Assembly: GCA_028285035.1 (NCBI GenBank) | Contig: JANQQF010000155.1 | Coordinates: 1-64,000, forward strand | DNA: 64,000 nucleotides | Origin: Phycisphaerae bacterium | GTDB lineage: Bacteria > Chloroflexota > Anaerolineae > 4572-78 > J111 | Direction of reading: 5' to 3' | In this document: one piece after another, positions 1 through 64,000 of the stretch | How positions within the stretch are numbered: position 1 is the first letter of the stretch | How the letters are laid out: the number at the start of each line of letters is the position of its first letter | Notes under the pieces: generated by a model | What the model saw: the letters and a program-made list of their open reading frames with translations, nothing else | Databases searched by the model: none | Told to the model about the DNA's origin: nothing | Position numbers and translations under genes: made by a program

Positions 1-31
1 ATCCATCGTTCGCTGCCCCCCGGCCAGTGGA

Positions 32-54
32 TGCCCGACAAAAGCATTCGGGCA
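32..54. terminator. weak hairpin at window edge
   Basis: TGCCCGA (32-38) and TCGGGCA (48-54) form a 7-bp stem with a 9-nt loop. A T-rich stretch (65-70) follows about 10 nt later, so this may be the terminator of a gene to the left of the window, or only a stable hairpin. Confidence 0.3.
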
Positions 55-131
55 GGACATGACTTTTTTATTCCGGTTTTTATTTGATTTCTCTATTAGC
101 TTTATTACCTAAAACAAGGAGACCGTATTTT

Positions 132-365
132 ATGGAGAATGATAAACCAGCTGGTCCAATGACAAAACCGATGTCACGGCGTGGTATTCCAAAGTGGATC
201 ACTTACATTTTGTCCTTGGTGGGTTTTGGCTACTTACTTTACCCTTCCTTGGGTGTATTCGAGCTTATCCCTGATATTATTCCATTTGTCGGGCATTTGG
301 ATGAAAGTGTAGCTGTTATGTTAATTTGGTACGGCTTAGTTGAATTTTTTGAAGGACGAGAATAA
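132..365 (+). CDS. DUF1232 (YkvA-like) small membrane protein
   Basis: A 77-residue protein with a membrane-embedded hairpin. After a charged N-terminus (MENDKPAG) there is a first hydrophobic segment (WITYILSLVGFGYLLYPS), then the family signature ELIPDIIPFVGHLDE, then a second hydrophobic segment (AVMLIWYGLVEFF). The I/L-P-D-x-I-P-x-x-G-x-x-D-D/E pattern is diagnostic of DUF1232, whose biochemical role is unknown. The ATG at 132 is chosen over the upstream start at 84 because AAGGAG (116-121) sits 10 nt before it and the upstream extension is uncharacteristic. The stop is 3 nt before the GTG of the SDR gene, so the two are probably cotranscribed. Confidence 0.75.
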   Translation: MENDKPAGPMTKPMSRRGIPKWITYILSLVGFGYLLYPSLGVFELIPDIIPFVGHLDESVAVMLIWYGLVEFFEGRE

Positions 366-368
366 TTA

Positions 369-1121
369 GTGCGGCTAAAAGATAAAACCGCCTTAATTAC
401 TGGGGCAGGGAGCGGAATCGGTCGAGCCATTGCGATCGGCTATGCCGCTGAAGGGGCTAACGTTGTCGCTGCTGACATCAACCTATCTACAGCCCAAGAT
501 ACTGTCAAAACGATTGATGCGGCTGGAGGCAATGCGCTCGCCCTCAAAGTGGATGTGAGTCAAAAAAATCAGGTTGACACGATGGTCAATGACGCCTTGG
601 CTCTGTATCAGCGCATCAATATCCTGACAGCCTGTGCGGCGACCTCCACCTTCGGCTACTTTTTAGAGTTACCAGAGGCTGAATGGGACCGGGTGATTGA
701 TGTCAACTTAAAGGGCTTATTTCTGTGCGGGCAAGCAATCGCCCGTCACATGGCTGAACAGGGTGGCGGGGTGATTGTCAATGTTACCTCACAAGTTGGT
801 GACGTTGCCCAAGATGGGGTCCCCCACTACATCGCCTCCAAGGGCGGGGCCAAGATGCTGACCAAGGCAATGGCCGTTGATTTGATCGAGTATAACATCC
901 GAGTGAATGCCTTAGCACCAGGTCTTACCAACACAGGAATGACCCAAATTGATACAGAAGAGGGCTTAGTTTTTCGACAGAAACGACTGAGCCGCATTCC
1001 GATGGGCCGTGCGGCTGAACCTGAAGAAATGGTGGGGGCCGCTATCTTCCTGGCATCGGACGAAGTACCCTATATGACTGGGGCTACCTTGGTTGTTGAT
1101 GGGGGATATTTGGCAGCATAA
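369..1121 (+). CDS. SDR family NAD(P)-dependent oxidoreductase
   Basis: A 250-residue classical short-chain dehydrogenase/reductase with the usual length. It has the cofactor glycine motif TGAGSGIG (residues 11-18), D37 after the second beta strand suggesting NAD(H) preference, N113 (DVNLKG), and the catalytic S141, Y154 and K158 (HYIASKGG). The substrate cannot be read from the sequence. The start is GTG. One oddity: the usual NNAG structural motif after beta-4 is replaced by TACAAT (residues 87-92), although the catalytic residues are intact. The gene lies between the DUF1232 gene and dinB, 15 nt upstream of the latter, so all three may be one transcript without an evident functional link. 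Confidence 0.88.
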   Translation: MRLKDKTALITGAGSGIGRAIAIGYAAEGANVVAADINLSTAQDTVKTIDAAGGNALALKVDVSQKNQVDTMVNDALALYQRINILTACAATSTFGYFLELPEAEWDRVIDVNLKGLFLCGQAIARHMAEQGGGVIVNVTSQVGDVAQDGVPHYIASKGGAKMLTKAMAVDLIEYNIRVNALAPGLTNTGMTQIDTEEGLVFRQKRLSRIPMGRAAEPEEMVGAAIFLASDEVPYMTGATLVVDGGYLAA

Positions 1122-1136
1122 GCAAGCGAAGGATCT

Positions 1137-2315
1137 ATGAAAACACGCAAAATCCTTCATCTTGATCTTGACGCATTTTTTTGCGCCGTGGAAGAGCATC
1201 GTGACCCCACGTTACGAGGCAAACCTTTTGCTGTGGGTGGACGGCCTGAAGAACGTGGAGTTGTGGCCTCCTGCTCATATGCGGCTCGTCAATTTGGTAT
1301 TCGTTCTGCGCTTCCCATGGCCCGCGCGGTCAAACTCTGCCCCGATTTGATTATTGTGCCTTCTCGTCACGACGCATATCGGGCTGTCTCTCGCCAAGTT
1401 ATGGCCCGTCTCCATCGTCTAACATCTCTCATTGAACAACTCTCCATCGATGAAGCCTTTCTCGATGTCTCGGATTTACCAGACTCAGCTGAAACTATTG
1501 CTAAAAATTTACAAGCAGCCATCAATCAGGAGCTTGATTTACCCTGTTCTTTGGGGGTTGCAACCAATAAACTCGTTGCCAAAATTGCTAATAATATAGG
1601 CAAAGGGGCGGTCAAAGGGAACGAACCACCAAATAACATCAAGGTGATTCCACCTGATCAAGAAGCGGCATTTCTGGCTCCTTTGCCGGTTCAGGAGCTA
1701 TGGGGGGTTGGCCCGAAAACGGCTGAGCGACTGGTTAAGCTAGATTTACATACGATTGGCGATATTGCCGCTTATCCAGAGCAATATTTGATCCGCAATT
1801 TTGGCAAGAATGGCTATGATTTAGTAATGCATGCGAAAGGCATCGACGATCGTGCCGTCGAGACTGAGCATGAAGCAAAATCCATCAGCCAAGAAACAAC
1901 ATTTGCCAAAGACATTACCGAAGAAGTAATTCTTCAACGCACGCTACGTCGGCTAGCTGAAGGCGTGGGGCGAAGGCTGAGGCAACGTGAACTCAAAGGA
2001 ACAACCGTGAAGATCAAGTTGCGTTGGGCAGACTTCACAACGCTTAGCCGTCAGATCACTCTGCCTCAACCCACCGATTTGGATCAAGAAATTTACAGCG
2101 CGGTGCTTGAATTATTTGAGAAAACCTGGCCTCAGGGAAAACGAGTACGCCTCATTGGAGTTGGGGTTAGCGGCTTTGAAACACCAGCTTACCAATTAAG
2201 TTTGTGGGATCAAGCCCCTGCTGAGGATAATCAGCGGCTTCAATCGACATTGGATGACCTACGAGAACGATTTGGGGATGATACTATTCAACGAGGCAGT
2301 CAGCTAGGAGACTAA
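1137..2315 (+). CDS. dinB: DNA polymerase IV (Y family)
   Basis: Error-prone translesion polymerase of 392 residues. The palm carries the metal-binding residues D10 (HLDLDAFF) and D105/E106 (SIDEAF). The fingers motif ASCSYAARQFGIRSAMP-like (residues 45-61) follows, then a thumb helix-hairpin-helix (LWGVGPKTAERL, about 189-200) and a little-finger domain (about 245-350). YQLSLWD near the C-terminus fits the beta-clamp-binding consensus QL[SD]LF. It is 15 nt downstream of the SDR gene and converges with the DUF393 gene on the other strand, 7 nt apart. I looked for a GAAC-N4-GTTC LexA box upstream of the SDR-dinB unit and found none, so LexA control is not evident here. Confidence 0.95.
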   Translation: MKTRKILHLDLDAFFCAVEEHRDPTLRGKPFAVGGRPEERGVVASCSYAARQFGIRSALPMARAVKLCPDLIIVPSRHDAYRAVSRQVMARLHRLTSLIEQLSIDEAFLDVSDLPDSAETIAKNLQAAINQELDLPCSLGVATNKLVAKIANNIGKGAVKGNEPPNNIKVIPPDQEAAFLAPLPVQELWGVGPKTAERLVKLDLHTIGDIAAYPEQYLIRNFGKNGYDLVMHAKGIDDRAVETEHEAKSISQETTFAKDITEEVILQRTLRRLAEGVGRRLRQRELKGTTVKIKLRWADFTTLSRQITLPQPTDLDQEIYSAVLELFEKTWPQGKRVRLIGVGVSGFETPAYQLSLWDQAPAEDNQRLQSTLDDLRERFGDDTIQRGSQLGD

Positions 2316-2322
2316 CTTGATT

Positions 2323-2733
2323 TCATTCTTCACGCGTAAACATGAGTTTGCTAAAGAGGCCACGATTTTCAGCCACAAGACGATAACCAAGCTCGGTAAA
2401 CCAGACCAAAGGATACCCTGTGAGAAGTCGAGTCAACCAACGCGGATAATAGCCGATTTCTTGCAGAATAAACATCGCAGCCCGACCGGCCTTGATCACC
2501 TGACCATCAGCGCTAATCACATGAACTGCTTTTTCACAGGCATCGAACAGGGGTGGGGTCATTGGCGGTGTAGGACATTCCTGATAAGGTATTGAGAAAA
2601 ATCGTTTTTGAGAATCGTGACGTCTGACCCAGACGACAGTTCGTCTTCAAAAGCCTCAATCCCCATCCCACAAAAGCCAGTGTTGATCTTGTTGTAACCA
2701 ATCTTGTTTAGGTGAGGGCATCAATTTAGACAT
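2323..2733 (-). CDS. DCC/DUF393 thiol-disulfide oxidoreductase, probable UxxU selenoprotein
   Basis: A 136-codon frame open from ATG 2733 to the stop at 2323-2325 except for two TGA codons, at 2656-2658 (codon 26) and 2647-2649 (codon 29). Conventional calling keeps only the last 79 residues. Reading through gives LLWDGD-x-GF-x-RRTVVWVRRHD, where the family has DGxCxxC; both TGAs fall exactly on the two redox cysteines. Downstream the frame continues with family features: PYQECPTPPMTP, AVHVISADGQV, KAGRAAMFIL, and ELGYRLVAENRG near the end. Length is normal for the family (120-140). There is no frameshift or other disruption. TGA is a normal stop in other genes here, so code reassignment is unlikely. 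A SECIS-like hairpin follows (2621-2635). ATG 2733 lies 3 nt after the GNAT stop, so the two are probably cotranscribed. The alternative is a pseudogene hit twice at exactly the two cysteine codons. Selenocysteine decoding is inferred; selA, selB and selC are not in this window. Confidence 0.8.
2621..2635 (-). promoter_or_regulatory. candidate bacterial SECIS hairpin
   Basis: On the mRNA strand, CGTCTG-GGT-CAGACG forms a perfect 6-bp stem with a 3-nt loop that begins with G. The loop starts 18 nt after the second TGA and 27 nt after the first. The stem can extend past a T-T mismatch by two more pairs (2618-2638). This fits the bacterial SECIS model as I know it: the loop 16-37 nt past the UGA, a 3-14-nt loop, a G in the first two loop positions, and an upper stem of at least 4 bp. 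A competing stem (AGACGA/TCGTCT, 2631-2646) starts directly after the second TGA. Confidence 0.6.
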
Positions 2734-2736
2734 AAA

Positions 2737-3606
2737 CTAATATGCAGCCTGGAGACCAATTGACTGCTCCAACTCAGGCGTCAATTTTTGTAACAAATAC
2801 CGATTGCGTCGTTCCCCATTTCGCCCTGTAATTGAGATAAAATCAGTTAGAATGTAATCTTTGCTAAAATAGGTCTCAAAAGCCTTACGGACTTTCATAC
2901 GCCAATCCATTGCCAAATCCATATTAGAAATCTTAATCGGATGAATACTGGCTGGAATCGCCATTTGGATTGTATCTGCCGACAAGGCAAGATTGGCTTG
3001 CACAACCTGCAAAGTGGGGCCTTGACCCATCGTCTCAAAAATTGGTTCAGCTTCATCAACCAAATCCCAATCAATATAAGGCTCTTCCTCGGCTCGCTCT
3101 CCATTAACCCACGCCTCAACAAATAATCGATCTGTTGGTAAACCCTCATTTAATGCGCCGAAACCTGTTCCATAAATATTTCGCAAATATCGTCGAGAAA
3201 CTGTTCGTAATTTATGAACATTCAAATGTGCATTTGGGGTTTCCAAGGGATCATAGGTCCAGGTAATAAGAGGAAGTCCGGCGGCAATCGTTCGCTCACG
3301 TTGGGTTCGTTTCAGACTTTCAGCAATACCACGGCCACGCCACTGCTGCCGCACCCCCATTGCTTGAGAATACAATTTAAAAGGGCCATTTCCCTCACGA
3401 CCAATAAAACTGAATAGGAAGGCAACCATGTCCCCACTGACACTATCAAATGCCCCTAGGACAATCCCGCCATGCTTTGCGGTGCTCGCCAAAAGTGGGG
3501 GGTACAATCCAACGGTTGGGTCATCTAATCCCCATATCTCCTGTTGCAAGTGATGAACCATAACCATTTCATCATAGCTCTCTAAATTGCGAATTGTATA
3601 GCTCAT
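2737..3606 (-). CDS. GNAT-family N-acetyltransferase (COG3375-like)
   Basis: A 289-residue predicted acetyltransferase. The acetyl-CoA loop is in the Q/RxxGxG/A region (QWRGRGIAESLKR, about residues 88-100), preceded by beta strands containing VLGAFD and LYSQAMGV. The segment ITWTYDPLETPNAHLN followed by YGTGFGALNEGLPTDRLFVEW-like sequence is typical of the COG3375 branch of GNAT proteins, whose substrate is not known to me. A strong purine-rich ribosome site lies before ATG 3606. It is the first gene of a likely two-gene unit with the DUF393 selenoprotein candidate. Confidence 0.8.
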   Translation of the reverse strand: MSYTIRNLESYDEMVMVHHLQQEIWGLDDPTVGLYPPLLASTAKHGGIVLGAFDSVSGDMVAFLFSFIGREGNGPFKLYSQAMGVRQQWRGRGIAESLKRTQRERTIAAGLPLITWTYDPLETPNAHLNVHKLRTVSRRYLRNIYGTGFGALNEGLPTDRLFVEAWVNGERAEEEPYIDWDLVDEAEPIFETMGQGPTLQVVQANLALSADTIQMAIPASIHPIKISNMDLAMDWRMKVRKAFETYFSKDYILTDFISITGRNGERRNRYLLQKLTPELEQSIGLQAAY

Positions 3607-3640
3607 GAAATCCCCCCAAATAAAATACCTTAATTTCAGG

Positions 3641-3646
3641 ATTATA
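3641..3646 (-). promoter_or_regulatory. -10 element of the GNAT/DUF393 unit
   Basis: TATAAT on the minus strand, about 35 nt upstream of the GNAT ATG. No good -35 is visible at 16-18 nt (TTAAAT at best). Confidence 0.45.
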
Positions 3647-3696
3647 CACTACTCGCAAATGGAATTTAAATTTCAGCACTTTGTTAAGAAAGTCAA

Positions 3697-3738
3697 ATAA
3701 AAAAGACGCCAGCATCAATAAAAAATCTGCTGACGTCT
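3697..3738 (-). terminator. rho-independent terminator of the FtsK-like operon
   Basis: On the minus strand AGACGTCAGCA and TGCTGGCGTCT form an 11-bp stem with one G-T pair (3728-3738 with 3704-3714) and a T-rich loop. A run of T residues follows (3697-3704). It sits 19 nt after the stop of the 78-residue gene. Confidence 0.8.
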
Positions 3739-3756
3739 CATAAATCTTAACAAAGA

Positions 3757-3993
3757 TCAATTAATTGTTTTGTCTTCAACCCCAATCCACAAATGATGGC
3801 GTAATACATTACGGGCTGAATGAAGTCTGATATTACTGACCTTTTCAAGATCAGGATCTATATCTGCCGCGTTGATATAACAAATCGTTGGTTTTTGACT
3901 AAATTTATCCTGATATCTTGAGGCAGCCCGTCTAATTTTTTCCTTTAAGCTCCGTTTGGGGTCATTATCAAACCAAAGTAAACCTTCTTGCAT
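3757..3993 (-). CDS. small conserved-looking protein of unknown function
   Basis: I do not recognise this 78-residue protein. It starts MQEGLLWFDND, has a basic central helix (SLKEKIRRAASRYQDKF) and then a beta-rich segment (PTICYINAADI) ending near HHLWIGVEDK. There is no signal peptide or membrane segment. The second ATG (3993) is preferred because AAGGA lies 8 nt upstream; the frame could begin 9 nt earlier at 4002. It is the last gene of the FtsK-like cluster and is followed by a terminator, so it probably belongs functionally with the motor. Confidence 0.6.
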   Translation of the reverse strand: MQEGLLWFDNDPKRSLKEKIRRAASRYQDKFSQKPTICYINAADIDPDLEKVSNIRLHSARNVLRHHLWIGVEDKTIN

Positions 3994-4008
3994 GTTAAAC
4001 ATCCTTTT

Positions 4009-4404
4009 CTATAAATCATCCCAGAATGCTGGTAAAACATCGCCAACAGTTTCTGTATTTTCCTGCCCAATCACTTTAAAGCTACGTCCCCCACTAGCAC
4101 CACTAGCCATAGTCGGAATTGGAGGAGTCGAGGCACCAGGAAACCCGTTTGTCCCTTGGCCATTGACAACAACCACCGGAGGAAATTGCCCATAAGCACC
4201 ACGGCCCTGACCAAACTGTGTTTCAAGCTGCTTATCTCTTTGCCGCATACTCCAGACAAGCATAAGACTGGTTGGTACAGAAGCAATAAGTCCAAATATA
4301 ATTCCAATAATGACCGCCATTGCGTCAGCGCTCATGCGAAGACCGATGACGATAGCCAAACTGACCGAAAACAACAACCCTGCTAATAGTAAAAATTTTT
4401 TCAT
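4009..4404 (-). CDS. two-helix membrane protein with Gly/Pro-rich tail
   Basis: A 131-residue protein of unknown function. Two N-terminal transmembrane helices (FLLLAGLLFSVSLAIVIG and VIIGIIFGLIASVPTSLML) are followed by a basic-polar helix (WSMRQRDKQLETQF) and a Gly/Pro/Ser-rich, probably disordered tail ending in a short acidic segment (VGDVLPAFWDDL). ATG 4404 is chosen over the upstream TTG at 4416 because GGGGA precedes it at 6 nt. It lies between the FtsK-like gene and the 78-residue gene. It could be a membrane anchor for the otherwise soluble motor, which is speculation from context. Confidence 0.6.
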   Translation of the reverse strand: MKKFLLLAGLLFSVSLAIVIGLRMSADAMAVIIGIIFGLIASVPTSLMLVWSMRQRDKQLETQFGQGRGAYGQFPPVVVVNGQGTNGFPGASTPPIPTMASGASGGRSFKVIGQENTETVGDVLPAFWDDL

Positions 4405-4448
4405 ATCTTTCCCCAATTCATCGTATCTAAAATCAGGCTCTTAATAAT

Positions 4449-5672
4449 TTATTTAATCAAACGTAATTGATGACCAAACATCAAATCCATCGCTTTGTCA
4501 CGAAGTCGGCGTCTTGGTATTTCTATAGCCCGACCATCGGTGCCAGTTGCCGCCATTTCAACCTCATCTGTGATCCAACGGCGACTGCGACGTCCTCCCG
4601 CCCCCATTCGATCCACAATTTGGCGAATTTCCTGGTCAGTAACATAAGCTGCCTGAAATCGTGTTACATGCCCTTTAGCGACTAACAAAAAATCACCACG
4701 TCCCAATAACTTTTCAGCACCCGTTCCAGACATTCCCGAGGCGACTTTAGCATCATCTTTACTGGCAACACTCCCTACTAATCGAACTGGAAAGTTACTA
4801 CGTGTGATACTACCAATACTCGCCGCTAGCGGCTTTTGGGTACAAGCGATGATATGAATACCTGCGCTACGACCACGTTGGGTTAGTCGAGTCATCAAAC
4901 GATCCATCGCCTTACCCCCTTGATCCATTAAGTCAGCCACCTCATCAATAAAAATAATGACCCGTGGTTCCGAAATATTTTCTCGATCCCGACGCACCAT
5001 CTCTTCGACCATTTCACCTAGCAAGAAAATTGCTTGGTGTACCTCTTGAACCGGTGGTCGGAGAAGATGTGGTAACTCACAACTCAATGGATCTGATCCA
5101 GTAAATGGGTCAAACCCGTTACCTTTGGGGTCAATAAACAGCATTTGCACTTCACCCAATCGATTGTGCATTGCCAACGAAAGGGCCATACTGCGTACTA
5201 AAGCAGTTTTGCCAGAACCGGTGGTCCCTGCGACCAACACATGGGCCACTTCTGGTGAGGGTAATCGCAGCAACAATGGAATACCACTCTCATCAAGCCC
5301 GAGTATCGCCGTTTGTTTCGGCATATCTTTAACTTGACGGCACAGATTAAGCAATCGAACCACTTGTCCATCTTCACGAGGGACATCGATCTGTACTGTC
5401 GCCCCTTTTCGTGAAATCCGAACTCGTTGAGCACCCAAACGTAGCGCGAGTTCTTCGGACAAAGAGATGATTTTTGCAACCTTTGTTGTTACTTCAGGCA
5501 GCACCTGATAACTGATCCAACGTGGTGTCACAACACCACCAGTCACCCGTCCGTGAACCCGATGGCTCGTCAGTACCATTTCAATTTGATCGGCTTGATA
5601 TTCCAAAACCCGACGCATATATGTTTCCTGATCAAGGTTTTCCCAATGTACGGGATGGTCCTGAGCGAGCAT
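4449..5672 (-). CDS. soluble FtsK/SpoIIIE-type DNA translocase
   Basis: A 407-residue RecA-like hexameric motor. Walker A is AGTTGSGKT (148-156) and Walker B is VIIFIDE (238-244). The FtsK-family segment IDPKGNGFDPF lies between them, and RLTQRGRSAGIHIIACTQKP carries sensor residues. The N-terminal about 140 residues resemble the alpha subdomain that precedes the motor. Unlike cell-division FtsK there are no N-terminal membrane helices, and the C-terminal gamma winged-helix that reads KOPS is not seen: the protein ends about 70 residues after the motor with a basic tail. It may act on plasmid-like or other DNA, or be a lineage-specific translocase. It leads a cluster with a membrane protein and a small protein. 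No replication or integration gene is adjacent. Confidence 0.85.
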   Translation of the reverse strand: MLAQDHPVHWENLDQETYMRRVLEYQADQIEMVLTSHRVHGRVTGGVVTPRWISYQVLPEVTTKVAKIISLSEELALRLGAQRVRISRKGATVQIDVPREDGQVVRLLNLCRQVKDMPKQTAILGLDESGIPLLLRLPSPEVAHVLVAGTTGSGKTALVRSMALSLAMHNRLGEVQMLFIDPKGNGFDPFTGSDPLSCELPHLLRPPVQEVHQAIFLLGEMVEEMVRRDRENISEPRVIIFIDEVADLMDQGGKAMDRLMTRLTQRGRSAGIHIIACTQKPLAASIGSITRSNFPVRLVGSVASKDDAKVASGMSGTGAEKLLGRGDFLLVAKGHVTRFQAAYVTDQEIRQIVDRMGAGGRRSRRWITDEVEMAATGTDGRAIEIPRRRLRDKAMDLMFGHQLRLIK

Positions 5673-5991
5673 AACGTTATAGTGCTCCCTAAAAAATTTA
5701 GAACTACTAGCTATTTAGGCGATCGTCTCGCTCAAAAGCCTATACAAAGGCTGGCTCAAGATCAATGCGTTCAATCGTTTTGAAAGGTGCAAGATAGGGT
5801 TTAGGCAATGCTAGAAAATAAATAGTCAGATGGCGAAATAAGTCAACATCGCTGAAAGTCCATCGACCAATGCATAGCACTGCTTTAAAGCTTTTGGGAA
5901 AACAAAAGCCCTTTTCCTAAAAATCCACCAAAACAACATTTGTCCGTTTGGTTCAGTTGTTCTCTTGATGAATTTAATTTTTGGAAAAGCC
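5673..5991. other. intergenic region containing inverted-repeat arm A
   Basis: A 319-nt gap between the divergent or unrelated ends of the FtsK-like and lexA-like genes. Most of it (5803-5991) is one arm of the imperfect inverted repeat described separately. The rest (5673-5802) holds no gene I recognise. Confidence 0.6.
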
Positions 5992-5994
5992 CTA
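5803..5994 (-). repeat. inverted repeat arm A around the lexA cluster
   Basis: This segment read on the minus strand aligns with 8119-8291 read on the plus strand, at roughly 75% identity by eye. The best block runs from GCTTTAAAGCAGTGCTAT through TTTCGCCATCTGA to ATTTATTTTCT. Both copies keep the same reading frame across the alignment, giving KALKQCY(A/S)LVDGLS then LTYFAI-stop and an upstream KRT(T/I)EPNG. Arm A has a 7-codon in-frame insertion. It could be a decayed short element or a small gene relic. It begins at the stop codon of the lexA-like gene. Confidence 0.65.
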
Positions 5995-6588
5995 CTCAAC
6001 CCGGCGAATAACAGCAACAACTTTTCCTTGAATGTCTATGCTGTGTGGCATAACCTTCAAAGATTGAACGGTAGGGTCGGCTGGGTGCAATTCTACCTGA
6101 CCATTCTCTCGATAATACCGTCTCATAAGAGGCTGATCTTGATCAGGCACTCGTACAACAACCATATCCCCATTACTCGCTTGATCTTGACGCTGCAAAA
6201 CGATTACGTCGCCTTCATTGACGAAGGCATCAATCAAACTATCATCCTGCACCTTTAAGGCACATAGATCATCACGATTAGGGACAATGTCGCTTGTTAG
6301 CTCAATTGCATTCTCCTGTGCTGTATCCGAGATGAGTGTGTTGATCTCATTAACAACAGGAACCCGAACCAAATCACTGTCATTAGCTAATCGAATGCCG
6401 CGTGACTTATTAGGCGATCGTGACAAACAATCTGCATTTTCGAGGGCAGTTAGATGATAGTTTACCAGCGACTTCGAACTGATTTCCATTCCAGTTCGAA
6501 TCTCTTCCAAGGTAGGAGGGTATCGATTCTCCTCCATAAAGCCTTCGATAAAAGCCAGCATCTCTTTTTGTTTTCCGCTAATCTGCAT
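5992..6588 (-). CDS. LexA-like repressor without cleavage site (paralog)
   Basis: A 198-residue protein with the full LexA architecture: an N-terminal winged helix (RYPPTLEEI, SSKSLVNYHLTALE, SRGIRL) and an S24-type C-terminal domain. Compared with its neighbour, the self-cleavage Ala-Gly (RIAAGSPI) is replaced by INTLISD (82-88). The catalytic Ser is kept as S117 (DDSLID). The general-base Lys of LKRFF is replaced by R156 (LMRRYY). It should therefore bind DNA and dimerise but not self-cleave in response to RecA. It is 225 nt downstream of canonical lexA in the same orientation and has its own promoter with LexA boxes. Cross-regulation between the two is likely. It is not a pseudogene by length, and it has a good AGGAG ribosome site. 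Confidence 0.85.
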   Translation of the reverse strand: MQISGKQKEMLAFIEGFMEENRYPPTLEEIRTGMEISSKSLVNYHLTALENADCLSRSPNKSRGIRLANDSDLVRVPVVNEINTLISDTAQENAIELTSDIVPNRDDLCALKVQDDSLIDAFVNEGDVIVLQRQDQASNGDMVVVRVPDQDQPLMRRYYRENGQVELHPADPTVQSLKVMPHSIDIQGKVVAVIRRVE

Positions 6589-6623
6589 TTGTTTCTGGCT
6601 CCTTTCATAAATTGACCAAAATA

Positions 6624-6635
6624 GAACATAAATTC
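6624..6635. promoter_or_regulatory. second, imperfect LexA box
   Basis: GAACATAAATTC matches GAAC-N4-GTTC with one mismatch. It lies just downstream of the -10 of the lexA-like gene, about where transcription starts. Confidence 0.5.
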
Positions 6636-6644
6636 TACAAAGTC

Positions 6645-6674
6645 ATTATAGCAGAACAAATGTTCTATTGTCAA
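6645..6674 (-). promoter_or_regulatory. promoter of the lexA-like gene with LexA box
   Basis: On the minus strand there is a perfect TTGACA (6669-6674), an 18-nt spacer and a perfect TATAAT (6645-6650). The spacer contains AGAACAAATGTTCT (6653-6666), a perfect palindromic GAAC-N4-GTTC LexA box of the Gram-positive/Chloroflexi type. LexA bound here would block RNA polymerase. Confidence 0.9.
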
Positions 6675-6742
6675 GTAGGGGTTATGGTAATTTTTTAGGA
6701 GTTTTAGGGGGTATTGTGATAGAAATTTTGGGGAAGTTTAAT

Positions 6743-6773
6743 TAACTGGGCACACATATTGCGTGCCCAGTTA
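6743..6773. terminator. hairpin terminator after lexA
   Basis: TAACTGGGCAC (6743-6753) and GTGCCCAGTTA (6763-6773) form a perfect 11-bp stem with a 9-nt loop, between lexA and the downstream lexA-like gene. The minus-strand tail is T/A-rich (TTAATTAAAC). It should separate the two transcripts. Confidence 0.65.
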
Positions 6774-6812
6774 GAGGCAGTTTATGGGGATTATACAAGC
6801 TAAAAAATCAGG

Positions 6813-7451
6813 TTAGTTGAGTTGGCGAATAACTGTAACAACTCGTCCTTGAATGTCAACTTTGTTTGAGTCAACATAAATTGGATCCATTGTTTTATTT
6901 TCAGGTTGCAATCGAATCTGGTCGCCTTCTTGGAAGAAACGCTTGAGGGTTGTTTCTTCACGCTCAACCAACCAAGCCGCAACCATATCACCGTTGTTTG
7001 CTGTACTAGTGTGACGCATTACAACGATATCACCATCATTAATAAAGGCGTCAATCATTGAAGTTCCCTGTACTCGCAGGGCATAGATATTATCTTCCCC
7101 ATCAGCCAAATCACGAGTCAGTTCAATGGTATCGGTCTCACTATCAAAAGAACCCTCTGGAACAGCAATTGGAGAACCAGCTGCAATCCGGCCTAGCAAT
7201 GGCACCTTTATTAAATCAGTGGCCCCAGTTAGTTCTTCTAAACCATCAACCAAACGAATTCCGCGTGATACAGTTCGATCACGGAAAATGTAGCCTTGCC
7301 GCTGCAGGGCATCGAGATTGTAATTTACAACCGAAGTTGAGCTAATGTTCACAGCTTCCCCAATTTCCCGAATAGTTGGGGGGTATCCATTATCTAGTGT
7401 AAATGTACGGAGAAAGCTTAATATCTTACTTTGTCGTTCAGATAATCCCAT
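6813..7451 (-). CDS. lexA: LexA repressor, canonical
   Basis: SOS repressor and self-cleaving peptidase of 212 residues. The N-terminal winged helix (GYPPTIREI, SSTSVVNYNLDAL, SRGIRL) binds the LexA box. The cleavage site A91-G92 (RIAAGSPI), nucleophile S131 (QGTSMIDAF) and general base K170 (TTLKRFF) are all intact. Upon DNA damage RecA filaments should trigger autocleavage and derepression. The gene is autoregulated through a LexA box inside its promoter. It lies between a receiver-only response regulator upstream and a non-cleavable paralog downstream. GAGGT precedes ATG 7451 by 9 nt. Confidence 0.95.
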   Translation of the reverse strand: MGLSERQSKILSFLRTFTLDNGYPPTIREIGEAVNISSTSVVNYNLDALQRQGYIFRDRTVSRGIRLVDGLEELTGATDLIKVPLLGRIAAGSPIAVPEGSFDSETDTIELTRDLADGEDNIYALRVQGTSMIDAFINDGDIVVMRHTSTANNGDMVAAWLVEREETTLKRFFQEGDQIRLQPENKTMDPIYVDSNKVDIQGRVVTVIRQLN

Positions 7452-7510
7452 GTTGAATTCACCTCATAAAAAATCATATGTTCGGACCATTTGTGCTACT
7501 AGTCTGGCTG

Positions 7511-7540
7511 ATTATACCACGAACGGACGTTCTATGTCAA
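7511..7540 (-). promoter_or_regulatory. lexA promoter with LexA box
   Basis: Minus-strand TTGACA (7535-7540), an 18-nt spacer and TATAAT (7511-7516), both consensus. The spacer holds CGAACGGACGTTCT (7520-7533), a perfect GAAC-N4-GTTC box. The design is identical to that of the paralog promoter at 6645-6674. Confidence 0.92.
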
Positions 7541-7556
7541 GCCCAACCTTAAATCT

Positions 7557-7582
7557 AATTTACGGAAAAATTTTCGTAAATT
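7557..7582 (-). terminator. hairpin after the response regulator gene
   Basis: AATTTACG (7557-7564) pairs with CGTAAATT (7575-7582), with a bulged G and an inner AAAA/TTTT extension. It lies 38 nt after the response-regulator stop on the minus strand. Confidence 0.45.
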
Positions 7583-7619
7583 TAAAGGAGACTCAATTAA
7601 AGGTAGAGAGGTGAGTATG

Positions 7620-8057
7620 TTACACAGTATTCTTTGATACCAAACTTTGGATCGTTTCAACTAATCGATTTAAATCAGGGGGTTTTACAAAAAAATCGGA
7701 GGCCCCGGCTAATTTTGCTTGCGTACGCTCGGTTTTACTACTCCAAGCAGAAACTACGATCACTGGGGTATGTTTAGTTTGAGGGGTAGCCTTCAAAATT
7801 TCAATAGCACTGTAGCCATCCATCACAGGCATACGTAAATCCATAAGCACAACATCGGGTCGCCAACTCAAGGCTTTAGCCACACCTTCCTGTCCATTCA
7901 CGGCGTGAGCCACTTGAAAACCGCTTAATTCAAGCAGGCTAGCAATGGTATCTCGAATGACTTCGGTATCTTCGACATAAAGAACACGAATTCCATTCTT
8001 CTTTTCATTGTCTTTAGGTGTCAGCCGTTTTAGGCGTTTCAGTTTAGAGGTAGGCAT
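7620..8057 (-). CDS. receiver-only response regulator
   Basis: A single CheY-like receiver domain of 145 residues with a basic N-terminal extension (residues 1-22, KLKRLKRL). It has E29/D30 in the acidic pocket, phosphoacceptor D73 (VLMDLRMP), the switch Ser S103 (VVSAW) and K125 (FFVKPP). There is no output domain, so it must act by protein interaction or in a phosphorelay. The kinase is not adjacent; the hybrid-type GAF/PAS kinase at 28.2 kb is not obviously linked. It is upstream of lexA in the same orientation, but a hairpin and a separate lexA promoter lie between them. Confidence 0.88.
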   Translation of the reverse strand: MPTSKLKRLKRLTPKDNEKKNGIRVLYVEDTEVIRDTIASLLELSGFQVAHAVNGQEGVAKALSWRPDVVLMDLRMPVMDGYSAIEILKATPQTKHTPVIVVSAWSSKTERTQAKLAGASDFFVKPPDLNRLVETIQSLVSKNTV

Positions 8058-8392
8058 TTAGGTACTCCAATATGAATTACTGAAATAGCAGCAATACGAG
8101 TAAGGTAGGTGTCAATGGATTTAGGCTTTTCAAGAATTAAATCGTCAAAAGAACAATCGAACCAAATGGGCGAACTTTGCCTCGATGTACTTCAGGAAAA
8201 GCTTTAAAGCAGTGCTATTCATTGGTAGACGGACTTTCAGTGATATTGACTTACTTCGCCATCTGACCATTTATTTTCTTGACACTGCCTTAATCTTGGT
8301 GAAAGAACAAGAAGTGTTAGGTAAACCTTTGTTTACCCAAATTCAGAGAGGCTATTCTCAATTGCTATGCTGAATAGAATAGAACTTACAAC
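8058..8392. other. intergenic region containing inverted-repeat arm B
   Basis: A 335-nt gap between the response regulator and STAS genes. Positions 8119-8291 are arm B of the inverted repeat. The remainder shows no gene. A frame reading MYFRKSFKAVLFIGRR (from 8185, plus strand) crosses the repeat but is not conserved in arm A, so I do not call it. Confidence 0.6.
8119..8291 (+). repeat. inverted repeat arm B around the lexA cluster
   Basis: Plus-strand copy of the sequence found on the minus strand at 5803-5994. It starts near TTTAGGCTTTTCAAGAATTA and ends after TTATTTTCT. The two arms enclose the lexA-like, lexA and response-regulator genes (about 2.1 kb). Most differences in the best block fall on third codon positions of the KALKQCY frame, hinting at former coding function, though the sample is small. 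Confidence 0.6.
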
Positions 8393-8761
8393 TTACCATT
8401 CAACATTAAAGAGGCGATCAAACTGCATAATTCGAAACAATCGGCTTAAATGAGCGTTGGGTTTACGCAGATTAATTTGAATATTTTGGGTAGAAAATTC
8501 TTTTTGCGCATCGATCAAAAGACGCAGTCCGTGTGAGTCCACCCCATCCGCTTCACTCAAATCGATTACTAAGGTCTTGGCTTTTGTTTCAACGAGCTTT
8601 TTAAGAAGAGAGTGGCTACTATCGGTATACCACATGAGATAAGATGTGCTTGCATTAACAAAGCCAATAATTTTCAGGGTCCAGGTATCACCATCTTGTG
8701 TCAATTCTGTGGTAAGAGTCATCGGTTTTGAGTTCACAGTCATCCCCTCTAAAGTAAACAT
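8393..8761 (-). CDS. STAS-domain protein (anti-sigma factor antagonist-like)
   Basis: A 122-residue single STAS domain. The conserved segment KTLVIDLSEADGVDSHGLRLLIDA (about residues 62-85) contains S76 at the position phosphorylated in SpoIIAA/RsbV-like antagonists. The likely role is in a partner-switching module controlling a sigma factor or another anti-sigma target. No RsbW-like kinase or PP2C phosphatase is nearby. The sequence before it (YLMWYTDSSHSLLKK) is unlike classical RsbV. It lies between the nuo operon end and the response regulator, all on the same strand, but with its own spacing. An alternative start is Met7. Confidence 0.8.
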   Translation of the reverse strand: MFTLEGMTVNSKPMTLTTELTQDGDTWTLKIIGFVNASTSYLMWYTDSSHSLLKKLVETKAKTLVIDLSEADGVDSHGLRLLIDAQKEFSTQNIQINLRKPNAHLSRLFRIMQFDRLFNVEW

Positions 8762-8836
8762 TGCCTTACACCCGCTTTCCTAAGTATGCCAAAGGTTGAA
8801 GATTAATTCAATAGGAGTTCTGTATATTGAACAAAT

Positions 8837-8862
8837 CAAAGCCGCTCATCAAAGCGACTTTG
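8837..8862 (-). terminator. terminator of the nuo operon
   Basis: On the minus strand CAAAGTCGCT and AGCGGCTTTG form a 10-bp stem with one G-T pair and a 6-nt loop. A partly T-rich tail (ATTTGTTC) follows. It lies 63 nt after the nuoN stop. Confidence 0.55.
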
Positions 8863-8925
8863 TCACATACACAGAAAACCACGGGTGTATAAATTTTAGA
8901 TTAATTTGCTATTGAAAGTCAAGTC

Positions 8926-10389
8926 TCAACCAAAAATTCCTAATTGAGACAGATTAACCAGAGGTGTTGGCCATATACCCAGAACAATTGTCAGAATACT
9001 CGCAATGGCCAACGTAATTGTTACAGGCATACTTAGATTAACAGGTACAGGTTCTGTCGACTCATCAGGTGTACGCATATACATCTGAACAACAACACCG
9101 AGATAGTAAAACGCAGAGATGGCACTGTTAATCATACCGATCACAGCAAGCCAGCTTAAACCGGCTTCCACTGCTGCACGAAATACATAAAGTTTCCCCC
9201 AAAAGCCAACAAATGGGGGAATTCCAGTCAAAGATAACATAAATAGAGCCATAACCAACGCCAAAAGTGGCATCCGTGCGCCTAACCCCACATAATCAGT
9301 CACGGCAGAGCCAATCTTATCACGATGCTCAATAACCGCAATCACAGCAAATGCACCGATATTCATAAACGCATAGGCCATTAAGTAGAATAGCACCCCG
9401 TTCACGCCGCTCATTGAACCAGCCGCAACCCCAACCAAGATGTAGCCAGCGTGGGCAATACTTGAGTAGGCCAGCATTCGCTTCACATCTTTTTGAGCCA
9501 ATGCGGCAATATTTCCACCTGTCATCGTAACCACAGCCAGAGCCGCTACAGCGATCGTCCAGTTAATCGTGAATGCTGACTCATAGGAAACCATTAGCAA
9601 CCGAATAAGAGAGGCAAAGCCAGCCGCTTTAGCACCAACCGACATAAATGCAGTGACCGATGTGGGAGCACCGTGATAAACATCAGGGGTCCACCACTGA
9701 AAAGGAACTGCTGCCACTTTGAAGGCAAAGCCAACAAGCAACAAGCCTAAACCAACGACTGCCAACGAATTCTCAAAAGCGCCAGCGCTACCTTCATACC
9801 ACTCGCCAATAGCTTGTAAATTTGTTGTTCCCGTTGCGCCATAGGTTAAAGCAACGCCGTAGAGGAAGAAGGCTGAAGCAAACGCTCCCAACACGAAGTA
9901 TTTCATTCCTGCTTCACCTGACCCCATCTGACGCCGATTGAAGGCGGCTAGAATATAGAGGGCGATGGACATAATTTCCAAGCCGAGGAAAACGATAATC
10001 AGGTCGGATGCTGCACCCATTAACATCATCCCCGCTGTGGCAAAGAGCAGAAGGGCATAGTATTCACCGCGCTGCATATCGTGGCCTTGCAGATAGCTGA
10101 TTGAGAGCAAAACCGACAAGGCAGCTGTAACGATGAATATCAAATTTAAGACAAGGGAGTAGCCATCACTCACAGCCATATCTTGAAAGGCAGGGGCTGG
10201 GTCAAGACCGAACATGCTAAAGGTGACTACTGCGGCAATAATTAACCCGATTAGGCTAACGTACCCAACAATTCGTTTGTCATTAAAAACCATGTCCACA
10301 ATCATCACAACAAATGCTGTCAGAACGACTACAAGTTGGGGATATAGTCCAGGAATTTCTGCGGCTAATGCCGGAATTTCTATATTCAT
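8926..10389 (-). CDS. nuoN: NADH-quinone oxidoreductase subunit N
   Basis: Antiporter-like membrane subunit of complex I, 487 residues, with about 14 hydrophobic helices as expected. The proton-channel region includes FKVAAVPFQWWTPDVYHGAPTSV with the conserved Lys and Pro of the discontinuous helix, and DVKRMLAYSSIAHAGYILVG. It couples quinone reduction to proton pumping in the cytoplasmic membrane. It is the last gene of the operon, 26 nt after nuoM, and is followed by a hairpin terminator. Confidence 0.97.
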   Translation of the reverse strand: MNIEIPALAAEIPGLYPQLVVVLTAFVVMIVDMVFNDKRIVGYVSLIGLIIAAVVTFSMFGLDPAPAFQDMAVSDGYSLVLNLIFIVTAALSVLLSISYLQGHDMQRGEYYALLLFATAGMMLMGAASDLIIVFLGLEIMSIALYILAAFNRRQMGSGEAGMKYFVLGAFASAFFLYGVALTYGATGTTNLQAIGEWYEGSAGAFENSLAVVGLGLLLVGFAFKVAAVPFQWWTPDVYHGAPTSVTAFMSVGAKAAGFASLIRLLMVSYESAFTINWTIAVAALAVVTMTGGNIAALAQKDVKRMLAYSSIAHAGYILVGVAAGSMSGVNGVLFYLMAYAFMNIGAFAVIAVIEHRDKIGSAVTDYVGLGARMPLLALVMALFMLSLTGIPPFVGFWGKLYVFRAAVEAGLSWLAVIGMINSAISAFYYLGVVVQMYMRTPDESTEPVPVNLSMPVTITLAIASILTIVLGIWPTPLVNLSQLGIFG

Positions 10390-10415
10390 AGCGTATCGCT
10401 ACCTCTAATTCGCAA

Positions 10416-11900
10416 TTATTGCCCAGCCAGCAGATCAGATGTCTGGCTCATAATTTCCGCAATCTCAGCCGTAGCCGGATTGATTTTGTCCAAAAATAGA
10501 TTAGGGAACAATCCAATCAAGAAGAACAGTGCAACAAAGACAACGGCAATCGAAATCTCACGGAAATTCATATCTCGCAGATTTTCATTAGCCGGATTAA
10601 AGTCACCAAACATCATCTTGCGAGTAGCTGTTAATAAATACCAAGCGGCTAAAACGATCCCAAACGTACCAAATGTTGCCGCAATCGCATTAACTTTAAA
10701 TGTTCCCAACAGGATGATAAATTCACCAACGAAGCCATTCAACCCAGGTAGTCCTACAGATGAGAAGACAGCCAGCAAGAAGAACATCCCAAAAATTGGC
10801 ACTTTGCTCCACAAACCACCGTACTCTTTGAAGAGGCGGGTGTGACGTTGCTCATACAAAATTCCGATCATAAAGAACAACATCCCAGTACTAAGGCCGT
10901 GATTGACCATTTGCAGAACCGCCCCACTCAAGCCTTGTTGTCCACCGCTGAAAGTTCCCAAGACAATGAATCCCATGTGTGCCACGGAAGAGTAAGCCAC
11001 CAGCCGCTTGACGTCCTCTTGAGCGAGGGCCACCATTGCACCATACAAAATACCTATGACGGAGAGAGACACAATCAAGGGAGTCCAGAATGGTACTGCT
11101 TCTGGGAACAAAGGAATAGCAAAACGGATCAAGCTGTATGTCCCCATCTTCAATAAAACCCCAGCTAACATAATGGAGCCAGCGGTTGGGGCTTCAACGT
11201 GAGCGGCGGGTAACCACGTATGAAGTGGGAAGAGGGGTACTTTGACTGCGAAAGCCAAGGCAAAGGCAAAGAACAACCAAATTTGTAAGGTAGGATCTAA
11301 ATCCAGTTCTGCGAGAATAGTTGGTAAATCGGAGGTTCCTACGTTTAAATAAACCACGAGAGCTGCAACCAACATCGCCGCACTACCCGCCATCGTGTAG
11401 ATGATGAATTTAACTGACGCATAAATCCGCCGCTTACCTCCCCAACGACCAATTAACAGGGCCATCGGGATCAGACTGGCTTCCCAGAAGACGTAATAGA
11501 GGAATAGATCAAGGGAGATAAATACCCCAATGACAGCCGCCTCTAAAAAGAGCAATAAAGCGAAATACTCCTTAACTTGCTCCTCTACAGATGTCCAAGA
11601 ACTCAAAATTGAAATAGCTGTCAGCAGAGTGGTGAGCAACACCATAAACAGACTTAGACCATCAATTCCAACGTGATAGCGAATATTAAGTTCAGATATC
11701 CAAGTGTAAGATTCATCAAAACCATATGCACCAGGAATGGGCTGATACATTAAGAGTGGCAATGAAACAATAAAAGCCACGATTGAGAAAACAAGAGCAA
11801 TCTGCTTAATCAAATTTTCGTTACTTCGTGGTAGAACCATCACCACAATCGCGCCAACGATGGGTATTATGAGCAAAAGTGAGAGTACGGGAAATTCCAT
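10416..11900 (-). CDS. nuoM: NADH-quinone oxidoreductase subunit M
   Basis: Proton-pumping antiporter-like subunit, 494 residues, about 14 transmembrane helices. Recognisable motifs are FWEASLIPMALLIG (with the functional Glu), FALAFAVKVPLFPLHTWLPAAHVEAPTAGS (discontinuous helix Lys) and DVKRLVAYSSVAHMGFIVLG. It sits between nuoL and nuoN, separated from nuoL by a 149-nt spacer that contains an inverted repeat. Length and order are standard. Confidence 0.97.
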   Translation of the reverse strand: MEFPVLSLLLIIPIVGAIVVMVLPRSNENLIKQIALVFSIVAFIVSLPLLMYQPIPGAYGFDESYTWISELNIRYHVGIDGLSLFMVLLTTLLTAISILSSWTSVEEQVKEYFALLLFLEAAVIGVFISLDLFLYYVFWEASLIPMALLIGRWGGKRRIYASVKFIIYTMAGSAAMLVAALVVYLNVGTSDLPTILAELDLDPTLQIWLFFAFALAFAVKVPLFPLHTWLPAAHVEAPTAGSIMLAGVLLKMGTYSLIRFAIPLFPEAVPFWTPLIVSLSVIGILYGAMVALAQEDVKRLVAYSSVAHMGFIVLGTFSGGQQGLSGAVLQMVNHGLSTGMLFFMIGILYEQRHTRLFKEYGGLWSKVPIFGMFFLLAVFSSVGLPGLNGFVGEFIILLGTFKVNAIAATFGTFGIVLAAWYLLTATRKMMFGDFNPANENLRDMNFREISIAVVFVALFFLIGLFPNLFLDKINPATAEIAEIMSQTSDLLAGQ

Positions 11901-11989
11901 TCCACAAAAACTCCAGTAATCAATAACTAATTACAGATACAAATAAAGTTTATTATTCAATGTCTAAAATTCAATCGAACAGACCTTGA

Positions 11990-12052
11990 AGTAAATAGTA
12001 ATTGGTAATTGATTTGACTCGATAATTACTATTTACTAATTACCAATTACTA
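11990..12052. repeat. intercistronic inverted repeat between nuoL and nuoM
   Basis: TAGTAATTGGTAATT (11996-12010) is perfectly complementary to AATTACCAATTACTA (12038-12052). A second overlapping arm, AGTAAATAGTAATT with AATTACTATTTACT (11990-12003 and 12024-12037), permits an alternative fold. The distal arm covers the nuoL stop. A closely related hairpin recurs at 41715-41762, so this looks like a dispersed short repeat rather than a dedicated terminator. Confidence 0.75.
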
Positions 12053-14086
12053 CGAACCAAACACAAAGTAACCAAGCATAATCAGCATCCCAATAAAGGT
12101 TGCCAATGCATAATGCTTGATATATCCGCTTTGAAGATTGCTAGACAAACCGCCTAGCCAACCAAATACTTTAGCCGAGCCATCAACCAAACCACTATCA
12201 ATCAATAACATATCCACGGCTGTAGCCATTGACCGAGCCACTTTTTGACCGCCCTCAACAAAGATCGCCCCATAGATTTCATCGATATAATATTTGTTAA
12301 CCAGTGTCACAAACATTGGCCGTGCCATTCGGGCCATATTTTCAGGAATAGAAGGACGAACCATATAGAAGAAGTAGGCAAGAGCAATCCCGCCAACAGC
12401 CACAATGGCTGAGGTAGACAAAAGAAACGCCTCTATTGCAAAGGAAAGATGATGATGTTCTTCGTGACCATGATGGGCAATCTCGTAAATGGGTGCTAAC
12501 CAGTTCTCAAGTACGTGCGGAACATCAATACCTATTTCATGCAGGAAGACAGCTGGTAATCCCAATAACCCGCCAAGTATAGAGAGAACAGCAAGAACAC
12601 TCAAGGCGAATGTGATCGGCCAGCGGCTTTCATGCGCGTGGTCGTACAAATGTTGATCGCGGGGCTTGCCGTGGAAGGCAATGAAGATCGCTCGGAAGGT
12701 GTAGAATGCCGTCAAGCCTGCGGTAATGATCCCAACCACCCAGAAAGCAGGATGGAACTCATAAGCCTTAGCTAAAATTTCATCTTTTGAGAAGAAGCCC
12801 GACATTAAGGGGAACCCAGCTAAGGCCAATCCACCAATCCAGAAGGTGATCCAGGTGACAGGCATTTTATTCTTTAGGCCACCCATTCGGCGGATGTCAA
12901 TCACATCGTGCAGGGCGTGCATGACAGAACCAGCTCCAAGGAACAATAGGGCTTTGAAGAACGCATGTGTGGTTAAGTGGAACATACCCGAGGTGTAAGC
13001 ACCGACTCCAACCGCTAAAAACATATAGCCAAGCTGACTAACTGTTGAGTAAGCCAAAACCCGTTTGAGATCGACCTGAACCAAAGCAACGGTGGCTGCA
13101 AACAGAGCAGTCGCTGCCCCAATAACGGCAACAAACATCGAAACACTTGGCGCGTACGTATAGAGCACATTACTCCGCACGATCATATAAACCCCAGCGG
13201 TAACCATCGTTGCCGCGTGGATCAAAGCCGAAACTGGTGTCGGGCCGGCCATCGCATCCGGGAGCCAGACAAACAAGGGGATTTGAGCACTTTTCCCCAT
13301 TGCTCCAATAAAAAGCAATAATGTAATCCAGGTTATAATCGCTGGTGTTGCTTCAGCTACGCCTTCAACCTGTTCAAAAACACCGCTTTCGCCTAAAAAC
13401 TGAAGCGTACCAAATGTGCTCCAAATGAGGAAGACACCTAAGGCAAATCCAACGTCACCCACCCGGTTGACAATAAAAGCTTTCATCCCCGAGGCTGGTG
13501 GGGAAAGCAGTGGAGCCATCGGTACGGGCGCTTGATCGGGTCCCATATCAATTGGCTCTTGTGGCTCAGAGCCACGGTTGTACCAGAAGCCGATCAGTAA
13601 GTAGGAACAGACCCCAACCAACTCCCAGCCAACATACATCATTAGGTAATTATCACCAAGAACCAAAACAAGCATTGAGGCGACAAAGAGGTTGAGGAAG
13701 GTGAAAAAGCGAGTGAAATTCGGATCAGCGTGGGCGTGACCGTGCGAGTCGCGATGGACCATATAATCTGTGGCGTAAACATGGATCAAGAAGCCAATTC
13801 CCGTGATGATCAAGACCATTGTCAGGGAAAGCGGGTCCACCAAAAGGTTAATAGAGATGCTGAGATCACCAATGGTGACCCATTGCCATAAGTTGGCAAT
13901 GACGTAGCCCTCACTATGATTGCCCAAATCAAAGAAAGCGAGCAAGCCGATGATAAAGGCTCCAAGAATGACACCTGGACCAACGATGCTTACACCGCGT
14001 TGGCCGATAAAACGACCAAATAACCCATTGACAATCACCCCGATCAAGGGCAATGCAATCACGAGCCAAATCGTATTTTCAATCAT
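12050..14086 (-). CDS. nuoL: NADH-quinone oxidoreductase subunit L
   Basis: Largest antiporter-like subunit, 678 residues, carrying the long lateral helix at its C-terminus. Motifs are MYVGWELVGVCSYLLIGFW, GAMGKSAQIPLFVWLPDAMAGPTPVSALIHAATMV and DLKRVLAYSTVSQLGYMFLA, all standard for proton-translocating NuoL. A His-rich periplasmic or cytoplasmic loop (YEIAHHGHEEHHH) lies near residue 500, and an Asp/His-rich loop (HRDSHGHAHADP) near residue 115; these are loop decorations. It is 75 nt downstream of nuoK. Confidence 0.97.
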   Translation of the reverse strand: MIENTIWLVIALPLIGVIVNGLFGRFIGQRGVSIVGPGVILGAFIIGLLAFFDLGNHSEGYVIANLWQWVTIGDLSISINLLVDPLSLTMVLIITGIGFLIHVYATDYMVHRDSHGHAHADPNFTRFFTFLNLFVASMLVLVLGDNYLMMYVGWELVGVCSYLLIGFWYNRGSEPQEPIDMGPDQAPVPMAPLLSPPASGMKAFIVNRVGDVGFALGVFLIWSTFGTLQFLGESGVFEQVEGVAEATPAIITWITLLLFIGAMGKSAQIPLFVWLPDAMAGPTPVSALIHAATMVTAGVYMIVRSNVLYTYAPSVSMFVAVIGAATALFAATVALVQVDLKRVLAYSTVSQLGYMFLAVGVGAYTSGMFHLTTHAFFKALLFLGAGSVMHALHDVIDIRRMGGLKNKMPVTWITFWIGGLALAGFPLMSGFFSKDEILAKAYEFHPAFWVVGIITAGLTAFYTFRAIFIAFHGKPRDQHLYDHAHESRWPITFALSVLAVLSILGGLLGLPAVFLHEIGIDVPHVLENWLAPIYEIAHHGHEEHHHLSFAIEAFLLSTSAIVAVGGIALAYFFYMVRPSIPENMARMARPMFVTLVNKYYIDEIYGAIFVEGGQKVARSMATAVDMLLIDSGLVDGSAKVFGWLGGLSSNLQSGYIKHYALATFIGMLIMLGYFVFGS

Positions 14087-14161
14087 TTAAAACACACCTT
14101 GAGCTTGTGGCATAAGTGGAGGGATCAAAGCAGGTCAATTCCACTTTGACGACAAAACAAG

Positions 14162-14473
14162 CTACCCTCTCAAAGAGTTAATTTCATCAATATCGGCTGC
14201 TTCTCTATGGCGATTGAGTTCAACTAACAATCCCAATCCCACGGCAACTTCAACCGCTGCCACAGCCATAATCATAAACACAAAAACCTGCCCAGTCGCT
14301 GAGTCAAGATAGCGCGAAAAGGTGATGAAGGTCAGGTTAACGGCATTCATCATTAATTCGACACACATCAAAATGATGATGGCATTGCGTCGAATCAGTA
14401 CACCACTGGCCCCAATACAAAATAAAGCGGCACTAAGCAGGAGATACCATTCCACGGGCACTTGATCAATCAT
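14162..14473 (-). CDS. nuoK: NADH-quinone oxidoreductase subunit K
   Basis: A 103-residue three-helix membrane subunit. It contains the two conserved membrane glutamates, in ILMCVELMMNAVNL and AVAAVEVAVGLGLLVEL, that belong to the central proton path. It overlaps the nuoJ stop by 8 nt, indicating translational coupling. Length is normal. Confidence 0.96.
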   Translation of the reverse strand: MIDQVPVEWYLLLSAALFCIGASGVLIRRNAIIILMCVELMMNAVNLTFITFSRYLDSATGQVFVFMIMAVAAVEVAVGLGLLVELNRHREAADIDEINSLRG

Positions 14474-15017
14474 TTATCGCACCCTCAGCTTTCTTGCTTT
14501 TTTGTTGTTGGGCCAACCACAAAATTCCGATCACCCCGACTGACAATAATACAGCCACTAGATGGAAGGACAGGATAAAATCAGTGAATAAATATGAGCC
14601 AATCACTTCCGCCTGTCCAAACTCTTCAACCGCCTCAGTGGTCAATGTCCCCATCTTGCCTTGTGTATCAAGGACAGCACTGTTTCCTTGTAAAGCCACC
14701 ACGATGATGCCAAACAAGCCAAGACCCAGCAAGCCCATTGCCCCGTTTCTCAGGGTCAACCAGCTTGATACTGGCTCACCTAGTTCCGCCCCCAACAACA
14801 TCACAACGAAGAGGAATAGAACAACAATGGCCCCAGCGTACACCAAAATCTGGACAACCGCCAGAAATTGAGCGTTGAGAATGAAGTACACAGCAGCCAA
14901 GGTACAGAAGTTGACCAAAAGGGCCAAGGCACTGTGCACTACATTTCGGTTGAATATCACAGCAATGGCGGACACCACTAAGATGGCCGCCAATATCATA
15001 AACAATGTTTGTCCCAT
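14466..15017 (-). CDS. nuoJ: NADH-quinone oxidoreductase subunit J
   Basis: A 183-residue subunit with five transmembrane helices. The conserved VQILVYAGAIVVLFLFVVML contains the pi-bulge Tyr/Gly region of transmembrane helix 3 that moves during turnover. A hydrophilic loop (about 105-135) separates the last two helices, and the C-terminus is basic (QQKSKKAEG). It lies 34 nt after nuoI and overlaps nuoK. Confidence 0.96.
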   Translation of the reverse strand: MGQTLFMILAAILVVSAIAVIFNRNVVHSALALLVNFCTLAAVYFILNAQFLAVVQILVYAGAIVVLFLFVVMLLGAELGEPVSSWLTLRNGAMGLLGLGLFGIIVVALQGNSAVLDTQGKMGTLTTEAVEEFGQAEVIGSYLFTDFILSFHLVAVLLSVGVIGILWLAQQQKSKKAEGAIND

Positions 15018-15051
15018 AGTATATTACTCAGAACTGAGATTTTTAATGCTA

Positions 15052-15558
15052 CTACTTCTTGCCCCAAGTTGGGGTTTCTACAAAGACCTCATCATCACGA
15101 ATAACGATGTGGCCTGGCTCATGAGGCTCTAACAGTCGCTCTTTTGTATAAACTGCGTCCCATCGGTCATATTCCGCCAAGGCGAAGTCATGCTTAAGAA
15201 CAATAGCCTCAGTGGGACAAGCTTCCGCACAATATCCACAGAAGATACAGCGCAACATATTGATCTCGTAAGTCTTGGCATAGCGTTCACCAGGCGAACG
15301 TCGATCATCATCTGTATTTTCTGCCGCCTCAACATAGATACAATCTGTTGGACAAGCCGCCGCACATAATGAACAGCCAATACATCGCTCTAGCCCATTT
15401 TCATATCGTTCCAAAACGTGTCGGCCTCGAAACCGAGGATAAACCTCAACTGGCTCATCAGGATATTGATGCGTTACAGGTTTTTGTCGCAAATATTTTA
15501 GTGTCACTAACATTGATCTTGGTATTTCTACCAGACCTCGTACAATGCCTTTAATCAT
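15052..15558 (-). CDS. nuoI: NADH-quinone oxidoreductase subunit I (two 4Fe-4S)
   Basis: A 168-residue ferredoxin-like subunit carrying clusters N6a and N6b between the peripheral arm and NuoB. The two binding motifs are CIGCSLCAAACP and CIFCGYCAEACP. The N-terminal about 25 residues are amphipathic, as in other NuoI. It starts 7 nt after nuoH ends. Confidence 0.97.
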   Translation of the reverse strand: MIKGIVRGLVEIPRSMLVTLKYLRQKPVTHQYPDEPVEVYPRFRGRHVLERYENGLERCIGCSLCAAACPTDCIYVEAAENTDDDRRSPGERYAKTYEINMLRCIFCGYCAEACPTEAIVLKHDFALAEYDRWDAVYTKERLLEPHEPGHIVIRDDEVFVETPTWGKK

Positions 15559-15565
15559 ATCTCTA

Positions 15566-16612
15566 TCACCATGCTCCCGTTAACGTCTGATATGACGCAA
15601 TTCCGATCGCTACGATAAACAACCACACAAATCCAGCCGGTAATAAGAATTTCCAACAAAACTGCATCAGTTGGTCAAAGCGCACCCGAGGCACACTGGC
15701 CCGGATCCAGACAATGACAAACAAGATAATAACTACTTTCAGGATAAAGTAGACAACACCCAAAATAGGAATTGTTTCTGCAAATGGTCCAATCCATCCT
15801 CCTAAAAAGAGGGTTGCCGTCAGGCAGGCAAACACGATGGTGTGTACATACTCCGCCCCGAAAAAGAGACCAAACTTCATCCCCCCATACTCGGTCACAA
15901 ACCCACCGATCAACTCATTTTCAGTTTCAGGCAGATCAAAAGGAGAACGTCCTGCCTCAGCCAAACCACTGATAAAGAAAATCAAGAAGGACGGTATTAA
16001 CAAAATTAGGGGGAAATAATCACTCTGAAAGTTGACGATATCTGTCACGCGCATTGAGCCAGTAACCAAAATAACGCTAGCCATAGCCACACCCATCGGC
16101 AATTCGTAGCTCAGCATCTGGGCGCTGGTTCGTAGACCACCTAACAACGAGTATTTGTTGTTACTGGCCCAACCACCCAACACGACCCCATATGTCCCCA
16201 AACTTCCGATGGCCAGCAGATAAATAATGCCAACATTGATATCTGCAATCCACGGATGGATGGTTATCGGTGTACCAAAAGCAGTGAAAGGCAAGGTAAA
16301 TGGCTCTTTAGCAAGAGGCACCACCGCAAAGGCAATTAAGGCAGGCACAAGGGCAATACAGGGGGCAAGCATGTAGACAAAACGGTTGACATGCCCAGGA
16401 ACAAGTTCCTCCTTGAAGAACATTTTGAACATGTCAGCGATGATCTGCAATGTTCCAAATTTTCCAACGCGATTCGGGCCATAACGCTGCGTAAATCGAG
16501 CCAACAATTTACGCTCAGCAACCGTCATCGCTGCGAAAGAAAGCATCAGAATGGTCGCAATTGCACCAGTTTTGATGACCTCAACAATTATTGTTACAAG
16601 CAGTGGATCCAT
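15566..16612 (-). CDS. nuoH: NADH-quinone oxidoreductase subunit H
   Basis: A 348-residue membrane subunit with eight to nine helices that forms part of the quinone chamber. It shows AERKLLARFTQRYGPNRVG near the N-terminus and the conserved GLAEAGRSPFDLPETENELIGGFVTEYGGMKFG stretch (charged E-channel loop), including the ligand-like acidic residues. Standard length and position between nuoG and nuoI. Confidence 0.97.
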   Translation of the reverse strand: MDPLLVTIIVEVIKTGAIATILMLSFAAMTVAERKLLARFTQRYGPNRVGKFGTLQIIADMFKMFFKEELVPGHVNRFVYMLAPCIALVPALIAFAVVPLAKEPFTLPFTAFGTPITIHPWIADINVGIIYLLAIGSLGTYGVVLGGWASNNKYSLLGGLRTSAQMLSYELPMGVAMASVILVTGSMRVTDIVNFQSDYFPLILLIPSFLIFFISGLAEAGRSPFDLPETENELIGGFVTEYGGMKFGLFFGAEYVHTIVFACLTATLFLGGWIGPFAETIPILGVVYFILKVVIILFVIVWIRASVPRVRFDQLMQFCWKFLLPAGFVWLFIVAIGIASYQTLTGAW

Positions 16613-16672
16613 TTTGTTTCGCTAAAATCGATAGTTTAGAAGATGAGAACTCTAGGCTCGCATCAGATTAGG

Positions 16673-19348
16673 TTATACAACTTCAACTGGAACTTCTTCA
16701 ACAGCCTTTTCAATCGTCACTGTTGCATATAGACCATCTGGACCGACTAATTTTTCAGCAGGCCGTTCATTCAAATTGCGTGAGATCATCGCTACACCTT
16801 CGCCCATCATTCGGCTGACTTGCACAGGCAAGCTGAGTAAGGTTCCGTTTTGCGAAATTGTCACGCTGTCGCCATTACTAATTCCTAGTTTCGTAGCGTC
16901 AGGTCGTGAAATCAGCACTTCAGCCTTAGCCAAGCGGGGCTGTACAATCTCAGCTTCAGCCAGCAGCGGTCCACCATCATACAATCGACGCGCTGCAACC
17001 AAAGTGAACCCTTCTTCATTTTCAGCAGGTGTCTCAGGAGCAACGAAACGTAGTTCAATGCTTTCGCCACGTTCAGCAGCGGTCGGCCACTGTACACCCT
17101 CACGAACATCTGTGGTGAAGCTCATCCCTTCATAAATGTAGTGGGATGTCTTACGTTCTAATGAAACGGGCATCACCAAATTCTCAAATTTCATATCGGT
17201 GTAGAGGGACACTTCTTGAGTGATTTCAGCCATCACCCCATCGGCGGAGGCGTAGCCCCAATCAGCACCAAGTCGGCCCGCAATTGCGGTCAAAATCAAC
17301 CAATCGGCCCAAGCTTGTCCTGGCGCAGGAACACCGGGATCAAAGGCCTGTACGCGACGCTCTAAATTCGTAAATGTACCATCGCGTTCTGCTGTACCAC
17401 GTGTTGGGAGAACCACATCAGCCATCTGAGCGGTCTTGGTCAAGAACATATCTTGCACAACCAAGAATTCCAATGCCTCAAGCGCAGTTCGATAGGCTTC
17501 GCTATCAGCGGCTGGATTAGCACCCGCCACCAAAAGCCCCTTGACACTACCCTCACTCAACATTTCCCCAGTCGATTTACCCGCCTCACCTTCAACAGCA
17601 ACATAGCCAGGCAATCGATCTGGCACAACGCCCATATCGGCAGCACCACGGCTGTTCGCTTCAGGCAGAACAGCAATTACACCATTATCAGGCTTACCAA
17701 AGTGCCCCGTGACCAAAGCCAAGGCTTCCAGCGCCGCTCGCAAGGCTGGGTCATTACCAGCCTCAAGTCCGAACAGAATAATACCATTGTCGGCTTCAGC
17801 ATAAGCTTTCGCGGTCGCTGCAATTTCTTCAACATCAATCCCGGTAGCTTCAGCTACATTTTGTACACTATAATCTTGTAAATTTGATTTCAAGTCATCA
17901 AGTCCAGAAATATTGGCGTTATCATCAACCAAACCCTGCTCAATAACTGAGCTAAGCAAACCCAAGGCCAAGTGACTGGCCGTACCGTATCGGTAACGCA
18001 GGCTAGTACTTGATTGAGAGTCGAGCTTAGTTCGGCGCCCTCCTGCATTAATAAGAGTCGCTCCTCGCTTTGTCGCCGCTCCAGCAACACGCAGGTAAAG
18101 GATGGGCGCGTCTTCATCTAAATCTGTGCCCATCACAAGAATGGTTGTCCCTTGACCAACACGACCTAAGTCTGTACCCGTGCCAACACCAACGGTATAT
18201 GCTGTTTCATCTTCAATCGCGGCGTTGAGGCCAATTCGGTGATCAATGTTGTTTGTACCAATCACATCACGGAAGAATTTTTGGAAGAGGTATAAATCTT
18301 CATTTGAGAGTGAGGCTTGGGCAATTCCACCCAAGGCATTAGCCCCTTGAATGCGCTTAATTACCTCAAATTTGTGGGAAACGACTTCTAGAGCTTCACT
18401 CCACGAGGTCTCAACTAGCTGACCGTCTTTACGAACCAAAGGCATTGTCAAACGATTTGGGCTACCATTGAAGTGATGGCCAAATCGACCTTTATCACAA
18501 ATCCAGACTTCATTGACAGCCTCATTTTGGCGTGGCATCACGCGTTTTACTTCGCCAGTTCGAGTACCAAGCACAGTGTTACAACCAACACTACAGTGGT
18601 TACAAACACTCGGTACGTTGGTCAACTCCCAAGCTCGGGCACCAAATCGGAAGTCGCGGGAGGTTAAGGCCCCAACAGGACAAATATCAGTGGTATTGCC
18701 AGAGTAATGGCTATCAAATGAAGGGTTTGAATAACTAACAATATGGGCATAACGACCACGTTCTTCAATGGCCAACACCGGATCGTGGGCAAGTTCTTCT
18801 TGGAAGCGGGTACAGCGGGTACAAATGATACACCGCTCCATATCCAGCATAATCAAATCGCCCAAAGGGTACTTCTTCGGAAAATGTTGCTTATCGCCGT
18901 AGTCAAAACGGCTTTGTCCCGGCCCATGTCGAATGGTGAGGTCTTGAAGCGGGCATTCACCGCCTTTGTCACACACGGGGCAATCCAATGGATGGCTCGT
19001 TAGTAGAAATTCTAATACCGCTTTTCTATCATCCAGCGCAGCCTCTGAGTTTACTTTGACCACCATTCCTTCAGAAACAGGCGTGGTACAGGCTGTCATC
19101 GGTTTTGGGAAGAAGCGGATAATAGGGTTACCATCTTCATCCAGTTCAGGCTCACGAGTCTGGCGATTGACTCCAGGTGTTCCCACCTCAACTAAACACA
19201 TTCGACACATTCCAACAGGATCGAGCTTAGCGTGGTAACAAAATACAGGTATTTCGTTTTGGATTTGTTTAGCGGCCTCGACAATTAGGGTCCCTTTGGG
19301 GACCGTAACTTCGACACCATCTATAGTTAACGTAACTTGGTCGGTCAT
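16673..19348 (-). CDS. nuoG: NADH-quinone oxidoreductase subunit G
   Basis: An 891-residue iron-sulfur subunit. The N-terminal 2Fe-2S domain has CYHAKLDPVGMCRMC and a later Cys in MTACTTPV. Next come the HPLDCPVCDKGGECPLQD segment (N5/N4 region) and CIICTRCTRFQEE. A molybdopterin-oxidoreductase-like domain begins with CNHCSVGC and a distal Cys in VWICDKG, compatible with the extra N7-type 4Fe-4S site. The remainder resembles formate-dehydrogenase alpha folds and ends with an ADC-type beta-barrel domain (about residue 770 onward). It sits between nuoF and nuoH. Confidence 0.96.
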   Translation of the reverse strand: MTDQVTLTIDGVEVTVPKGTLIVEAAKQIQNEIPVFCYHAKLDPVGMCRMCLVEVGTPGVNRQTREPELDEDGNPIIRFFPKPMTACTTPVSEGMVVKVNSEAALDDRKAVLEFLLTSHPLDCPVCDKGGECPLQDLTIRHGPGQSRFDYGDKQHFPKKYPLGDLIMLDMERCIICTRCTRFQEELAHDPVLAIEERGRYAHIVSYSNPSFDSHYSGNTTDICPVGALTSRDFRFGARAWELTNVPSVCNHCSVGCNTVLGTRTGEVKRVMPRQNEAVNEVWICDKGRFGHHFNGSPNRLTMPLVRKDGQLVETSWSEALEVVSHKFEVIKRIQGANALGGIAQASLSNEDLYLFQKFFRDVIGTNNIDHRIGLNAAIEDETAYTVGVGTGTDLGRVGQGTTILVMGTDLDEDAPILYLRVAGAATKRGATLINAGGRRTKLDSQSSTSLRYRYGTASHLALGLLSSVIEQGLVDDNANISGLDDLKSNLQDYSVQNVAEATGIDVEEIAATAKAYAEADNGIILFGLEAGNDPALRAALEALALVTGHFGKPDNGVIAVLPEANSRGAADMGVVPDRLPGYVAVEGEAGKSTGEMLSEGSVKGLLVAGANPAADSEAYRTALEALEFLVVQDMFLTKTAQMADVVLPTRGTAERDGTFTNLERRVQAFDPGVPAPGQAWADWLILTAIAGRLGADWGYASADGVMAEITQEVSLYTDMKFENLVMPVSLERKTSHYIYEGMSFTTDVREGVQWPTAAERGESIELRFVAPETPAENEEGFTLVAARRLYDGGPLLAEAEIVQPRLAKAEVLISRPDATKLGISNGDSVTISQNGTLLSLPVQVSRMMGEGVAMISRNLNERPAEKLVGPDGLYATVTIEKAVEEVPVEVV

Positions 19349-19384
19349 TGTTTTCCCTGACTCAGTTTGGGTAATTACAATTGT

Positions 19385-19456
19385 GAGATTGGGGATTGGT
19401 TATTAGAGATTGTGTTTGTTTATACAATCTCCCAACCTCTATTCTCTAATCTCTAT
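19385..19456. repeat. AGATT-rich intergenic repeat between nuoF and nuoG
   Basis: Iterated GAGATTGG/TAGAGATTG units face CAATCTC/CTCTAATCTC units, so the region can fold into imperfect hairpins (for example GAGATTGT with ACAATCTC). The same vocabulary recurs at 43832-43905. No coding potential is seen. Confidence 0.55.
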
Positions 19457-20767
19457 TTACAACATCAAGTGGATCAGATTCTGTTGAGCTGCTTCAACCT
19501 CATTCTCTTCCTTGGCTAAAGCTTCATACTCATCCATGAACAAATTCAAGCTCGTGCGGACCCCAGGAATCGCGAACTCGCCCAAGAGACAGAAACAGTT
19601 TCCTTCCATTTGATCCGTAATATTTTTGAGCATTTCAATATCTTGCTTCGTACCACGGCCTTCACGCAGTTTACGGTAAACGCTGGCTAACCAGTGAGTA
19701 CCTTCACGGCAAGGGCTACATTTCCCACAGCTTTCATGCTTGAAGAATTTGATATTCTTTTCGGCTGCCCAAACACCATTAACTGTTTCATCAAGAATAA
19801 TGAAGGAGGCCGAGCCAAGCATTGCCCCAGCCGCAGCCATCGCTTCATAATCCATCGTGGTATCAAGTTTGTCTGGCCCCATAATCGACGAAGAGGCACC
19901 AGCAGGCAAAATCCCCTTGACTTCTTTGCCATCAATGATGCCGCCGCCACACTCTTCAATCAGATAGCGAATAGGGGTCCCTAGGGGCAGTTCATAGTTG
20001 CCAGGTTTGTTTACCCGCCCACTCAAACAAAAGATCTTTGTTCCGGGACTTCGTTCTGTCCCAAAGCTTTTATACCAATCAGCCCCGTGAATAATAATCT
20101 GGGGTACATTGGCTAATGTTTCAACATTGTTGATGACGGTTGGCTTAGCATACAGCCCCTGTACCGCTGGGAATGGGGGGCGACTACGGGGCTGCCCCAT
20201 CAAACCTTCGAGGCTATTGAGTAAGGCCGTTTCTTCCCCACAAATGTAAGCACCTGCGCCAAGATGGAGGTACATGTCAAGTGAGAAGCCAGAATCGAGG
20301 ATGTTCTCACCAAGAAAGCCGCGTTCATAGGCTTCATCGACGGCTGTTTGTAATCGGGTATTGAAAAGCGTTTTGAATTCACCCCGACCGTAAATGTAGG
20401 CACCTTCGGCCCCAACAGCATAAGCACACAAAGCAATCCCTTCAATCAACTGGTGAGGATTACCCGTCATAATTTCACGATCTTTGAATGTGCCAGGTTC
20501 GCTTTCATCAGCATTGACAACGATGTATTTGGGAGTAATTCCCTTTGGAATAAAACCCCATTTTACACCAGCCGGAAACCCCGCTCCACCACGACCACGT
20601 AACCCAGAGGCTTTCACTTCGTTGGTGACTTCATCGGGTTCCATCCCAGTAAGGGCTTTTTTCAGGCCTTCATAGCCATCATTTGCGAGATAAACATCGA
20701 TCTCGTGGATGTTTTCAACATCAAGATGGCGGAACAAAACATATTTTTCGAGGAGTTCATTTCCCAT
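19457..20767 (-). CDS. nuoF: NADH-quinone oxidoreductase subunit F
   Basis: A 436-residue NADH-binding flavoprotein subunit of complex I. It has the FMN site GLRGRGGAGFPAG (about 54-66) and KYIVVNADESEPGTFKDRE. The 4Fe-4S cluster N3 ligands are in ESCGKCSPCREG and the distal Cys in GNCFCLLGE. It oxidises NADH and passes electrons to NuoE and NuoG clusters. It lies 18 nt after nuoE. Confidence 0.97.
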   Translation of the reverse strand: MGNELLEKYVLFRHLDVENIHEIDVYLANDGYEGLKKALTGMEPDEVTNEVKASGLRGRGGAGFPAGVKWGFIPKGITPKYIVVNADESEPGTFKDREIMTGNPHQLIEGIALCAYAVGAEGAYIYGRGEFKTLFNTRLQTAVDEAYERGFLGENILDSGFSLDMYLHLGAGAYICGEETALLNSLEGLMGQPRSRPPFPAVQGLYAKPTVINNVETLANVPQIIIHGADWYKSFGTERSPGTKIFCLSGRVNKPGNYELPLGTPIRYLIEECGGGIIDGKEVKGILPAGASSSIMGPDKLDTTMDYEAMAAAGAMLGSASFIILDETVNGVWAAEKNIKFFKHESCGKCSPCREGTHWLASVYRKLREGRGTKQDIEMLKNITDQMEGNCFCLLGEFAIPGVRTSLNLFMDEYEALAKEENEVEAAQQNLIHLML

Positions 20768-20785
20768 TATGATTCAATCCTAAAT

Positions 20786-21277
20786 TTAGTTAGTTGTCTC
20801 AGCCTGTCGTAATCCATCAATAATAGCGTCGATTTGCTCATCCGTTAAGTCTTCGTGATATTCCAAATTTATCTGTAAACAGGGTGCTTTATCACACGCC
20901 GCAATACACACAACTTCTTCAACGGTAAACAAACCATCTTCAGTTGTTCCACCGTGTGAACCTAAGCCCATCCGATGACACAGTCGTTTGTAAAAATCCT
21001 CAGCTCCACGCAAGGCACAGGGCAAATCCGTGCAAACTTCAACCATATACTTTCCAACCGGTTCTTTACGATAAAGTGTATAAAAACCGATGATGGAATG
21101 AACGTGAGTGACCGGAATGTCCAAGGCTTCTGCCACGGCTTCAATGTCATCATTATCCAGCCAGTTTTTCTCGCGTTGTGCCAAATAGAGGGCTGGCATC
21201 ACCGCAGATAACTTTCGATCTGGTGGATATTTCTTTAATATTTCATCAAGTTCTTGCTGTTCTTTTTCAGACCACAT
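20786..21277 (-). CDS. nuoE: NADH-quinone oxidoreductase subunit E
   Basis: A 163-residue thioredoxin-fold 2Fe-2S subunit (cluster N1a). The ligands are CTDLPC (Cx4C) and CIAAC (Cx3C) after EEV. The N-terminal helical part (about 1-75) is typical. It is 20 nt downstream of nuoCD and directly before nuoF, the usual NADH-module order. Confidence 0.96.
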   Translation of the reverse strand: MWSEKEQQELDEILKKYPPDRKLSAVMPALYLAQREKNWLDNDDIEAVAEALDIPVTHVHSIIGFYTLYRKEPVGKYMVEVCTDLPCALRGAEDFYKRLCHRMGLGSHGGTTEDGLFTVEEVVCIAACDKAPCLQINLEYHEDLTDEQIDAIIDGLRQAETTN

Positions 21278-21297
21278 AGTAATCTCTTGTGTTAAAA

Positions 21298-23073
21298 TTA
21301 ACGATCAACTTCGCCCAGTACAATGTCGATTGAACCAATAATTGCAACCAAATCAGACATGTAGCTATTGCGGGCCATCATATCGGTTGCCTGTAGATTG
21401 ACAAAGGAGGGACCTCGAACCCGAAGACGATGCGGGACTGCTGTGCCATCACTGATGATACCGAAACCCAACCAACCTTTCGGGTTTTCAGCCACCCCAT
21501 AAAATTGACCTTCTGGCGGGCGATATCCTTCTGTAACCAGCTTGAAGTGGTGGATCAATGACTCCATACTCGTGGAAATCTCTTCACGTGGGGGCAAGGC
21601 CACTTTTCGATCTTCGGTACGGAAGGGACCTGGCTTCAGTTTAGCCATTCCCTGTTCAATGATGCGCATACTCTGGCGCAATTCATTGATACGGACCTCA
21701 TACCGAGCGTAACAGTCTGCATCTGTAGATGTTGGCACCTCAAAATCAAATTGATCATACCCAGAGTAGGGTTTAAGTTTTCGTAAATCCAGAGGGACAC
21801 CTGCGGCGCGTAGTAATGGTCCGGTAATACCAAGACCGATAGCCTCTTCGGCCTTCAAGACCCCAACGCCTCTTAGCCGAGCAATCCAGAGCGGGTTGTT
21901 AGTAAGCATTGCCTCAAAGTCAATCAAATGCTCTTTGAACTCTTTGAGGAACGAGTTCACTGCATCTCTGAAGGCTCCTGGTAATACCCAGCGTAAGCCA
22001 CCGACACTAAAGTAGCTAGTGGTCATTCGAGCGCCACAGACCATTTCAAAAATATCGAGGATACGCTCGCGCATTTTGAAGCAGTACATCGCTAGAGCGT
22101 GGGGCGTGCCACTCACATCCATACAGTGGGTACCGAGCCAGATCATGTGACTGGCGATACGCTGTAGTTCACACAGAATGACGCGAGCAAACTGAGCATA
22201 CTCAGGGATTTCAACGTCCATAATGGTCTCAACTGCCATTACATAGGCTAGGTTGTTACACATTGGCGAGGCGTAATCCATTCGATCACAGTAGGGAATA
22301 AACTTCTCGTATCGTTTGTTCTCACCTGTTTTCTCAAAGCCAGAGTGGAGGTAGCCAACCTCTGGGCTAACCCGACGAACTGTTTCCCCATCCAGCTCAA
22401 CAGCCAGACGAAGCACCCCGTGTGTCGCAGGATGGTGCGGCCCAACATTGACCACCATGTTTTCTTCAGTATCCATCTCTTCCGGCAGTTCAGTTAGGAA
22501 GGATGGGCCGACCATAATTTGCTTACCTAAGTGAGCAAAGCGAGGGTTATCTTTGTCATGAGAGAAGTAAACAGGCTCGCCACCGAGAGGATAATCTTTC
22601 CGCAATGGATGACCAACCCAGTTATCTGGCATCATAATTCGATGCAGCCAAGGGTGATTGTCAAAGGCAATCCCCATCAAGTCATATGTTTCGCGCTCCA
22701 GCCAGTTGGCTGTCGGCCAAAGGTCTGTCACAGAATCAATGGTGGGCAATGACTCACCGGAGCCGTTACCATTACCATTGACATTCGCTTCCTTTTCTAT
22801 TGGAACAATCACACGAAGAAATTCATTACGAGGGATAGAGTACAACTCATAGTTCACTGCAAAACGGGGCGATTGACCAAGTTTCATGCGGTCAGTGCCA
22901 TAGACATCAAGCAAAAGATTGTATTGCATTTCTGTGTCATCACGCAGAAATTGAGCAATATTATGAAAATGCTCGGCATCGACTTCAACCACGGCCTGAT
23001 CACGAAACTCAGGGCCCTCTTGAACTTCAGCAGGAAATCTTGACTTTAATTTTTCGACAATATTTTCAGTCAT
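21298..23073 (-). CDS. nuoCD: NADH-quinone oxidoreductase subunit C/D fusion
   Basis: A 591-residue fusion of the NuoC 30-kDa domain (about 1-195, with the signature ERETYDLMGI and HPLRKDYPLGGEP) and the NuoD 49-kDa quinone-site domain (about 205-591). NuoD features are NVGPHHPATHGVLRL, GYLHSGFEK, CDRMDY and the C-terminal LGEVDR. A low-complexity NGNGNGSG insert lies at about residues 97-104 within NuoC. The C/D fusion is known in several phyla, E. coli included. The quinone-pocket His and Tyr region (PHHPATHG) is intact. Confidence 0.97.
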   Translation of the reverse strand: MTENIVEKLKSRFPAEVQEGPEFRDQAVVEVDAEHFHNIAQFLRDDTEMQYNLLLDVYGTDRMKLGQSPRFAVNYELYSIPRNEFLRVIVPIEKEANVNGNGNGSGESLPTIDSVTDLWPTANWLERETYDLMGIAFDNHPWLHRIMMPDNWVGHPLRKDYPLGGEPVYFSHDKDNPRFAHLGKQIMVGPSFLTELPEEMDTEENMVVNVGPHHPATHGVLRLAVELDGETVRRVSPEVGYLHSGFEKTGENKRYEKFIPYCDRMDYASPMCNNLAYVMAVETIMDVEIPEYAQFARVILCELQRIASHMIWLGTHCMDVSGTPHALAMYCFKMRERILDIFEMVCGARMTTSYFSVGGLRWVLPGAFRDAVNSFLKEFKEHLIDFEAMLTNNPLWIARLRGVGVLKAEEAIGLGITGPLLRAAGVPLDLRKLKPYSGYDQFDFEVPTSTDADCYARYEVRINELRQSMRIIEQGMAKLKPGPFRTEDRKVALPPREEISTSMESLIHHFKLVTEGYRPPEGQFYGVAENPKGWLGFGIISDGTAVPHRLRVRGPSFVNLQATDMMARNSYMSDLVAIIGSIDIVLGEVDR

Positions 23074-23115
23074 TATCTAGTAATCCCATCAGAGTTATCT
23101 GACGCTGTAACTTCA

Positions 23116-23643
23116 TTAATTACCAATCTTGGTTTCCTCTTTGACCTTTTCCCGCAATCGATCCATCGCGTAGAAGAGGGCTTCTGGACGTGGTGGGCAG
23201 CCAGGCACATAAACATCGACCGGCAAGATTTTGTCAACCCCTTGGATAATAGCGTAATTGTTGAAAGGACCACCACAAGATGCACAGTCACCCATCGCCA
23301 CAACCCATTTTGGTTCTGACATTTGATCATAAACGCGCTTAATCACAGGGGCCATTTTGTTTGAGACTCGACCAGATACGATTAAAAGGTCAGCTTGACG
23401 GGGTGAAGCTCGAAACACCTCCGAGCCAAAACGTGCGATGTCAAAACGCGACATCCCGGCACTAATCTGCTCGATAGCACAGCAAGCTAAACCAAAGGTC
23501 AACGGCCACATTGAATTGGCCCGCCCCCAATTGATGACATCCTCTAACTTAGCCAGGGCCAAACCAAATGATCCATCTTTTCCTTGAGTTTGAGCGATTT
23601 CTAAATCACCTTGGGTTGGTATCCCACCGACTGCTACTCCCAT
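23116..23643 (-). CDS. nuoB: NADH-quinone oxidoreductase subunit B
   Basis: A 175-residue subunit that binds the terminal cluster N2. The ligands are the tandem C54-C55 ([10 protein letters not shown]), C120 (GDCASCGG) and C149 (VPGCPPRPE), with the spacing known from E. coli. ATG 23643 is preferred over a TTG seven codons earlier because AAGGGG precedes it at about 7 nt. It then overlaps the nuoA stop by 10 nt. Confidence 0.97.
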
Positions 23644-23990
23644 TCTAAGGCCCCTTTCTTCCAAACATAGATGTAACTCTCAATCAAAAGTAGTGTAAAT
23701 ATTCCGATTTGTACCAATCCGTACCATTGTAAATCCCAAAACAACACAGCCCAGGGGTAGAAGAAAAGCACTTCGATATCAAAAAGAATAAACAGCATCG
23801 CTACCATATAATACTGGATCGGTACTTTTCGACGGGCTGATCCATAATTCAATTTTCCAGACTCAACAACTTCAGATTTAGCTTGATTTGGGCGATAAGG
23901 CCCTAGGTAATGGGGGAGAATAATACTAACACTGGCCAAGAATGACGCGACCAAGAAAAATATCAAAATTGGTGTATAATCAGCGGGCAC
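23634..23990 (-). CDS. nuoA: NADH-quinone oxidoreductase subunit A
   Basis: A 118-residue three-helix membrane subunit, first gene of the operon. Conserved features are [24 protein letters not shown] (the loop covering the quinone cavity) and [15 protein letters not shown]. The start codon is GTG with GAGGAAA upstream. It is divergent from the M1 lipoprotein gene. Confidence 0.95.
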
Positions 23991-24060
23991 GAGCTATATT
24001 TCCTCTGTTTGAGTTATGGGGATAATAGTTCAAAAAATCACAAACTCATATTGTTCGTTA

Positions 24061-24089
24061 AGTTTATCACAAGCAAAATTTCTTGTCAA
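24061..24089 (-). promoter_or_regulatory. candidate promoter of the nuo operon
   Basis: Minus-strand TTGACA (24084-24089) and TAAACT (24061-24066, 4 of 6 matches to TATAAT), spaced by 17 nt. It lies about 70 nt upstream of the nuoA GTG and within the divergent intergenic region. Confidence 0.55.
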
Positions 24090-24128
24090 AATAAGATAAT
24101 ATATGACTCACTTTTGCACAGATTTGTA

Positions 24129-25625
24129 ATGAACAAATTTCTAAACTATAAAATCCAAAAATTTTTTTCATCATTCCTATTTCTTATCGCAATAGGAATT
24201 TTTATCAGTGGTTGTCAAGCCAATGATTTATTGGTTAATACTGGCTTGATTACGCCAACCCCAACGCCAGATCCATACAGCCACTATCGGGCCATTCTAC
24301 AGCCAGATGCTCGATTTGACATTGAAGCTCTGCTCCCATTACCAACCTATCACATCACGGCTCGTTTGGAGAATCGATCTTTGTTAAAGGGTGTTGTACA
24401 GGTGACTATCCCTCGTCCCCAAGACAGCTATATTTTCCGATTGTATCCTAATGTACAAAACTATAATGGAGCAATGCGAGTTACAAAGGCATTAATCAAT
24501 CAAATGCCAGTTCAGCCGATATATCTAGATAGTAATTCGGCCTTAAAGACTAATGCATTACCAAGCAGTGAAGATACACAGACAGCCACTACCATTCGAC
24601 TTGATTTTGAAGTTGATATAGGAGATGACAGTTCAAATTTCACGTTATTTGGTTGGAATGGACCAATCTTAACGCTGCCGGGATTTTATCCATTTTTATC
24701 TGTGACACAAAATGGGCAGCCAGTTATAGATGAACCCTCCTTATACAGTGATGTTTTATTTAGCGAAGTGGCTTTATACCAGCTTGATTTAACACTCCCG
24801 AAAGAACTGGTCGTAGTTTCCAGTGGGGTAACGCTGAATCTCACAAACAATCCAGACGATACCCGAACGTGGCAAATTGCAGGTGGCCCTTTACGAGATA
24901 TGACCGTGATTGCTGGTCCATTTCAAGCCACGAGTGAGACTGCGGCTGGGGCTGTCGTAACCTCCTACTATTTAAAGGGGCACGAACCAGCCGGTTTGAG
25001 TGTTCTTGCTCACGCAGCCGCCTCTCTTCGTTTATATAGCGAATTGTACGGCCCCTACCCCTACACCGAGTTGGATGTTGTTGAAGCGCCGTTGGATGTG
25101 CGGGGGATGGAATACAGCGGCCTCATCCTCATCGGCGATTCGCTTTACCAAGATCAACGAAAATTTCTAACGTTTCTCGTCGCTCACGAGGTCGGACATC
25201 AATGGTGGTATAGCTTGGTAGGTAACAATCCTTATAGACATCCTTGGCTCGATGAAGGGTTAACTGAATATGGGGCATTTTCGTATTACAAGGGGGTCTT
25301 TGGGCAACAAGCGGCTGAGGAATTGCTTTTAGGTCGGTGGCAGATTCCGTTTGAGGTGGCTGCAAATGGGGGCATCGACGGAAGAGTGGACCAACCTGCC
25401 GATCAATTTAACGCAACAAGTTATGAGCTTCTGGTTTATGGGAAAGCGGCTCTATTTTTTAACGCCCTGAGAGAGGAATTAGGGGAGGAAATGTATTATC
25501 AAGTCCTCCAAACTTACTACACCGAAAATCGTTACAAGATTACGAACCCACAGATTTTTTTAGCGACAGCACAGCGGGTATCGGGTCGCAATCTAAATCC
25601 ATTGGCAGAACAGTGGTTAAGATGA
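24129..25625 (+). CDS. M1-family metallopeptidase, lipoprotein
   Basis: A 498-residue exported zinc aminopeptidase-like protein. It has a hydrophobic signal with lipobox (FISGC), a Thr/Pro linker (ITPTPTPDP), an N-terminal beta domain, then the gluzincin site H353-E-V-G-H357 with E376 18 residues later (WLDEG). The catalytic domain is short, and the full-length C-terminal helical domain of classical M1 enzymes is missing. ATG 24129 is chosen because it starts the signal peptide; the frame is open 120 nt further upstream. It is one of three such lipoproteins here; the closest relative is two genes downstream. Confidence 0.88.
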   Translation: MNKFLNYKIQKFFSSFLFLIAIGIFISGCQANDLLVNTGLITPTPTPDPYSHYRAILQPDARFDIEALLPLPTYHITARLENRSLLKGVVQVTIPRPQDSYIFRLYPNVQNYNGAMRVTKALINQMPVQPIYLDSNSALKTNALPSSEDTQTATTIRLDFEVDIGDDSSNFTLFGWNGPILTLPGFYPFLSVTQNGQPVIDEPSLYSDVLFSEVALYQLDLTLPKELVVVSSGVTLNLTNNPDDTRTWQIAGGPLRDMTVIAGPFQATSETAAGAVVTSYYLKGHEPAGLSVLAHAAASLRLYSELYGPYPYTELDVVEAPLDVRGMEYSGLILIGDSLYQDQRKFLTFLVAHEVGHQWWYSLVGNNPYRHPWLDEGLTEYGAFSYYKGVFGQQAAEELLLGRWQIPFEVAANGGIDGRVDQPADQFNATSYELLVYGKAALFFNALREELGEEMYYQVLQTYYTENRYKITNPQIFLATAQRVSGRNLNPLAEQWLR

Positions 25626-25659
25626 TACAGGTAAGTTCAAGCAAGGATAAACACAAATT

Positions 25660-26367
25660 ATGAAAGCTTTCTGCTACATAACAATCATTTTTTCCAGCTT
25701 TATTTTTACGGCTTGTGTAGGTTCTAAACCAACTGAGATTGATAAACCTCCAGTAACATCAACAAATATACCTACTCAGCCATCTGAAGCGAGGATTTCT
25801 ATTACCCCTACCTTCATCCCAACATTCACACCTCAAATAAATTCTATTATTAAATTTAAAGGAGCAGTATCACGAGGCCAAATATTTGAAAAAGAAATAT
25901 CGAATGATCTTGTATTTCGTCTTGACCAATCTGGGCAAGATTGGGGAATTTGGATCGGCGACAAGTCTGAGACAAATCACGATTTCAGTGCTTTAGCGAC
26001 ACCACCTTTCCACGGAATGAATAGTAGCTATATCGAAGGCTGGCATTTTAGAAATAGCGATAACTCTGGCCCAAATGAAGCGGGGGAGAAAAATGTTAAT
26101 GCCCCTCAGCATGAAAGACGTTTCTGTTTTTTTCTAAATGAGGCCGATTATCAAATTGCTTATTACTATCGAAATGATCAATTACTATCCTCTGATGAAG
26201 AACGCCACGAAATTCAAGAAAAGTTTAGGTCACTTGAAGCAAAAGCAGGGACATTGAACATCACACACTTAGAGCTTGGCAACTTGCTAATTAACGAACG
26301 AGCTTGGATTGAGCATATGAAATTTGAGGTAGAACTGAAACTAGAAGACAAGTGTAATATGTTCTAA
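25660..26367 (+). CDS. lipoprotein of unknown function
   Basis: I do not recognise this 235-residue protein. It has a signal peptide and lipobox (IFTAC), followed by a Thr/Pro-rich linker (about 25-60) and a mixed alpha/beta domain with GQDWGIWIGDKSE and FCFFLNEADYQIAYYYRNDQ. It is placed between two M1 peptidase lipoproteins on the same strand, 34 nt after the first and 51 nt before the second, so it is likely coexpressed with them at the cell surface. Confidence 0.65.
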   Translation: MKAFCYITIIFSSFIFTACVGSKPTEIDKPPVTSTNIPTQPSEARISITPTFIPTFTPQINSIIKFKGAVSRGQIFEKEISNDLVFRLDQSGQDWGIWIGDKSETNHDFSALATPPFHGMNSSYIEGWHFRNSDNSGPNEAGEKNVNAPQHERRFCFFLNEADYQIAYYYRNDQLLSSDEERHEIQEKFRSLEAKAGTLNITHLELGNLLINERAWIEHMKFEVELKLEDKCNMF

Positions 26368-26418
26368 TACACAGATGTGTGAATAAATTCAATCAAAAGT
26401 TTAGAGAGAACATCATTC

Positions 26419-28035
26419 ATGAACATTTTTTATAAAGCACTTCTTTGGGTTATTCTTTTTCTTAGCACCCTAGCCTGTGGTCCAATTTCAATCGTCCGAC
26501 AAACACCTGCACCATCCCCAACGCCTCTCCCAACAATTGAGCCTACCCAGACCCCAACCCAAATTGCACCAACAGCCACAACTAATTCTGTAGCCGAGTC
26601 TGTCTTTAGTGATACAGCACAAATCTCCTCCATTGACTTTAATCTCGATTTACACAAACAAGCAATGTTACCTGAATTTTCTCAAGATGTTGATAGCGTA
26701 GCCGCAAGTGGTGCTGCACGGTACGCGATTGAGGTCACGCTTGATCCCAGCAGTTTAGGAGATGAGCAAGGGCCAACACTAACAGGGAAACAAGCTGTTC
26801 TTTACACCAACACCGAGTCTGTCCCGCTCACTGAAATTTACTTTCGGCTATATCCAAACCTACCAAATTATGGGGGACAGATGACAATCGAGTCGGTTAC
26901 AATAGACCAACAAAATATTAACTCTATGCTATGGTCGGCCAATTCTATTTTAGCTATTCCTCTCACAGAGACACTACAGCCAGAGGCCTCCATAGAGATC
27001 ATCCTAGAGTTTACGGCTCAGGTTCCAACGACAGCGGCGGGCGGGTATCGTATTTTTGCGTATCGAAATAATATTTTGGCCTTGGCTGGCTTCCACCCTG
27101 TTGTTGCGGTATACGACCACCGAGGTTGGAACATTGATACTCCAGCCCCATTTGGCGATTCAACCTATCACGATATCGCACTCTATCAAGTGCAACTCAC
27201 TGTGCCAGAAGATATGGTGGTGGCTGCATCTGGCAATACAATTGATCAAATCAGCAATCCAGATGGATCAAAAACGCTCTCATTTGTCTCGGGGCCAATG
27301 CGTGACTTTTATATCGTGATGAGTCCAGATTACAAAGTCACCAGCGATACAATTTACGGCATTGTGGTCAATAGTTACTATCCCGCTGATCTTGAGCTTG
27401 GCGGGTTGAGGGCACTCGGTTATGTGACCGAAGCGTTGCACGTATTTGGTGATGCGTTTGGCCAATACCCTTACGCTGAATTTGATATTGTAGCGACCCC
27501 AACGACAGCAGGAGGTGTCGAATATCCAGGCATCGTCGTCATTGCCCAAACCCTTTACCAAGAAGAAGGTGGCTTCTTTGAGCACGCCACAGTCCACGAA
27601 GTCGCCCATCAATGGTGGTATGGCGTTGTTGGCAATGACCAAATCCACGATCCGTGGCTGGATGAGTCGTTAACAAACTACAGCACGATCTTCTACTGGG
27701 AACATACGGGTGATGAGGCACTGGTAGAGGGGGTGATTGAAGGTTATTTTAGAGGTCCGTATGAACGAGCAGTGAGTCGCCAGTCGGATCGCCCAGTGAT
27801 TGGTGCAGTCGGCGACTTTACAGAAGAGGAGTACGGCATCTTTGTTTATGGTAAAGGCCCATTATTTTTTCATGAGTTAAGAAATACGATTGGTGATGAA
27901 GCATTTTTGGACCTAACGCGCCGTTACTATGACGAATATAAGTATGAAATTGCCCAGCCACAAGATCTCTTTCAGCTAATTACAGAGACATCTGCTGAGG
28001 CCTCCGAATTAATTAATATATGGTTAGAAAATTGA
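26419..28035 (+). CDS. M1-family metallopeptidase, lipoprotein
   Basis: A 538-residue paralog of the protein encoded at 24.1 kb. It has a signal peptide with lipobox (STLACG), a long Thr/Pro-rich linker (about 25-60), a beta domain, and the zinc site H393-E-V-A-H397 with E416 (WLDES). The HQWWYGVVGND context is the same as in the first paralog. Catalytic residues appear complete. It is probably anchored outside the membrane, where it would trim peptides. Confidence 0.88.
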   Translation: MNIFYKALLWVILFLSTLACGPISIVRQTPAPSPTPLPTIEPTQTPTQIAPTATTNSVAESVFSDTAQISSIDFNLDLHKQAMLPEFSQDVDSVAASGAARYAIEVTLDPSSLGDEQGPTLTGKQAVLYTNTESVPLTEIYFRLYPNLPNYGGQMTIESVTIDQQNINSMLWSANSILAIPLTETLQPEASIEIILEFTAQVPTTAAGGYRIFAYRNNILALAGFHPVVAVYDHRGWNIDTPAPFGDSTYHDIALYQVQLTVPEDMVVAASGNTIDQISNPDGSKTLSFVSGPMRDFYIVMSPDYKVTSDTIYGIVVNSYYPADLELGGLRALGYVTEALHVFGDAFGQYPYAEFDIVATPTTAGGVEYPGIVVIAQTLYQEEGGFFEHATVHEVAHQWWYGVVGNDQIHDPWLDESLTNYSTIFYWEHTGDEALVEGVIEGYFRGPYERAVSRQSDRPVIGAVGDFTEEEYGIFVYGKGPLFFHELRNTIGDEAFLDLTRRYYDEYKYEIAQPQDLFQLITETSAEASELINIWLEN

Positions 28036-28101
28036 CTCATTCTTTTATCTTAACAATAGCTTAAAATTTTATGGATGATTACTATTTTTTGTAGGTTATG
28101 A

Positions 28102-28107
28102 TATAAT
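28102..28107 (+). promoter_or_regulatory. -10 element before the histidine kinase
   Basis: A consensus TATAAT 64 nt upstream of the kinase ATG, with no convincing -35 at 16-18 nt. Confidence 0.4.
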
Positions 28108-28171
28108 CGTCCTGTATGTCAATTGAAATTCGAAATTATTAGCTCTATTATTCCACATTTGAGGCAAAATA

Positions 28172-30265
28172 ATGCTGCCTGACACCCCTCGAATTCATTC
28201 CCGTTTAGATCTTTTATATCTTGTAACCCGCGAATTCAATACTGGTCTTGATATTAATCAAGTGCTAAATCGAGTCTTAACCGCAACGGTGGCTTCTGTC
28301 GGTGCATCTGATGCCAGTCTTTCCCTATTTGACCCAAACAGTAATCTAGAAAATTTCTTACTCATCACCGGCTTTCAAATGAAACAAATCGATCCCGCTA
28401 GGGTTGAGGCAATTCATGAGAAAGGTTTAGTAGGCTGGGTAAAAAAACATCGGGAGCCTATCCTCATCAACGACACCAGCGCCGATAGTCGTTGGTATAA
28501 CAACCATCCCGAAGATGAGGTTGTGAGAAAAAGCAGTGCTATGGCCGTCCCCATTCAGGCCAACGATCAGCTTGTTGGTGTTTTAACCATCACTGCGGCT
28601 ACGCCCAATTACTTTGATGACAGCGATATCTCAATGTTAACCATCATCGCTGACCAAGCCGCTTTCGCCATTGCCAATGCTCGGCTTTTTGAAGCTGAAC
28701 AACATCGCCGGCGCCTCGCGGATATTTTGGCTTCAATTGCCCACACGATCAATTCAACTTTGGATTTGGATGAGGTATTGGATCTCATTCTAAAACATCT
28801 CGCCCTAGTGACTGAATACGATAGTAGTTCAATTCTCTTATATGACGAAGATGGTCAGTTGGCAGTAAAGGCTGCCCGGGGCTTTGATGATATGGAAGAT
28901 GCACTAAAAGTCTCTCTTCCAGAGACTGAGGGTGCACCCCATTACAATGCCATTCATCATAAAACACCAATTGTAGTGGCCGATGTCGATCAAGAACCGA
29001 ATTGGATCAAAAGTTCATCGTCCCGAAATGTCCGTAGCTGGATTGGTGCTCCGCTGATCGCTCAAGATAGTGTGATTGGGCTTCTTACGATCGATAGCCA
29101 TCAGATCAATAAATACAATGCCGAAAGTGCAAAAGAAGTAGCTGCATTTGCGGATCAGGCGGCTACCGCAGTAGCAAATGCTCAGACTGTAGCCCGATCC
29201 CAAAGCGCTGAAGCCAGTTATATGGCCCTTTTCGAGCATAGTACTGATATGATTATCATTACTAATTACTTTGGTGAAATTCTCAATGTAAATCGGAAAG
29301 CGTGCCAGATTCTACTCCGCCCCAAATATGATCTTATCGGCAGCGACATCACAAAAATCAACCCTCAACTTAAAGACTATCTGGATGATAATACAGAGCC
29401 GCTGAAATCATCAGAAGAGGTTGACCTGGAGATTGACGTTTTTGATGTGAATGAAGACGCCACCCCTATAGAGATGAGAGGACGCCAAGTTCACTATTCG
29501 GGCACGGATTGTGTGCAATGGACAGGGCGAGATATTTCGGCGCGTAAGGAAGCCGAGAAAATGCGGCAAGACCTGGTTAATATGCTTGTCCACGATCTAC
29601 GGGGGCCGGTTGGGAACCTTATCAATGTCATAGAAATGTTACCGATGATGATTCCCACAAATGAGTCGGACTCATTTGATAACATTTTAGATATGGCCCG
29701 GCGGAGTGGTCAGGAAGTCCGGGATTTGATTGACTCAATGTTAGATGTGGGCCTCCTTGAGCAGGGGGAGATTCCTTTACAACGTACACCTGTAATCTTG
29801 GATGACATGATTAGTGCAGTTTATGAGCAAATTGAGCCTCGAGCCAGTGCTAAAGAGACCGCTGTGCTGTTTTATCCCTTGCCCGATGCTCCCGTATTAT
29901 TCATCGACGGAGGAATGATTCGGCGGGTTCTTATCAATCTAGTCGACAATGCTATTAAATATACCCCTAATCGAGGCGAAGTGAACTTACACACTAAGTT
30001 GATAGATGATGTTCTCCATTTTGCCGTATCTGACAATGGGCCAGGTATTAGTAAAGCAGATCAGGCTCACATCTTCGATAAATTTTCACGGGTCGACCAT
30101 ACTGCAAAGGTTTCAGGAGTTGGGCTGGGGTTAGCCTTCTGTAAACTTGCCACCGAAGCCCACGGTGGTACAATCTCGATTAGTAGTGAGGGCGTTCCAG
30201 GCAAAGGCAGCACATTTACCATCACGGTTCCTATTGGTTCTGAAGACCAAGTGACTGGTTTCTAG
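28172..30265 (+). CDS. GAF-GAF-PAS sensor histidine kinase
   Basis: A 697-residue cytoplasmic sensor kinase. Two GAF domains (about 18-165 and 180-335) are followed by a PAS domain (about 350-460), an HisKA dimerisation helix with phosphoacceptor H474 (LVHDLRGP), and an HATPase domain with N box N593 (LVDNAIKY), G1 (DNGPGIS) and G2 (VGLGLAFC). There are no membrane segments, so it likely senses a soluble signal. No response regulator is adjacent; an orphan receiver protein lies at 7.6-8.1 kb. GAGG precedes the ATG at 7 nt. Confidence 0.93.
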   Translation: MLPDTPRIHSRLDLLYLVTREFNTGLDINQVLNRVLTATVASVGASDASLSLFDPNSNLENFLLITGFQMKQIDPARVEAIHEKGLVGWVKKHREPILINDTSADSRWYNNHPEDEVVRKSSAMAVPIQANDQLVGVLTITAATPNYFDDSDISMLTIIADQAAFAIANARLFEAEQHRRRLADILASIAHTINSTLDLDEVLDLILKHLALVTEYDSSSILLYDEDGQLAVKAARGFDDMEDALKVSLPETEGAPHYNAIHHKTPIVVADVDQEPNWIKSSSSRNVRSWIGAPLIAQDSVIGLLTIDSHQINKYNAESAKEVAAFADQAATAVANAQTVARSQSAEASYMALFEHSTDMIIITNYFGEILNVNRKACQILLRPKYDLIGSDITKINPQLKDYLDDNTEPLKSSEEVDLEIDVFDVNEDATPIEMRGRQVHYSGTDCVQWTGRDISARKEAEKMRQDLVNMLVHDLRGPVGNLINVIEMLPMMIPTNESDSFDNILDMARRSGQEVRDLIDSMLDVGLLEQGEIPLQRTPVILDDMISAVYEQIEPRASAKETAVLFYPLPDAPVLFIDGGMIRRVLINLVDNAIKYTPNRGEVNLHTKLIDDVLHFAVSDNGPGISKADQAHIFDKFSRVDHTAKVSGVGLGLAFCKLATEAHGGTISISSEGVPGKGSTFTITVPIGSEDQVTGF

Positions 30266-30311
30266 TAGACCTAACCCACTATCAAGCAAATCCTAATCCT
30301 AAACAAACTCT

Positions 30312-31103
30312 GTGAATATAGACCTAATCGCCAAACATTATGATACCCTTTTTGGTCATTTCGATGATGATTTACCAATGTGGGAAGAAATAGCGCAGGC
30401 GGCTATCCCTGAAGGAGAACGTCCTACAATCTTAGAAATTGGTTGTGGGACTGGACGGCTTCTAGTTCCATTCGCTCAGGCGGGTTACTCAATTACGGGC
30501 CTTGACCTATCTGAAGTAGCCCTCGAAACAGCTAAGTCGAAACTCGATACGGAAGGTATATCCCCAACTAGAGGACAACGCATCCGACTTGAACAGGCCG
30601 ATATGCGTTCTTTCGATTTGGATGATAAGCCCTTCGATTTCGCCTTCATCCCCCTCAACACGTTTATGCATTGTGAGACAATTGAGGACCAGTTAGCCAC
30701 CTTAAAAAATGTTCATCGACATCTTCAAGCAGGTGGACTCCTTGCCATTGATCTTTTCTATCCTGACCCTACGTTGTTAGCTGAAGCTGATGGAACGCTC
30801 TATTTTGAAGATGAAATTGTTAATGAGTCCACTGGCTACACAACACAATGGTATTGGCGACACGACATTGATTTAGAGAACCAAATGCGTCATATGGTTT
30901 ATCTTCTCGATGAAATTGATCCCGCAGGTCATGTTCGGCGAGTGAGTATCCCATTCTCCCTCCGCTATTTTTATCGGTATGAGGTTGAGTTACTTCTCAA
31001 AATGAGCGGCTTCACGGTTGAGACAATCTTTGGAGAGTATGACTTATCTCCATTTGAGGGGCACAGCCAAAAAATGATTTTTGTCGCTCGTAAACAATCA
31101 TAA
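30312..31103 (+). CDS. class I SAM-dependent methyltransferase
   Basis: A 263-residue Rossmann-fold methyltransferase. Motif I is ILEIGCGTGRLL (40-51), motif II is the acidic GLDLSEVALE and motif III is QADMRSFDL. The post-motif region contains FAFIPLNTFMH. The N-terminus (IAKHYDTLFGHFDDDLPMW) matches the Methyltransf_25-type group, and the substrate cannot be deduced. The start is GTG. It lies 46 nt after the kinase gene on the same strand. Confidence 0.85.
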   Translation: MNIDLIAKHYDTLFGHFDDDLPMWEEIAQAAIPEGERPTILEIGCGTGRLLVPFAQAGYSITGLDLSEVALETAKSKLDTEGISPTRGQRIRLEQADMRSFDLDDKPFDFAFIPLNTFMHCETIEDQLATLKNVHRHLQAGGLLAIDLFYPDPTLLAEADGTLYFEDEIVNESTGYTTQWYWRHDIDLENQMRHMVYLLDEIDPAGHVRRVSIPFSLRYFYRYEVELLLKMSGFTVETIFGEYDLSPFEGHSQKMIFVARKQS

Positions 31104-31172
31104 ATTTCCCCACGTATCACACAAACTTTATATTTGCCTAAATTTGTTGCTCAACCTAGACTTTTGTTGATT

Positions 31173-31178
31173 TATAAT
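31173..31178 (+). promoter_or_regulatory. -10 element before the nucleotidyltransferase
   Basis: TATAAT 20 nt upstream of the GTG start, with only weak -35 candidates. A G-rich ribosome site (GGGGGG, 31184-31189) follows. Confidence 0.4.
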
Positions 31179-31198
31179 CGATTGGGGGGCATACAAAA

Positions 31199-32344
31199 GT
31201 GTTTAATCAATTATTAGTACAGTGTGCCTCTTTAAAGTTTGATGAAGCCCAAGCAGATAGGTTGGTTGAGGCAACAAGTGCCCCACTAGATTGGTCCCCC
31301 ATACAAAATGAGGCTGAGTCACAAGCCCTCGCCCCCTTGCTATACAAGCATCTGAATCAAGCCAATATTTCTTTACCGCGTTCGACAAAACGCGCATTAC
31401 AGGCGCTATACCTTCGCCATCGGCACGCAAATTTAACCCGTCAACAAACCTTACTTGAAATCATAGCTGCATTCCAAAAAGAACAAATCCAAGTTCTTCT
31501 TCTTAAAGGGATTGCATTAGCTCATCTCGTCTATCCTGAGCCAGCCTTAAGACCTATGCGCGACATGGATTTACTGGTGAAACGATCGGACGCCCGACGA
31601 GCCCAGAAAATTTTGCAAGAGCTTGGTTTTCAGGCCCCCATTTCATCCAGCAAACCGCTGCCCAGCAAACACCTAACCGTAGCAACCCGTTCGGTGGAGG
31701 GATTATTGATCAGTGTTGAAATTCATCACAATCTTTTTGAAGATGATTTTCCAGACTCCCTCACAATGGATGAATTAACCGTCCCTCCTTTGTCATTTGA
31801 TTTGGCCGGGATAACAATTGAAACATTAGGTTATGAAGATATGCTATGGCATTTGTGTCGGCATGCCGTTTACATTTTTCAACCCCTTCGACTTATTTGG
31901 GTGGCAGACATCGTTAGTTTCGCCGAAAAATTTGCCAATGAGATTGATTGGGAACACATTAAACATCACTATCCAAAAATTCCTGCGATTTTAACACAGT
32001 TACACTACCTCACTCCATTGTCAGAAAATTTAATAAAGCAAGCCCAATTAACAATTCCCTCAAACACACCAAAAGGTGTTGGGGTAGAATTTCAAGGTTG
32101 GCCCCGATACGCCTGGTCTGACCAACAAGTTGAGGGGATAAAACAACGCTTGGCTCATTCATTATTTCCTTCGGAGTGGTGGTTGCTATTAAACTACGGA
32201 ATTACCGCAAAGTGGCTTCCCTGGTATCGTTGGTTTGGACATCCTATCCACATTACAGGTTGGGCCATTCATCTGCTACTAACACGGGCATCCTTAAAAA
32301 AGCCTCTCGCTAAAGTTCTTGCCCTCAAGAGGAAATTATCATGA
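31199..32344 (+). CDS. nucleotidyltransferase-family protein (NTP_transf_5 type)
   Basis: A 381-residue protein of the putative nucleotidyltransferase family often found beside RiPP-like or exopolysaccharide clusters. After a helical N-terminus, ALRPMRDMDLLV (116-127) carries the metal-binding D122 and D124, and later LSFDLAGITIETLGYEDMLWHLCRHAV is typical of the family. The start is GTG. The gene overlaps the pqqD-like ATG by 4 nt, indicating coupling. The substrate is unknown. Confidence 0.8.
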   Translation: MFNQLLVQCASLKFDEAQADRLVEATSAPLDWSPIQNEAESQALAPLLYKHLNQANISLPRSTKRALQALYLRHRHANLTRQQTLLEIIAAFQKEQIQVLLLKGIALAHLVYPEPALRPMRDMDLLVKRSDARRAQKILQELGFQAPISSSKPLPSKHLTVATRSVEGLLISVEIHHNLFEDDFPDSLTMDELTVPPLSFDLAGITIETLGYEDMLWHLCRHAVYIFQPLRLIWVADIVSFAEKFANEIDWEHIKHHYPKIPAILTQLHYLTPLSENLIKQAQLTIPSNTPKGVGVEFQGWPRYAWSDQQVEGIKQRLAHSLFPSEWWLLLNYGITAKWLPWYRWFGHPIHITGWAIHLLLTRASLKKPLAKVLALKRKLS

Positions 32345-32610
32345 CACCATCTCAGACCCCTATACAAAATGCTGACTATCGTCTCGAAGTGATAGATGAT
32401 GAGTTACTTTTATTTCACCCCAGTCAAACTAAAATGATGTATTGTAATCAAACAGCCTCATTGGTGTGGCAATTATGTGATGGAGAACGATCAGTTCAGG
32501 AGATCATCGGTATCCTGAGGACAGCTTACCCCGAAGCATCTGATTTGGACCAGGATGTGCATAAAATCCTTGAGCAGTTTCAGGCTCATGGTGCGATCTC
32601 GGTCAAGTAG
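32341..32610 (+). CDS. PqqD-family protein
   Basis: An 89-residue PqqD-like winged-helix domain. Conserved features are the LLLFHPSQTKMMYCNQTASLVWQLCDGERSVQEI segment and a C-terminal acidic helix. In RiPP systems the family is a recognition element that hands a precursor peptide to its enzymes. It starts inside the previous gene (ATGA overlap) and ends 2 nt before the HprK-like gene. No radical SAM gene is next to it, so the partner here is unclear. Confidence 0.85.
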   Translation: MTPSQTPIQNADYRLEVIDDELLLFHPSQTKMMYCNQTASLVWQLCDGERSVQEIIGILRTAYPEASDLDQDVHKILEQFQAHGAISVK

Positions 32611-32612
32611 CG

Positions 32613-33446
32613 ATGCCCATCCAACTGGTTTCCTATGGCGGAACAACTTTGTCCATTGAATATAACGGGCAAAAAGCAGCAGAAGTCATTCATTTCCTAT
32701 TTCAACATTTGCCACCATCGACACATCGTCAGCCCAAATTATCCTATCGCTTAGTTGATCAAACCACAGGGGTCATTCAGTTCTATCGTGAGGAAAAAGA
32801 GCTTTTTGTCACAAAAAAAATCGGCTCAATCGCCGAATTTTTGCTAGGTGAAGTATGTCATCAATTGGCAGCCCATTGCCAACAGGGCCTACTCTTTCAT
32901 GCAGCAGGATTGGCGTGGCAAGGTCACGGATTGATTCTGCCAGGCGCGTCTGGTGTTGGGAAAAGCACATTAACCACCTGGTTGCTTAGTCGAGGATTTG
33001 ACTATTTAACCGATGAGCTTATTTTTGTGCCATTCCTATCAGAAATCATTGATGCCTTTCATCGTCCGCTAAATTTAAAGATTACGGCTCGCTCTGCTAT
33101 AGAGTCAATCATTGATTTTACAGATCAAACAATCCTCAGTTCATCACATGTTGATCTTGTCTCGCCCTATCAGATTCGGCAAAAAAATCACTACAGCCAA
33201 CCACGATTAAAGCTCATTCTCTTTCCACAGTATCGCCCCAGTGTATCATTAGACGTTCAAGCCTTAACAAAAGCGCAAGGTGGATTAGAGTTAATGAAGG
33301 CTTTAGTTAATGCCCGAAATCTATCTGATCACGGCTTTTCTGAAACCACTCGTCTGGCCCGTCAAGCCCCAGCATATAAAATACAATATTCAGAATTTGC
33401 AGATATTGATAGCCAAATCAAAGCGCTGTTGACCACACAGGTTTAA
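32613..33446 (+). CDS. HPr kinase-like P-loop protein
   Basis: A 277-residue HprK-related protein. Its P-loop GASGVGKST (111-119) follows LFHAAGLAWQGHGLILP, with the FDYLTDELIFVP segment (about 129-140) typical of the group. It lacks the N-terminal HprK regulatory domain and a clear HPr-phosphorylation context. Such proteins recur with PqqD and nucleotidyltransferase neighbours, as here. It may phosphorylate or remodel a peptide substrate, which is inference from context. Confidence 0.8.
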   Translation: MPIQLVSYGGTTLSIEYNGQKAAEVIHFLFQHLPPSTHRQPKLSYRLVDQTTGVIQFYREEKELFVTKKIGSIAEFLLGEVCHQLAAHCQQGLLFHAAGLAWQGHGLILPGASGVGKSTLTTWLLSRGFDYLTDELIFVPFLSEIIDAFHRPLNLKITARSAIESIIDFTDQTILSSSHVDLVSPYQIRQKNHYSQPRLKLILFPQYRPSVSLDVQALTKAQGGLELMKALVNARNLSDHGFSETTRLARQAPAYKIQYSEFADIDSQIKALLTTQV

Positions 33447-33486
33447 ATTAGATTTCCCCTTATAAAATTTTTCAAAAATCAGGCCC

Positions 33487-33530
33487 ATGTCAGGCAAATG
33501 TCAGGCATAGCACTAATTCTGTGTTATAAT
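33487..33530 (+). promoter_or_regulatory. direct-repeat activated promoter before the VWA gene
   Basis: ATGTCAGGCA occurs twice (33487-33496 and 33498-33507) with an 11-bp period. A TATAAT (33525-33530) follows 17 nt after the second copy. No -35 is present where the second repeat lies, which is the layout of a Pho-box-like site for an OmpR/PhoB-family activator. The leader to the ATG is about 150 nt. Confidence 0.55.
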
Positions 33531-33680
33531 CAAAGTCAATGACTATGACCATAGTACTAGACTAACATACTTAGGCACTTACCACCCTATGTTGGTATCA
33601 GTGAGGTAACACAACGTGTCACACTATTTCTTTTGAGGAAGCACATAATTTCTAACTTAAAGAGGAGACCAAGGGGAAAC

Positions 33681-34397
33681 ATGGAACAACAAAATGATGA
33701 AACATATGGACGTCGTCAATTACTAAAGGCACTTGCCGCGACCAGTGGGGCTATATTGGCTACCACATCACTACCGAATGAATGGACCGAGCCAAATTTA
33801 GACGTCGGCTACCTTCCCGCCCACGCCCAAACATCAATTGTTAATGAAGAGTTACCACCGTTAGCTTGTATTGAACCAGGCAACCAAATAGATGTGATGG
33901 TCTCGGTTGATGTATCAGGCAGTATGGATTTTGAATTACCATTTGCCAAAGAAGCCCTAAAGCGGTTTGTCGATGGATTAGATTTAGTCACTGTTGAGCA
34001 AATGGGGGTGGTTTCATTTAGTGACACAACGGTCTTAGATTTGCCCCTTAGTCAAGATGCTACCGCGATTAAGACATCAATTGATGCGCTAACAATTCGA
34101 ACTTCAACCATTTTGGGGCCATCACTTGAAGAATGTGCCAGTCAATTAATGGGTCCTGCTCATCGGATAGGTAATCAGCGAGTTATTATCTTACTGTCTG
34201 ATGGAGAGGCTCAGGATGACCCCATTCCTATAGCAACAACTATTAAGAAAAGTGGTATTACTATCTTGACGGTTGGTATAGGAACGGCCATAGATGTAAT
34301 CACCTTAAAAACGATTGCTTCTTCAAACGGTGATTTTTACTTCACTCCAGAAGGCATCGATCTAATAACAATTTTTGATCCTGTTTGTGACTTATAA
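33681..34397 (+). CDS. Tat-exported VWA-domain protein with LPAHAQTS motif
   Basis: A 238-residue protein with twin-arginine signal (GRRQLLKALAATSG, RR at 11-12), the motif W35-T-E-P-x5-G-Y-L-P-A-H-A-Q-T-S (LPAHAQTS at 45-52), then a von Willebrand A domain with MIDAS D77-V-S-G-S81. The A-domain spans about 70-235 and ends at the C-terminus. The conserved LPAHAQ-type signal tail is, to my knowledge, shared by many short exported proteins encoded near PqqD/HprK-like genes. ATG 33681 is preferred because AAGGGG precedes it at 4 nt and the upstream frame lacks a signal. It is 234 nt after the HprK-like gene. Confidence 0.82.
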   Translation: MEQQNDETYGRRQLLKALAATSGAILATTSLPNEWTEPNLDVGYLPAHAQTSIVNEELPPLACIEPGNQIDVMVSVDVSGSMDFELPFAKEALKRFVDGLDLVTVEQMGVVSFSDTTVLDLPLSQDATAIKTSIDALTIRTSTILGPSLEECASQLMGPAHRIGNQRVIILLSDGEAQDDPIPIATTIKKSGITILTVGIGTAIDVITLKTIASSNGDFYFTPEGIDLITIFDPVCDL

Positions 34398-34398
34398 T

Positions 34399-35265
34399 CT
34401 AAAATAAAGCATTGGCTAACTTTTTGCGATAAGCTTTCGTCAACGGGTCTTCTTCACCAATGGTGGTGAAGAGGGCCAACATTGCTTTTCGAGCGCCATC
34501 ATCCTGATATTGGCGGTCACGTCGAATCACTTCCAAAAATTGGTCCATTGCCTCAGCGTATTCATTCTGGGCTGCCAGCAAACTCGCCAAAGCATAACGA
34601 CTGGACACATCATTCGGATCGGCCTCAATTTTCGTCCGCAACTCATCGGCACTTTGGCCATCCGATTCTTGCTGGAACTGGGCTGTGGCAATCAGGGAAT
34701 CGGCCACGGCGCGTTCTGGCAGTCCTTCAGGGACTCGATTTAAGACGGCAAGTCCCTCATCAACCTCACCTTGTTTGAGCAGGGTTCGACCCAAACCAAC
34801 CATCGCGTGGTATTGACTAGGATTTTTCGCCAAAGCCTCGTTATAATTGGTCACGGCCATTGGTAATTGCCCATTCATTTCCCATTCATACCCCTGTTTT
34901 GCATAAAGATCGGCTTCCGAAGGAACCAACCCCTCTAAAAACTTGCGAACTTGAGGCTCTGGCAAGGCACCTGTAAATTCACCTGCTACTTTGCCATCAA
35001 AAAATGCTTTTACCGCCGGAATCCCCTGCACCCGATATTGCATCGCCGACTGTTGATTCTGGTCGACATCAACCTTAGCTAAAATAAACCCGCCATCAAA
35101 TTCGGCGGCCAATCCCTCTAAAATTGGGCCAAGTACACGACAGGGGCCACACCAAGCTGCCCAAAAATCGACAACAACAGGGGTTGTTTTGGACCGCTCA
35201 ATCACCTCTGTCGCAAATGTTTCATCTGTAACATCAATCACATAATTTGTCATTGTTGTTTCCAT
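34399..35265 (-). CDS. thioredoxin-TPR chaperone (CnoX/YbbN-like)
   Basis: A 288-residue protein with an N-terminal thioredoxin domain, active site W38-C39-G-P-C42, followed by tetratricopeptide-like helical repeats (about 125-288). The architecture is that of E. coli CnoX, a chaperedoxin that protects substrates under oxidising conditions and hands them to GroEL. The cysteines are intact here, whereas some CnoX homologs have lost the CxxC. ATG 35265 is chosen because GGAG lies 9 nt upstream. It ends 1 nt after the VWA gene, converging, and is divergent from the CBS gene. Confidence 0.9.
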   Translation of the reverse strand: METTMTNYVIDVTDETFATEVIERSKTTPVVVDFWAAWCGPCRVLGPILEGLAAEFDGGFILAKVDVDQNQQSAMQYRVQGIPAVKAFFDGKVAGEFTGALPEPQVRKFLEGLVPSEADLYAKQGYEWEMNGQLPMAVTNYNEALAKNPSQYHAMVGLGRTLLKQGEVDEGLAVLNRVPEGLPERAVADSLIATAQFQQESDGQSADELRTKIEADPNDVSSRYALASLLAAQNEYAEAMDQFLEVIRRDRQYQDDGARKAMLALFTTIGEEDPLTKAYRKKLANALF

Positions 35266-35434
35266 AAATACACACTCCACTTTCAAAAAATTCATCAAAA
35301 ATATTACGTTACGAGTATACCAAAAACGATCATTGAGGCCAACAAAAAGCATCCTATCTGAAACGTTTTGGCTAATTTGCCCAGCCTTGCCAAACCCGTT
35401 ACGATATAAACATATACACAAGGAGTTGCACCCG

Positions 35435-36823
35435 ATGGCAGCACAAATTTATAACTCAATTGTAGAAACGATTGGAAATACGCCCCTTGTCCGGTTAAAC
35501 AGCGTCACTAAGGGGATTCAGGCAAATTTATTCGCAAAGGTTGAATTTTTTAATCCCGGTGGGTCAATTAAAGATCGAATCGCCCTTCGTATGATCGAAG
35601 AAGCAGAGGAAAGTGGCCGTCTGAAGCCGGGTGGCACTATTGTAGAATCAACGAGTGGGAACACAGGTGTTGGACTGGCGATTGTTGCTAATCTCAAAGG
35701 CTATAAAACACATTTTGTTATGCCGGACAAACAAAGTCAGGAAAAAATTCAGTTGCTTCGATCCTTTGGCTCAAAAGTGACGATTACCCCCACAGCCGTT
35801 GAGCCAGAAGACCCCCGTAGCTACTACTCGGTGGCCAATCGACTGGTGGAAGAAACGCCAAATGCAATTTTGGCCAATCAGTATCACAATCCCGAAAACC
35901 CTAAATCCCACTACCTTGTCACTGGCCCTGAATTGTGGGAACAAACTGAAGGGAAAATCGATGTGTTTATCGCTGGGATGGGGACAGGTGGGACAATTTC
36001 TGGTACCGGAAAATTCCTAAAAGAGAAAAACCCTGACATTAAAATTATAGGGGTTGACCCCATCGGCTCGATTCTTTATGATCTTCATCAAGGTAACACA
36101 GATGCAGTCGCTGAGTCTTACATCATTGAAGGCATTGGTGAAGATTTCCTCCCCACAGCCACAGATTTATCAGTTGTTGATGAAATCATTCAGGTGAATG
36201 ACAAGGAAAGTTTCCTGATGACCCGTCGCTTAGTGCGTGAGGAAGGCATTTTCTGCGGTGGGTCCTGTGGTAGTGCAGTGGCTGGGGCCTTGAAATACAT
36301 TCGCAAATATGACCTGAACCCAGAAACGAACGTTGTGGTCGTGCTGCCTGACTCAGGCTCACGATATTTGGGCAAAATCTTTAATGATGATTGGATGCGT
36401 GAGAACGGCTTCTTGGAAACCTCTTTAGAAGAATCACGCGCAGCCAGTGTTCTTGAGTCAAAATCGATCAAAGACATTTACACTGCCACACCCAATGATC
36501 TGATGCGTGAAGTGATCGATTTAATGAAGCAAAAAGACATTTCGCAGCTCCCTGTGGTATCAGAAGGTCGTGTTGTTGGCTTGGTTACCGAAGTTGAGCT
36601 ACTAAATCATATGCTCTTCTCCACCCACGAGCACACCCGCGATGAAACAATTGCCGAAATGATCCGCACTGACTTTACCACAGTCGGGGTTGACACCTCA
36701 ATGGAAACATTGATGAGCGTCTTCTCGACCGCTCGTGTAGCGGTGGTGCTTGATGGCAATGAATTAGCTGGAATTATCACCAAAATCGACCTGCTGGATT
36801 ATCTCGCAGGCCGCGTGTCTTAA
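35435..36823 (+). CDS. cystathionine beta-synthase with CBS domain pair
   Basis: A 462-residue PLP-dependent enzyme that condenses serine or O-acetylserine with homocysteine or sulfide. The fold II catalytic domain has PLP lysine K46 (GGSIKDR), the substrate loop STSGNTG (72-78) and the phosphate loop GTGGTISG. A C-terminal Bateman pair of CBS domains (about 340-460, with KDISQLPVV and LAGIITKIDLL) may bind an adenosyl ligand and regulate activity. The CBS pair favours cystathionine beta-synthase over cysteine synthase. AAGGAG lies 9 nt before ATG 35435. Confidence 0.9.
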   Translation: MAAQIYNSIVETIGNTPLVRLNSVTKGIQANLFAKVEFFNPGGSIKDRIALRMIEEAEESGRLKPGGTIVESTSGNTGVGLAIVANLKGYKTHFVMPDKQSQEKIQLLRSFGSKVTITPTAVEPEDPRSYYSVANRLVEETPNAILANQYHNPENPKSHYLVTGPELWEQTEGKIDVFIAGMGTGGTISGTGKFLKEKNPDIKIIGVDPIGSILYDLHQGNTDAVAESYIIEGIGEDFLPTATDLSVVDEIIQVNDKESFLMTRRLVREEGIFCGGSCGSAVAGALKYIRKYDLNPETNVVVVLPDSGSRYLGKIFNDDWMRENGFLETSLEESRAASVLESKSIKDIYTATPNDLMREVIDLMKQKDISQLPVVSEGRVVGLVTEVELLNHMLFSTHEHTRDETIAEMIRTDFTTVGVDTSMETLMSVFSTARVAVVLDGNELAGIITKIDLLDYLAGRVS

Positions 36824-36838
36824 ATTGATGTCGCTGAT

Positions 36839-36874
36839 ATAGCTCTTGTAGATTCTGAAATCTGCAAGAGCTAT
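36839..36874 (+). terminator. hairpin after the CBS gene
   Basis: ATAGCTCTTGTAGATT and AATCTGCAAGAGCTAT (36839-36854 and 36859-36874) form a 16-bp stem with one wobble pair and a 4-nt loop. No T-run follows, so it may be an mRNA-stability hairpin before mrfA. Confidence 0.5.
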
Positions 36875-36889
36875 GGTCAATGATGACTG

Positions 36890-39391
36890 ATGTCGTTACA
36901 AGCTCTCCTAGATTATTGGAAAGTCGCTTCCAATGTCGCCCCTAACATCGTCGTTTGGCGAACCACCCCAAGCCAAATAGCTCAAACACAGCCTTTTCCG
37001 CCTGAACTGCATCCTAAACTCGTCATTCATCTAAAAAAACAAGGAATTGAATCCCTCTACACCCATCAACGAACAACCTGGGATTACATTCAAGCTGGAC
37101 ATCATCCAGTCATCGCAACGAGCACGGCCAGCGGGAAAACATTAAGTTACAATCTGCCAATTTTACATCACCTATTTCATAATCCTGATACACGTGCGCT
37201 GTATCTTTTCCCCACCAAAGCCTTAGCTCAAGATCAGGCCACGACTCTACGGCAATTTTTGGATACACCGGCTCAAGTCGCCACATATGATGGCGACACG
37301 CCAAGCAGTTTACGCCCAAAAATTCGCAAACAAGCCCGGCTCCTGATCACCAATCCCGATATGCTTCACACCGGCATTCTGCCCCATCATCCACGTTGGG
37401 TCGAATTTTTTCAAAATCTTCGCTTTGTCGTTATCGATGAACTGCACACCTATCGTGGCGTGTTTGGCTCACACGTAGCCAACGTCCTCCGTCGGCTCAA
37501 ACGGATTGCCAGCTTTTATGGCGCTGCACCCCAATTTATTCTCACATCAGCCACTATCGCCAATCCGATTGAATTGAGTGAACGCCTGATTGAACTACCG
37601 ACGGCGTTGGTTGATAATGATGGCGCAGCAAAGGGATCTCGACACTTCCTGATTTACAATCCCCCGATTATCAACGAAGAGTTCGGGCTGCGGCGTAGTC
37701 TACTACAGGAAAGTGTTCATCTCAGCCAGGATCTTTTGAATCATAATCTACAAACAATCATTTTTGGGCGAGCCCGACGGACTGTGGAGTTATTGCTCAA
37801 TTACATTCGAGCTGATGTCGGCAATGACGTTGCAAAAACTATTCGGGCCTATCGTAGTGGCTATTTGCCACAACAACGGCGAGAAATCGAGCAAGATTTA
37901 CGAAGCGGTCGGGTGCGAACCGTTGTCGCCACCAGGGCCTTGGAGTTAGGTATCAACATCGGGGGGATGGACGCGGTGATGGTGGCAGGATATCCAGGAA
38001 CGATAGCTGGTTTATGGCAACAAATTGGTCGGGCGGGCCGTGAACAAAGCGAAGCCCTTGCCCTTCTCATTACCTCGGCCAGCCCCCTCGACCAATTTTT
38101 AGCCCAGCATCCCAACTATCTTTTTGAGCGGTCCCCTGAGCAAGGCCTCATCGCCCCTGACAATTTGCTAATTTTGCTCCAGCATCTACGCTGCGCCGCC
38201 TTTGAGTTACCATTTCGGGCTAACGAAAAATTTGGTAACGTCGAGTTGGAATTAACCCAAGAGTTTCTCCAATTTCTAGCTGAAACGGGTGAACTTCACC
38301 AATCGGATGAGCAATTTTTCTGGATGGCCGATCAATATCCGGCCCAAAATGTTTCATTGCGTAGTGCCTCGCCTGAACGAGTTCATCTGGTCATTCAGGC
38401 AAATGATGACACCTATCAAACCATCGGCGAAGTCGACCAAGCTAGTGCATCCTGGATGGTTCATCCGCAGGCGATTTATCTACACGAAGGATCAAGTTTT
38501 GTGGTTGAACAGCTTGATTTAGAGGCAAACATCGCCCGCCTGAGGCCTCACACCAGTGATTACTACACCGAACCCAAGCGGGAGGTCACGGTTGAACTGT
38601 TAGAACGATTACGAGGCAATGAAGTTGTCGGGGCACAAAAAACCTATGGCGAAATTCTCGTGACTAGTCAAGTCGTTGGCTACCACGCCATTCGGTGGTT
38701 CACTCAGGAGCGAGTTGGCGAAGGTGAGGTAACCTTACCGCCTACAGAATTGCAGACCACAGGCTACTGGCTAACCTTGAATGACACAACCGTCGATTAT
38801 CTGCGAGAGCAAGGTCTGTGGGGTGGTGACCCGAATGACTATGGGCCAAATTGGAGCAAACGACGGAACCAAGCCCGAGCCCGTGACAATTATTGCTGCC
38901 AAATCTGCGGTACGCCGGAGCAAGGGCGCCAGCACGATGTTCATCACAAAGTGCCCTTTCGAATGTTCGAAACCTACGAGCAGGCCAACCAACTCGCCAA
39001 CCTCGTCACGCTGTGCCGCCCCTGTCACCGTCGCGCCGAAACCGCCGTGCGCGTGCGCAGTGGCTTGAGCGGCCTTGCCACCACCTTGGGGCATCTGGCT
39101 CCCTTTCTCCTCATGTGCGACCCCCATGACATCGCTGTCCACGCTGACCCCGCTTCTCCTCTAGCCGAAGGCAAACCCACTATCCTCATCTATGATGCCA
39201 TCCCTGCCGGTCTCGGCTTCAGCGAACGCCTTTTCACCTATCACAATCATCTGATTCAACAAGCCTACGCCCTCGTCGCCGACTGCCCCTGTCCTGAAGG
39301 CTGCCCCTCCTGTGTTGGTCCCGCTGGCCCCGATGGGCGAGGCGGCAAACAGGAAACATTGGTCATTTTGGGGCAGTTGACTAACGGTTGA
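36890..39391 (+). CDS. mrfA: MrfA/YprA-type helicase with inserted HNH domain
   Basis: An 833-residue superfamily 2 helicase related to MrfA, which in Bacillus acts with MrfB in mitomycin-type damage repair. The P-loop is TASGKT (79-84) and DELH is at 183-186. The helicase C domain contains VVATRALELGINIGGMD and QQIGRAGR. The DUF1998-type C-terminal zinc site is C799-P-C801-x3-C805-x2-C808. Between the helicase core and that domain lies an HNH nuclease module: C670-x2-C673, H685-H686, N704, C709-x2-C712-H713. This HNH insertion is not in B. subtilis YprA. It forms a unit with mrfB, whose ATG lies 72 nt downstream. Confidence 0.92.
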   Translation: MSLQALLDYWKVASNVAPNIVVWRTTPSQIAQTQPFPPELHPKLVIHLKKQGIESLYTHQRTTWDYIQAGHHPVIATSTASGKTLSYNLPILHHLFHNPDTRALYLFPTKALAQDQATTLRQFLDTPAQVATYDGDTPSSLRPKIRKQARLLITNPDMLHTGILPHHPRWVEFFQNLRFVVIDELHTYRGVFGSHVANVLRRLKRIASFYGAAPQFILTSATIANPIELSERLIELPTALVDNDGAAKGSRHFLIYNPPIINEEFGLRRSLLQESVHLSQDLLNHNLQTIIFGRARRTVELLLNYIRADVGNDVAKTIRAYRSGYLPQQRREIEQDLRSGRVRTVVATRALELGINIGGMDAVMVAGYPGTIAGLWQQIGRAGREQSEALALLITSASPLDQFLAQHPNYLFERSPEQGLIAPDNLLILLQHLRCAAFELPFRANEKFGNVELELTQEFLQFLAETGELHQSDEQFFWMADQYPAQNVSLRSASPERVHLVIQANDDTYQTIGEVDQASASWMVHPQAIYLHEGSSFVVEQLDLEANIARLRPHTSDYYTEPKREVTVELLERLRGNEVVGAQKTYGEILVTSQVVGYHAIRWFTQERVGEGEVTLPPTELQTTGYWLTLNDTTVDYLREQGLWGGDPNDYGPNWSKRRNQARARDNYCCQICGTPEQGRQHDVHHKVPFRMFETYEQANQLANLVTLCRPCHRRAETAVRVRSGLSGLATTLGHLAPFLLMCDPHDIAVHADPASPLAEGKPTILIYDAIPAGLGFSERLFTYHNHLIQQAYALVADCPCPEGCPSCVGPAGPDGRGGKQETLVILGQLTNG

Positions 39392-39463
39392 TGTCCTGAC
39401 AACACTTGACAGAATAGAACAAAAGAGCCACAATCCAAACACAAATATTTTGGAGGTTAAGAG

Positions 39464-40768
39464 ATGATCACAACCAACCTTCCAATCTTCCAGCCTTCCA
39501 AGCATACTGAAGTAAACTCAACAACGGACTCACCCATGCCAGCACTCTCAGACAAACTCAAAGCCCTAGGCGTAAAAGTTGGGGCACGAGATATAAAGCC
39601 GCCTCAAGAAAAAGTGCGTGCCCACCCGATTGAGACGGTTGTATCGGGCCATTCTGTTACGACGCCGTTTGGTCAGAGCTTTGTCCTTGATGAGCGATAT
39701 GATGACACCTATCAACACGGCAATTACGCCCTCCGTCCGCACACCTCACTCCATACGATTGCCGAGTGGGCTAAGTTTTGGGAAATTGCTGAATCGGATT
39801 TAGAGACCTTTGCCTTTGTCGATACCGAAACATCAGGTTTGGCTGGTGGCAGCGGTACTTACGCTTTTTTGATCGGGGCAGGTCGATTTGAGGGTGATCA
39901 ATTTCGGCTCGCTCAATTTTTTATGCGCGACCCGGCGGAAGAAGCGGCTCAGTTAGCCGCCTTGCGCGAATTTCTGGAGCCGTGTGAGGTACTTGTCACC
40001 TTCAACGGCAAATCCTTTGATGCCCCTCTCCTCAACAATCGATTCATCTTGCAACACCGTGAGCCGTTTCCGCTCATCGATGCCCCCCACCTCGATTTAC
40101 TTCATCTCGCTCGTCGCCTATGGCGTGACCGTCTGCCTAGCCGCGCCTTGGGTGATTTGGAGGAACAGATTCTGGGGGTTGAGCGCACCACCGAGGACAC
40201 CCCCGGCTGGCTCATCCCCAGCCTCTATTTCAACTATCTCCGCGATGGCGATGCTCGCCCCCTGAAGGGGGTGTTTTATCACAACGCTCAGGATGTTTTG
40301 GCGATGGCGGCTTTGCTAAATCAGATGGGGCAGATGCTGGTTGATCCGCTCAATGAGATTATCGAACACGCCCTTGATTTGGTCGCAATTGGAAAGCTGT
40401 TTGAGGAGTTGGGGCATACAGATGTGGCTATCCAACTGTTCGAAATGGGGCTGCAACGAAATGATCTACCGGAGGAGAACTACTGGCAAACGCAAGAGCG
40501 ATTATCCATCGTCCACCGTCGGAATGGCGACTACACCGCAGCTGTGGCCGTGTGGCAACAGGCCGCTGAGGGGCACCAAATTTATGCCCATATTGAGTTA
40601 GCCAAGTTTTACGAGCATAAACAGCGCGACCTCGAGCAAGCCCATTATTGGACAAAAACCGCCCTTACGATTCTGGAAACCAAGCCTGCTAGACACACTG
40701 AGCAACGTCGCTGGTTGAGCGAGTTGGAGCATCGATTGGCCCGATTACAGCGAAAATTGGGGCGATAA
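39464..40768 (+). CDS. mrfB: MrfB/YprB-type exonuclease with TPR-like tail
   Basis: A 434-residue RNase H-like exonuclease with helical C-terminal repeats. The DEDD residues are D120 and E122 (FVDTETSG), the FNGKSFDAPLLNNR segment, and the distal HNAQDVLAM. The C-terminal part (about 300-434) looks like tetratricopeptide helices. This is the YprB partner of YprA, so the pair conserves the mrfAB operon. GGAGG precedes ATG 39464 by 7 nt; a second ATG at 39536 is possible. Its product likely degrades DNA unwound or nicked by MrfA. Confidence 0.9.
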   Translation: MITTNLPIFQPSKHTEVNSTTDSPMPALSDKLKALGVKVGARDIKPPQEKVRAHPIETVVSGHSVTTPFGQSFVLDERYDDTYQHGNYALRPHTSLHTIAEWAKFWEIAESDLETFAFVDTETSGLAGGSGTYAFLIGAGRFEGDQFRLAQFFMRDPAEEAAQLAALREFLEPCEVLVTFNGKSFDAPLLNNRFILQHREPFPLIDAPHLDLLHLARRLWRDRLPSRALGDLEEQILGVERTTEDTPGWLIPSLYFNYLRDGDARPLKGVFYHNAQDVLAMAALLNQMGQMLVDPLNEIIEHALDLVAIGKLFEELGHTDVAIQLFEMGLQRNDLPEENYWQTQERLSIVHRRNGDYTAAVAVWQQAAEGHQIYAHIELAKFYEHKQRDLEQAHYWTKTALTILETKPARHTEQRRWLSELEHRLARLQRKLGR

Positions 40769-40778
40769 CGTACGTCAA

Positions 40779-40795
40779 ATCAACATAATGTTGAT
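40779..40795. promoter_or_regulatory. palindromic operator-like site
   Basis: ATCAACATAATGTTGAT is a perfect 8-bp inverted repeat with a single central base. It overlaps the -35 element of the promoter at 40791-40819. Confidence 0.6.
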
Positions 40796-40819
40796 ACTCC
40801 ACCACGACTATGATAGAAT
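40791..40819 (+). promoter_or_regulatory. promoter of the EAD-like gene
   Basis: TTGATA (40791-40796), a 17-nt spacer and TAGAAT (40814-40819). The palindrome at 40779-40795 suggests repression or activation by a dimeric regulator. Confidence 0.6.
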
Positions 40820-40861
40820 GGTGAATAGTAATATCAATTTGTAGCCAACTGAGACCGAATT

Positions 40862-41161
40862 ATGAGTCCTTACTCTCTCCACGCCATCCACGAACTCCTC
40901 AAAACTATCTTCGAATTGGAAACACTCAACGCATTTTGCCATACTCATTTCCCCGACGTTGCAACCCAATTTACCAACAGTGACAACAAAAATGATCGAA
41001 TCCAAAAACTTCTTGTCTATGCGAATGGCAAGGGGCAAATGGTCGAGTTAATTAAGCAAGTGGCCGATACCGCCGACATTGCTTCTGAGCAACTCTATCA
41101 ATTGCGGCATCAATTACAAACGATTATCGCCCGTCAGGAATCGACACGACGCGGCTTTTAA
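40862..41161 (+). CDS. small effector-associated-domain (EAD)-like protein
   Basis: A 99-residue protein resembling the EAD-type adaptor domains of bacterial conflict systems. The pattern HELLKTIFELETLNAFCHTHFP, then QFTNSDNKNDRIQKLLVYANGKGQMVELIKQ, matches EAD11-like consensus sequences that I remember (elFc..fp.v...f....k..ri..Lleya.r.g.l..Ll). Such domains usually link a receptor to a protease or other effector in one polypeptide. Here it stands alone with its own promoter, so it could be an adaptor, a decoy or a fragment. The C-terminal helix (SEQLYQLRHQLQTIIARQE) could self-associate. Assignment is by eye only. Confidence 0.55.
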   Translation: MSPYSLHAIHELLKTIFELETLNAFCHTHFPDVATQFTNSDNKNDRIQKLLVYANGKGQMVELIKQVADTADIASEQLYQLRHQLQTIIARQESTRRGF

Positions 41162-41214
41162 TCTATGGCCCAGATCAAATAGAGTGACCTCAACATCTGA
41201 TAACCGTATTGGGG

Positions 41215-41703
41215 TCATTGGTCAAAAAATTTCCGAGCCATTTGGGTATGAAGTGGAAATGCCAACTCGGTCGGGGTGGTGATAATACAACGTTCGCTCG
41301 TTTCGTGGGTGGGCGTGAATGGGGGCAAATCACTGCTGAATAACGGCGCGGCGCGGCCAAAAATGAGGATGTTTTTGCCATCAGGCGTGCTGTGGGAATC
41401 GAAGAGGGTAACTGCATCCGGCTCAATAGTCAACTGCGTTTCCTCGTATAACTCACGGGCACAAGCAACCTGCCATGTTTCCCCAAAATCGATAAAACCA
41501 CCGGGCAAGGCCAGCTTTCCCTTACCCGGTTCAATATCCCGCCGGATCAACAACAGCCCGTCATCCACTGGTTGTAATACGACCGCAACCGGTATCGGGT
41601 TACGAAAGGTCATCTGACCACACGCCTTACAGTGACGTGGCCACGTTTGGTTTTCGGCAAAGGGCTGTCCGCAGAAAGAGCAGTAGGTATCTTTTCGAGG
41701 CAT
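41215..41703 (-). CDS. Nudix hydrolase with N-terminal zinc ribbon
   Basis: A 162-residue Nudix protein. The N-terminal zinc ribbon has CSFCG and CKACG (about 8-30). The Nudix box is GGFIDFGETWQVACARELYEET (about 68-89), complete with REx2EE residues. It hydrolyses nucleoside diphosphates linked to another moiety; the substrate is not predictable, although zinc-ribbon Nudix enzymes include NADH pyrophosphatases. It converges with the EAD-like gene. Confidence 0.88.
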   Translation of the reverse strand: MPRKDTYCSFCGQPFAENQTWPRHCKACGQMTFRNPIPVAVVLQPVDDGLLLIRRDIEPGKGKLALPGGFIDFGETWQVACARELYEETQLTIEPDAVTLFDSHSTPDGKNILIFGRAAPLFSSDLPPFTPTHETSERCIITTPTELAFPLHTQMARKFFDQ

Positions 41704-41714
41704 AATTTAAATAC

Positions 41715-41762
41715 AGTAATTGGTAAATTGAATGGGAATTCTCGTTCAATTTACCAATTACT
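41715..41762. repeat. perfect 18-bp inverted repeat (TAATTGGTAA family)
   Basis: AGTAATTGGTAAATTGAA (41715-41732) and TTCAATTTACCAATTACT (41745-41762) are perfectly complementary, with a 12-nt loop. It shares its core with the repeat at 11990-12052. It lies between the Nudix gene start and the HemQ stop. Confidence 0.8.
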
Positions 41763-41838
41763 ATTTACTAACATGAGATGCTCAAGGGAAGAAGATGGCA
41801 TCACAAGAATATCTCTAACGATCTTATCACTTCCCGAT

Positions 41839-42555
41839 TTACTTTGGTGTCTGCCACGCTACTTTTCCGACAAAGAACGGGCCAAGACTGTCCAGATATT
41901 GTGAGGTTTGCTTGGTTTTGCGCATCGCTTGGACCACGGAGGAAATGGGGTGGAGTTCTTTGCCCAAAATACCAATAACAAAATCGTTGTCGTGCTTGTC
42001 AAGGCCGTGACAGGCGAGGCGAATGTCAGTCGCGTAACCTGCGCGACCAAAGGTGAAGCCGATGCCGCCGTGCTCACGTAAAATAATCTGCTGTTCCCGC
42101 TCATCTAGGGTTTCAAACTCCCCTTTTCGGCGCAACGGATACCAAATCACCCACTGCAATTCAGGGTCAACCACTCGCGAGTGGGGGCGGGTGATCAAAG
42201 TAGATAACAAATCATTTTCGTAGCCAATGGCATAGGTTCGGCCAAACATTGTAAATTCCGGCTTTGGCACCAACTCGGTAAACGGCGATTGATTGAGCAG
42301 TTTACGCAAATCGGTCACAAAATAATCTGGGTCCTCGTGCATCACCACTAAACCAATACCCTGCGCATCGTTCAAGTCTGTATATAGTGCGCCTTCTACC
42401 TCAGCCGCTTCCAACGCACTCATTATGGGACCGATATTTCGGCACTCACCAAAAGCCAACATTTGCATATAAAGACGACGATCCAGATAAATGGTTTCGC
42501 CTCCTTCATTTTTTCCCTTTTCACGCAAATCAAGCGTGGCATTTCCTTCAGTCAT
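41839..42555 (-). CDS. chlorite dismutase / HemQ-family protein
   Basis: A 238-residue member of the Dyp/Cld superfamily. The C-terminal two thirds carry the HemQ signatures YIGYENDLLS-like TYAIGYENDLL, WVIWYPLRRKGEF, the histidine-containing region EHGGIGFTFGRAGYATDIRLACHGLD, and LRQTKQTSQYL-like MRKTKQTSQYL. It most likely acts as coproheme decarboxylase in haem synthesis of Gram-positive-type bacteria, consistent with an organism that keeps HemQ. GAGGAGG precedes the ATG. Other haem genes are not adjacent. Confidence 0.87.
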   Translation of the reverse strand: MTEGNATLDLREKGKNEGGETIYLDRRLYMQMLAFGECRNIGPIMSALEAAEVEGALYTDLNDAQGIGLVVMHEDPDYFVTDLRKLLNQSPFTELVPKPEFTMFGRTYAIGYENDLLSTLITRPHSRVVDPELQWVIWYPLRRKGEFETLDEREQQIILREHGGIGFTFGRAGYATDIRLACHGLDKHDNDFVIGILGKELHPISSVVQAMRKTKQTSQYLDSLGPFFVGKVAWQTPK

Positions 42556-42581
42556 AAAGACCTCCTCTTGAAAATAAAGTT

Positions 42582-42664
42582 ATCAATCATCAGTAACCCG
42601 TCATCAATCATCAGTAAAAATCAGATGTAAATCACAGCCTGACTGATGACTAAATACTGATAAC
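42582..42664. repeat. ATCAATCATCAGTAA direct repeats and hairpin
   Basis: ATCAATCATCAGTAA occurs at 42582-42596 and 42603-42617 (21-bp period). GTTATCA (42579-42585) can pair with TGATAAC (42658-42664), with an inner TACTGAT/ATCAGTA extension. It lies between the mnmA and hemQ genes; no gene is seen. Confidence 0.6.
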
Positions 42665-42707
42665 TGGCTTCATGCTTAGGTTATCTCAACCGAGTAGTCA
42701 CCTGTCC

Positions 42708-43760
42708 CTACTCAATCACCCCACCACCCAAACAAATCTCGCCATCATAAATAATGGCCGATTGGCCGGGAGCAATGCCGGGTTCGTCATTTTCAAGCTC
42801 AACGCACCAGCGTCGCTCGTCCAGTTGCCCCACACGACAATTGTCGAGATGGGGACTGTGACGAATCTTCACCTGCAATTCGCTCTTATCAGGCGGGCCA
42901 GCAATCCAATGCATATTGGCCACGCTAAAACGATTGCGCGTTTGTTCGGTGACGTGCTCTTTGTGTGACACATAAATGATATTGTGTTCAACATCTTTCT
43001 TAACCACAAACCAAGGTCCGCCGTGCAACCCTAGCCCTTTGCGTTGTCCAATGGTATGAAACCAAAAGCCCCGATGTCGCCCAAGTGTTTTCTCGGTTTC
43101 AATTTCTACGATATCGCCAGACTGCTCACCCAGATAGGCTTCGACAAAATCTCGATACTTGATTTTGCCCAAGAAACAGATACCCTGACTATCCTTGCGG
43201 CTCTTGGTCGGCAAATCAAACTCTTCCGCCAAGGCTCGAACCTCGTGCTTTTGATACTGCCCAATCGGGAACAAAGCCCGGCTCAACTGGCCCTGGCTCA
43301 AGCTCGATAGGAAGTAGGTTTGATCTTTCACGGGGTCTGGCGCACGTTTGAGCCAAAATAGATCATCCTTCTCCTCAATTTGGGCGTAATGTCCCGAAGC
43401 CACTTTGTCATAACTAGCGTCGATACAGTTGAAAAATTCGCCAAACTTGATGCGTTGGTTGCACAAAATATCGGGGCTGGGGGTGCGCCCCGCTTTCAGC
43501 TCACCAATGGCATGATCAACCACTTTCTCGAAATATTTGGTCTGCAATGGCACGATTTCCAACGGCACACCTGCTTGCTCACACACCGCCCGAGCATACT
43601 CTAAATCGGTGTCCCAAGGGCAATCGCCCAAAAAGGCCAAGTCATCTTCCAGCCAGATTTTGAGGTAGTAGGCTGTGATGTCATGTGGGCCATCATTTTT
43701 GATTAAATTTAAAGCGACGGAGCTATCTACCCCACCGGAGAGCAGTACTGCAACTTTCAT
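42708..43760 (-). CDS. mnmA: tRNA-specific 2-thiouridylase MnmA
   Basis: A 350-residue tRNA-modifying enzyme that thiolates U34 of tRNA Lys, Glu and Gln. The PP-loop is LLSGGVDSSVAL (6-17). The two catalytic cysteines are in SPDILCNQRIKF and SQGICFLG. The sequence pattern (LKIWLEDDLAFLGDCPWDTD) is the plant/cyanobacterial-type MnmA. A C-terminal beta-barrel domain completes it. Length is normal for this branch. Confidence 0.95.
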   Translation of the reverse strand: MKVAVLLSGGVDSSVALNLIKNDGPHDITAYYLKIWLEDDLAFLGDCPWDTDLEYARAVCEQAGVPLEIVPLQTKYFEKVVDHAIGELKAGRTPSPDILCNQRIKFGEFFNCIDASYDKVASGHYAQIEEKDDLFWLKRAPDPVKDQTYFLSSLSQGQLSRALFPIGQYQKHEVRALAEEFDLPTKSRKDSQGICFLGKIKYRDFVEAYLGEQSGDIVEIETEKTLGRHRGFWFHTIGQRKGLGLHGGPWFVVKKDVEHNIIYVSHKEHVTEQTRNRFSVANMHWIAGPPDKSELQVKIRHSPHLDNCRVGQLDERRWCVELENDEPGIAPGQSAIIYDGEICLGGGVIE

Positions 43761-43831
43761 AGAAATGTGTATTCCTAGTAAGAATAGCTACTATATTCAT
43801 GGGCTAACTATGCTGCATATATTAATGTAGT

Positions 43832-43905
43832 AGAGATTAGAGATTGGGAGATTGTGTTATGTGATGCACAATACGCTTTTAATCTCAATCTCCAATCTTT
43901 GATCT
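43832..43905. repeat. AGATTAGAGATTGG repeat hairpin upstream of mnmA
   Basis: GAGATTAGAGATTGGGAGATTG on one side is imperfectly complementary to AATCTCAATCTCCAATCTTTGATCTC on the other (about 40 nt apart). Related motifs lie at 19385-19456. It occupies the gap between tatD-like and mnmA genes. Confidence 0.55.
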
Positions 43906-43960
43906 CTTAATGAAAAGATAATAGCCAGTCCAGAGTTATTCGTCAAAAAAATTTATCAAT

Positions 43961-44716
43961 TTACACATAATCCACTAAATCATCCTGCATCAGCCGCCTA
44001 CAGTTTTCCTCAATCTTGGCCGTCAGTTGGTCAAAAGGTACCTGTTTTAACGCCGCCAACATCTCAATAACCAAAATCAAATGATGTGGATACCCAACTT
44101 CTTTAGTCAACCATTCTAGCCCACCAGGATTATCGGTTTCAACCAACAGTCGATCCAACGGAATGGCTTGGGCGATGGTTTGAATATGGGCTGAGTGGGC
44201 AAGCTGTACCCCGACTGTGAAATAGTAATCAGCAGCAATCATATCCTGCAAAATATCCAACGGGCCGGAGTACCAATGGACAATCGCCCGTCGAATTTGA
44301 TATTGTTTGAGTAGGCTCAACACCTCGGCTTCAGCATCCTTCGTATGCAGATTGACCACTTTGTTTTGAGCATACGCGGCTTCCAGAAAGAACTCAAAAA
44401 CTCGATGCTGGGCAGGGATAGTCGCTTGATCCACCCACAAATAATCAAGCCCAATTTCACCAATCAGGGGGCTTTGCTCAAGCAATGGCTTCATCTCGGC
44501 CAACTGATCCACATACTCCGCCGCACACCACGGATGCACGCCCATACTCGGCACAACCCATTGCGACCGCCGGGCAATCTCAAGATTACGTCGAAACGAA
44601 TTAGGATGCATCGCATTGGTTAGAGTCAAAATCTGATGCTGTTCTAGCTCAGTTAGCACCGCATTTAAGTTGGCTTCATCATAGTGATCCAGATGGGCGT
44701 GGGCATCAATAAGCAT
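43961..44716 (-). CDS. TatD-family metal-dependent hydrolase
   Basis: A 251-residue TIM-barrel hydrolase of the amidohydrolase-like TatD group. The metal site includes DAHAHLDH (H and D at residues 6-11 of this start), VNLHTKDAE, and later LVETDNPGG. The family includes 3'-exonuclease and deacylase activities. Met at 44716 is preferred over the longer frame to 44755 because it starts exactly at the metal motif. It overlaps the previous gene by 11 nt. It belongs to the compact same-strand group at 43.96-46.01 kb. Confidence 0.85.
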   Translation of the reverse strand: MLIDAHAHLDHYDEANLNAVLTELEQHQILTLTNAMHPNSFRRNLEIARRSQWVVPSMGVHPWCAAEYVDQLAEMKPLLEQSPLIGEIGLDYLWVDQATIPAQHRVFEFFLEAAYAQNKVVNLHTKDAEAEVLSLLKQYQIRRAIVHWYSGPLDILQDMIAADYYFTVGVQLAHSAHIQTIAQAIPLDRLLVETDNPGGLEWLTKEVGYPHHLILVIEMLAALKQVPFDQLTAKIEENCRRLMQDDLVDYV

Positions 44717-45128
44717 TAACAACCCATTCCCCGAGATAGGCCAAGTAGTCACCACAGGGGATCAAGCCTTCGGTGGGGACAGGCTGATTGTAAAGATAGA
44801 TCGAGCTATCAATGACGGCACCATCAGTTAGGGAAATTCGCACCACCTCTCGAAGATACAAAGAAGCATCAGGTCTTTGTGGGACGAATCCTTCATAAGC
44901 GTCCAATTTAGACAGCAAGTCCGTGGTTGTATCAAGCTGATAAACATCACCCTGAACCTTGTCTAGAGGGTTATCAGACGCAATCACGCCGGGATAACTT
45001 CCCAAATCATACAATCGTCCTTGATAATGTCCAATACCAATAAACTCAGCTTGTTTTTCTAGTAAGCTGGCCAGCGGGTGTTCAAAACCACGTCGCAACG
45101 TGCCATAAACAAAGATATATTTTTTCAT
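44706..45128 (-). CDS. gamma-glutamylcyclotransferase-like (AIG2/GGCT) protein
   Basis: A 140-residue protein with the YGTLRRG motif (residues 5-11) near its N-terminus, then YDLGSYPGVI and GDVYQL and a conserved Glu in YEGF. It belongs to the GGCT/AIG2-like group; the substrate could be gamma-glutamyl peptides or a related amine. ATG 45128 overlaps the DUF2809 stop as ATGA, so translation is coupled. Confidence 0.85.
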   Translation of the reverse strand: MKKYIFVYGTLRRGFEHPLASLLEKQAEFIGIGHYQGRLYDLGSYPGVIASDNPLDKVQGDVYQLDTTTDLLSKLDAYEGFVPQRPDASLYLREVVRISLTDGAVIDSSIYLYNQPVPTEGLIPCGDYLAYLGEWVVNAY

Positions 45129-45556
45129 AAGGTATACCATCGCTTTCGTGCATCAAGTACTACAATCAATAGAATACCAATCAAATAAGCAAAAATATCA
45201 AGCCAACTAAAGCCAATGCCCAGTATAATTGAAATCAGCCGCAAGGCAATCACACCGCTGTACCGCATTTGCCGAGGGATACCCGTCAGTTGAAAGGTTT
45301 CAATGAGCAGCATCCCTAGCACCGAAACAATGCCTTTTTGCCAAGGTTTTCCGTACGGCCAAATCAGGCAAAGTATCAGGTAAAAGAGTACGGCGTAAAG
45401 CGCATCACCGAGATATTTATCGTACCATAACCAACCCAGCGGCCATATCCGTGAAGCCACACCCAAGCCGATGACAATGACAATGGACACCCACCAAATG
45501 GGCCGTACATGTATCAAAATCGCCCCTACGACAAAACGTTGATTCGACCCACCCAT
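45125..45556 (-). CDS. DUF2809 membrane protein
   Basis: A 143-residue protein with four transmembrane helices. The segment LWYDKYLGDALYAVLFYLILCLIWP and LGMLLIETFQLTGIPR are typical of DUF2809, a family of unknown function. It overlaps the upstream molybdopterin-fold gene by 31 nt, and its own stop overlaps the next ATG, so the group is translationally coupled. Confidence 0.8.
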   Translation of the reverse strand: MGGSNQRFVVGAILIHVRPIWWVSIVIVIGLGVASRIWPLGWLWYDKYLGDALYAVLFYLILCLIWPYGKPWQKGIVSVLGMLLIETFQLTGIPRQMRYSGVIALRLISIILGIGFSWLDIFAYLIGILLIVVLDARKRWYTL

Positions 45557-46011
45557 TTCACCTGACGCAGCGCATCATCCTTTTCTGATGGCACAATCAT
45601 CCGCACTAGGCCTTGTTCGCGAGTCAGTTCTTGTTCGTCTAGCAAATAGCTCAACAAAATTGGACCAGCCGGGTCAGGATCGTGCAATTCAGTAGCTGAC
45701 ACCCGATTACCAAAGCCATCTGCGCTGATGACCTCTGCCTCTTGCCAAGGCTGTCCGTTTGGGATTAAGCTATCGATTAAATCCAGTAGTGTTACCCCAG
45801 CGAATTCAAACGGGCCAGAGGTGCCGTGCCCTGTACTGACGATGTAACAATCGGGGATTTTCGTTAGGGGCAGGGCTTGTAACATCGCCACTGTTACTGT
45901 TTGTTCACCCCCCTGCGGATCAACAAAAAGAAAATCTGGGCTGGGGGATGGCGGGTCTGGGTTAGGGTCATGACTGTGGGGACGCAAAGGATCGTGTGAA
46001 TGTTCAGACAT
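45526..46011 (-). CDS. small molybdopterin-oxidoreductase-fold protein
   Basis: A 161-residue protein with a short Pro/Ser/His-rich N-terminus (DPLRPHSHDPNPDPPSPSP) and one sulfite-oxidase-type molybdopterin-binding fold (GPFEFAGVTLLDLI, ISADGFGNRVSATEL, LVRMIVPSEKDDA and VKWVGRI). The cysteine that ligates Mo in canonical sulfite oxidases is not seen, and there is no Tat signal. It may bind something else or be non-catalytic. It heads the DUF2809-GGCT-TatD group. Confidence 0.7.
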   Translation of the reverse strand: MSEHSHDPLRPHSHDPNPDPPSPSPDFLFVDPQGGEQTVTVAMLQALPLTKIPDCYIVSTGHGTSGPFEFAGVTLLDLIDSLIPNGQPWQEAEVISADGFGNRVSATELHDPDPAGPILLSYLLDEQELTREQGLVRMIVPSEKDDALRQVKWVGRINVLS

Positions 46012-46163
46012 AAATTACTCCTGTAAATTGAAGGAAAATTTGGACAGGATTAACAAGATTTACAGAATTAAACAGATTAGATCATCTTGCCAATCTTATC
46101 TATTTCTATAAAGTGCTGTCATAGTATAAACTGGCAGTATCATCTCAATCAAGGACAAACAAA

Positions 46164-47000
46164 ATGGTCTATAAAACTTTAATTTCAACATCTAATCTTA
46201 ATGAACATCTCAATGATCCGAACTGGGTCATTGTTGACTGCCGATTTTCATTAGCCGATACCGAGCTTGGTCGACGCAGCTACGCCGAGAGCCATATTCC
46301 GGGAGCAGTCTACGCCCATCTTGATGATGATTTATCCGGTCCAATCATTCCTGGGCAAACGGGGCGTCATCCTCTACCCAAGCCGGATGCCTTTGCCAAA
46401 ACCCTTTCGGACTGGGGCGTTGATGAGGCCGTGCAAGTCGTCGCCTATGACAACTTCGGCGGAGCCATTGCTGCTCGGTTATGGTGGATGCTCCGTTGGC
46501 TGGGGCACGATGCCGTAGCCGTTTTAGATGGCGGCTGGCCTGTCTGGGCCACTGAAGACCGTCCCAAGACAGATGAAGCATCATCCGCAATCCCGCGCAA
46601 TTTCATTCCTCAAGTCCGTCACGACCTGGTCGCACTCGTTGAAGAAGTGCCAATGAGTTCTTGCATCCTCGATGCCCGCAGTGCCGATCGTTATCGCGGT
46701 GAAAACGAAACGATCGATCCGATCGGGGGCCACATTCCGAGAGCATTGTCAGCTCCCTTTACCGAAAACCTTGATGAAACAGGTCGATTTCGCTCACCCG
46801 AAACGCTCAAAGCCCGCTTCAAAGCCATCCTCGGTGAGCGATCACCCGCCGAAACTGTCATTTATTGCGGCTCTGGCGTTACCGCCAATCATAACCTGCT
46901 GGCAATGGCCCACGCCGGACTGGATGGGGGCCGCCTCTATCCCGGCTCGTGGAGCGAGTGGATTACGGATGCTAATCGCCCTGTTGCTATTGGTGGGTGA
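46164..47000 (+). CDS. sulfurtransferase (tandem rhodanese)
   Basis: A 278-residue thiosulfate or 3-mercaptopyruvate sulfurtransferase. Two rhodanese domains: the N-terminal inactive domain (about 5-125, DCRFSL) and the C-terminal domain (about 150-278) with the active-site loop C235-G-S-G-V-T-A. The CGSGVTA loop favours the mercaptopyruvate-sulfurtransferase type over the CRKGVT thiosulfate form. It converges 2 nt from the MBL gene. Confidence 0.9.
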   Translation: MVYKTLISTSNLNEHLNDPNWVIVDCRFSLADTELGRRSYAESHIPGAVYAHLDDDLSGPIIPGQTGRHPLPKPDAFAKTLSDWGVDEAVQVVAYDNFGGAIAARLWWMLRWLGHDAVAVLDGGWPVWATEDRPKTDEASSAIPRNFIPQVRHDLVALVEEVPMSSCILDARSADRYRGENETIDPIGGHIPRALSAPFTENLDETGRFRSPETLKARFKAILGERSPAETVIYCGSGVTANHNLLAMAHAGLDGGRLYPGSWSEWITDANRPVAIGG

Positions 47001-47002
47001 GG

Positions 47003-47752
47003 CTAAAAACTCAGCGTTTCACCATCGGCAGGAATAAGCAAGCGATCCTCCGAAATATTGTGCTTGATCGCATAGGCTCGTAAATCGGCCCGAGATACGG
47101 TCCCATGGTCGAGGCTTTCCAAATGAATGGCGATAACGGTTGCCTCGGGGGCAGCCTCGCACACCGCGATGGTTTGGGGCGCATCCATCACAATCGGATC
47201 ACTATCACCAATTTTTGCCCCGCTTGAGTGGGTGATGATGATATCAGGCTGATGCTCGGCAACAACTTGTTCAACGGCATCATACCAAATCGTATCGCCC
47301 ATCCAGTAAACGGTGGATTCGCCCTCAGCCCGCAAAATAAAGCCAGCGACCAAGCCCAGCCGCTTGAGCAACTCACCTGTCCCGTGCTGACCGGGGGTAC
47401 GGGTGATAGAAATGCCTTGCCAGGTCACTGTATCATCAACAGGTGTCACATTTGTAAAATCCATTTCCTGAATTGTCTCTTGATCAGTCGGCTGACAGAA
47501 TAGCAGCAAATCCTTGGCTAACTGATTTTGAGCCACCTCATCAAAGTGGTCGGGATGTAAGTGTGAGATGATTGCCATTTCAGCCCCGGCGATGGCTTCC
47601 TCTGGCGTGCAGGGTAAATCAACCGTTGGATTCTTTGAAATGTTGGCGAATGATCGCAGCGTTAATTTTTCGGCCAGAAACGGATCGGCCAAGATGAGAT
47701 GTCCTGCATATTTGATGCGCATTGTGGCGTTACGAATAAGTTGAAGTTCCAT
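47003..47752 (-). CDS. MBL-fold metallohydrolase
   Basis: A 249-residue metallo-beta-lactamase fold protein (UlaG/YtnP-like group). It has the HLHPDH motif (ISHLHPDHFD, about residues 63-72), a later TPGQHGTG and MGDTIWYD, and the final HLESLDHGTV. The substrate is unknown. It follows the M1 lipoprotein gene after a strong palindrome. Confidence 0.82.
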   Translation of the reverse strand: MELQLIRNATMRIKYAGHLILADPFLAEKLTLRSFANISKNPTVDLPCTPEEAIAGAEMAIISHLHPDHFDEVAQNQLAKDLLLFCQPTDQETIQEMDFTNVTPVDDTVTWQGISITRTPGQHGTGELLKRLGLVAGFILRAEGESTVYWMGDTIWYDAVEQVVAEHQPDIIITHSSGAKIGDSDPIVMDAPQTIAVCEAAPEATVIAIHLESLDHGTVSRADLRAYAIKHNISEDRLLIPADGETLSF

Positions 47753-47780
47753 GATTTTCTCCTTTCAAATAGCTTTCTGC

Positions 47781-47812
47781 GAGGAATCCGAAAATGCATT
47801 TTCGGATTCCTC
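47781..47812. terminator. perfect 32-nt palindrome between M1 and MBL genes
   Basis: GAGGAATCCGAAAATG joins its exact complement CATTTTCGGATTCCTC without a spacer, giving up to 16 pairs with only a minimal loop at the tip. It lies 36 nt after the M1 stop (minus strand). No T-run follows on that strand, so it may be a processing or stability hairpin rather than a classical terminator. Confidence 0.55.
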
Positions 47813-47847
47813 ACTTTATTGTCCAAATTTGTTTTTGTAAGACACGT

Positions 47848-49446
47848 TTACTGAAACCACGCTGCAAAAAATGAATCAAGTGATTGGCCTGATGTTTCTT
47901 CCAAGGCCGCTTGAAATTCGGCGTGGGTGGCGGTGCCTCCACCGTGACGCTCGAAGTAGAGCCGTAGGCCAGCAAAAAAGGCGTCATCACCAATTTCCTG
48001 ACGTAAGGTGTGGGCAGCGACAGCCCCTTTGATATAACTATCTCGGCCAAAGAGTTGGGCGGGTGGCGGATTATTCAGCGGGTAATCCTCAGGCTCTGCC
48101 GAGATAATCTGCTCGTACCGCAAAATTCGTTGTTCCAACGCCTCTGGGTTATCGCGATTCAACCACAAATCAGCAACATAGGTAGCAAAGCCTTCATTGC
48201 GCCAAATATCAGCCCACGAGGCGGGACTAACCCAATTCCCAAACCACATATGCACCAATTCATGAATAACCACATCCTCTCGCATCATTCGGGTGGAAAG
48301 CACAACCATCGTTTGGGTCTCCAGCGAGAATCCATCTTGCGGGGTGGTCACATAGCCCACCGCTTCAAACGGATAGGGGCCAAATAGCTCAGCGAGCCAA
48401 TCAACCATCTCTCCCACCGGCTCCATCGCCAACTCAAACTCAGCCCGATTTTCGGGAAAGGTGTAGTGACGCAGCAAAACACCATTCGGCGACAATGCCT
48501 CGATTCGCTCATACTCCCCCACCACCACAGTTGCCAGATAAGTAGCCATTGGGTCCCGATGTTCCCAAATAAATAGCTCACCCTCCGAACCATCGGGCAG
48601 CGGGATGCCGGGGATCGATTCGAGAAAAATCCCGTTGGTGATGCCCGTCAAACCAGCCGGGACAATCAGTTCAAAGCGAAACATCGCTTTATCGTGGGGG
48701 TGGTCATTGGCCGGGAACCAATTCTGAGCGCCATCTGGCTCGGAGACGACGAAGAGACTGTCATCCACGTAATGCAAGCCCAAATGTGGAGCAAACGGCA
48801 CATACGCCGAAGGTTCGGTGATTGGCTCACCACTGTAGGCGATTTCAAGCTCAAATGGAAAATCGGAAGCGAGCGGCTTAGGCAGATTGACGATGAGTTT
48901 TCGATTCTGCCGAAAAAAGGTGGTGGGGGCATCATCGACTGTAATTGACGTAATATCAAAGCCGTTGAGATCCAGCGAAATTTGGGTTAAATTGGACAGG
49001 GTCGTAAATGCTTGAATGGTTGCGACACCATCAACAAATCTGACGCTCGGATCCAAGGCCAGACGCAGGGTGTATTGCTGGACATCATACCCCAAATTGC
49101 CCAACTCTGGGGCGTAAAGGTCACCTGCCGACAGATTTTCTGGGTAGAGAACGGTATCGGCAGATATGATTTCTGTTGGGGTTGGTGAGGGTGGCGGTGT
49201 TTCAGTAGCAGTCAGCGTTGGTGTAGCGGGAATTACTGTTGCGGTTGGCGGTGGTGGCGTTGGCGACGAGGTTGAGGTGACCGAGGGGGTAACTGTAGGA
49301 GGCAGCGGGGTGGGGGATGGTTCAGTGACGACAACGGCGGTGGCACTGGTTGACGTGACCACCGCCGTTCCTTCAGCAGGCTGACAGGCTACCGCCAAGA
49401 CCATCGTGCAGAGAAAAATAATGCCATTACGCCCAATTATCTTCAT
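47848..49446 (-). CDS. M1-family metallopeptidase, lipoprotein
   Basis: A 532-residue M1-type peptidase. The signal peptide ends with a lipobox (LAVAC), followed by a long Thr/Pro/Ser-rich stretch (about 25-95). After the beta domain the zinc site is H395-E-L-V-H399 with E418 (WRNEGF). The C-terminal part ends after about 130 more residues, so it is shorter than full aminopeptidase N. Its ATG overlaps the stop of the Nudix gene (ATGA). It is a more distant relative of the two M1 proteins at 24-28 kb. Confidence 0.88.
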   Translation of the reverse strand: MKIIGRNGIIFLCTMVLAVACQPAEGTAVVTSTSATAVVVTEPSPTPLPPTVTPSVTSTSSPTPPPPTATVIPATPTLTATETPPPSPTPTEIISADTVLYPENLSAGDLYAPELGNLGYDVQQYTLRLALDPSVRFVDGVATIQAFTTLSNLTQISLDLNGFDITSITVDDAPTTFFRQNRKLIVNLPKPLASDFPFELEIAYSGEPITEPSAYVPFAPHLGLHYVDDSLFVVSEPDGAQNWFPANDHPHDKAMFRFELIVPAGLTGITNGIFLESIPGIPLPDGSEGELFIWEHRDPMATYLATVVVGEYERIEALSPNGVLLRHYTFPENRAEFELAMEPVGEMVDWLAELFGPYPFEAVGYVTTPQDGFSLETQTMVVLSTRMMREDVVIHELVHMWFGNWVSPASWADIWRNEGFATYVADLWLNRDNPEALEQRILRYEQIISAEPEDYPLNNPPPAQLFGRDSYIKGAVAAHTLRQEIGDDAFFAGLRLYFERHGGGTATHAEFQAALEETSGQSLDSFFAAWFQ

Positions 49447-50348
49447 TGCTCATCCATGTTCATTGGTTGTCGATCACTGGTTCGATTGAGATATTCAAGA
49501 TGCTTGGCTCGACACGAGGCCGGTGTATTGTCTTGACCAAAAAATTTTAGCCCAACGGTTTCCAAAAAAACCGGCTCAGATTCGGGCGACACTTGCCCCT
49601 CAAACAGCAAAATACATTTGGGGCCAGTGTCATCCGTCACATCAAAGCCGCACCACTTTTGTAATTGAATGGGATGCCCAATCGCTTTGCTCAGCCGATG
49701 TTGAGCTGTTTCCCACGGAGCTTGCATCCGCTGCCCCGCACAGCTTGGCAACTGCCATTCATCACAATGTGGCGCTTTGGTCCACAAAACATTCCCCATC
49801 TCATCTCGAAGAATGGCAATGATTTCAATTTTCCACTCAGGTGGGATCTGATGGGGCTGTCCTCGTAAACGACGAGATAGCAATTTAAGGGGATAAACAA
49901 AAAACAACAACCACAGCCAGCCCAAGTGTATTCTTAGGCTCAGCCGTTTGGCATCCCATTTCACGGTTGAATTTGTCCCAAAGTTCAAGGCAAATTCAAT
50001 TTGCTCCTGCCGGGCGGGCAGGAGCGGGGAGGGGAGTTGATTGGGCGGGAAGTAGCCGACTTCTGGTGATTCAAGTGAGGGGGTCAAAGTGCCACCGCGA
50101 GCCAGACAGCGGTAATTGAATTCAAGGGTCCCATTCGGCTGTAAGGGCCAAAATTGCACCCCAATTAAATCTACAGCTTCGGCTTCGATGCCAGTCTCCT
50201 CAAACACCTCCCGAACCACCCCAACATCAGGCGTTTCGCCCGGATCCAACATCCCGCCTGGAATACTCCAGATATGAATGTCATCCCGCAACATCAACAG
50301 GACTTCACCAGCGTCATTAAAAACAACCCCGTTCGCACTAACTCGCAT
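49443..50348 (-). CDS. tandem Nudix-fold protein with degenerate second domain
   Basis: A 301-residue protein with two Nudix-like domains. The first (about 5-120) has an intact box GGMLDPGETPDVGVVREVFEETG. The second (about 165-285) aligns the box region as AGQRMQAPWETAQHRLSKAIG, where the REx2EE acidic residues are lost, so it is likely non-catalytic. ATG 50348 (11-nt overlap with the phosphatase gene) is chosen; the frame could extend to 50393. It overlaps the M1 lipoprotein start. Confidence 0.8.
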   Translation of the reverse strand: MRVSANGVVFNDAGEVLLMLRDDIHIWSIPGGMLDPGETPDVGVVREVFEETGIEAEAVDLIGVQFWPLQPNGTLEFNYRCLARGGTLTPSLESPEVGYFPPNQLPSPLLPARQEQIEFALNFGTNSTVKWDAKRLSLRIHLGWLWLLFFVYPLKLLSRRLRGQPHQIPPEWKIEIIAILRDEMGNVLWTKAPHCDEWQLPSCAGQRMQAPWETAQHRLSKAIGHPIQLQKWCGFDVTDDTGPKCILLFEGQVSPESEPVFLETVGLKFFGQDNTPASCRAKHLEYLNRTSDRQPMNMDEQ

Positions 50349-50940
50349 CAGTCGATTCTTCCGCTGTACGATGGAGGGCTTCAAATTTTTCAAGTTGTGC
50401 CCTTTGCGGGGGGGTGATGCGAATAAAAGGCCGTGATTTTTTAATCAAGGCTTCAGCATCAGCCAAACTATAGCCTTGGGTAATAAAGTAGGCTGTGGCC
50501 ATCGTTGGCGCACGCCCAATGCCACCCGCACAATGGATGTACACCTTGCCTCCATCGGCAATGATCTGCTCGATAAAGGCCACACCCTCGTTCAAATGTT
50601 CAATGGTTGGCGCGTGATCATCAACAGTGGGCAAATAGCAGTAGTGCTCGAGGTTAAGACCATGCGCCGCATCATCAAACTCGATTCGCATGTTCACATC
50701 CCCCGTGATACCCGCCCGTTCCAAGGTTTGCTTGCCCACTTCATTAAATTGTGAGCCGACATAAATTTGGGGGGTAATCTGACTATATTTCAAGATCGGC
50801 ACCCCAGTGAAATAGGGCACACCACGAGCGTAGAGCCACAATACCGTAACGCGCATACCATGTCGACGTAAACGGCCAAACAAAGCGATGACCCCTTTTT
50901 GAATTTGTCCTCTAAAACTTTTTCTTTCAATCAATTTCAA
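50338..50940 (-). CDS. dual-specificity protein phosphatase-like
   Basis: A 200-residue protein with a cysteine-phosphatase loop H136-C-A-G-G-I-G-R143 and an upstream D107/D108 general-acid region (YLPTVDDHAP). It follows an N-terminal hydrophobic/basic segment (about 1-50, LWLYARGVPY), which may associate with the membrane. Its substrate is unknown. It is the first gene of a coupled unit with the Nudix and M1 lipoprotein genes. Confidence 0.85.
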   Translation of the reverse strand: MKLIERKSFRGQIQKGVIALFGRLRRHGMRVTVLWLYARGVPYFTGVPILKYSQITPQIYVGSQFNEVGKQTLERAGITGDVNMRIEFDDAAHGLNLEHYCYLPTVDDHAPTIEHLNEGVAFIEQIIADGGKVYIHCAGGIGRAPTMATAYFITQGYSLADAEALIKKSRPFIRITPPQRAQLEKFEALHRTAEESTDAS

Positions 50941-51113
50941 AAATCCATTTCAAAAAAATTTTACTACAAATGATACTCTATTTTAGCCGAGGCCGTTCAA
51001 GTTAGAAATTTTGTAAGCCAATGATGATATGATGATATACCAAATCTCAGTCACTTCCCAAAAAACCATTGCCACGTATAATCATCTTTATTTTGGAGGG
51101 AGCATCAGCCATT

Positions 51114-52880
51114 ATGCCAGTCATTCGCCGGGGACTCGTCTATCTAAAACCATATCTATGGCTCGCGATGGGGGCCTTGATCTCAATTCTGATTGTGACT
51201 GCTGCTAATCTCTATCTGCCTCAACTGATCCAGCAACTCATTGATGATGGGATTGAGGCCAAAAGTTGGCCAGGCATTATCGCGGCAACGGGTGGCTTAT
51301 TGGTCATCGCCATCATCCGTGGTGTTTTCACCTTTACCAACACCTACTGGTCTGAAACAGCCTCCCAAGGCATTGCCTATGATCTGCGCAATGAGATCTA
51401 TGCCAAACTAGAAAAGTTATCCTTCTCCTACCATGACACCCACCAAACAGGACAACTCATGACCCGTGCCACCTCCGATGTGGAAGGGGTTCGCTCTTTC
51501 TTTGCCCAAGGGATACTACAATTGGTATCGGCCATTGCGATGTTTCTGGGGAGTATCATTATCCTACTCGTGACCGATTGGCGGCTCGCGCTGGCCTCTC
51601 TCGCTGTCATACCCATAATTATTGGTATCTTTTTCTTCCTCTTTTCACGAATGGGTCCCCTGTTTGGGCAGGTACAACAGAATTTGGGATTACTGAACAA
51701 TATCCTGCAAGAGAATATCAGTGGCATCCGGGTTATAAAATCCTTTGCCGCCGAATCGCGTGAGCTTCATCGGTATACCGACCAAAATGAGAACCTATAT
51801 AATCAAAATCTACAGGTGATTCGGCTATTTTCACTAGGCTTTCCTACCGTTTTCTTTCTCTCAAATCTGGGCACCCTGATTGTGATTTGGTATGGGGGGA
51901 ACTTGGTGATTGGGGAGCAACTCTCACTCGGGGGTTTGGTCGCCTTCAATAGCTATTTGACCTATCTGCTCCAACCCATCTTTCAACTTGGCTTTCTCTC
52001 CCAGCAAGTCGCCCGCGCCACTGCCTCTGGCAACCGCCTCTTTGAAATTATTGATACGGAAAACGAGATTGTTAGTAAGCCCAATGCTCTCATTTTACCT
52101 GATCAGGTGTCAGGGCACGTCATTTTTGAGAATGTTCATTTTCGCTACTCAGGCTCTGAAAAAGATGTATTGCATGACATCAATCTGGAGGTCCAGCCTG
52201 GCGGCACTGTGGCTCTACTCGGCGCGACGGGCAGCGGCAAAAGCTCGATTATCAATCTGATCCCTCGTTTCTATGATACCACGCAAGGCCGTGTAACAAT
52301 TGATGGCCTTGATGTTCGGGACATTGAGTTGGAGTCGCTCCGGCACCACATTGGGATTGTGCTACAGGCGGTCCAACTGATTGGGGGAACCATTCGCGAA
52401 AACATTGCCTATGGCAAGCCCGATGCGACAGAGCGTGAGATCAAGCGTGCAGCTCGGGCGGCCCAAGCCCATTCGTTTATCATGGACTTGCCTGATGGCT
52501 ATGAGACGATCATTGGCGAAAAGGGGGCTGGTTTGAGTGGGGGGCAACGTCAACGAATCGCCATTGCCCGAGCCATTTTGGTCAATCCATGTATCCTCAT
52601 TTTTGATGACTCGATGAGTGCCGTTGATGCCGAAACCGAGCAAAATTTGCAACGGGCGCTCAAACCGCTGTTCGACAAGCTAACCACCTTCATCATTGCC
52701 CAACGGATTTCCACCGTCCGCAACGCCGATCAGATTTTTGTCCTTGAGGATGGACGCATCGCGGCTCGAGGCACCCATCAGGAACTCCGAGAATCGAGTG
52801 TCTTATACAATGAAATTATCTACTCTCAATTAGAAGATGATACTGTCTCGAATAATGAAGGTGAGGAGGTAACCGCATGA
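51114..52880 (+). CDS. ABC exporter half-transporter, degenerate-site subunit
   Basis: A 588-residue type IV ABC half-transporter: six transmembrane helices (about 1-310) and a nucleotide-binding domain with Walker A GATGSGKSS and signature LSGGQRQR. Walker B reads CILIFDDSMSAVD, so the catalytic Glu is Asp, and the switch His is Gln (IIAQRIST). This marks the degenerate ATP site of a heterodimeric exporter. ATG 51114 is preferred over the TTG 45 nt upstream; GGAGGG precedes it at 13 nt. It is translationally coupled to the next gene (ATGA). Confidence 0.9.
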   Translation: MPVIRRGLVYLKPYLWLAMGALISILIVTAANLYLPQLIQQLIDDGIEAKSWPGIIAATGGLLVIAIIRGVFTFTNTYWSETASQGIAYDLRNEIYAKLEKLSFSYHDTHQTGQLMTRATSDVEGVRSFFAQGILQLVSAIAMFLGSIIILLVTDWRLALASLAVIPIIIGIFFFLFSRMGPLFGQVQQNLGLLNNILQENISGIRVIKSFAAESRELHRYTDQNENLYNQNLQVIRLFSLGFPTVFFLSNLGTLIVIWYGGNLVIGEQLSLGGLVAFNSYLTYLLQPIFQLGFLSQQVARATASGNRLFEIIDTENEIVSKPNALILPDQVSGHVIFENVHFRYSGSEKDVLHDINLEVQPGGTVALLGATGSGKSSIINLIPRFYDTTQGRVTIDGLDVRDIELESLRHHIGIVLQAVQLIGGTIRENIAYGKPDATEREIKRAARAAQAHSFIMDLPDGYETIIGEKGAGLSGGQRQRIAIARAILVNPCILIFDDSMSAVDAETEQNLQRALKPLFDKLTTFIIAQRISTVRNADQIFVLEDGRIAARGTHQELRESSVLYNEIIYSQLEDDTVSNNEGEEVTA

Positions 52881-54634
52881 GTGACATGCCGAACACGGAC
52901 CGCAAACGCTCTGATTGGGATACGATACGCCGCTTACTGGGCTACTTTGAAGGTGAAACAGCCTTGTTACTTGGGCTAGCCCTCATGTTGATTATGTCAG
53001 CGGTAGGACAAGCCGTTAGCCCAGCCCTGATTGGGCAAGCCATTGATCAGTATATTAGCCAAGATGACCGAGCCGGGTTAACCCAAACGATGCTGTTGCT
53101 GCTTGGTGTTTATCTAATTGGCTACATCGGATTTGCAGGACAGCTACGCCTACTAGGGACGTTATCCCAGAAATTGCTCAAGCGGTTGCGCGCCGATATC
53201 TTTGGGCACGTGCAGCGGCTCTCATTGGGCTACTTTCAGAAGCACGGCGCGGGTGATTTGATGAGCCGACTGGTGAATGATACGGATGTTATTGGCACGC
53301 TATTCTCCCAAACCCTGATGCAATCCCTTGGCTCGTTGGTTGGGCTAGTTGGGATCATCATCGCGATGTTTGCCCTCAATGTGCCTTTATCGCTGAGTAC
53401 TGTCATCATTTTGCCTGTTATGATATTGACCACGATCTACTTCTCCCGTCGTTCTCGGGTCGCGTTCCAGGAAACGCGGCGTACATTAGGCCAACTATCA
53501 ACGGACTTGGAAGAAAATCTCTCAACCGTGCGCGAGTCCCAATCCTTTGCCCGGACTAACATAAACATTGCCCAATTTGATCGTGATAATGCGGCCAACC
53601 GCGATGCCAATATTTATGCGACAAGTATCACGGCCGCCTTTTCGCCCACGATGGATGTCCTCTCCACCTTGGGCACGGTGCTGGTGGCGGGTGTTGGCGG
53701 CTGGTTAGCCTTTAACGACACGATTACCGTCGGGGTTGTCGTCGCTTTTCTGGCTTATGTCCAACGCTTCTTTCAGCCCGTGCAACAACTGTCCTCCCTA
53801 TACACTCAAATGCAAGCGGCCTTTGCAGCGGGTGATCGCGTTTTTGATCTACTTGAAACCGTCCCTGAGATTATAGATAAAACCGATGCGGTCGAATTGC
53901 CAGCAATGACGGGCCGCGTTGAATTCAATGACGTAGCCTTCGGTTACGACGATTCACAGGTGATCCTCAATGGTGTTAGCTTACAAGCCGAGGTGGGACA
54001 GACCATCGCCTTGATTGGAGAAACCGGCTCAGGGAAAAGCACCATCGTCAATTTGATTGGCCGCTTTTATGATGTCAATACCGGGCAGGTACTGGTGGAT
54101 GGCTACGACGTGCGGGATGTGACTCAATATAGCCTTCGTCAGCATATGAGTGAGGTCCCTCAAAACAGCTTCCTCTTTGCCGATACCATTGTGAGCAATA
54201 TTCGATATGGAAAGCCCGAGGCCAGTTTTGAGGAGGTTGAGGCCGCAGCCAAAGCCGCCCGTGCCCACGACTTTATTGTGGACTTGCCAGAGGGCTATGA
54301 GACCAAACTAGCGATGGAAGGGGCCTCAATTAGTCAGGGGCAACGGCAACTATTGTGCATTGCCCGCGCGATTTTGGCCAATCCCCGCCTGCTCATCCTG
54401 GATGAAGCCACCTCTAACATCGACACCCGCACCGAGCGATTGGTGCAAGAGGCCATTGACAATCTCCTGCAAGACCGCACCGCCTTTGTCATCGCCCACC
54501 GCCTCTCCACCATCCGCCACGCCGACCAAATCGTCGTCATCGGCGACGGCCAGATTCTGGAGCAAGGCTCACATGATGAATTGATTGGTCAGGATGGGTT
54601 TTATGCGAGGTTGTATCATAAGCAGCAGGTGTAA
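52877..54634 (+). CDS. ABC exporter half-transporter, catalytic-site subunit
   Basis: A 585-residue partner half-transporter. The six helices (about 25-320) are followed by an NBD with Walker A GETGSGKST, signature ISQGQRQ, Walker B LLILDEATSNID and the switch His in VIAHRLST. This subunit contributes the consensus catalytic Glu and His, while its signature is altered (SQGQ). Together with the upstream gene it should form a TM287/288-like heterodimer; the substrate is unknown. Confidence 0.92.
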   Translation: MSDMPNTDRKRSDWDTIRRLLGYFEGETALLLGLALMLIMSAVGQAVSPALIGQAIDQYISQDDRAGLTQTMLLLLGVYLIGYIGFAGQLRLLGTLSQKLLKRLRADIFGHVQRLSLGYFQKHGAGDLMSRLVNDTDVIGTLFSQTLMQSLGSLVGLVGIIIAMFALNVPLSLSTVIILPVMILTTIYFSRRSRVAFQETRRTLGQLSTDLEENLSTVRESQSFARTNINIAQFDRDNAANRDANIYATSITAAFSPTMDVLSTLGTVLVAGVGGWLAFNDTITVGVVVAFLAYVQRFFQPVQQLSSLYTQMQAAFAAGDRVFDLLETVPEIIDKTDAVELPAMTGRVEFNDVAFGYDDSQVILNGVSLQAEVGQTIALIGETGSGKSTIVNLIGRFYDVNTGQVLVDGYDVRDVTQYSLRQHMSEVPQNSFLFADTIVSNIRYGKPEASFEEVEAAAKAARAHDFIVDLPEGYETKLAMEGASISQGQRQLLCIARAILANPRLLILDEATSNIDTRTERLVQEAIDNLLQDRTAFVIAHRLSTIRHADQIVVIGDGQILEQGSHDELIGQDGFYARLYHKQQV

Positions 54635-54692
54635 GGTCTTTCCGAGTTGAATTGTCTGTCAAAATGAATTACTCAACATCCGAAAAACAAAG

Positions 54693-54698
54693 TATAAT
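54693..54698 (+). promoter_or_regulatory. -10 element before the DUF433 gene
   Basis: A consensus TATAAT about 22 nt before the ATG, with AAGGAG (54707-54712) between them. The -35 is weak. Confidence 0.5.
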
Positions 54699-54719
54699 TG
54701 TAGAGTAAGGAGTTTAGTT

Positions 54720-55013
54720 ATGGCAACAATCATCGATATTGGATCACTTATCGTCAGGTCAGCAGATATTCATAGCGGACGCCCTCGCATTGCAGGCACA
54801 GGAGTCACTGTCCAACGTATTGTAAGTTGGTATAAACTGGGTCTCAGCGCCGAAGAAATCGTGGATGAAATTGACCATTTGACATTGGCCCAAGTTTACG
54901 CCGCCTTAACCTACTACCACGCCAATCGTGATGAAATTGAAGATATGTTGGCAGCCGAAGTAAAAACAGCACTTCAGCTTGAGCAAGATCACATCCCACC
55001 TGAGCCGTCATAA
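54720..55013 (+). CDS. DUF433 antitoxin-like protein
   Basis: A 97-residue protein of the DUF433 (VapB-like) family. The signature is SADIHSGRPRIAGTGVTVQRIVSWYKLGLSAEEI, then DHLTLAQVYAALTYYHANRDEI, a winged-helix-like fold known in type II toxin-antitoxin pairs. It overlaps the next ATG by 1 nt (TAATG), giving coupling with the DUF5615 gene. Confidence 0.87.
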   Translation: MATIIDIGSLIVRSADIHSGRPRIAGTGVTVQRIVSWYKLGLSAEEIVDEIDHLTLAQVYAALTYYHANRDEIEDMLAAEVKTALQLEQDHIPPEPS

Positions 55014-55372
55014 TGAAGATTCACCTCTATATCGATGAAGACTCGATGAACCGAGCCTTGGTCAATGGTTTAAAGGCCAGGAACATTGATGTGACAACAG
55101 CCTTTGAGGCAAATATGATTGAGCAGCCAGATGAAGCGCAACTAGATTATGCTGCCTCGGAAGGTCGGGTATTATACAGTTTTAATGTTGGTGATTTTTA
55201 CCAACTTCATACACTATATCTTTCTTCAGGCAAAACCCACCCCGGAATTGTCCTCGGTCCACAGCAACTCTTCTCTGTGGGTGAACAACTTCGTCGATTA
55301 CTCAAACTCATCGCCACAAAATCAGCCGAAGAGATGCAGAATCAAGTTGAATTTTTAGGACATTGGGGGTAA
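55013..55372 (+). CDS. DUF5615 PIN-like toxin candidate
   Basis: A 119-residue PIN-like nuclease-fold protein. DEDSMNRALVNGLKARNIDVTTAFEANMIEQPDEAQL, the SEGRVLYSFNVGDFYQLH segment and the Asp residues at the start (IDED) match DUF5615. With the DUF433 gene it forms the standard two-gene module. Toxicity is not evident from sequence alone. Confidence 0.85.
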   Translation: MKIHLYIDEDSMNRALVNGLKARNIDVTTAFEANMIEQPDEAQLDYAASEGRVLYSFNVGDFYQLHTLYLSSGKTHPGIVLGPQQLFSVGEQLRRLLKLIATKSAEEMQNQVEFLGHWG

Positions 55373-55389
55373 TCGTTCTCCTACATTGC

Positions 55390-55409
55390 CAAACTCGAAA
55401 TAGAGTTTG
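55390..55409. terminator. hairpin downstream of the DUF5615 gene
   Basis: CAAACTC (55390-55396) and GAGTTTG (55403-55409) form a 7-bp stem with a 6-nt loop (GAAATA). A related CAAACCCGAAACAGAGTTT block recurs at 57419-57437, so this is likely a dispersed repeat. Confidence 0.45.
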
Positions 55410-55460
55410 GGAGCGATGATCTCGATTTGGGAGAACTTTCAGGTTGATCAAAAAACAAAA

Positions 55461-56042
55461 CTATTCACTATCATCAACTACAGCAAAATACCAACCATCT
55501 TCTTCAATTTCGCCTGACGTTTTTTGAAATTGAAATGTAACCTGATGGATACCTTCCTCGACGTCTGCTCGCCAGCAAAAGACGCTCCATCCCGACCCTG
55601 AGGCATGATCCACGGACACATTATTACTGGATATATCCAACCAATTCACGGTAAGCACTTCGGTTAACTCAATCTCATTCACAAATATAGAAATACGACC
55701 AAGAACTTGCCCTGTGTGATCTAACCTATCGCCTTCCTCTAAAAGAGGTCCAACATCTACAACGACACAAATTGAACTATTGTATCCCCTATCTTCAAAA
55801 CGCACGCCTTCAAATATCATCGTCGGATCAAGATTATGCTGATAAGCTGTCAACAAGGTTATACTTGATTCTGGGGGACTAACATCGGCAATATAATCGG
55901 GCCGAGGGCGGGCTGTGGGCAGTACCTCCGGAAATTCTTCGGATGTTTCAGTTTGTTGGATCATTTGAGGGACAGGATTTGGAGTGATGGTACAAGCCAT
56001 CAAACATAAACAAATGACGAACATCAATAGCTGTTTCTGCAA
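55461..56042 (-). CDS. lipoprotein of unknown function
   Basis: A 193-residue protein with a signal peptide and lipobox (CLMACT), a Pro/Thr linker (about 20-45), then a beta-rich domain containing GVRFEDRGYNSSICVVVDVGPLL and a WRADVEEGIHQVTFQFQKTSGE segment. I do not recognise a family; the beta pattern could be a carbohydrate-binding or adhesive fold. It is 37 nt downstream of the WD40 lipoprotein on the same strand. Confidence 0.65.
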   Translation of the reverse strand: MQKQLLMFVICLCLMACTITPNPVPQMIQQTETSEEFPEVLPTARPRPDYIADVSPPESSITLLTAYQHNLDPTMIFEGVRFEDRGYNSSICVVVDVGPLLEEGDRLDHTGQVLGRISIFVNEIELTEVLTVNWLDISSNNVSVDHASGSGWSVFCWRADVEEGIHQVTFQFQKTSGEIEEDGWYFAVVDDSE

Positions 56043-56079
56043 TTTTTTCTCCGTTTGTTGACTGGGTAGTCAGCATCGA

Positions 56080-57348
56080 CTACTCGATTGTTAACTCTGT
56101 CTGCCCCGTCTCTACATCCCAAACACGTGCCGTATCGTCTTTGCTGAGCGATATGATCCTACGATTACTGGAAAGCCAAACAAGATCGGTAACCCAGTCG
56201 GTATGCCCCTCTAAAATGATTTTTAGAGGGGCTGACAAGCTCTCATAAGGGGGAACATTGTTTGATAATTTCCAAATCTGTATGTGGTTGTCCCAATCAC
56301 CTATGGCTAGGTGAGTCCCATCAGGAGACCAGGCTACAGTTAAAGTAGGTTGCTCACCCTGTTTAAGTTGGGTCAATTCTTTACCTGAGGTAGCATCCCA
56401 AATTCTTGTGGTCTGATCCAAGCTCGTTGAAGCTAACAGATTTCCATCGGGAGACCACTCTACGTCCTGAATCCATTCTGTATGACCTTGTAAAATATGG
56501 GTCGGTTGTTCCTGCGATAGCTCCCAGATCCATATCAGATTCGGGTCAGATTCATCATTACGGGCTACGATGGCAAATTTGCTGCCATCTGGATGCCAAG
56601 CGACTGGCGTTACATTGTTATGACCCTCAAGTAACCGAGCCTGTTCTTTATCGGTTGTGTCCCAGACCCGTATCGTACGATCAGAACTGACTGAAACAAG
56701 TTGAGTTCCATTGGGTACCCAACTGATATTATCAATCCTACGGCTATGCCCCTCCAAGACACTGACCTGTTCATTACGATCTATATTCCAGAGCCAAATA
56801 TCATAGACTACGTCCTCAAAAACTTCTGGCTCAAGACTACTTCTGTTATCGAAACCGCCGTGAATGTGGGAAACAAATTGAGTGATATCAATGGCAGCAA
56901 GTTGGGTGCCATCTGGCGACCAACGCACAGTTTGCAAGCCCCTCAGTCTCCTCTTTGTTAGGCCTGCTAGTGCCTTTCCTCTTCGAGCATCCCATAATCT
57001 GACGGTCCCATCCTCACCCGCTGAAGCAAGCATCTTGCCGTCAGGCGACCAATCAACACTTGAAACAAGTTCACCATGATCAACTAATAGATATTGTAAA
57101 TTTAGTGTCCTTAAATTGTATACTCGGACACCCAATTTACCTGCAACCGCCAAGAACTCTTCACTTGGATGAAGGGCTAATTCATTGACGATGGATTGAT
57201 TTCTCGACACGATATACATTGGATAGTCAGGTTTTCCAGCACAACTAACGATTAAGATAATCGAAAGAAGACAAAGCAGGTAAATAAGGCCTCGTTTTTT
57301 GACTATATTCAAAAGTAAATTAAGACGTTCTAATCGACGGAACTGCAT
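56080..57348 (-). CDS. WD40-repeat protein, probable lipoprotein
   Basis: A 422-residue protein. The N-terminus is basic and then hydrophobic (LIYLLCLLSIILIVSCAG), fitting a lipobox (IVSC). About eight WD40 blades follow, from VSSVDWSPDGKMLASAGEDG to VTDLVWLSSNRRIISLSKDD, several ending in WD. The ring probably serves as an extracellular interaction platform. It is followed by the small lipoprotein and preceded by the XPB-like helicase gene. Confidence 0.85.
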   Translation of the reverse strand: MQFRRLERLNLLLNIVKKRGLIYLLCLLSIILIVSCAGKPDYPMYIVSRNQSIVNELALHPSEEFLAVAGKLGVRVYNLRTLNLQYLLVDHGELVSSVDWSPDGKMLASAGEDGTVRLWDARRGKALAGLTKRRLRGLQTVRWSPDGTQLAAIDITQFVSHIHGGFDNRSSLEPEVFEDVVYDIWLWNIDRNEQVSVLEGHSRRIDNISWVPNGTQLVSVSSDRTIRVWDTTDKEQARLLEGHNNVTPVAWHPDGSKFAIVARNDESDPNLIWIWELSQEQPTHILQGHTEWIQDVEWSPDGNLLASTSLDQTTRIWDATSGKELTQLKQGEQPTLTVAWSPDGTHLAIGDWDNHIQIWKLSNNVPPYESLSAPLKIILEGHTDWVTDLVWLSSNRRIISLSKDDTARVWDVETGQTELTIE

Positions 57349-57481
57349 AAAAATATCCTTTTTATTGTGCCATTTAGAGCAGTGTCAATGGTGGATTCGA
57401 TAATAATGAACTCATGGAGCCAAACCCGAAACAGAGTTTTTCCCTCAACCTCGCTCTCAAACAGAGTTCGGAAGCAACGAT

Positions 57482-58942
57482 CTACGCCCGAGGCTTCCGC
57501 TGCCGAGCAATCCGCTCATCCACCGTCTTTCGGGCAATGACCTCATACAAAATAGCCTCGGCATTACCTTGTTTACGCAGCACCCGGCCTAACCGCTGTA
57601 CATACTCCCGGGCACTGGCACTGCCGCCCAAGACCACAGCAACTTTGGCTTCGGGCACATCCACCCCTTCATTGAGCACTTTTGAGGTGACAATTGCTTG
57701 ATATGTCCTCTCGCGAAAGCCATCCAGGATGGCCTTTCGTTCGGCGGCGACGGTTTGGTGGGTGATGACGGGGATGAGGTGGTGGCGGGCGATTTGGTAG
57801 GCGAAGCGATTGTGGGCGGTGAAGATGAGGATTTGTTGGTCACGGTGTTCACGCAGGAGTTGATCTAGAATGTCTAGCTTGCCTTGGGCTTGGTGGACAA
57901 TCTCTTTAAGTTTTAGCTCCGCAACCTTGGCTCGCCTCGCTCCAACCTCTTTGGCACTCAGCATTGTAAAGGTATGCCACCAGCCAGGACCGTGTTTCTC
58001 GCGTAGTCGGGCCTCACGGATGTAGCCAGTGTATGTGGCGTAGGCTTCGTCGTAAGCGGTTCGCTCTTCTGGCGTCAGGTCAATCCGAATGCGTTGGGTG
58101 CGATATTCGGCGAGTTGGTTCCCAGTGAGGTCGTCAATTTTTTTGTAGTACAGGACCGGGCCAACCAACTCATCAAGCAGACTAGCCGGATCTGAAATGG
58201 CGTTGGGCTGGGTGAGATACGGGGCACGTTCCTCCCGAATTTTCAAAGCAGCCATTTCTTTGGGGGTGAGATGGTCCGGGTACGTCGCGGTCAACCCCAG
58301 ACGATATGGCGCAGCGCACATCAAGCCGATTTCGTGCCAAGAGGGGGCGGGTAGATGATGGATTTCATCGAAAACAATGAGTTTGAACTCATTGCCTAAG
58401 AGTTCGCTTTGGGCCCAAGCACTGGGGTAGGTGGTGACGGTAATTGGCTCCAACTTCTTTTCCTGCCCATACCATACCCCAATGGTCATTTGAAACGCAT
58501 TTTCCAGAATGGCGTACCACTGGTGTAGCAGATCAAGTGTTGGCACAATCACCAGGGTGCTCACCGCACAATCTGTGATGGCACGCAAGGCCACAAACGT
58601 TTTACCCGCTCCGGTTGGTAAGACAATACTCCCCCACCGTTCACCAGACTCCCAGTGGGTTAAGGCCTCAGTTTGATACGCGTGCGGCTCACGGTCGTCG
58701 TGCAAGGTTAACTTTAAATTATCCCAGCGAGGAATACTATTTCGAATACCCTGCTGCTTGAGCCAAGGCCGAACGACCCGATAATGCACGGCTGGACAGC
58801 GCCATTTGGCATTGACCCATTGAAAGCAGTCCGGCACCGTCTCACGTTCAGGCACATTGTTCAAGACAATCGTGCCCCCCTGAAAATAGGCAGCAGGCGG
58901 CTCTTCACTGAGGTTGCGTATTTTTACTTGTTTTTTAGGCAT
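57482..58942 (-). CDS. XPB/Rad25-like DEAD/H helicase
   Basis: A 486-residue SF2 helicase of the XPB-like group. Motif I is PTGAGKT, motif II is FDEIHH, the motif III equivalent LGLTATY, then the C domain with VLNEGVDVPEAKVAVVLGG and ASAREYVQRLGRVLRKQG. The N-terminal about 100 residues (RNLSEEPPAAYFQGG) may be a damage-recognition-like domain as in bacterial XPB. It is typical of bacterial and archaeal XPB homologs, presumably involved in repair. An XPB-partner nuclease is not adjacent. Confidence 0.88.
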   Translation of the reverse strand: MPKKQVKIRNLSEEPPAAYFQGGTIVLNNVPERETVPDCFQWVNAKWRCPAVHYRVVRPWLKQQGIRNSIPRWDNLKLTLHDDREPHAYQTEALTHWESGERWGSIVLPTGAGKTFVALRAITDCAVSTLVIVPTLDLLHQWYAILENAFQMTIGVWYGQEKKLEPITVTTYPSAWAQSELLGNEFKLIVFDEIHHLPAPSWHEIGLMCAAPYRLGLTATYPDHLTPKEMAALKIREERAPYLTQPNAISDPASLLDELVGPVLYYKKIDDLTGNQLAEYRTQRIRIDLTPEERTAYDEAYATYTGYIREARLREKHGPGWWHTFTMLSAKEVGARRAKVAELKLKEIVHQAQGKLDILDQLLREHRDQQILIFTAHNRFAYQIARHHLIPVITHQTVAAERKAILDGFRERTYQAIVTSKVLNEGVDVPEAKVAVVLGGSASAREYVQRLGRVLRKQGNAEAILYEVIARKTVDERIARQRKPRA

Positions 58943-59417
58943 TTGACAATCTCTTTGATAAATCCGCCATCTTTCTCACATTCGTTATCCTTCTGGTTTC
59001 AGATTTATTCATCCACCAACATTAACAATTTTAAAATCACAAGTTGCAAATTCCAAATTATCTGGTACGTTAGTATAGGTTAAATTTAACATTTAACCTT
59101 ATTTAAGGGAACGTAGTCAAAGGCTACAATCAATAATCTTGTAGTCAGGGCAACTTGTATGAGTTTCTTCAATTCAAAATTTCAACATTCTATCTTCGGC
59201 AGTGAACCACTAGTAGTCAAACACTACCAAAAGCAAAAATATCTCTCAACATCAAAACATTCAAATAACCAATAAAAATATACTCAGGCAAGTTTAGTAA
59301 TCAGGTTTAGAAGGAAGGAAGGAGGATTATTTCACGAGCTAAAAATAATTCATTGATCTTCGTTGTTTTACATTAAATATAAAAGACTAAAAATTTAAAG
59401 TTACATGGAGAGTAAAA
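58943..59417. other. 475-nt gap with hairpin and purine-rich leader
   Basis: No gene seen. GGTTAAAT (59078-59085) and ATTTAACC (59091-59098) form a hairpin with a 5-nt loop. From 59306 a purine-rich block (AAGGAAGGAAGGAGG) precedes an AT-rich leader to the start at 59418. The last 18 nt (GGAGAGTAAAA before ATG) are nearly identical to those of the tandem paralog at 62163. Confidence 0.6.
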
Positions 59418-61403
59418 ATGAAAGGTTTGACTCCAATTAGATTTATCACAATTTCAATCACTTTTCTCTTTGTGGTCGCGATGCTTGTATCATCGGTCTC
59501 GGCCTCAGGTCACGACACCCCATCAGATGCCGTTTCACTCGACGACGAGGTCACGCAAGGCGCTTTAATCCCGCTAGAACAGCACTGGTACAAAATCACA
59601 CTCGACTCAGATGTAGCCCAACTCGCCTTACGTCTGGTGATTGATCCAAACGAATCAGATGCAATCGATTTTGTCACCTTGAGCGTTTTTGAAGCAGGCG
59701 AAATTTCTCTATTTGACGACGGCGATGTTAGTCAGATGACCACTTTCGCAACAGGTGATGTAGTTCTGTTTGATAATGACCCTGATACGGGGGAACGGTA
59801 TTGGGGCGGCAATGTAGAAGGCTCAAACACCTACTACATCCAAGTTGCCAACGAAAGTGATTTTGAATTTGATTACTTCTTGTTCAACGAGAAAGTTAAC
59901 ATAATTCTTGAGGAACCAGAGGTTGATGAGCCTGAAGAAATTACGCCAGAGGTTGAGGCGGAAGTTACCGAAGAGGTTGCTGAGGACGCTGAAGTAGTCG
60001 AGGCTGAAGTTGAAGATTCTGAAGCAGATGTCGAAGCAGATGTTTCAGTTGATTTCCTTCTGGGCACTCCAGATAATCCAGCACCCCTACTACCTGGTCT
60101 TAACCGAGGGTCGATTCCAGCAGGTGAAACTTATGTTTATGAGTTCAAAAAAGCCAATTTGGCTGATTTAGAGGATTTGGTTCTGCCCTTACAATTCACT
60201 ATGTTTGCTACTCCAGATAATGGGCATCGTCGACATTATGTCAACTTTGAACTGTATGATGCTGTAGAGTATGAAAAATGGGTCAATGGCGAAATTGACA
60301 AGCCAAACAACTTTGGGGCAGGGATGATAAGCGACCGACGCGATGATGATTACCTGACTCTTGAACGAAGCTGGCGCGGTTCCGTAATCAACAATGATGA
60401 TTATTACATTGCGGTTACCAATGGGGCCGAGGTTGAAGTCGATTACTGGTTATATAACGACGAGGACATTTATAACCCCATTCTCGGAGAACTTCCTGAG
60501 CCACCCCAGCCTGTCATTTTTGCCGCAGGTGCATCTCCTCAGACCGCTGTGGCTTTGAAGCTAGGTCTGAATAAGGCAACCCTCGGCCCCGGTGAGGAAG
60601 CGTGGTACAGCTTCCGTATCACCGACTTTGATGAAAATCAGCTCGAGCAAATGGCCTTGACGATGGTAACCACGCCTAGTGATGGTAACCGTATCCGAAA
60701 TATGGTCTTCGATGTCTTCACCGCTGGGGATGTAAACGCCTGGTCACCTGGAGATAATACCCAAATCACCAATTTGGGCGCGGGTCAGGTTGTTGTGCGT
60801 GATAGTAACCCATTGACAGGTGAACGCTTTTGGCAAGGTTGGGTTCTCGACAATGATCTTTATTTGGTTCAAATCCGCAATGGTAACGACATCCCAATGG
60901 ATTACTGGCTCTACACGGGTGACGTTTACTCCCCTGAACTGGGGGAACCGACTGTCCCAATTGTCAGAACGTTTGAGAAAGGGACAGCCCCTGGCAATCC
61001 TAACGAATTTGAACTTGGGGTAAATGATGGTGAGCTCGAATCTGGTGAAGAAGTTTGGTATACCTTCCGCCGTTTGGATGCGCCAAAGGGATCACGGGTT
61101 GACACAAGTTTTACTTTGGTCTTCACGCCAAACAACGGCAACAACATTCGCGATATCAACATCGAATTGTTTGAGCCGGCTGCTTTACGTGATTGGTCGC
61201 CCGATGATTTTGAGGGTATTGTCCCCTTTGGTCGGGGTGAGCGAGTTGAGCGAGATGGCAGTGATTTAACAGGTGAGTTTATCTGGAAAGGCCAAGTCAA
61301 TGCCGGTGATTTGTACTACATGCGGGTCATTAATCGCTCTGGTACAGATATTGATTTCGATATTTTCCCAGAAGATGTTATTGCTGTCGATCAATTAAAT
61401 TAA
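59418..61403 (+). CDS. exported repeat protein, paralog 1
   Basis: A 661-residue protein with a signal peptide (residues 1-30, FITISITFLFVVAMLVSS). It contains four related beta-rich domains: about 32-165, 217-362, 372-520 and 524-658. Each starts with (Q)W/YY(K/S)(I/F)T/R-like segments and ends with DFxFDYFLF- or DYWLY-like strands. The pattern resembles bacterial pre-peptidase C-terminal domains. Domain 1 and 2 are joined by a Glu/Val-rich acidic linker (about 166-213). There is no enzymatic domain. GGAG precedes the ATG at 7 nt. It is followed by a strong terminator. It could be an abundant surface protein; the function is unknown. Confidence 0.8.
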   Translation: MKGLTPIRFITISITFLFVVAMLVSSVSASGHDTPSDAVSLDDEVTQGALIPLEQHWYKITLDSDVAQLALRLVIDPNESDAIDFVTLSVFEAGEISLFDDGDVSQMTTFATGDVVLFDNDPDTGERYWGGNVEGSNTYYIQVANESDFEFDYFLFNEKVNIILEEPEVDEPEEITPEVEAEVTEEVAEDAEVVEAEVEDSEADVEADVSVDFLLGTPDNPAPLLPGLNRGSIPAGETYVYEFKKANLADLEDLVLPLQFTMFATPDNGHRRHYVNFELYDAVEYEKWVNGEIDKPNNFGAGMISDRRDDDYLTLERSWRGSVINNDDYYIAVTNGAEVEVDYWLYNDEDIYNPILGELPEPPQPVIFAAGASPQTAVALKLGLNKATLGPGEEAWYSFRITDFDENQLEQMALTMVTTPSDGNRIRNMVFDVFTAGDVNAWSPGDNTQITNLGAGQVVVRDSNPLTGERFWQGWVLDNDLYLVQIRNGNDIPMDYWLYTGDVYSPELGEPTVPIVRTFEKGTAPGNPNEFELGVNDGELESGEEVWYTFRRLDAPKGSRVDTSFTLVFTPNNGNNIRDINIELFEPAALRDWSPDDFEGIVPFGRGERVERDGSDLTGEFIWKGQVNAGDLYYMRVINRSGTDIDFDIFPEDVIAVDQLN

Positions 61404-62162
61404 TTTAATCTAAATCGTAACTTAAAGAGGGGAAACGTTCTTGTTTCTCCTCTTTTTTATTCCATATCTGATCAAAAAATTTAAGTCTTTTCTTAAATTG
61501 TATGTTCAATTCATCTTAGGCTGGTTGATTGTTTACAAGATTATATGCACAAGCAAACTTTGAAGCATCAGACCAAGAATTTATTAGACAGTTAACTAAA
61601 TAATCCCTCTTAATTTACGCCTCTTTTTCCTCATCAATCTCTTAAAAACTCAATTTTTTTTATCTTCCTCTCAAAAATTTGTTAAATTCCTCTATTTTTC
61701 CGTAGTTTCTACGGAAAAAAATTTAGAGGTAATAGGAATATTTGACGATACCCGCAAACACATTTTAGAGATATACTACCATATATAAGAATTAAAATTA
61801 AAGATAACTGACAACATCAACCAGAAAATCATAACTATCTAGAAAATCGCAATTTGAGACTATGGAACCTGAAAACTGTAGGGCCCAATCCTACAGTTAG
61901 AAAATTTTAACTTTTAATCAATTCTACCTTCAAATTCAGATTTTCACCTTTTCATAAAACAATTTCTCATTATCCTGAAACATCATAAATAAATAATGAT
62001 AGCTGAGGTACGATTAGACACATTTGGTAGAGAGAATAGAGAGAAAGGAGGTTCATCCTGGAGGAGTATTTAATATAATTTACCAATCAGAAGTTAATTT
62101 AGAAACAGTTTACATAACACCAAAAATAGTAGTTAAAATTTAATGTTACACGGAGAGTAAAA
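61404..62162. other. 759-nt gap with terminators and further hairpins
   Basis: No gene seen. After the terminator at 61424-61458 there are two more hairpins: TTTTTCCGTAG (61695-61705) with CTACGGAAAAA (61709-61719), extended by CCTCTA/TAGAGG (61689-61694 and 61724-61729); and AACTGTAGG (61874-61882) with CCTACAGTT (61890-61898). A purine-rich leader (GAGAAAGGAGG near 62040, GGAGGAG near 62060) precedes the second paralog. Confidence 0.7.
61424..61458 (+). terminator. rho-independent terminator of paralog 1
   Basis: AAAGAGGGGAAAC (61424-61436) and GTTTCTCCTCTTT (61443-61455) form a 13-bp stem with one G-T pair and a 6-nt loop, followed by a T-run. It begins 21 nt after the stop codon. Confidence 0.9.
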
Positions 62163-64000
62163 ATGAAAGGCTTGACTCCATTCAGAATTATCACAATTTC
62201 CATCACGTTCCTCTTTGTGGTCGGGGTCTTGGCAGCCGCTGTGTTGTCAGCCTCAGCCCAAAGCTTCGACACCCCCACCAACGCAGTTGCTCTCGACGAC
62301 GAGGTCACTCAAGGATTTTTAACACCGATCGAACAGCACTGGTACAAAATCACGCTCGACTCGAATGTTGAAAAACTCTCATTACGCTTGGTTATTGACC
62401 CAAACAAATCTAATACTGTCGATTTTGTTTCTTTGAATGTTTTTGAAGAAGGCGAAATCTCACTCTTTGATGACGGTGATGTCAGCAATATGACCCCATT
62501 CGCTGCAGGCGACGTTGTCTTGTTTGATAACGACCCTGATACAGGCGAACGTTACTGGGGTGGTGATGTAGAAGGTTCTACAACTTACTACATCCAAGTT
62601 TCTAACGAAAGTGACTTTGAGTTCGATTACTTCTTGTTTAATGAAAAAGTTGTTGTAATTCCTGACACCCCTGAAGTAGAGGAAGAAGCTGTTGAAGAAC
62701 CAGAAGAAATCACACCTGAAGTTGAAGCTGAAGTGACAGAAGAAGTTGTTGAAGAAGCCGAAACTGTTGCCGAGCCAACAATTGATGACAGTCTGAGATT
62801 TGGTACACCCGATAATCCAGCGCCCCTACTTCCTAGCTTGAACCGCGGCTCTATCCCAGCTGGTGAGTCTTATGTTTATGAATTCAAAAACACTAACCTG
62901 GAAGATTTAGACGACTTGATTTTGCCATTACAATTCACAATGTTTGCGACACCGGATGATGGACATCGCCGACACCACGTCAATTTTGAATTGTACGATG
63001 CAACTGAGTACGAAAAATGGATCAACGGCGAAATTGAGGAGCCAACAAACTTTGGTGCCGGGATGCTCAGCGAACGACGTGATGATGACTACCTGACTGT
63101 TGAACGAAGCTGGCGTGGTTCTGTTGTTAACAATCAAGACTACTACATCGTTGTAAACAACGGTGCAGAAGTTGAAATTGATTACTGGCTCTACAATGAT
63201 GAAGATATCTACAACCCAGTTTTGGGCGAAGTTGAAGCACCACAACCTACAATTTTCGCAGTCGGTGAGTCGCCACAAACAGCCCGCGCTTTGAAGCTTG
63301 GTCTGAACAAAGCAACACTTGGTCCAGGTGAAGAAGTTTGGTACAGCTTCCGCATTACTGACTTTGATGATCAAGAGCTAGAGCAAATGGCTCTGACAAT
63401 GATTACCACCCCAGATGATGGTAACCGTATTCGCAGTATGGTCTTCGATGTATTCACCGCTGGTGACGTTGCTTACTGGTCACCTGGCGACAACACCAAC
63501 ATCTCTAATATGGGAGCTGGTCAAGTTGTTTATCGTGATAACAACCCGTTGACTGGTGAACGCTTCTGGCAAGGTTGGGTTTTAGACAACAACTTGATGT
63601 TAGTTCAAATCCGCAACGGCAATGACATTCCAATGGATTACTGGCTCTACACGGGTGATGTTTACGCCCCTGAATTAGGCGAACCTACCATTCCTGTTAT
63701 CGCAACTTATGAAGAAGGTACAGCACCTGGCAACCCAAGTCAGTTTGAAGTTGGCGTAAACGAAGGTGAACTGGCCCCAGGTGAAGAAGCTTGGTATACA
63801 TTCCGCCGATTGGACGCTCCAAATGGCTCACGTGTTGACACAGCCTTCACATTAGTCTTCACACCAAACGATGGTAACAACGTTCGCGACATCAACATTG
63901 AGTTCTTTGAGCCAGCGGCTCTGCGTGACTGGTCACCGGATGACTTTGAAGGTATTGTTCCCTTTGGTCGCGGTGAAAATGTTGAGCGAGATGGTGATGG
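62163..64000 (+). CDS. exported repeat protein, paralog 2 (runs off window)
   Basis: Open frame from ATG 62163 to the window end (612 codons) without stop. It starts MKGLTPFRIITISITFLF, like paralog 1, and aligns domain by domain, with the acidic linker changed (EVEEEAVEEPEEITPEVEAE) and the second to fourth domains strongly conserved (for example GLNKATLGPGEE, DYWLYTGDVY). The C-terminal domain is cut at about ERDGDG. It shares the leader of paralog 1 (ACGGAGAGTAAAA). The pair is a tandem duplication of a secreted, PPC-like repeat protein. Confidence 0.85.
   Translation, partial: MKGLTPFRIITISITFLFVVGVLAAAVLSASAQSFDTPTNAVALDDEVTQGFLTPIEQHWYKITLDSNVEKLSLRLVIDPNKSNTVDFVSLNVFEEGEISLFDDGDVSNMTPFAAGDVVLFDNDPDTGERYWGGDVEGSTTYYIQVSNESDFEFDYFLFNEKVVVIPDTPEVEEEAVEEPEEITPEVEAEVTEEVVEEAETVAEPTIDDSLRFGTPDNPAPLLPSLNRGSIPAGESYVYEFKNTNLEDLDDLILPLQFTMFATPDDGHRRHHVNFELYDATEYEKWINGEIEEPTNFGAGMLSERRDDDYLTVERSWRGSVVNNQDYYIVVNNGAEVEIDYWLYNDEDIYNPVLGEVEAPQPTIFAVGESPQTARALKLGLNKATLGPGEEVWYSFRITDFDDQELEQMALTMITTPDDGNRIRSMVFDVFTAGDVAYWSPGDNTNISNMGAGQVVYRDNNPLTGERFWQGWVLDNNLMLVQIRNGNDIPMDYWLYTGDVYAPELGEPTIPVIATYEEGTAPGNPSQFEVGVNEGELAPGEEAWYTFRRLDAPNGSRVDTAFTLVFTPNDGNNVRDINIEFFEPAALRDWSPDDFEGIVPFGRGENVERDGD

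Follow-up and report, generated by a model that had tools for sequence, protein, structure and literature searches.

The 64,000-nucleotide stretch of DNA analysed here (the window) very probably carries a functional selenoprotein gene of the DCC1-like family, in which both cysteines of the CxxC redox pair are encoded by UGA. In the complete reading, to which we assign a probability of roughly 0.9, the DCC1-like gene is intact, a single downstream hairpin would serve both internal UGA codons, the terminal UGA would act as a stop and the product would be a redox protein with a UxxU active site. Incorporation of selenocysteine (Sec) is deduced from sequence comparison. The alignment of the two codons with the family's Cys pair, the retention of both TGA codons in relatives, a covarying hairpin and the presence of selenocysteine machinery in related genomes strongly support the UxxU reading that had been put forward in an initial annotation of this DNA. 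The features referred to below are as follows.

2323..2733, minus strand: predicted DCC1-like (DUF393/PF04134) selenoprotein gene with a UxxU active site, 136 residues, own stop TGA at 2323-2325
2656..2658, minus strand: TGA codon 26, predicted selenocysteine at the first Cys of CxxC
2647..2649, minus strand: TGA codon 29, predicted selenocysteine at the second Cys of CxxC
2621..2635, minus strand: SECIS-type hairpin with a 6-bp stem CGUCUG/CAGACG and apical loop GGU
2737..3606, minus strand: upstream neighbour of 289 amino acids, acetyltransferase-like by eye, ending 3 nt before the DCC start

Reading frame, family and neighbourhood

Retranslation of the 411 bases at 2323-2733 on the minus strand, with TGA translated as a residue, yields 136 residues followed by the terminal TGA as codon 137. 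Codons 26 and 29 are the sole internal stops of this frame and both are TGA, as the initial annotation had stated. Its assignment to the DCC/DUF393 family is also borne out: with TGA read as Cys, residues 20-126 match the Pfam DCC1-like model PF04134 with 54 bits against a cut-off of 27.8 (E = 4.6e-14), and each of 13 further Sec-type proteins that were read in their correct frames also exceeds this cut-off. The query used for sequence searches (P0001) had 137 residues, the terminal TGA being read as Cys, and the fold prediction used 136. In an alignment of 67 proteins with UGA read as Cys, codons 26 and 29 fall on an invariant Cys pair, which settles the alignment with DUF393 that had been proposed as a check. 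Together with Asp23, which is equally invariant, they form an Asp-x-x-Cys-x-x-Cys motif near the N-terminus that is here encoded with UGA at both Cys positions.

The 289-residue upstream neighbour gave no Pfam match at E = 1e-3, and a GNAT-like homologue with 56% identity also adjoins the DCC gene in the relative G009. The convergent gene on the other side of the DCC gene encodes a DNA polymerase IV-type protein with IMS domains. The window and G009 further have in common an FtsK-like gene (74% identity) and two genes that appear LexA-like by eye (72% and 47%). These tandem repressor-like genes stand beside a short FtsK-like gene at 5992-7451 of the window and at L171:3853-5344, with their order kept in G009. 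A scan of the window listed 33 UGA-interrupted frames, among which by eye only the DCC gene stood out. Searches of the window with Rfam at gathering thresholds and with ARAGORN gave no match, hence no tRNA-Sec was seen within it.

Distribution, selection and history of the TGA pair

The same pair of TGA codons is found in a locus (L001) of the MAG titled Chloroflexi bacterium bin_187 (JAIFLK010000019.1), the product of which is 66% identical to that of the window gene over residues 14-133. Within its DCC match there are no stops other than the TGAs at 26 and 29. This was the single UU locus among 80 DCC loci in a scan of named genomes, the other 79 being CC; two of the six search patterns contained Cys, which biases the scan in part against Sec forms, and it is not used as a frequency. 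When 150 relatives of this MAG (genome G001) were searched with stops read through, a DCC match was obtained in 22, and seven of these (G001, G005, G007, G009, G024, G036 and G137) contain two internal TGAs. The 14 internal TGAs of the seven genomes all occupy codons 26 and 29, and in the six genomes besides that of L001 the proteins are 50-64% identical to that of the window. From the phylum of G001, 400 genomes were then drawn evenly, G001 itself being counted in both sets. A DCC match was obtained in 95 of them, with TGA at one or both sites in 21 of the 95.

Typing of the loci from both G001-centred searches covered every match reported with an internal TGA, and stop-free matches without a locus were counted as CC. 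Out of 63 loci examined 62 were typed, L110 being dropped for want of a readable site: 19 are TGA/TGA, four are TGA/Cys (UxxC; L156, L160, L161 and L165), four are Cys/TGA (CxxU; L158, L159, L162 and L163) and 35 are Cys/Cys. All four motif states are thus present in relatives, including CxxU, which had not been among the variants that the initial annotation suggested looking for. Among 195 genomes from the phylum of G528, a MAG titled Myxococcaceae, a DCC match is present in 55 and two TGAs in only one of these (G544; locus L185, 53% identity). Every match reported with an internal TGA was typed in this set as well; of its 20 typed loci, all but L185 are CxxC. With the window gene included, the typed DCC genes comprise 21 UU, four UC and four CU, the others being CC. 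Apart from the window, 20 records have the TGA/TGA form, among them relatives with as little as about 50% identity and members of more distant branches. Additional TGAs within domain matches are confined to their C-terminal ends (position +102 in L134 and L162; also in L021). Plasmid records encode no relative at E = 1e-5.

A few further features of these loci were noted. G524 carries two DCC genes (L148 and L155), one CxxC and one UxxU. The UxxU protein at L092:472-966 (minus strand) is extended at its C-terminus by about 40 residues that, by eye, include a likely membrane helix; the window protein has no such extension. In L001 the UxxU DCC gene is followed, after 100 nt, by a gene at 8587-8952 that by eye begins like thioredoxin reductase.

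The window gene was compared with eight TGA/TGA relatives, leaving out the TGA codons. For residues 18-57, the synonymous difference pS is 0.65-1.03 and the non-synonymous difference pN is 0.16-0.30; for residues 58-94 the corresponding values are 0.65-0.91 and 0.19-0.32. Judged by these values, the frame before, between and after the TGA codons is under purifying selection. Decay of the frame elsewhere, which the initial annotation had named as a refuting sign, is not observed. Sequencing error, raised in the same annotation, can hardly account for TGA at the same two codons in 21 records.

A tree was built from 92 sequences with the two redox sites removed and L185 left out; its root is arbitrary and many of its forks are unresolved. 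The Sec forms fall into two separate parts. The part that includes the window has 16 rows, eight UU and eight CC, the CC members coming from two of the G-numbered genomes and from MAGs titled Myxococcaceae (two), Planctomycetota, proteobacterium, Latescibacterota and Handelsmanbacteria. The second part has 31 rows (12 UU, four UC, four CU and 11 CC), all from the G001-centred searches, and every UC and CU form sits in it. The four labels need ten changes on the best tree, and well supported branches force at least three for the CC label; Cys and Sec have therefore probably been exchanged repeatedly, including exchange at a single site within the 31-row part. The tree also places the CxxC gene L134 within a group of CxxU genes, a possible case of reversion from Sec to Cys.

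Hairpin, machinery and predicted product

The loop of the SECIS-type hairpin starts 17 nt past the second UGA and 29 nt past the first. Its minimum free energy (MFE) is -10.7 over 42 nt and that of the bare hairpin alone is -5.8. The bacterial SECIS model in the legend to Figure 2 of a 2026 review (PMC13188914) specifies an apical loop of 3-9 nt, an upper stem of 4-16 bp, a G in the first two loop positions, a spacing of 16-37 nt and an MFE of at most -7.5 kcal/mol, and the window hairpin lies within the limits given in that legend for both UGAs. No hairpin is found by the same rule 16-37 nt downstream of the terminal UGA.

The helix can be followed through nine sequences of the window clade (the window, L092-L096, L131, L132 and L185), in which 54 of 54 cells are paired and the GGU loop is invariant. 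Three of the six pairs have changed on both sides, and one of them is seen as C-G, U-A and A-U. Of 500 column shuffles none attained the covariation score, six had at least as many two-sided changes and 32 at least as many extra pair types. In slid controls at most 37% of the cells pair.

Folding was also compared with a null in which the protein is kept and synonymous codons are redrawn. Local folding is stronger than this null predicts in the Sec forms and not in the Cys forms. The mean z values are -1.85 for UU (n = 20), -1.61 for UC (n = 4), -1.45 for CU (n = 4) and 0.11 for CC (n = 64), the 64 Cys genes being the 35 typed loci of the G001-centred searches plus L002-L030 (29 of the 79 CC loci of the named-genome scan). 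Sec and Cys forms differ with a Mann-Whitney p of 2.8e-11, a value obtained on sequences that are not independent by descent. Single genes with a folding p below 0.05 number 11 of 20 for UU, one of four for UC, none of four for CU and two of 64 for CC. A rule-based hairpin was defined by a stem of at least 5 bp, a loop of 3-9 nt with a G in the first two positions, an energy of at most -4 and a loop start 15-25 nt after codon 29. Of the 29 Sec-type genes 25 have it, where the null predicts 11.2, as against 13 of the 64 Cys-type genes, where 13.5 are predicted; by type it is present in 18 of 21 UU, three of four UC (3.0 expected) and four of four CU genes. The Sec-type genes that fail are L108, L161 and L170, which have no such hairpin, and L147, where it is weak (-3.3). 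Taken alone, the window gives p values of 0.062 and 0.066 in the two null tests.

The Sec machinery was sought in the genomes of relatives that carry U-type genes, a set of 27 carriers from the two G001-centred searches (seven from the relatives and 21 from the phylum draw, with G001 in both). SelA (PF03841, E below 1e-100) is present in 24 of the 27, namely five of the seven relatives and 19 of the 21 carriers from the phylum draw. The exceptions are G001 and G024, which lack it, and G460, whose matches are all weak (best 2.3e-9). A clear tRNA-Sec (RF01852) is likewise found in 24 of the 27 (six of seven relatives and 18 of 20 others), the exceptions being G007, where the match of 47.1 bits is at the cut-off, and G462 and G448, which are without a clear match. 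SelA or tRNA-Sec is present in all 27 carriers and both in 21. SelB, searched in the relatives set, exceeds its cut-off in five of the seven carriers. In G009, the genome that shares gene neighbours with the window, SelA, SelB and tRNA-Sec are all present. SelA is over its cut-off in 326 of the 400 genomes drawn from the Chloroflexota phylum, and in this draw it does not separate CC-only genomes (60 of 74) from U genomes (19 of 21). As it is common in CC-only genomes too, the machinery provides consistency and not discrimination. In the tRNA-Sec of G001 (L086:1501-1626) 31 nt of the 3' part are duplicated in tandem, for a total length of 126 nt; the assembly may be at fault here, or selC may be damaged. 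Neither SelA nor SelB was found in this MAG.

In the proposed mechanism UGA26 and UGA29 would both be read as Sec, with SelB and Sec-tRNA(Sec) recruited by one short downstream hairpin. The GGU loop of this hairpin, which would serve both codons, is within the published spacing from each. The terminal UGA, with no such hairpin behind it, would end translation. The product would be a small protein with a predicted thioredoxin-like fold in which the Sec pair opens the first helix: in the structure model the redox pair lies between a strand (residues 18-22) and a helix (residues 27-39), and the structural matches listed for the model are mostly of the Trx, Grx and GST types. Solved structures gave no sequence match at E values up to 1. 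The UxxU protein would probably be a fast dithiol/disulfide oxidoreductase whose Sec pair alternates between the diselenol and diselenide states, and its reduction by thioredoxin reductase is plausible.

Pseudogene formation, sequencing error, global reassignment of UGA and internal initiation were considered as other explanations, and all are rejected. Translation of the gene with the standard code gives short fragments only, and its database entry (P0003) is a piece of 79 amino acids that starts downstream of both TGAs, as one would see if an ordinary CxxC DCC gene had suffered two nonsense mutations. Such an origin is extremely improbable. Relatives with only about 50% identity, and more distant branches too, retain the TGA pair. 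The frame has no other stop, its hairpin covaries, and the purifying selection seen on the codons around the TGAs is strong evidence against a pseudogene; the initial annotation had already held this route to be unlikely and is upheld. Proteins of 79-92 amino acids in databases (P0003, P0076, P0095 and P0109) could suggest that the true product is the 79-residue frame initiated internally at Met58, with the upstream part as a leader. This too has a very small chance of being correct: residues 18-57 are constrained like the rest, and such constraint before, between and after the TGAs makes initiation at Met58 unlikely as the sole source of product, and the truncated form would, according to the model, be missing both the active site and the first strand.

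A genome-wide meaning of UGA as Trp or Cys, or a suppressor other than tRNA-Sec that inserts Cys at both codons, would fit the Trp that the public homologue P0002 has at both sites, as a gene caller set to UGA = Trp would yield. We regard this as highly unlikely, since in the window UGA is an ordinary stop, used by the DCC gene and by 11 of the 45 ORFs that reach 150 amino acids, and TGG occurs 255 times in these 45 ORFs; moreover, internal TGA in the typed loci occurs only at the redox Cys sites, together with a SECIS-type hairpin, and relatives have tRNA-Sec and SelA. A different doubt concerns function, with Sec inserted but the Sec pair binding metal or Se/S species for storage or transfer rather than acting as a dithiol oxidoreductase. 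In favour of this proposal, DCC proteins are, as far as is known, biochemically little studied. UxxU is also given for the metal-binding family NF041115 in Table 1 of PMC13188914. Against it, a CxxC that opens the first helix of a predicted thioredoxin-like fold is in the redox position, and UxxC and CxxU forms occur, as they do in redox selenoproteins. We consider a metal or storage role improbable, though less so than the genome-wide recoding of UGA, and retain the UxxU oxidoreductase as the preferred reading.

Place among known selenoproteins

DCC is very probably an overlooked selenoprotein family, which we did not find in the sources checked. The main table of the 2026 review (PMC13188914) has 119 prokaryotic selenoprotein families and in it there is no DCC, DUF393 or PF04134 entry; a term search of an earlier review (PMC9312934) gave no mention of DCC. 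In NCBIfam release 20 no model scores above its cut-off for eight of these proteins, with two matches far below cut-off, and no paper on a DCC/DUF393 selenoprotein was found in the open full-text literature, a scope that leaves subscription papers and bioRxiv aside. The name DUF393 appears in three papers of that literature, and to judge by their titles none of them deals with selenoproteins. Public homologues that start past the TGA region include P0109 (DUF393 domain-containing protein, Anaerolineae bacterium, 88 amino acids), P0076 and P0095, and we infer that these three and P0002, with its two Trp residues, derive from further UxxU genes. Overall it is likely that DCC forms a family outside the 2026 catalogue that extends across Chloroflexota and to one genome in the phylum of the Myxococcaceae MAG, with four motif states, repeated exchange between Cys and Sec and one SECIS serving two UGAs separated by two codons.

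If correct, this would add a family to the prokaryotic selenoproteome, one that gene callers can truncate or mistranslate, and would indicate hidden genes in Chloroflexota, where SelA is common. The CxxC, UxxC, CxxU and UxxU forms would be a natural series in which to ask what a diselenide does beyond a selenylsulfide or a disulfide. It would also become testable why a full diselenide is used by some proteins, and how a single SECIS could direct Sec insertion at two neighbouring codons without preventing termination at the UGA that ends the gene.

The two Sec residues in a UxxU arrangement that are predicted for the window gene have counterparts in the UxxU entries of the main table of PMC13188914 (Prx-like PF00578, metal-binding NF041115 and FmdB-type TIGR02605) and in the UxxU Prx-like 2 sequences of the GOS metagenome, but these belong to protein families other than DCC. 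With the DCC1-like/DUF393 proteins (PF04134; YuxK) the window protein shares its sequence family, its length and the position of the CxxC pair. It differs from them in that both redox Cys codons are replaced by UGA and in the SECIS-type hairpin that lies inside the coding sequence. Selenoprotein L, reportedly described by Shchedrina in 2007 as a diselenide selenoprotein, is eukaryotic and has its SECIS in the 3' UTR, and is unlike the window gene both in its host and in the location of this element.
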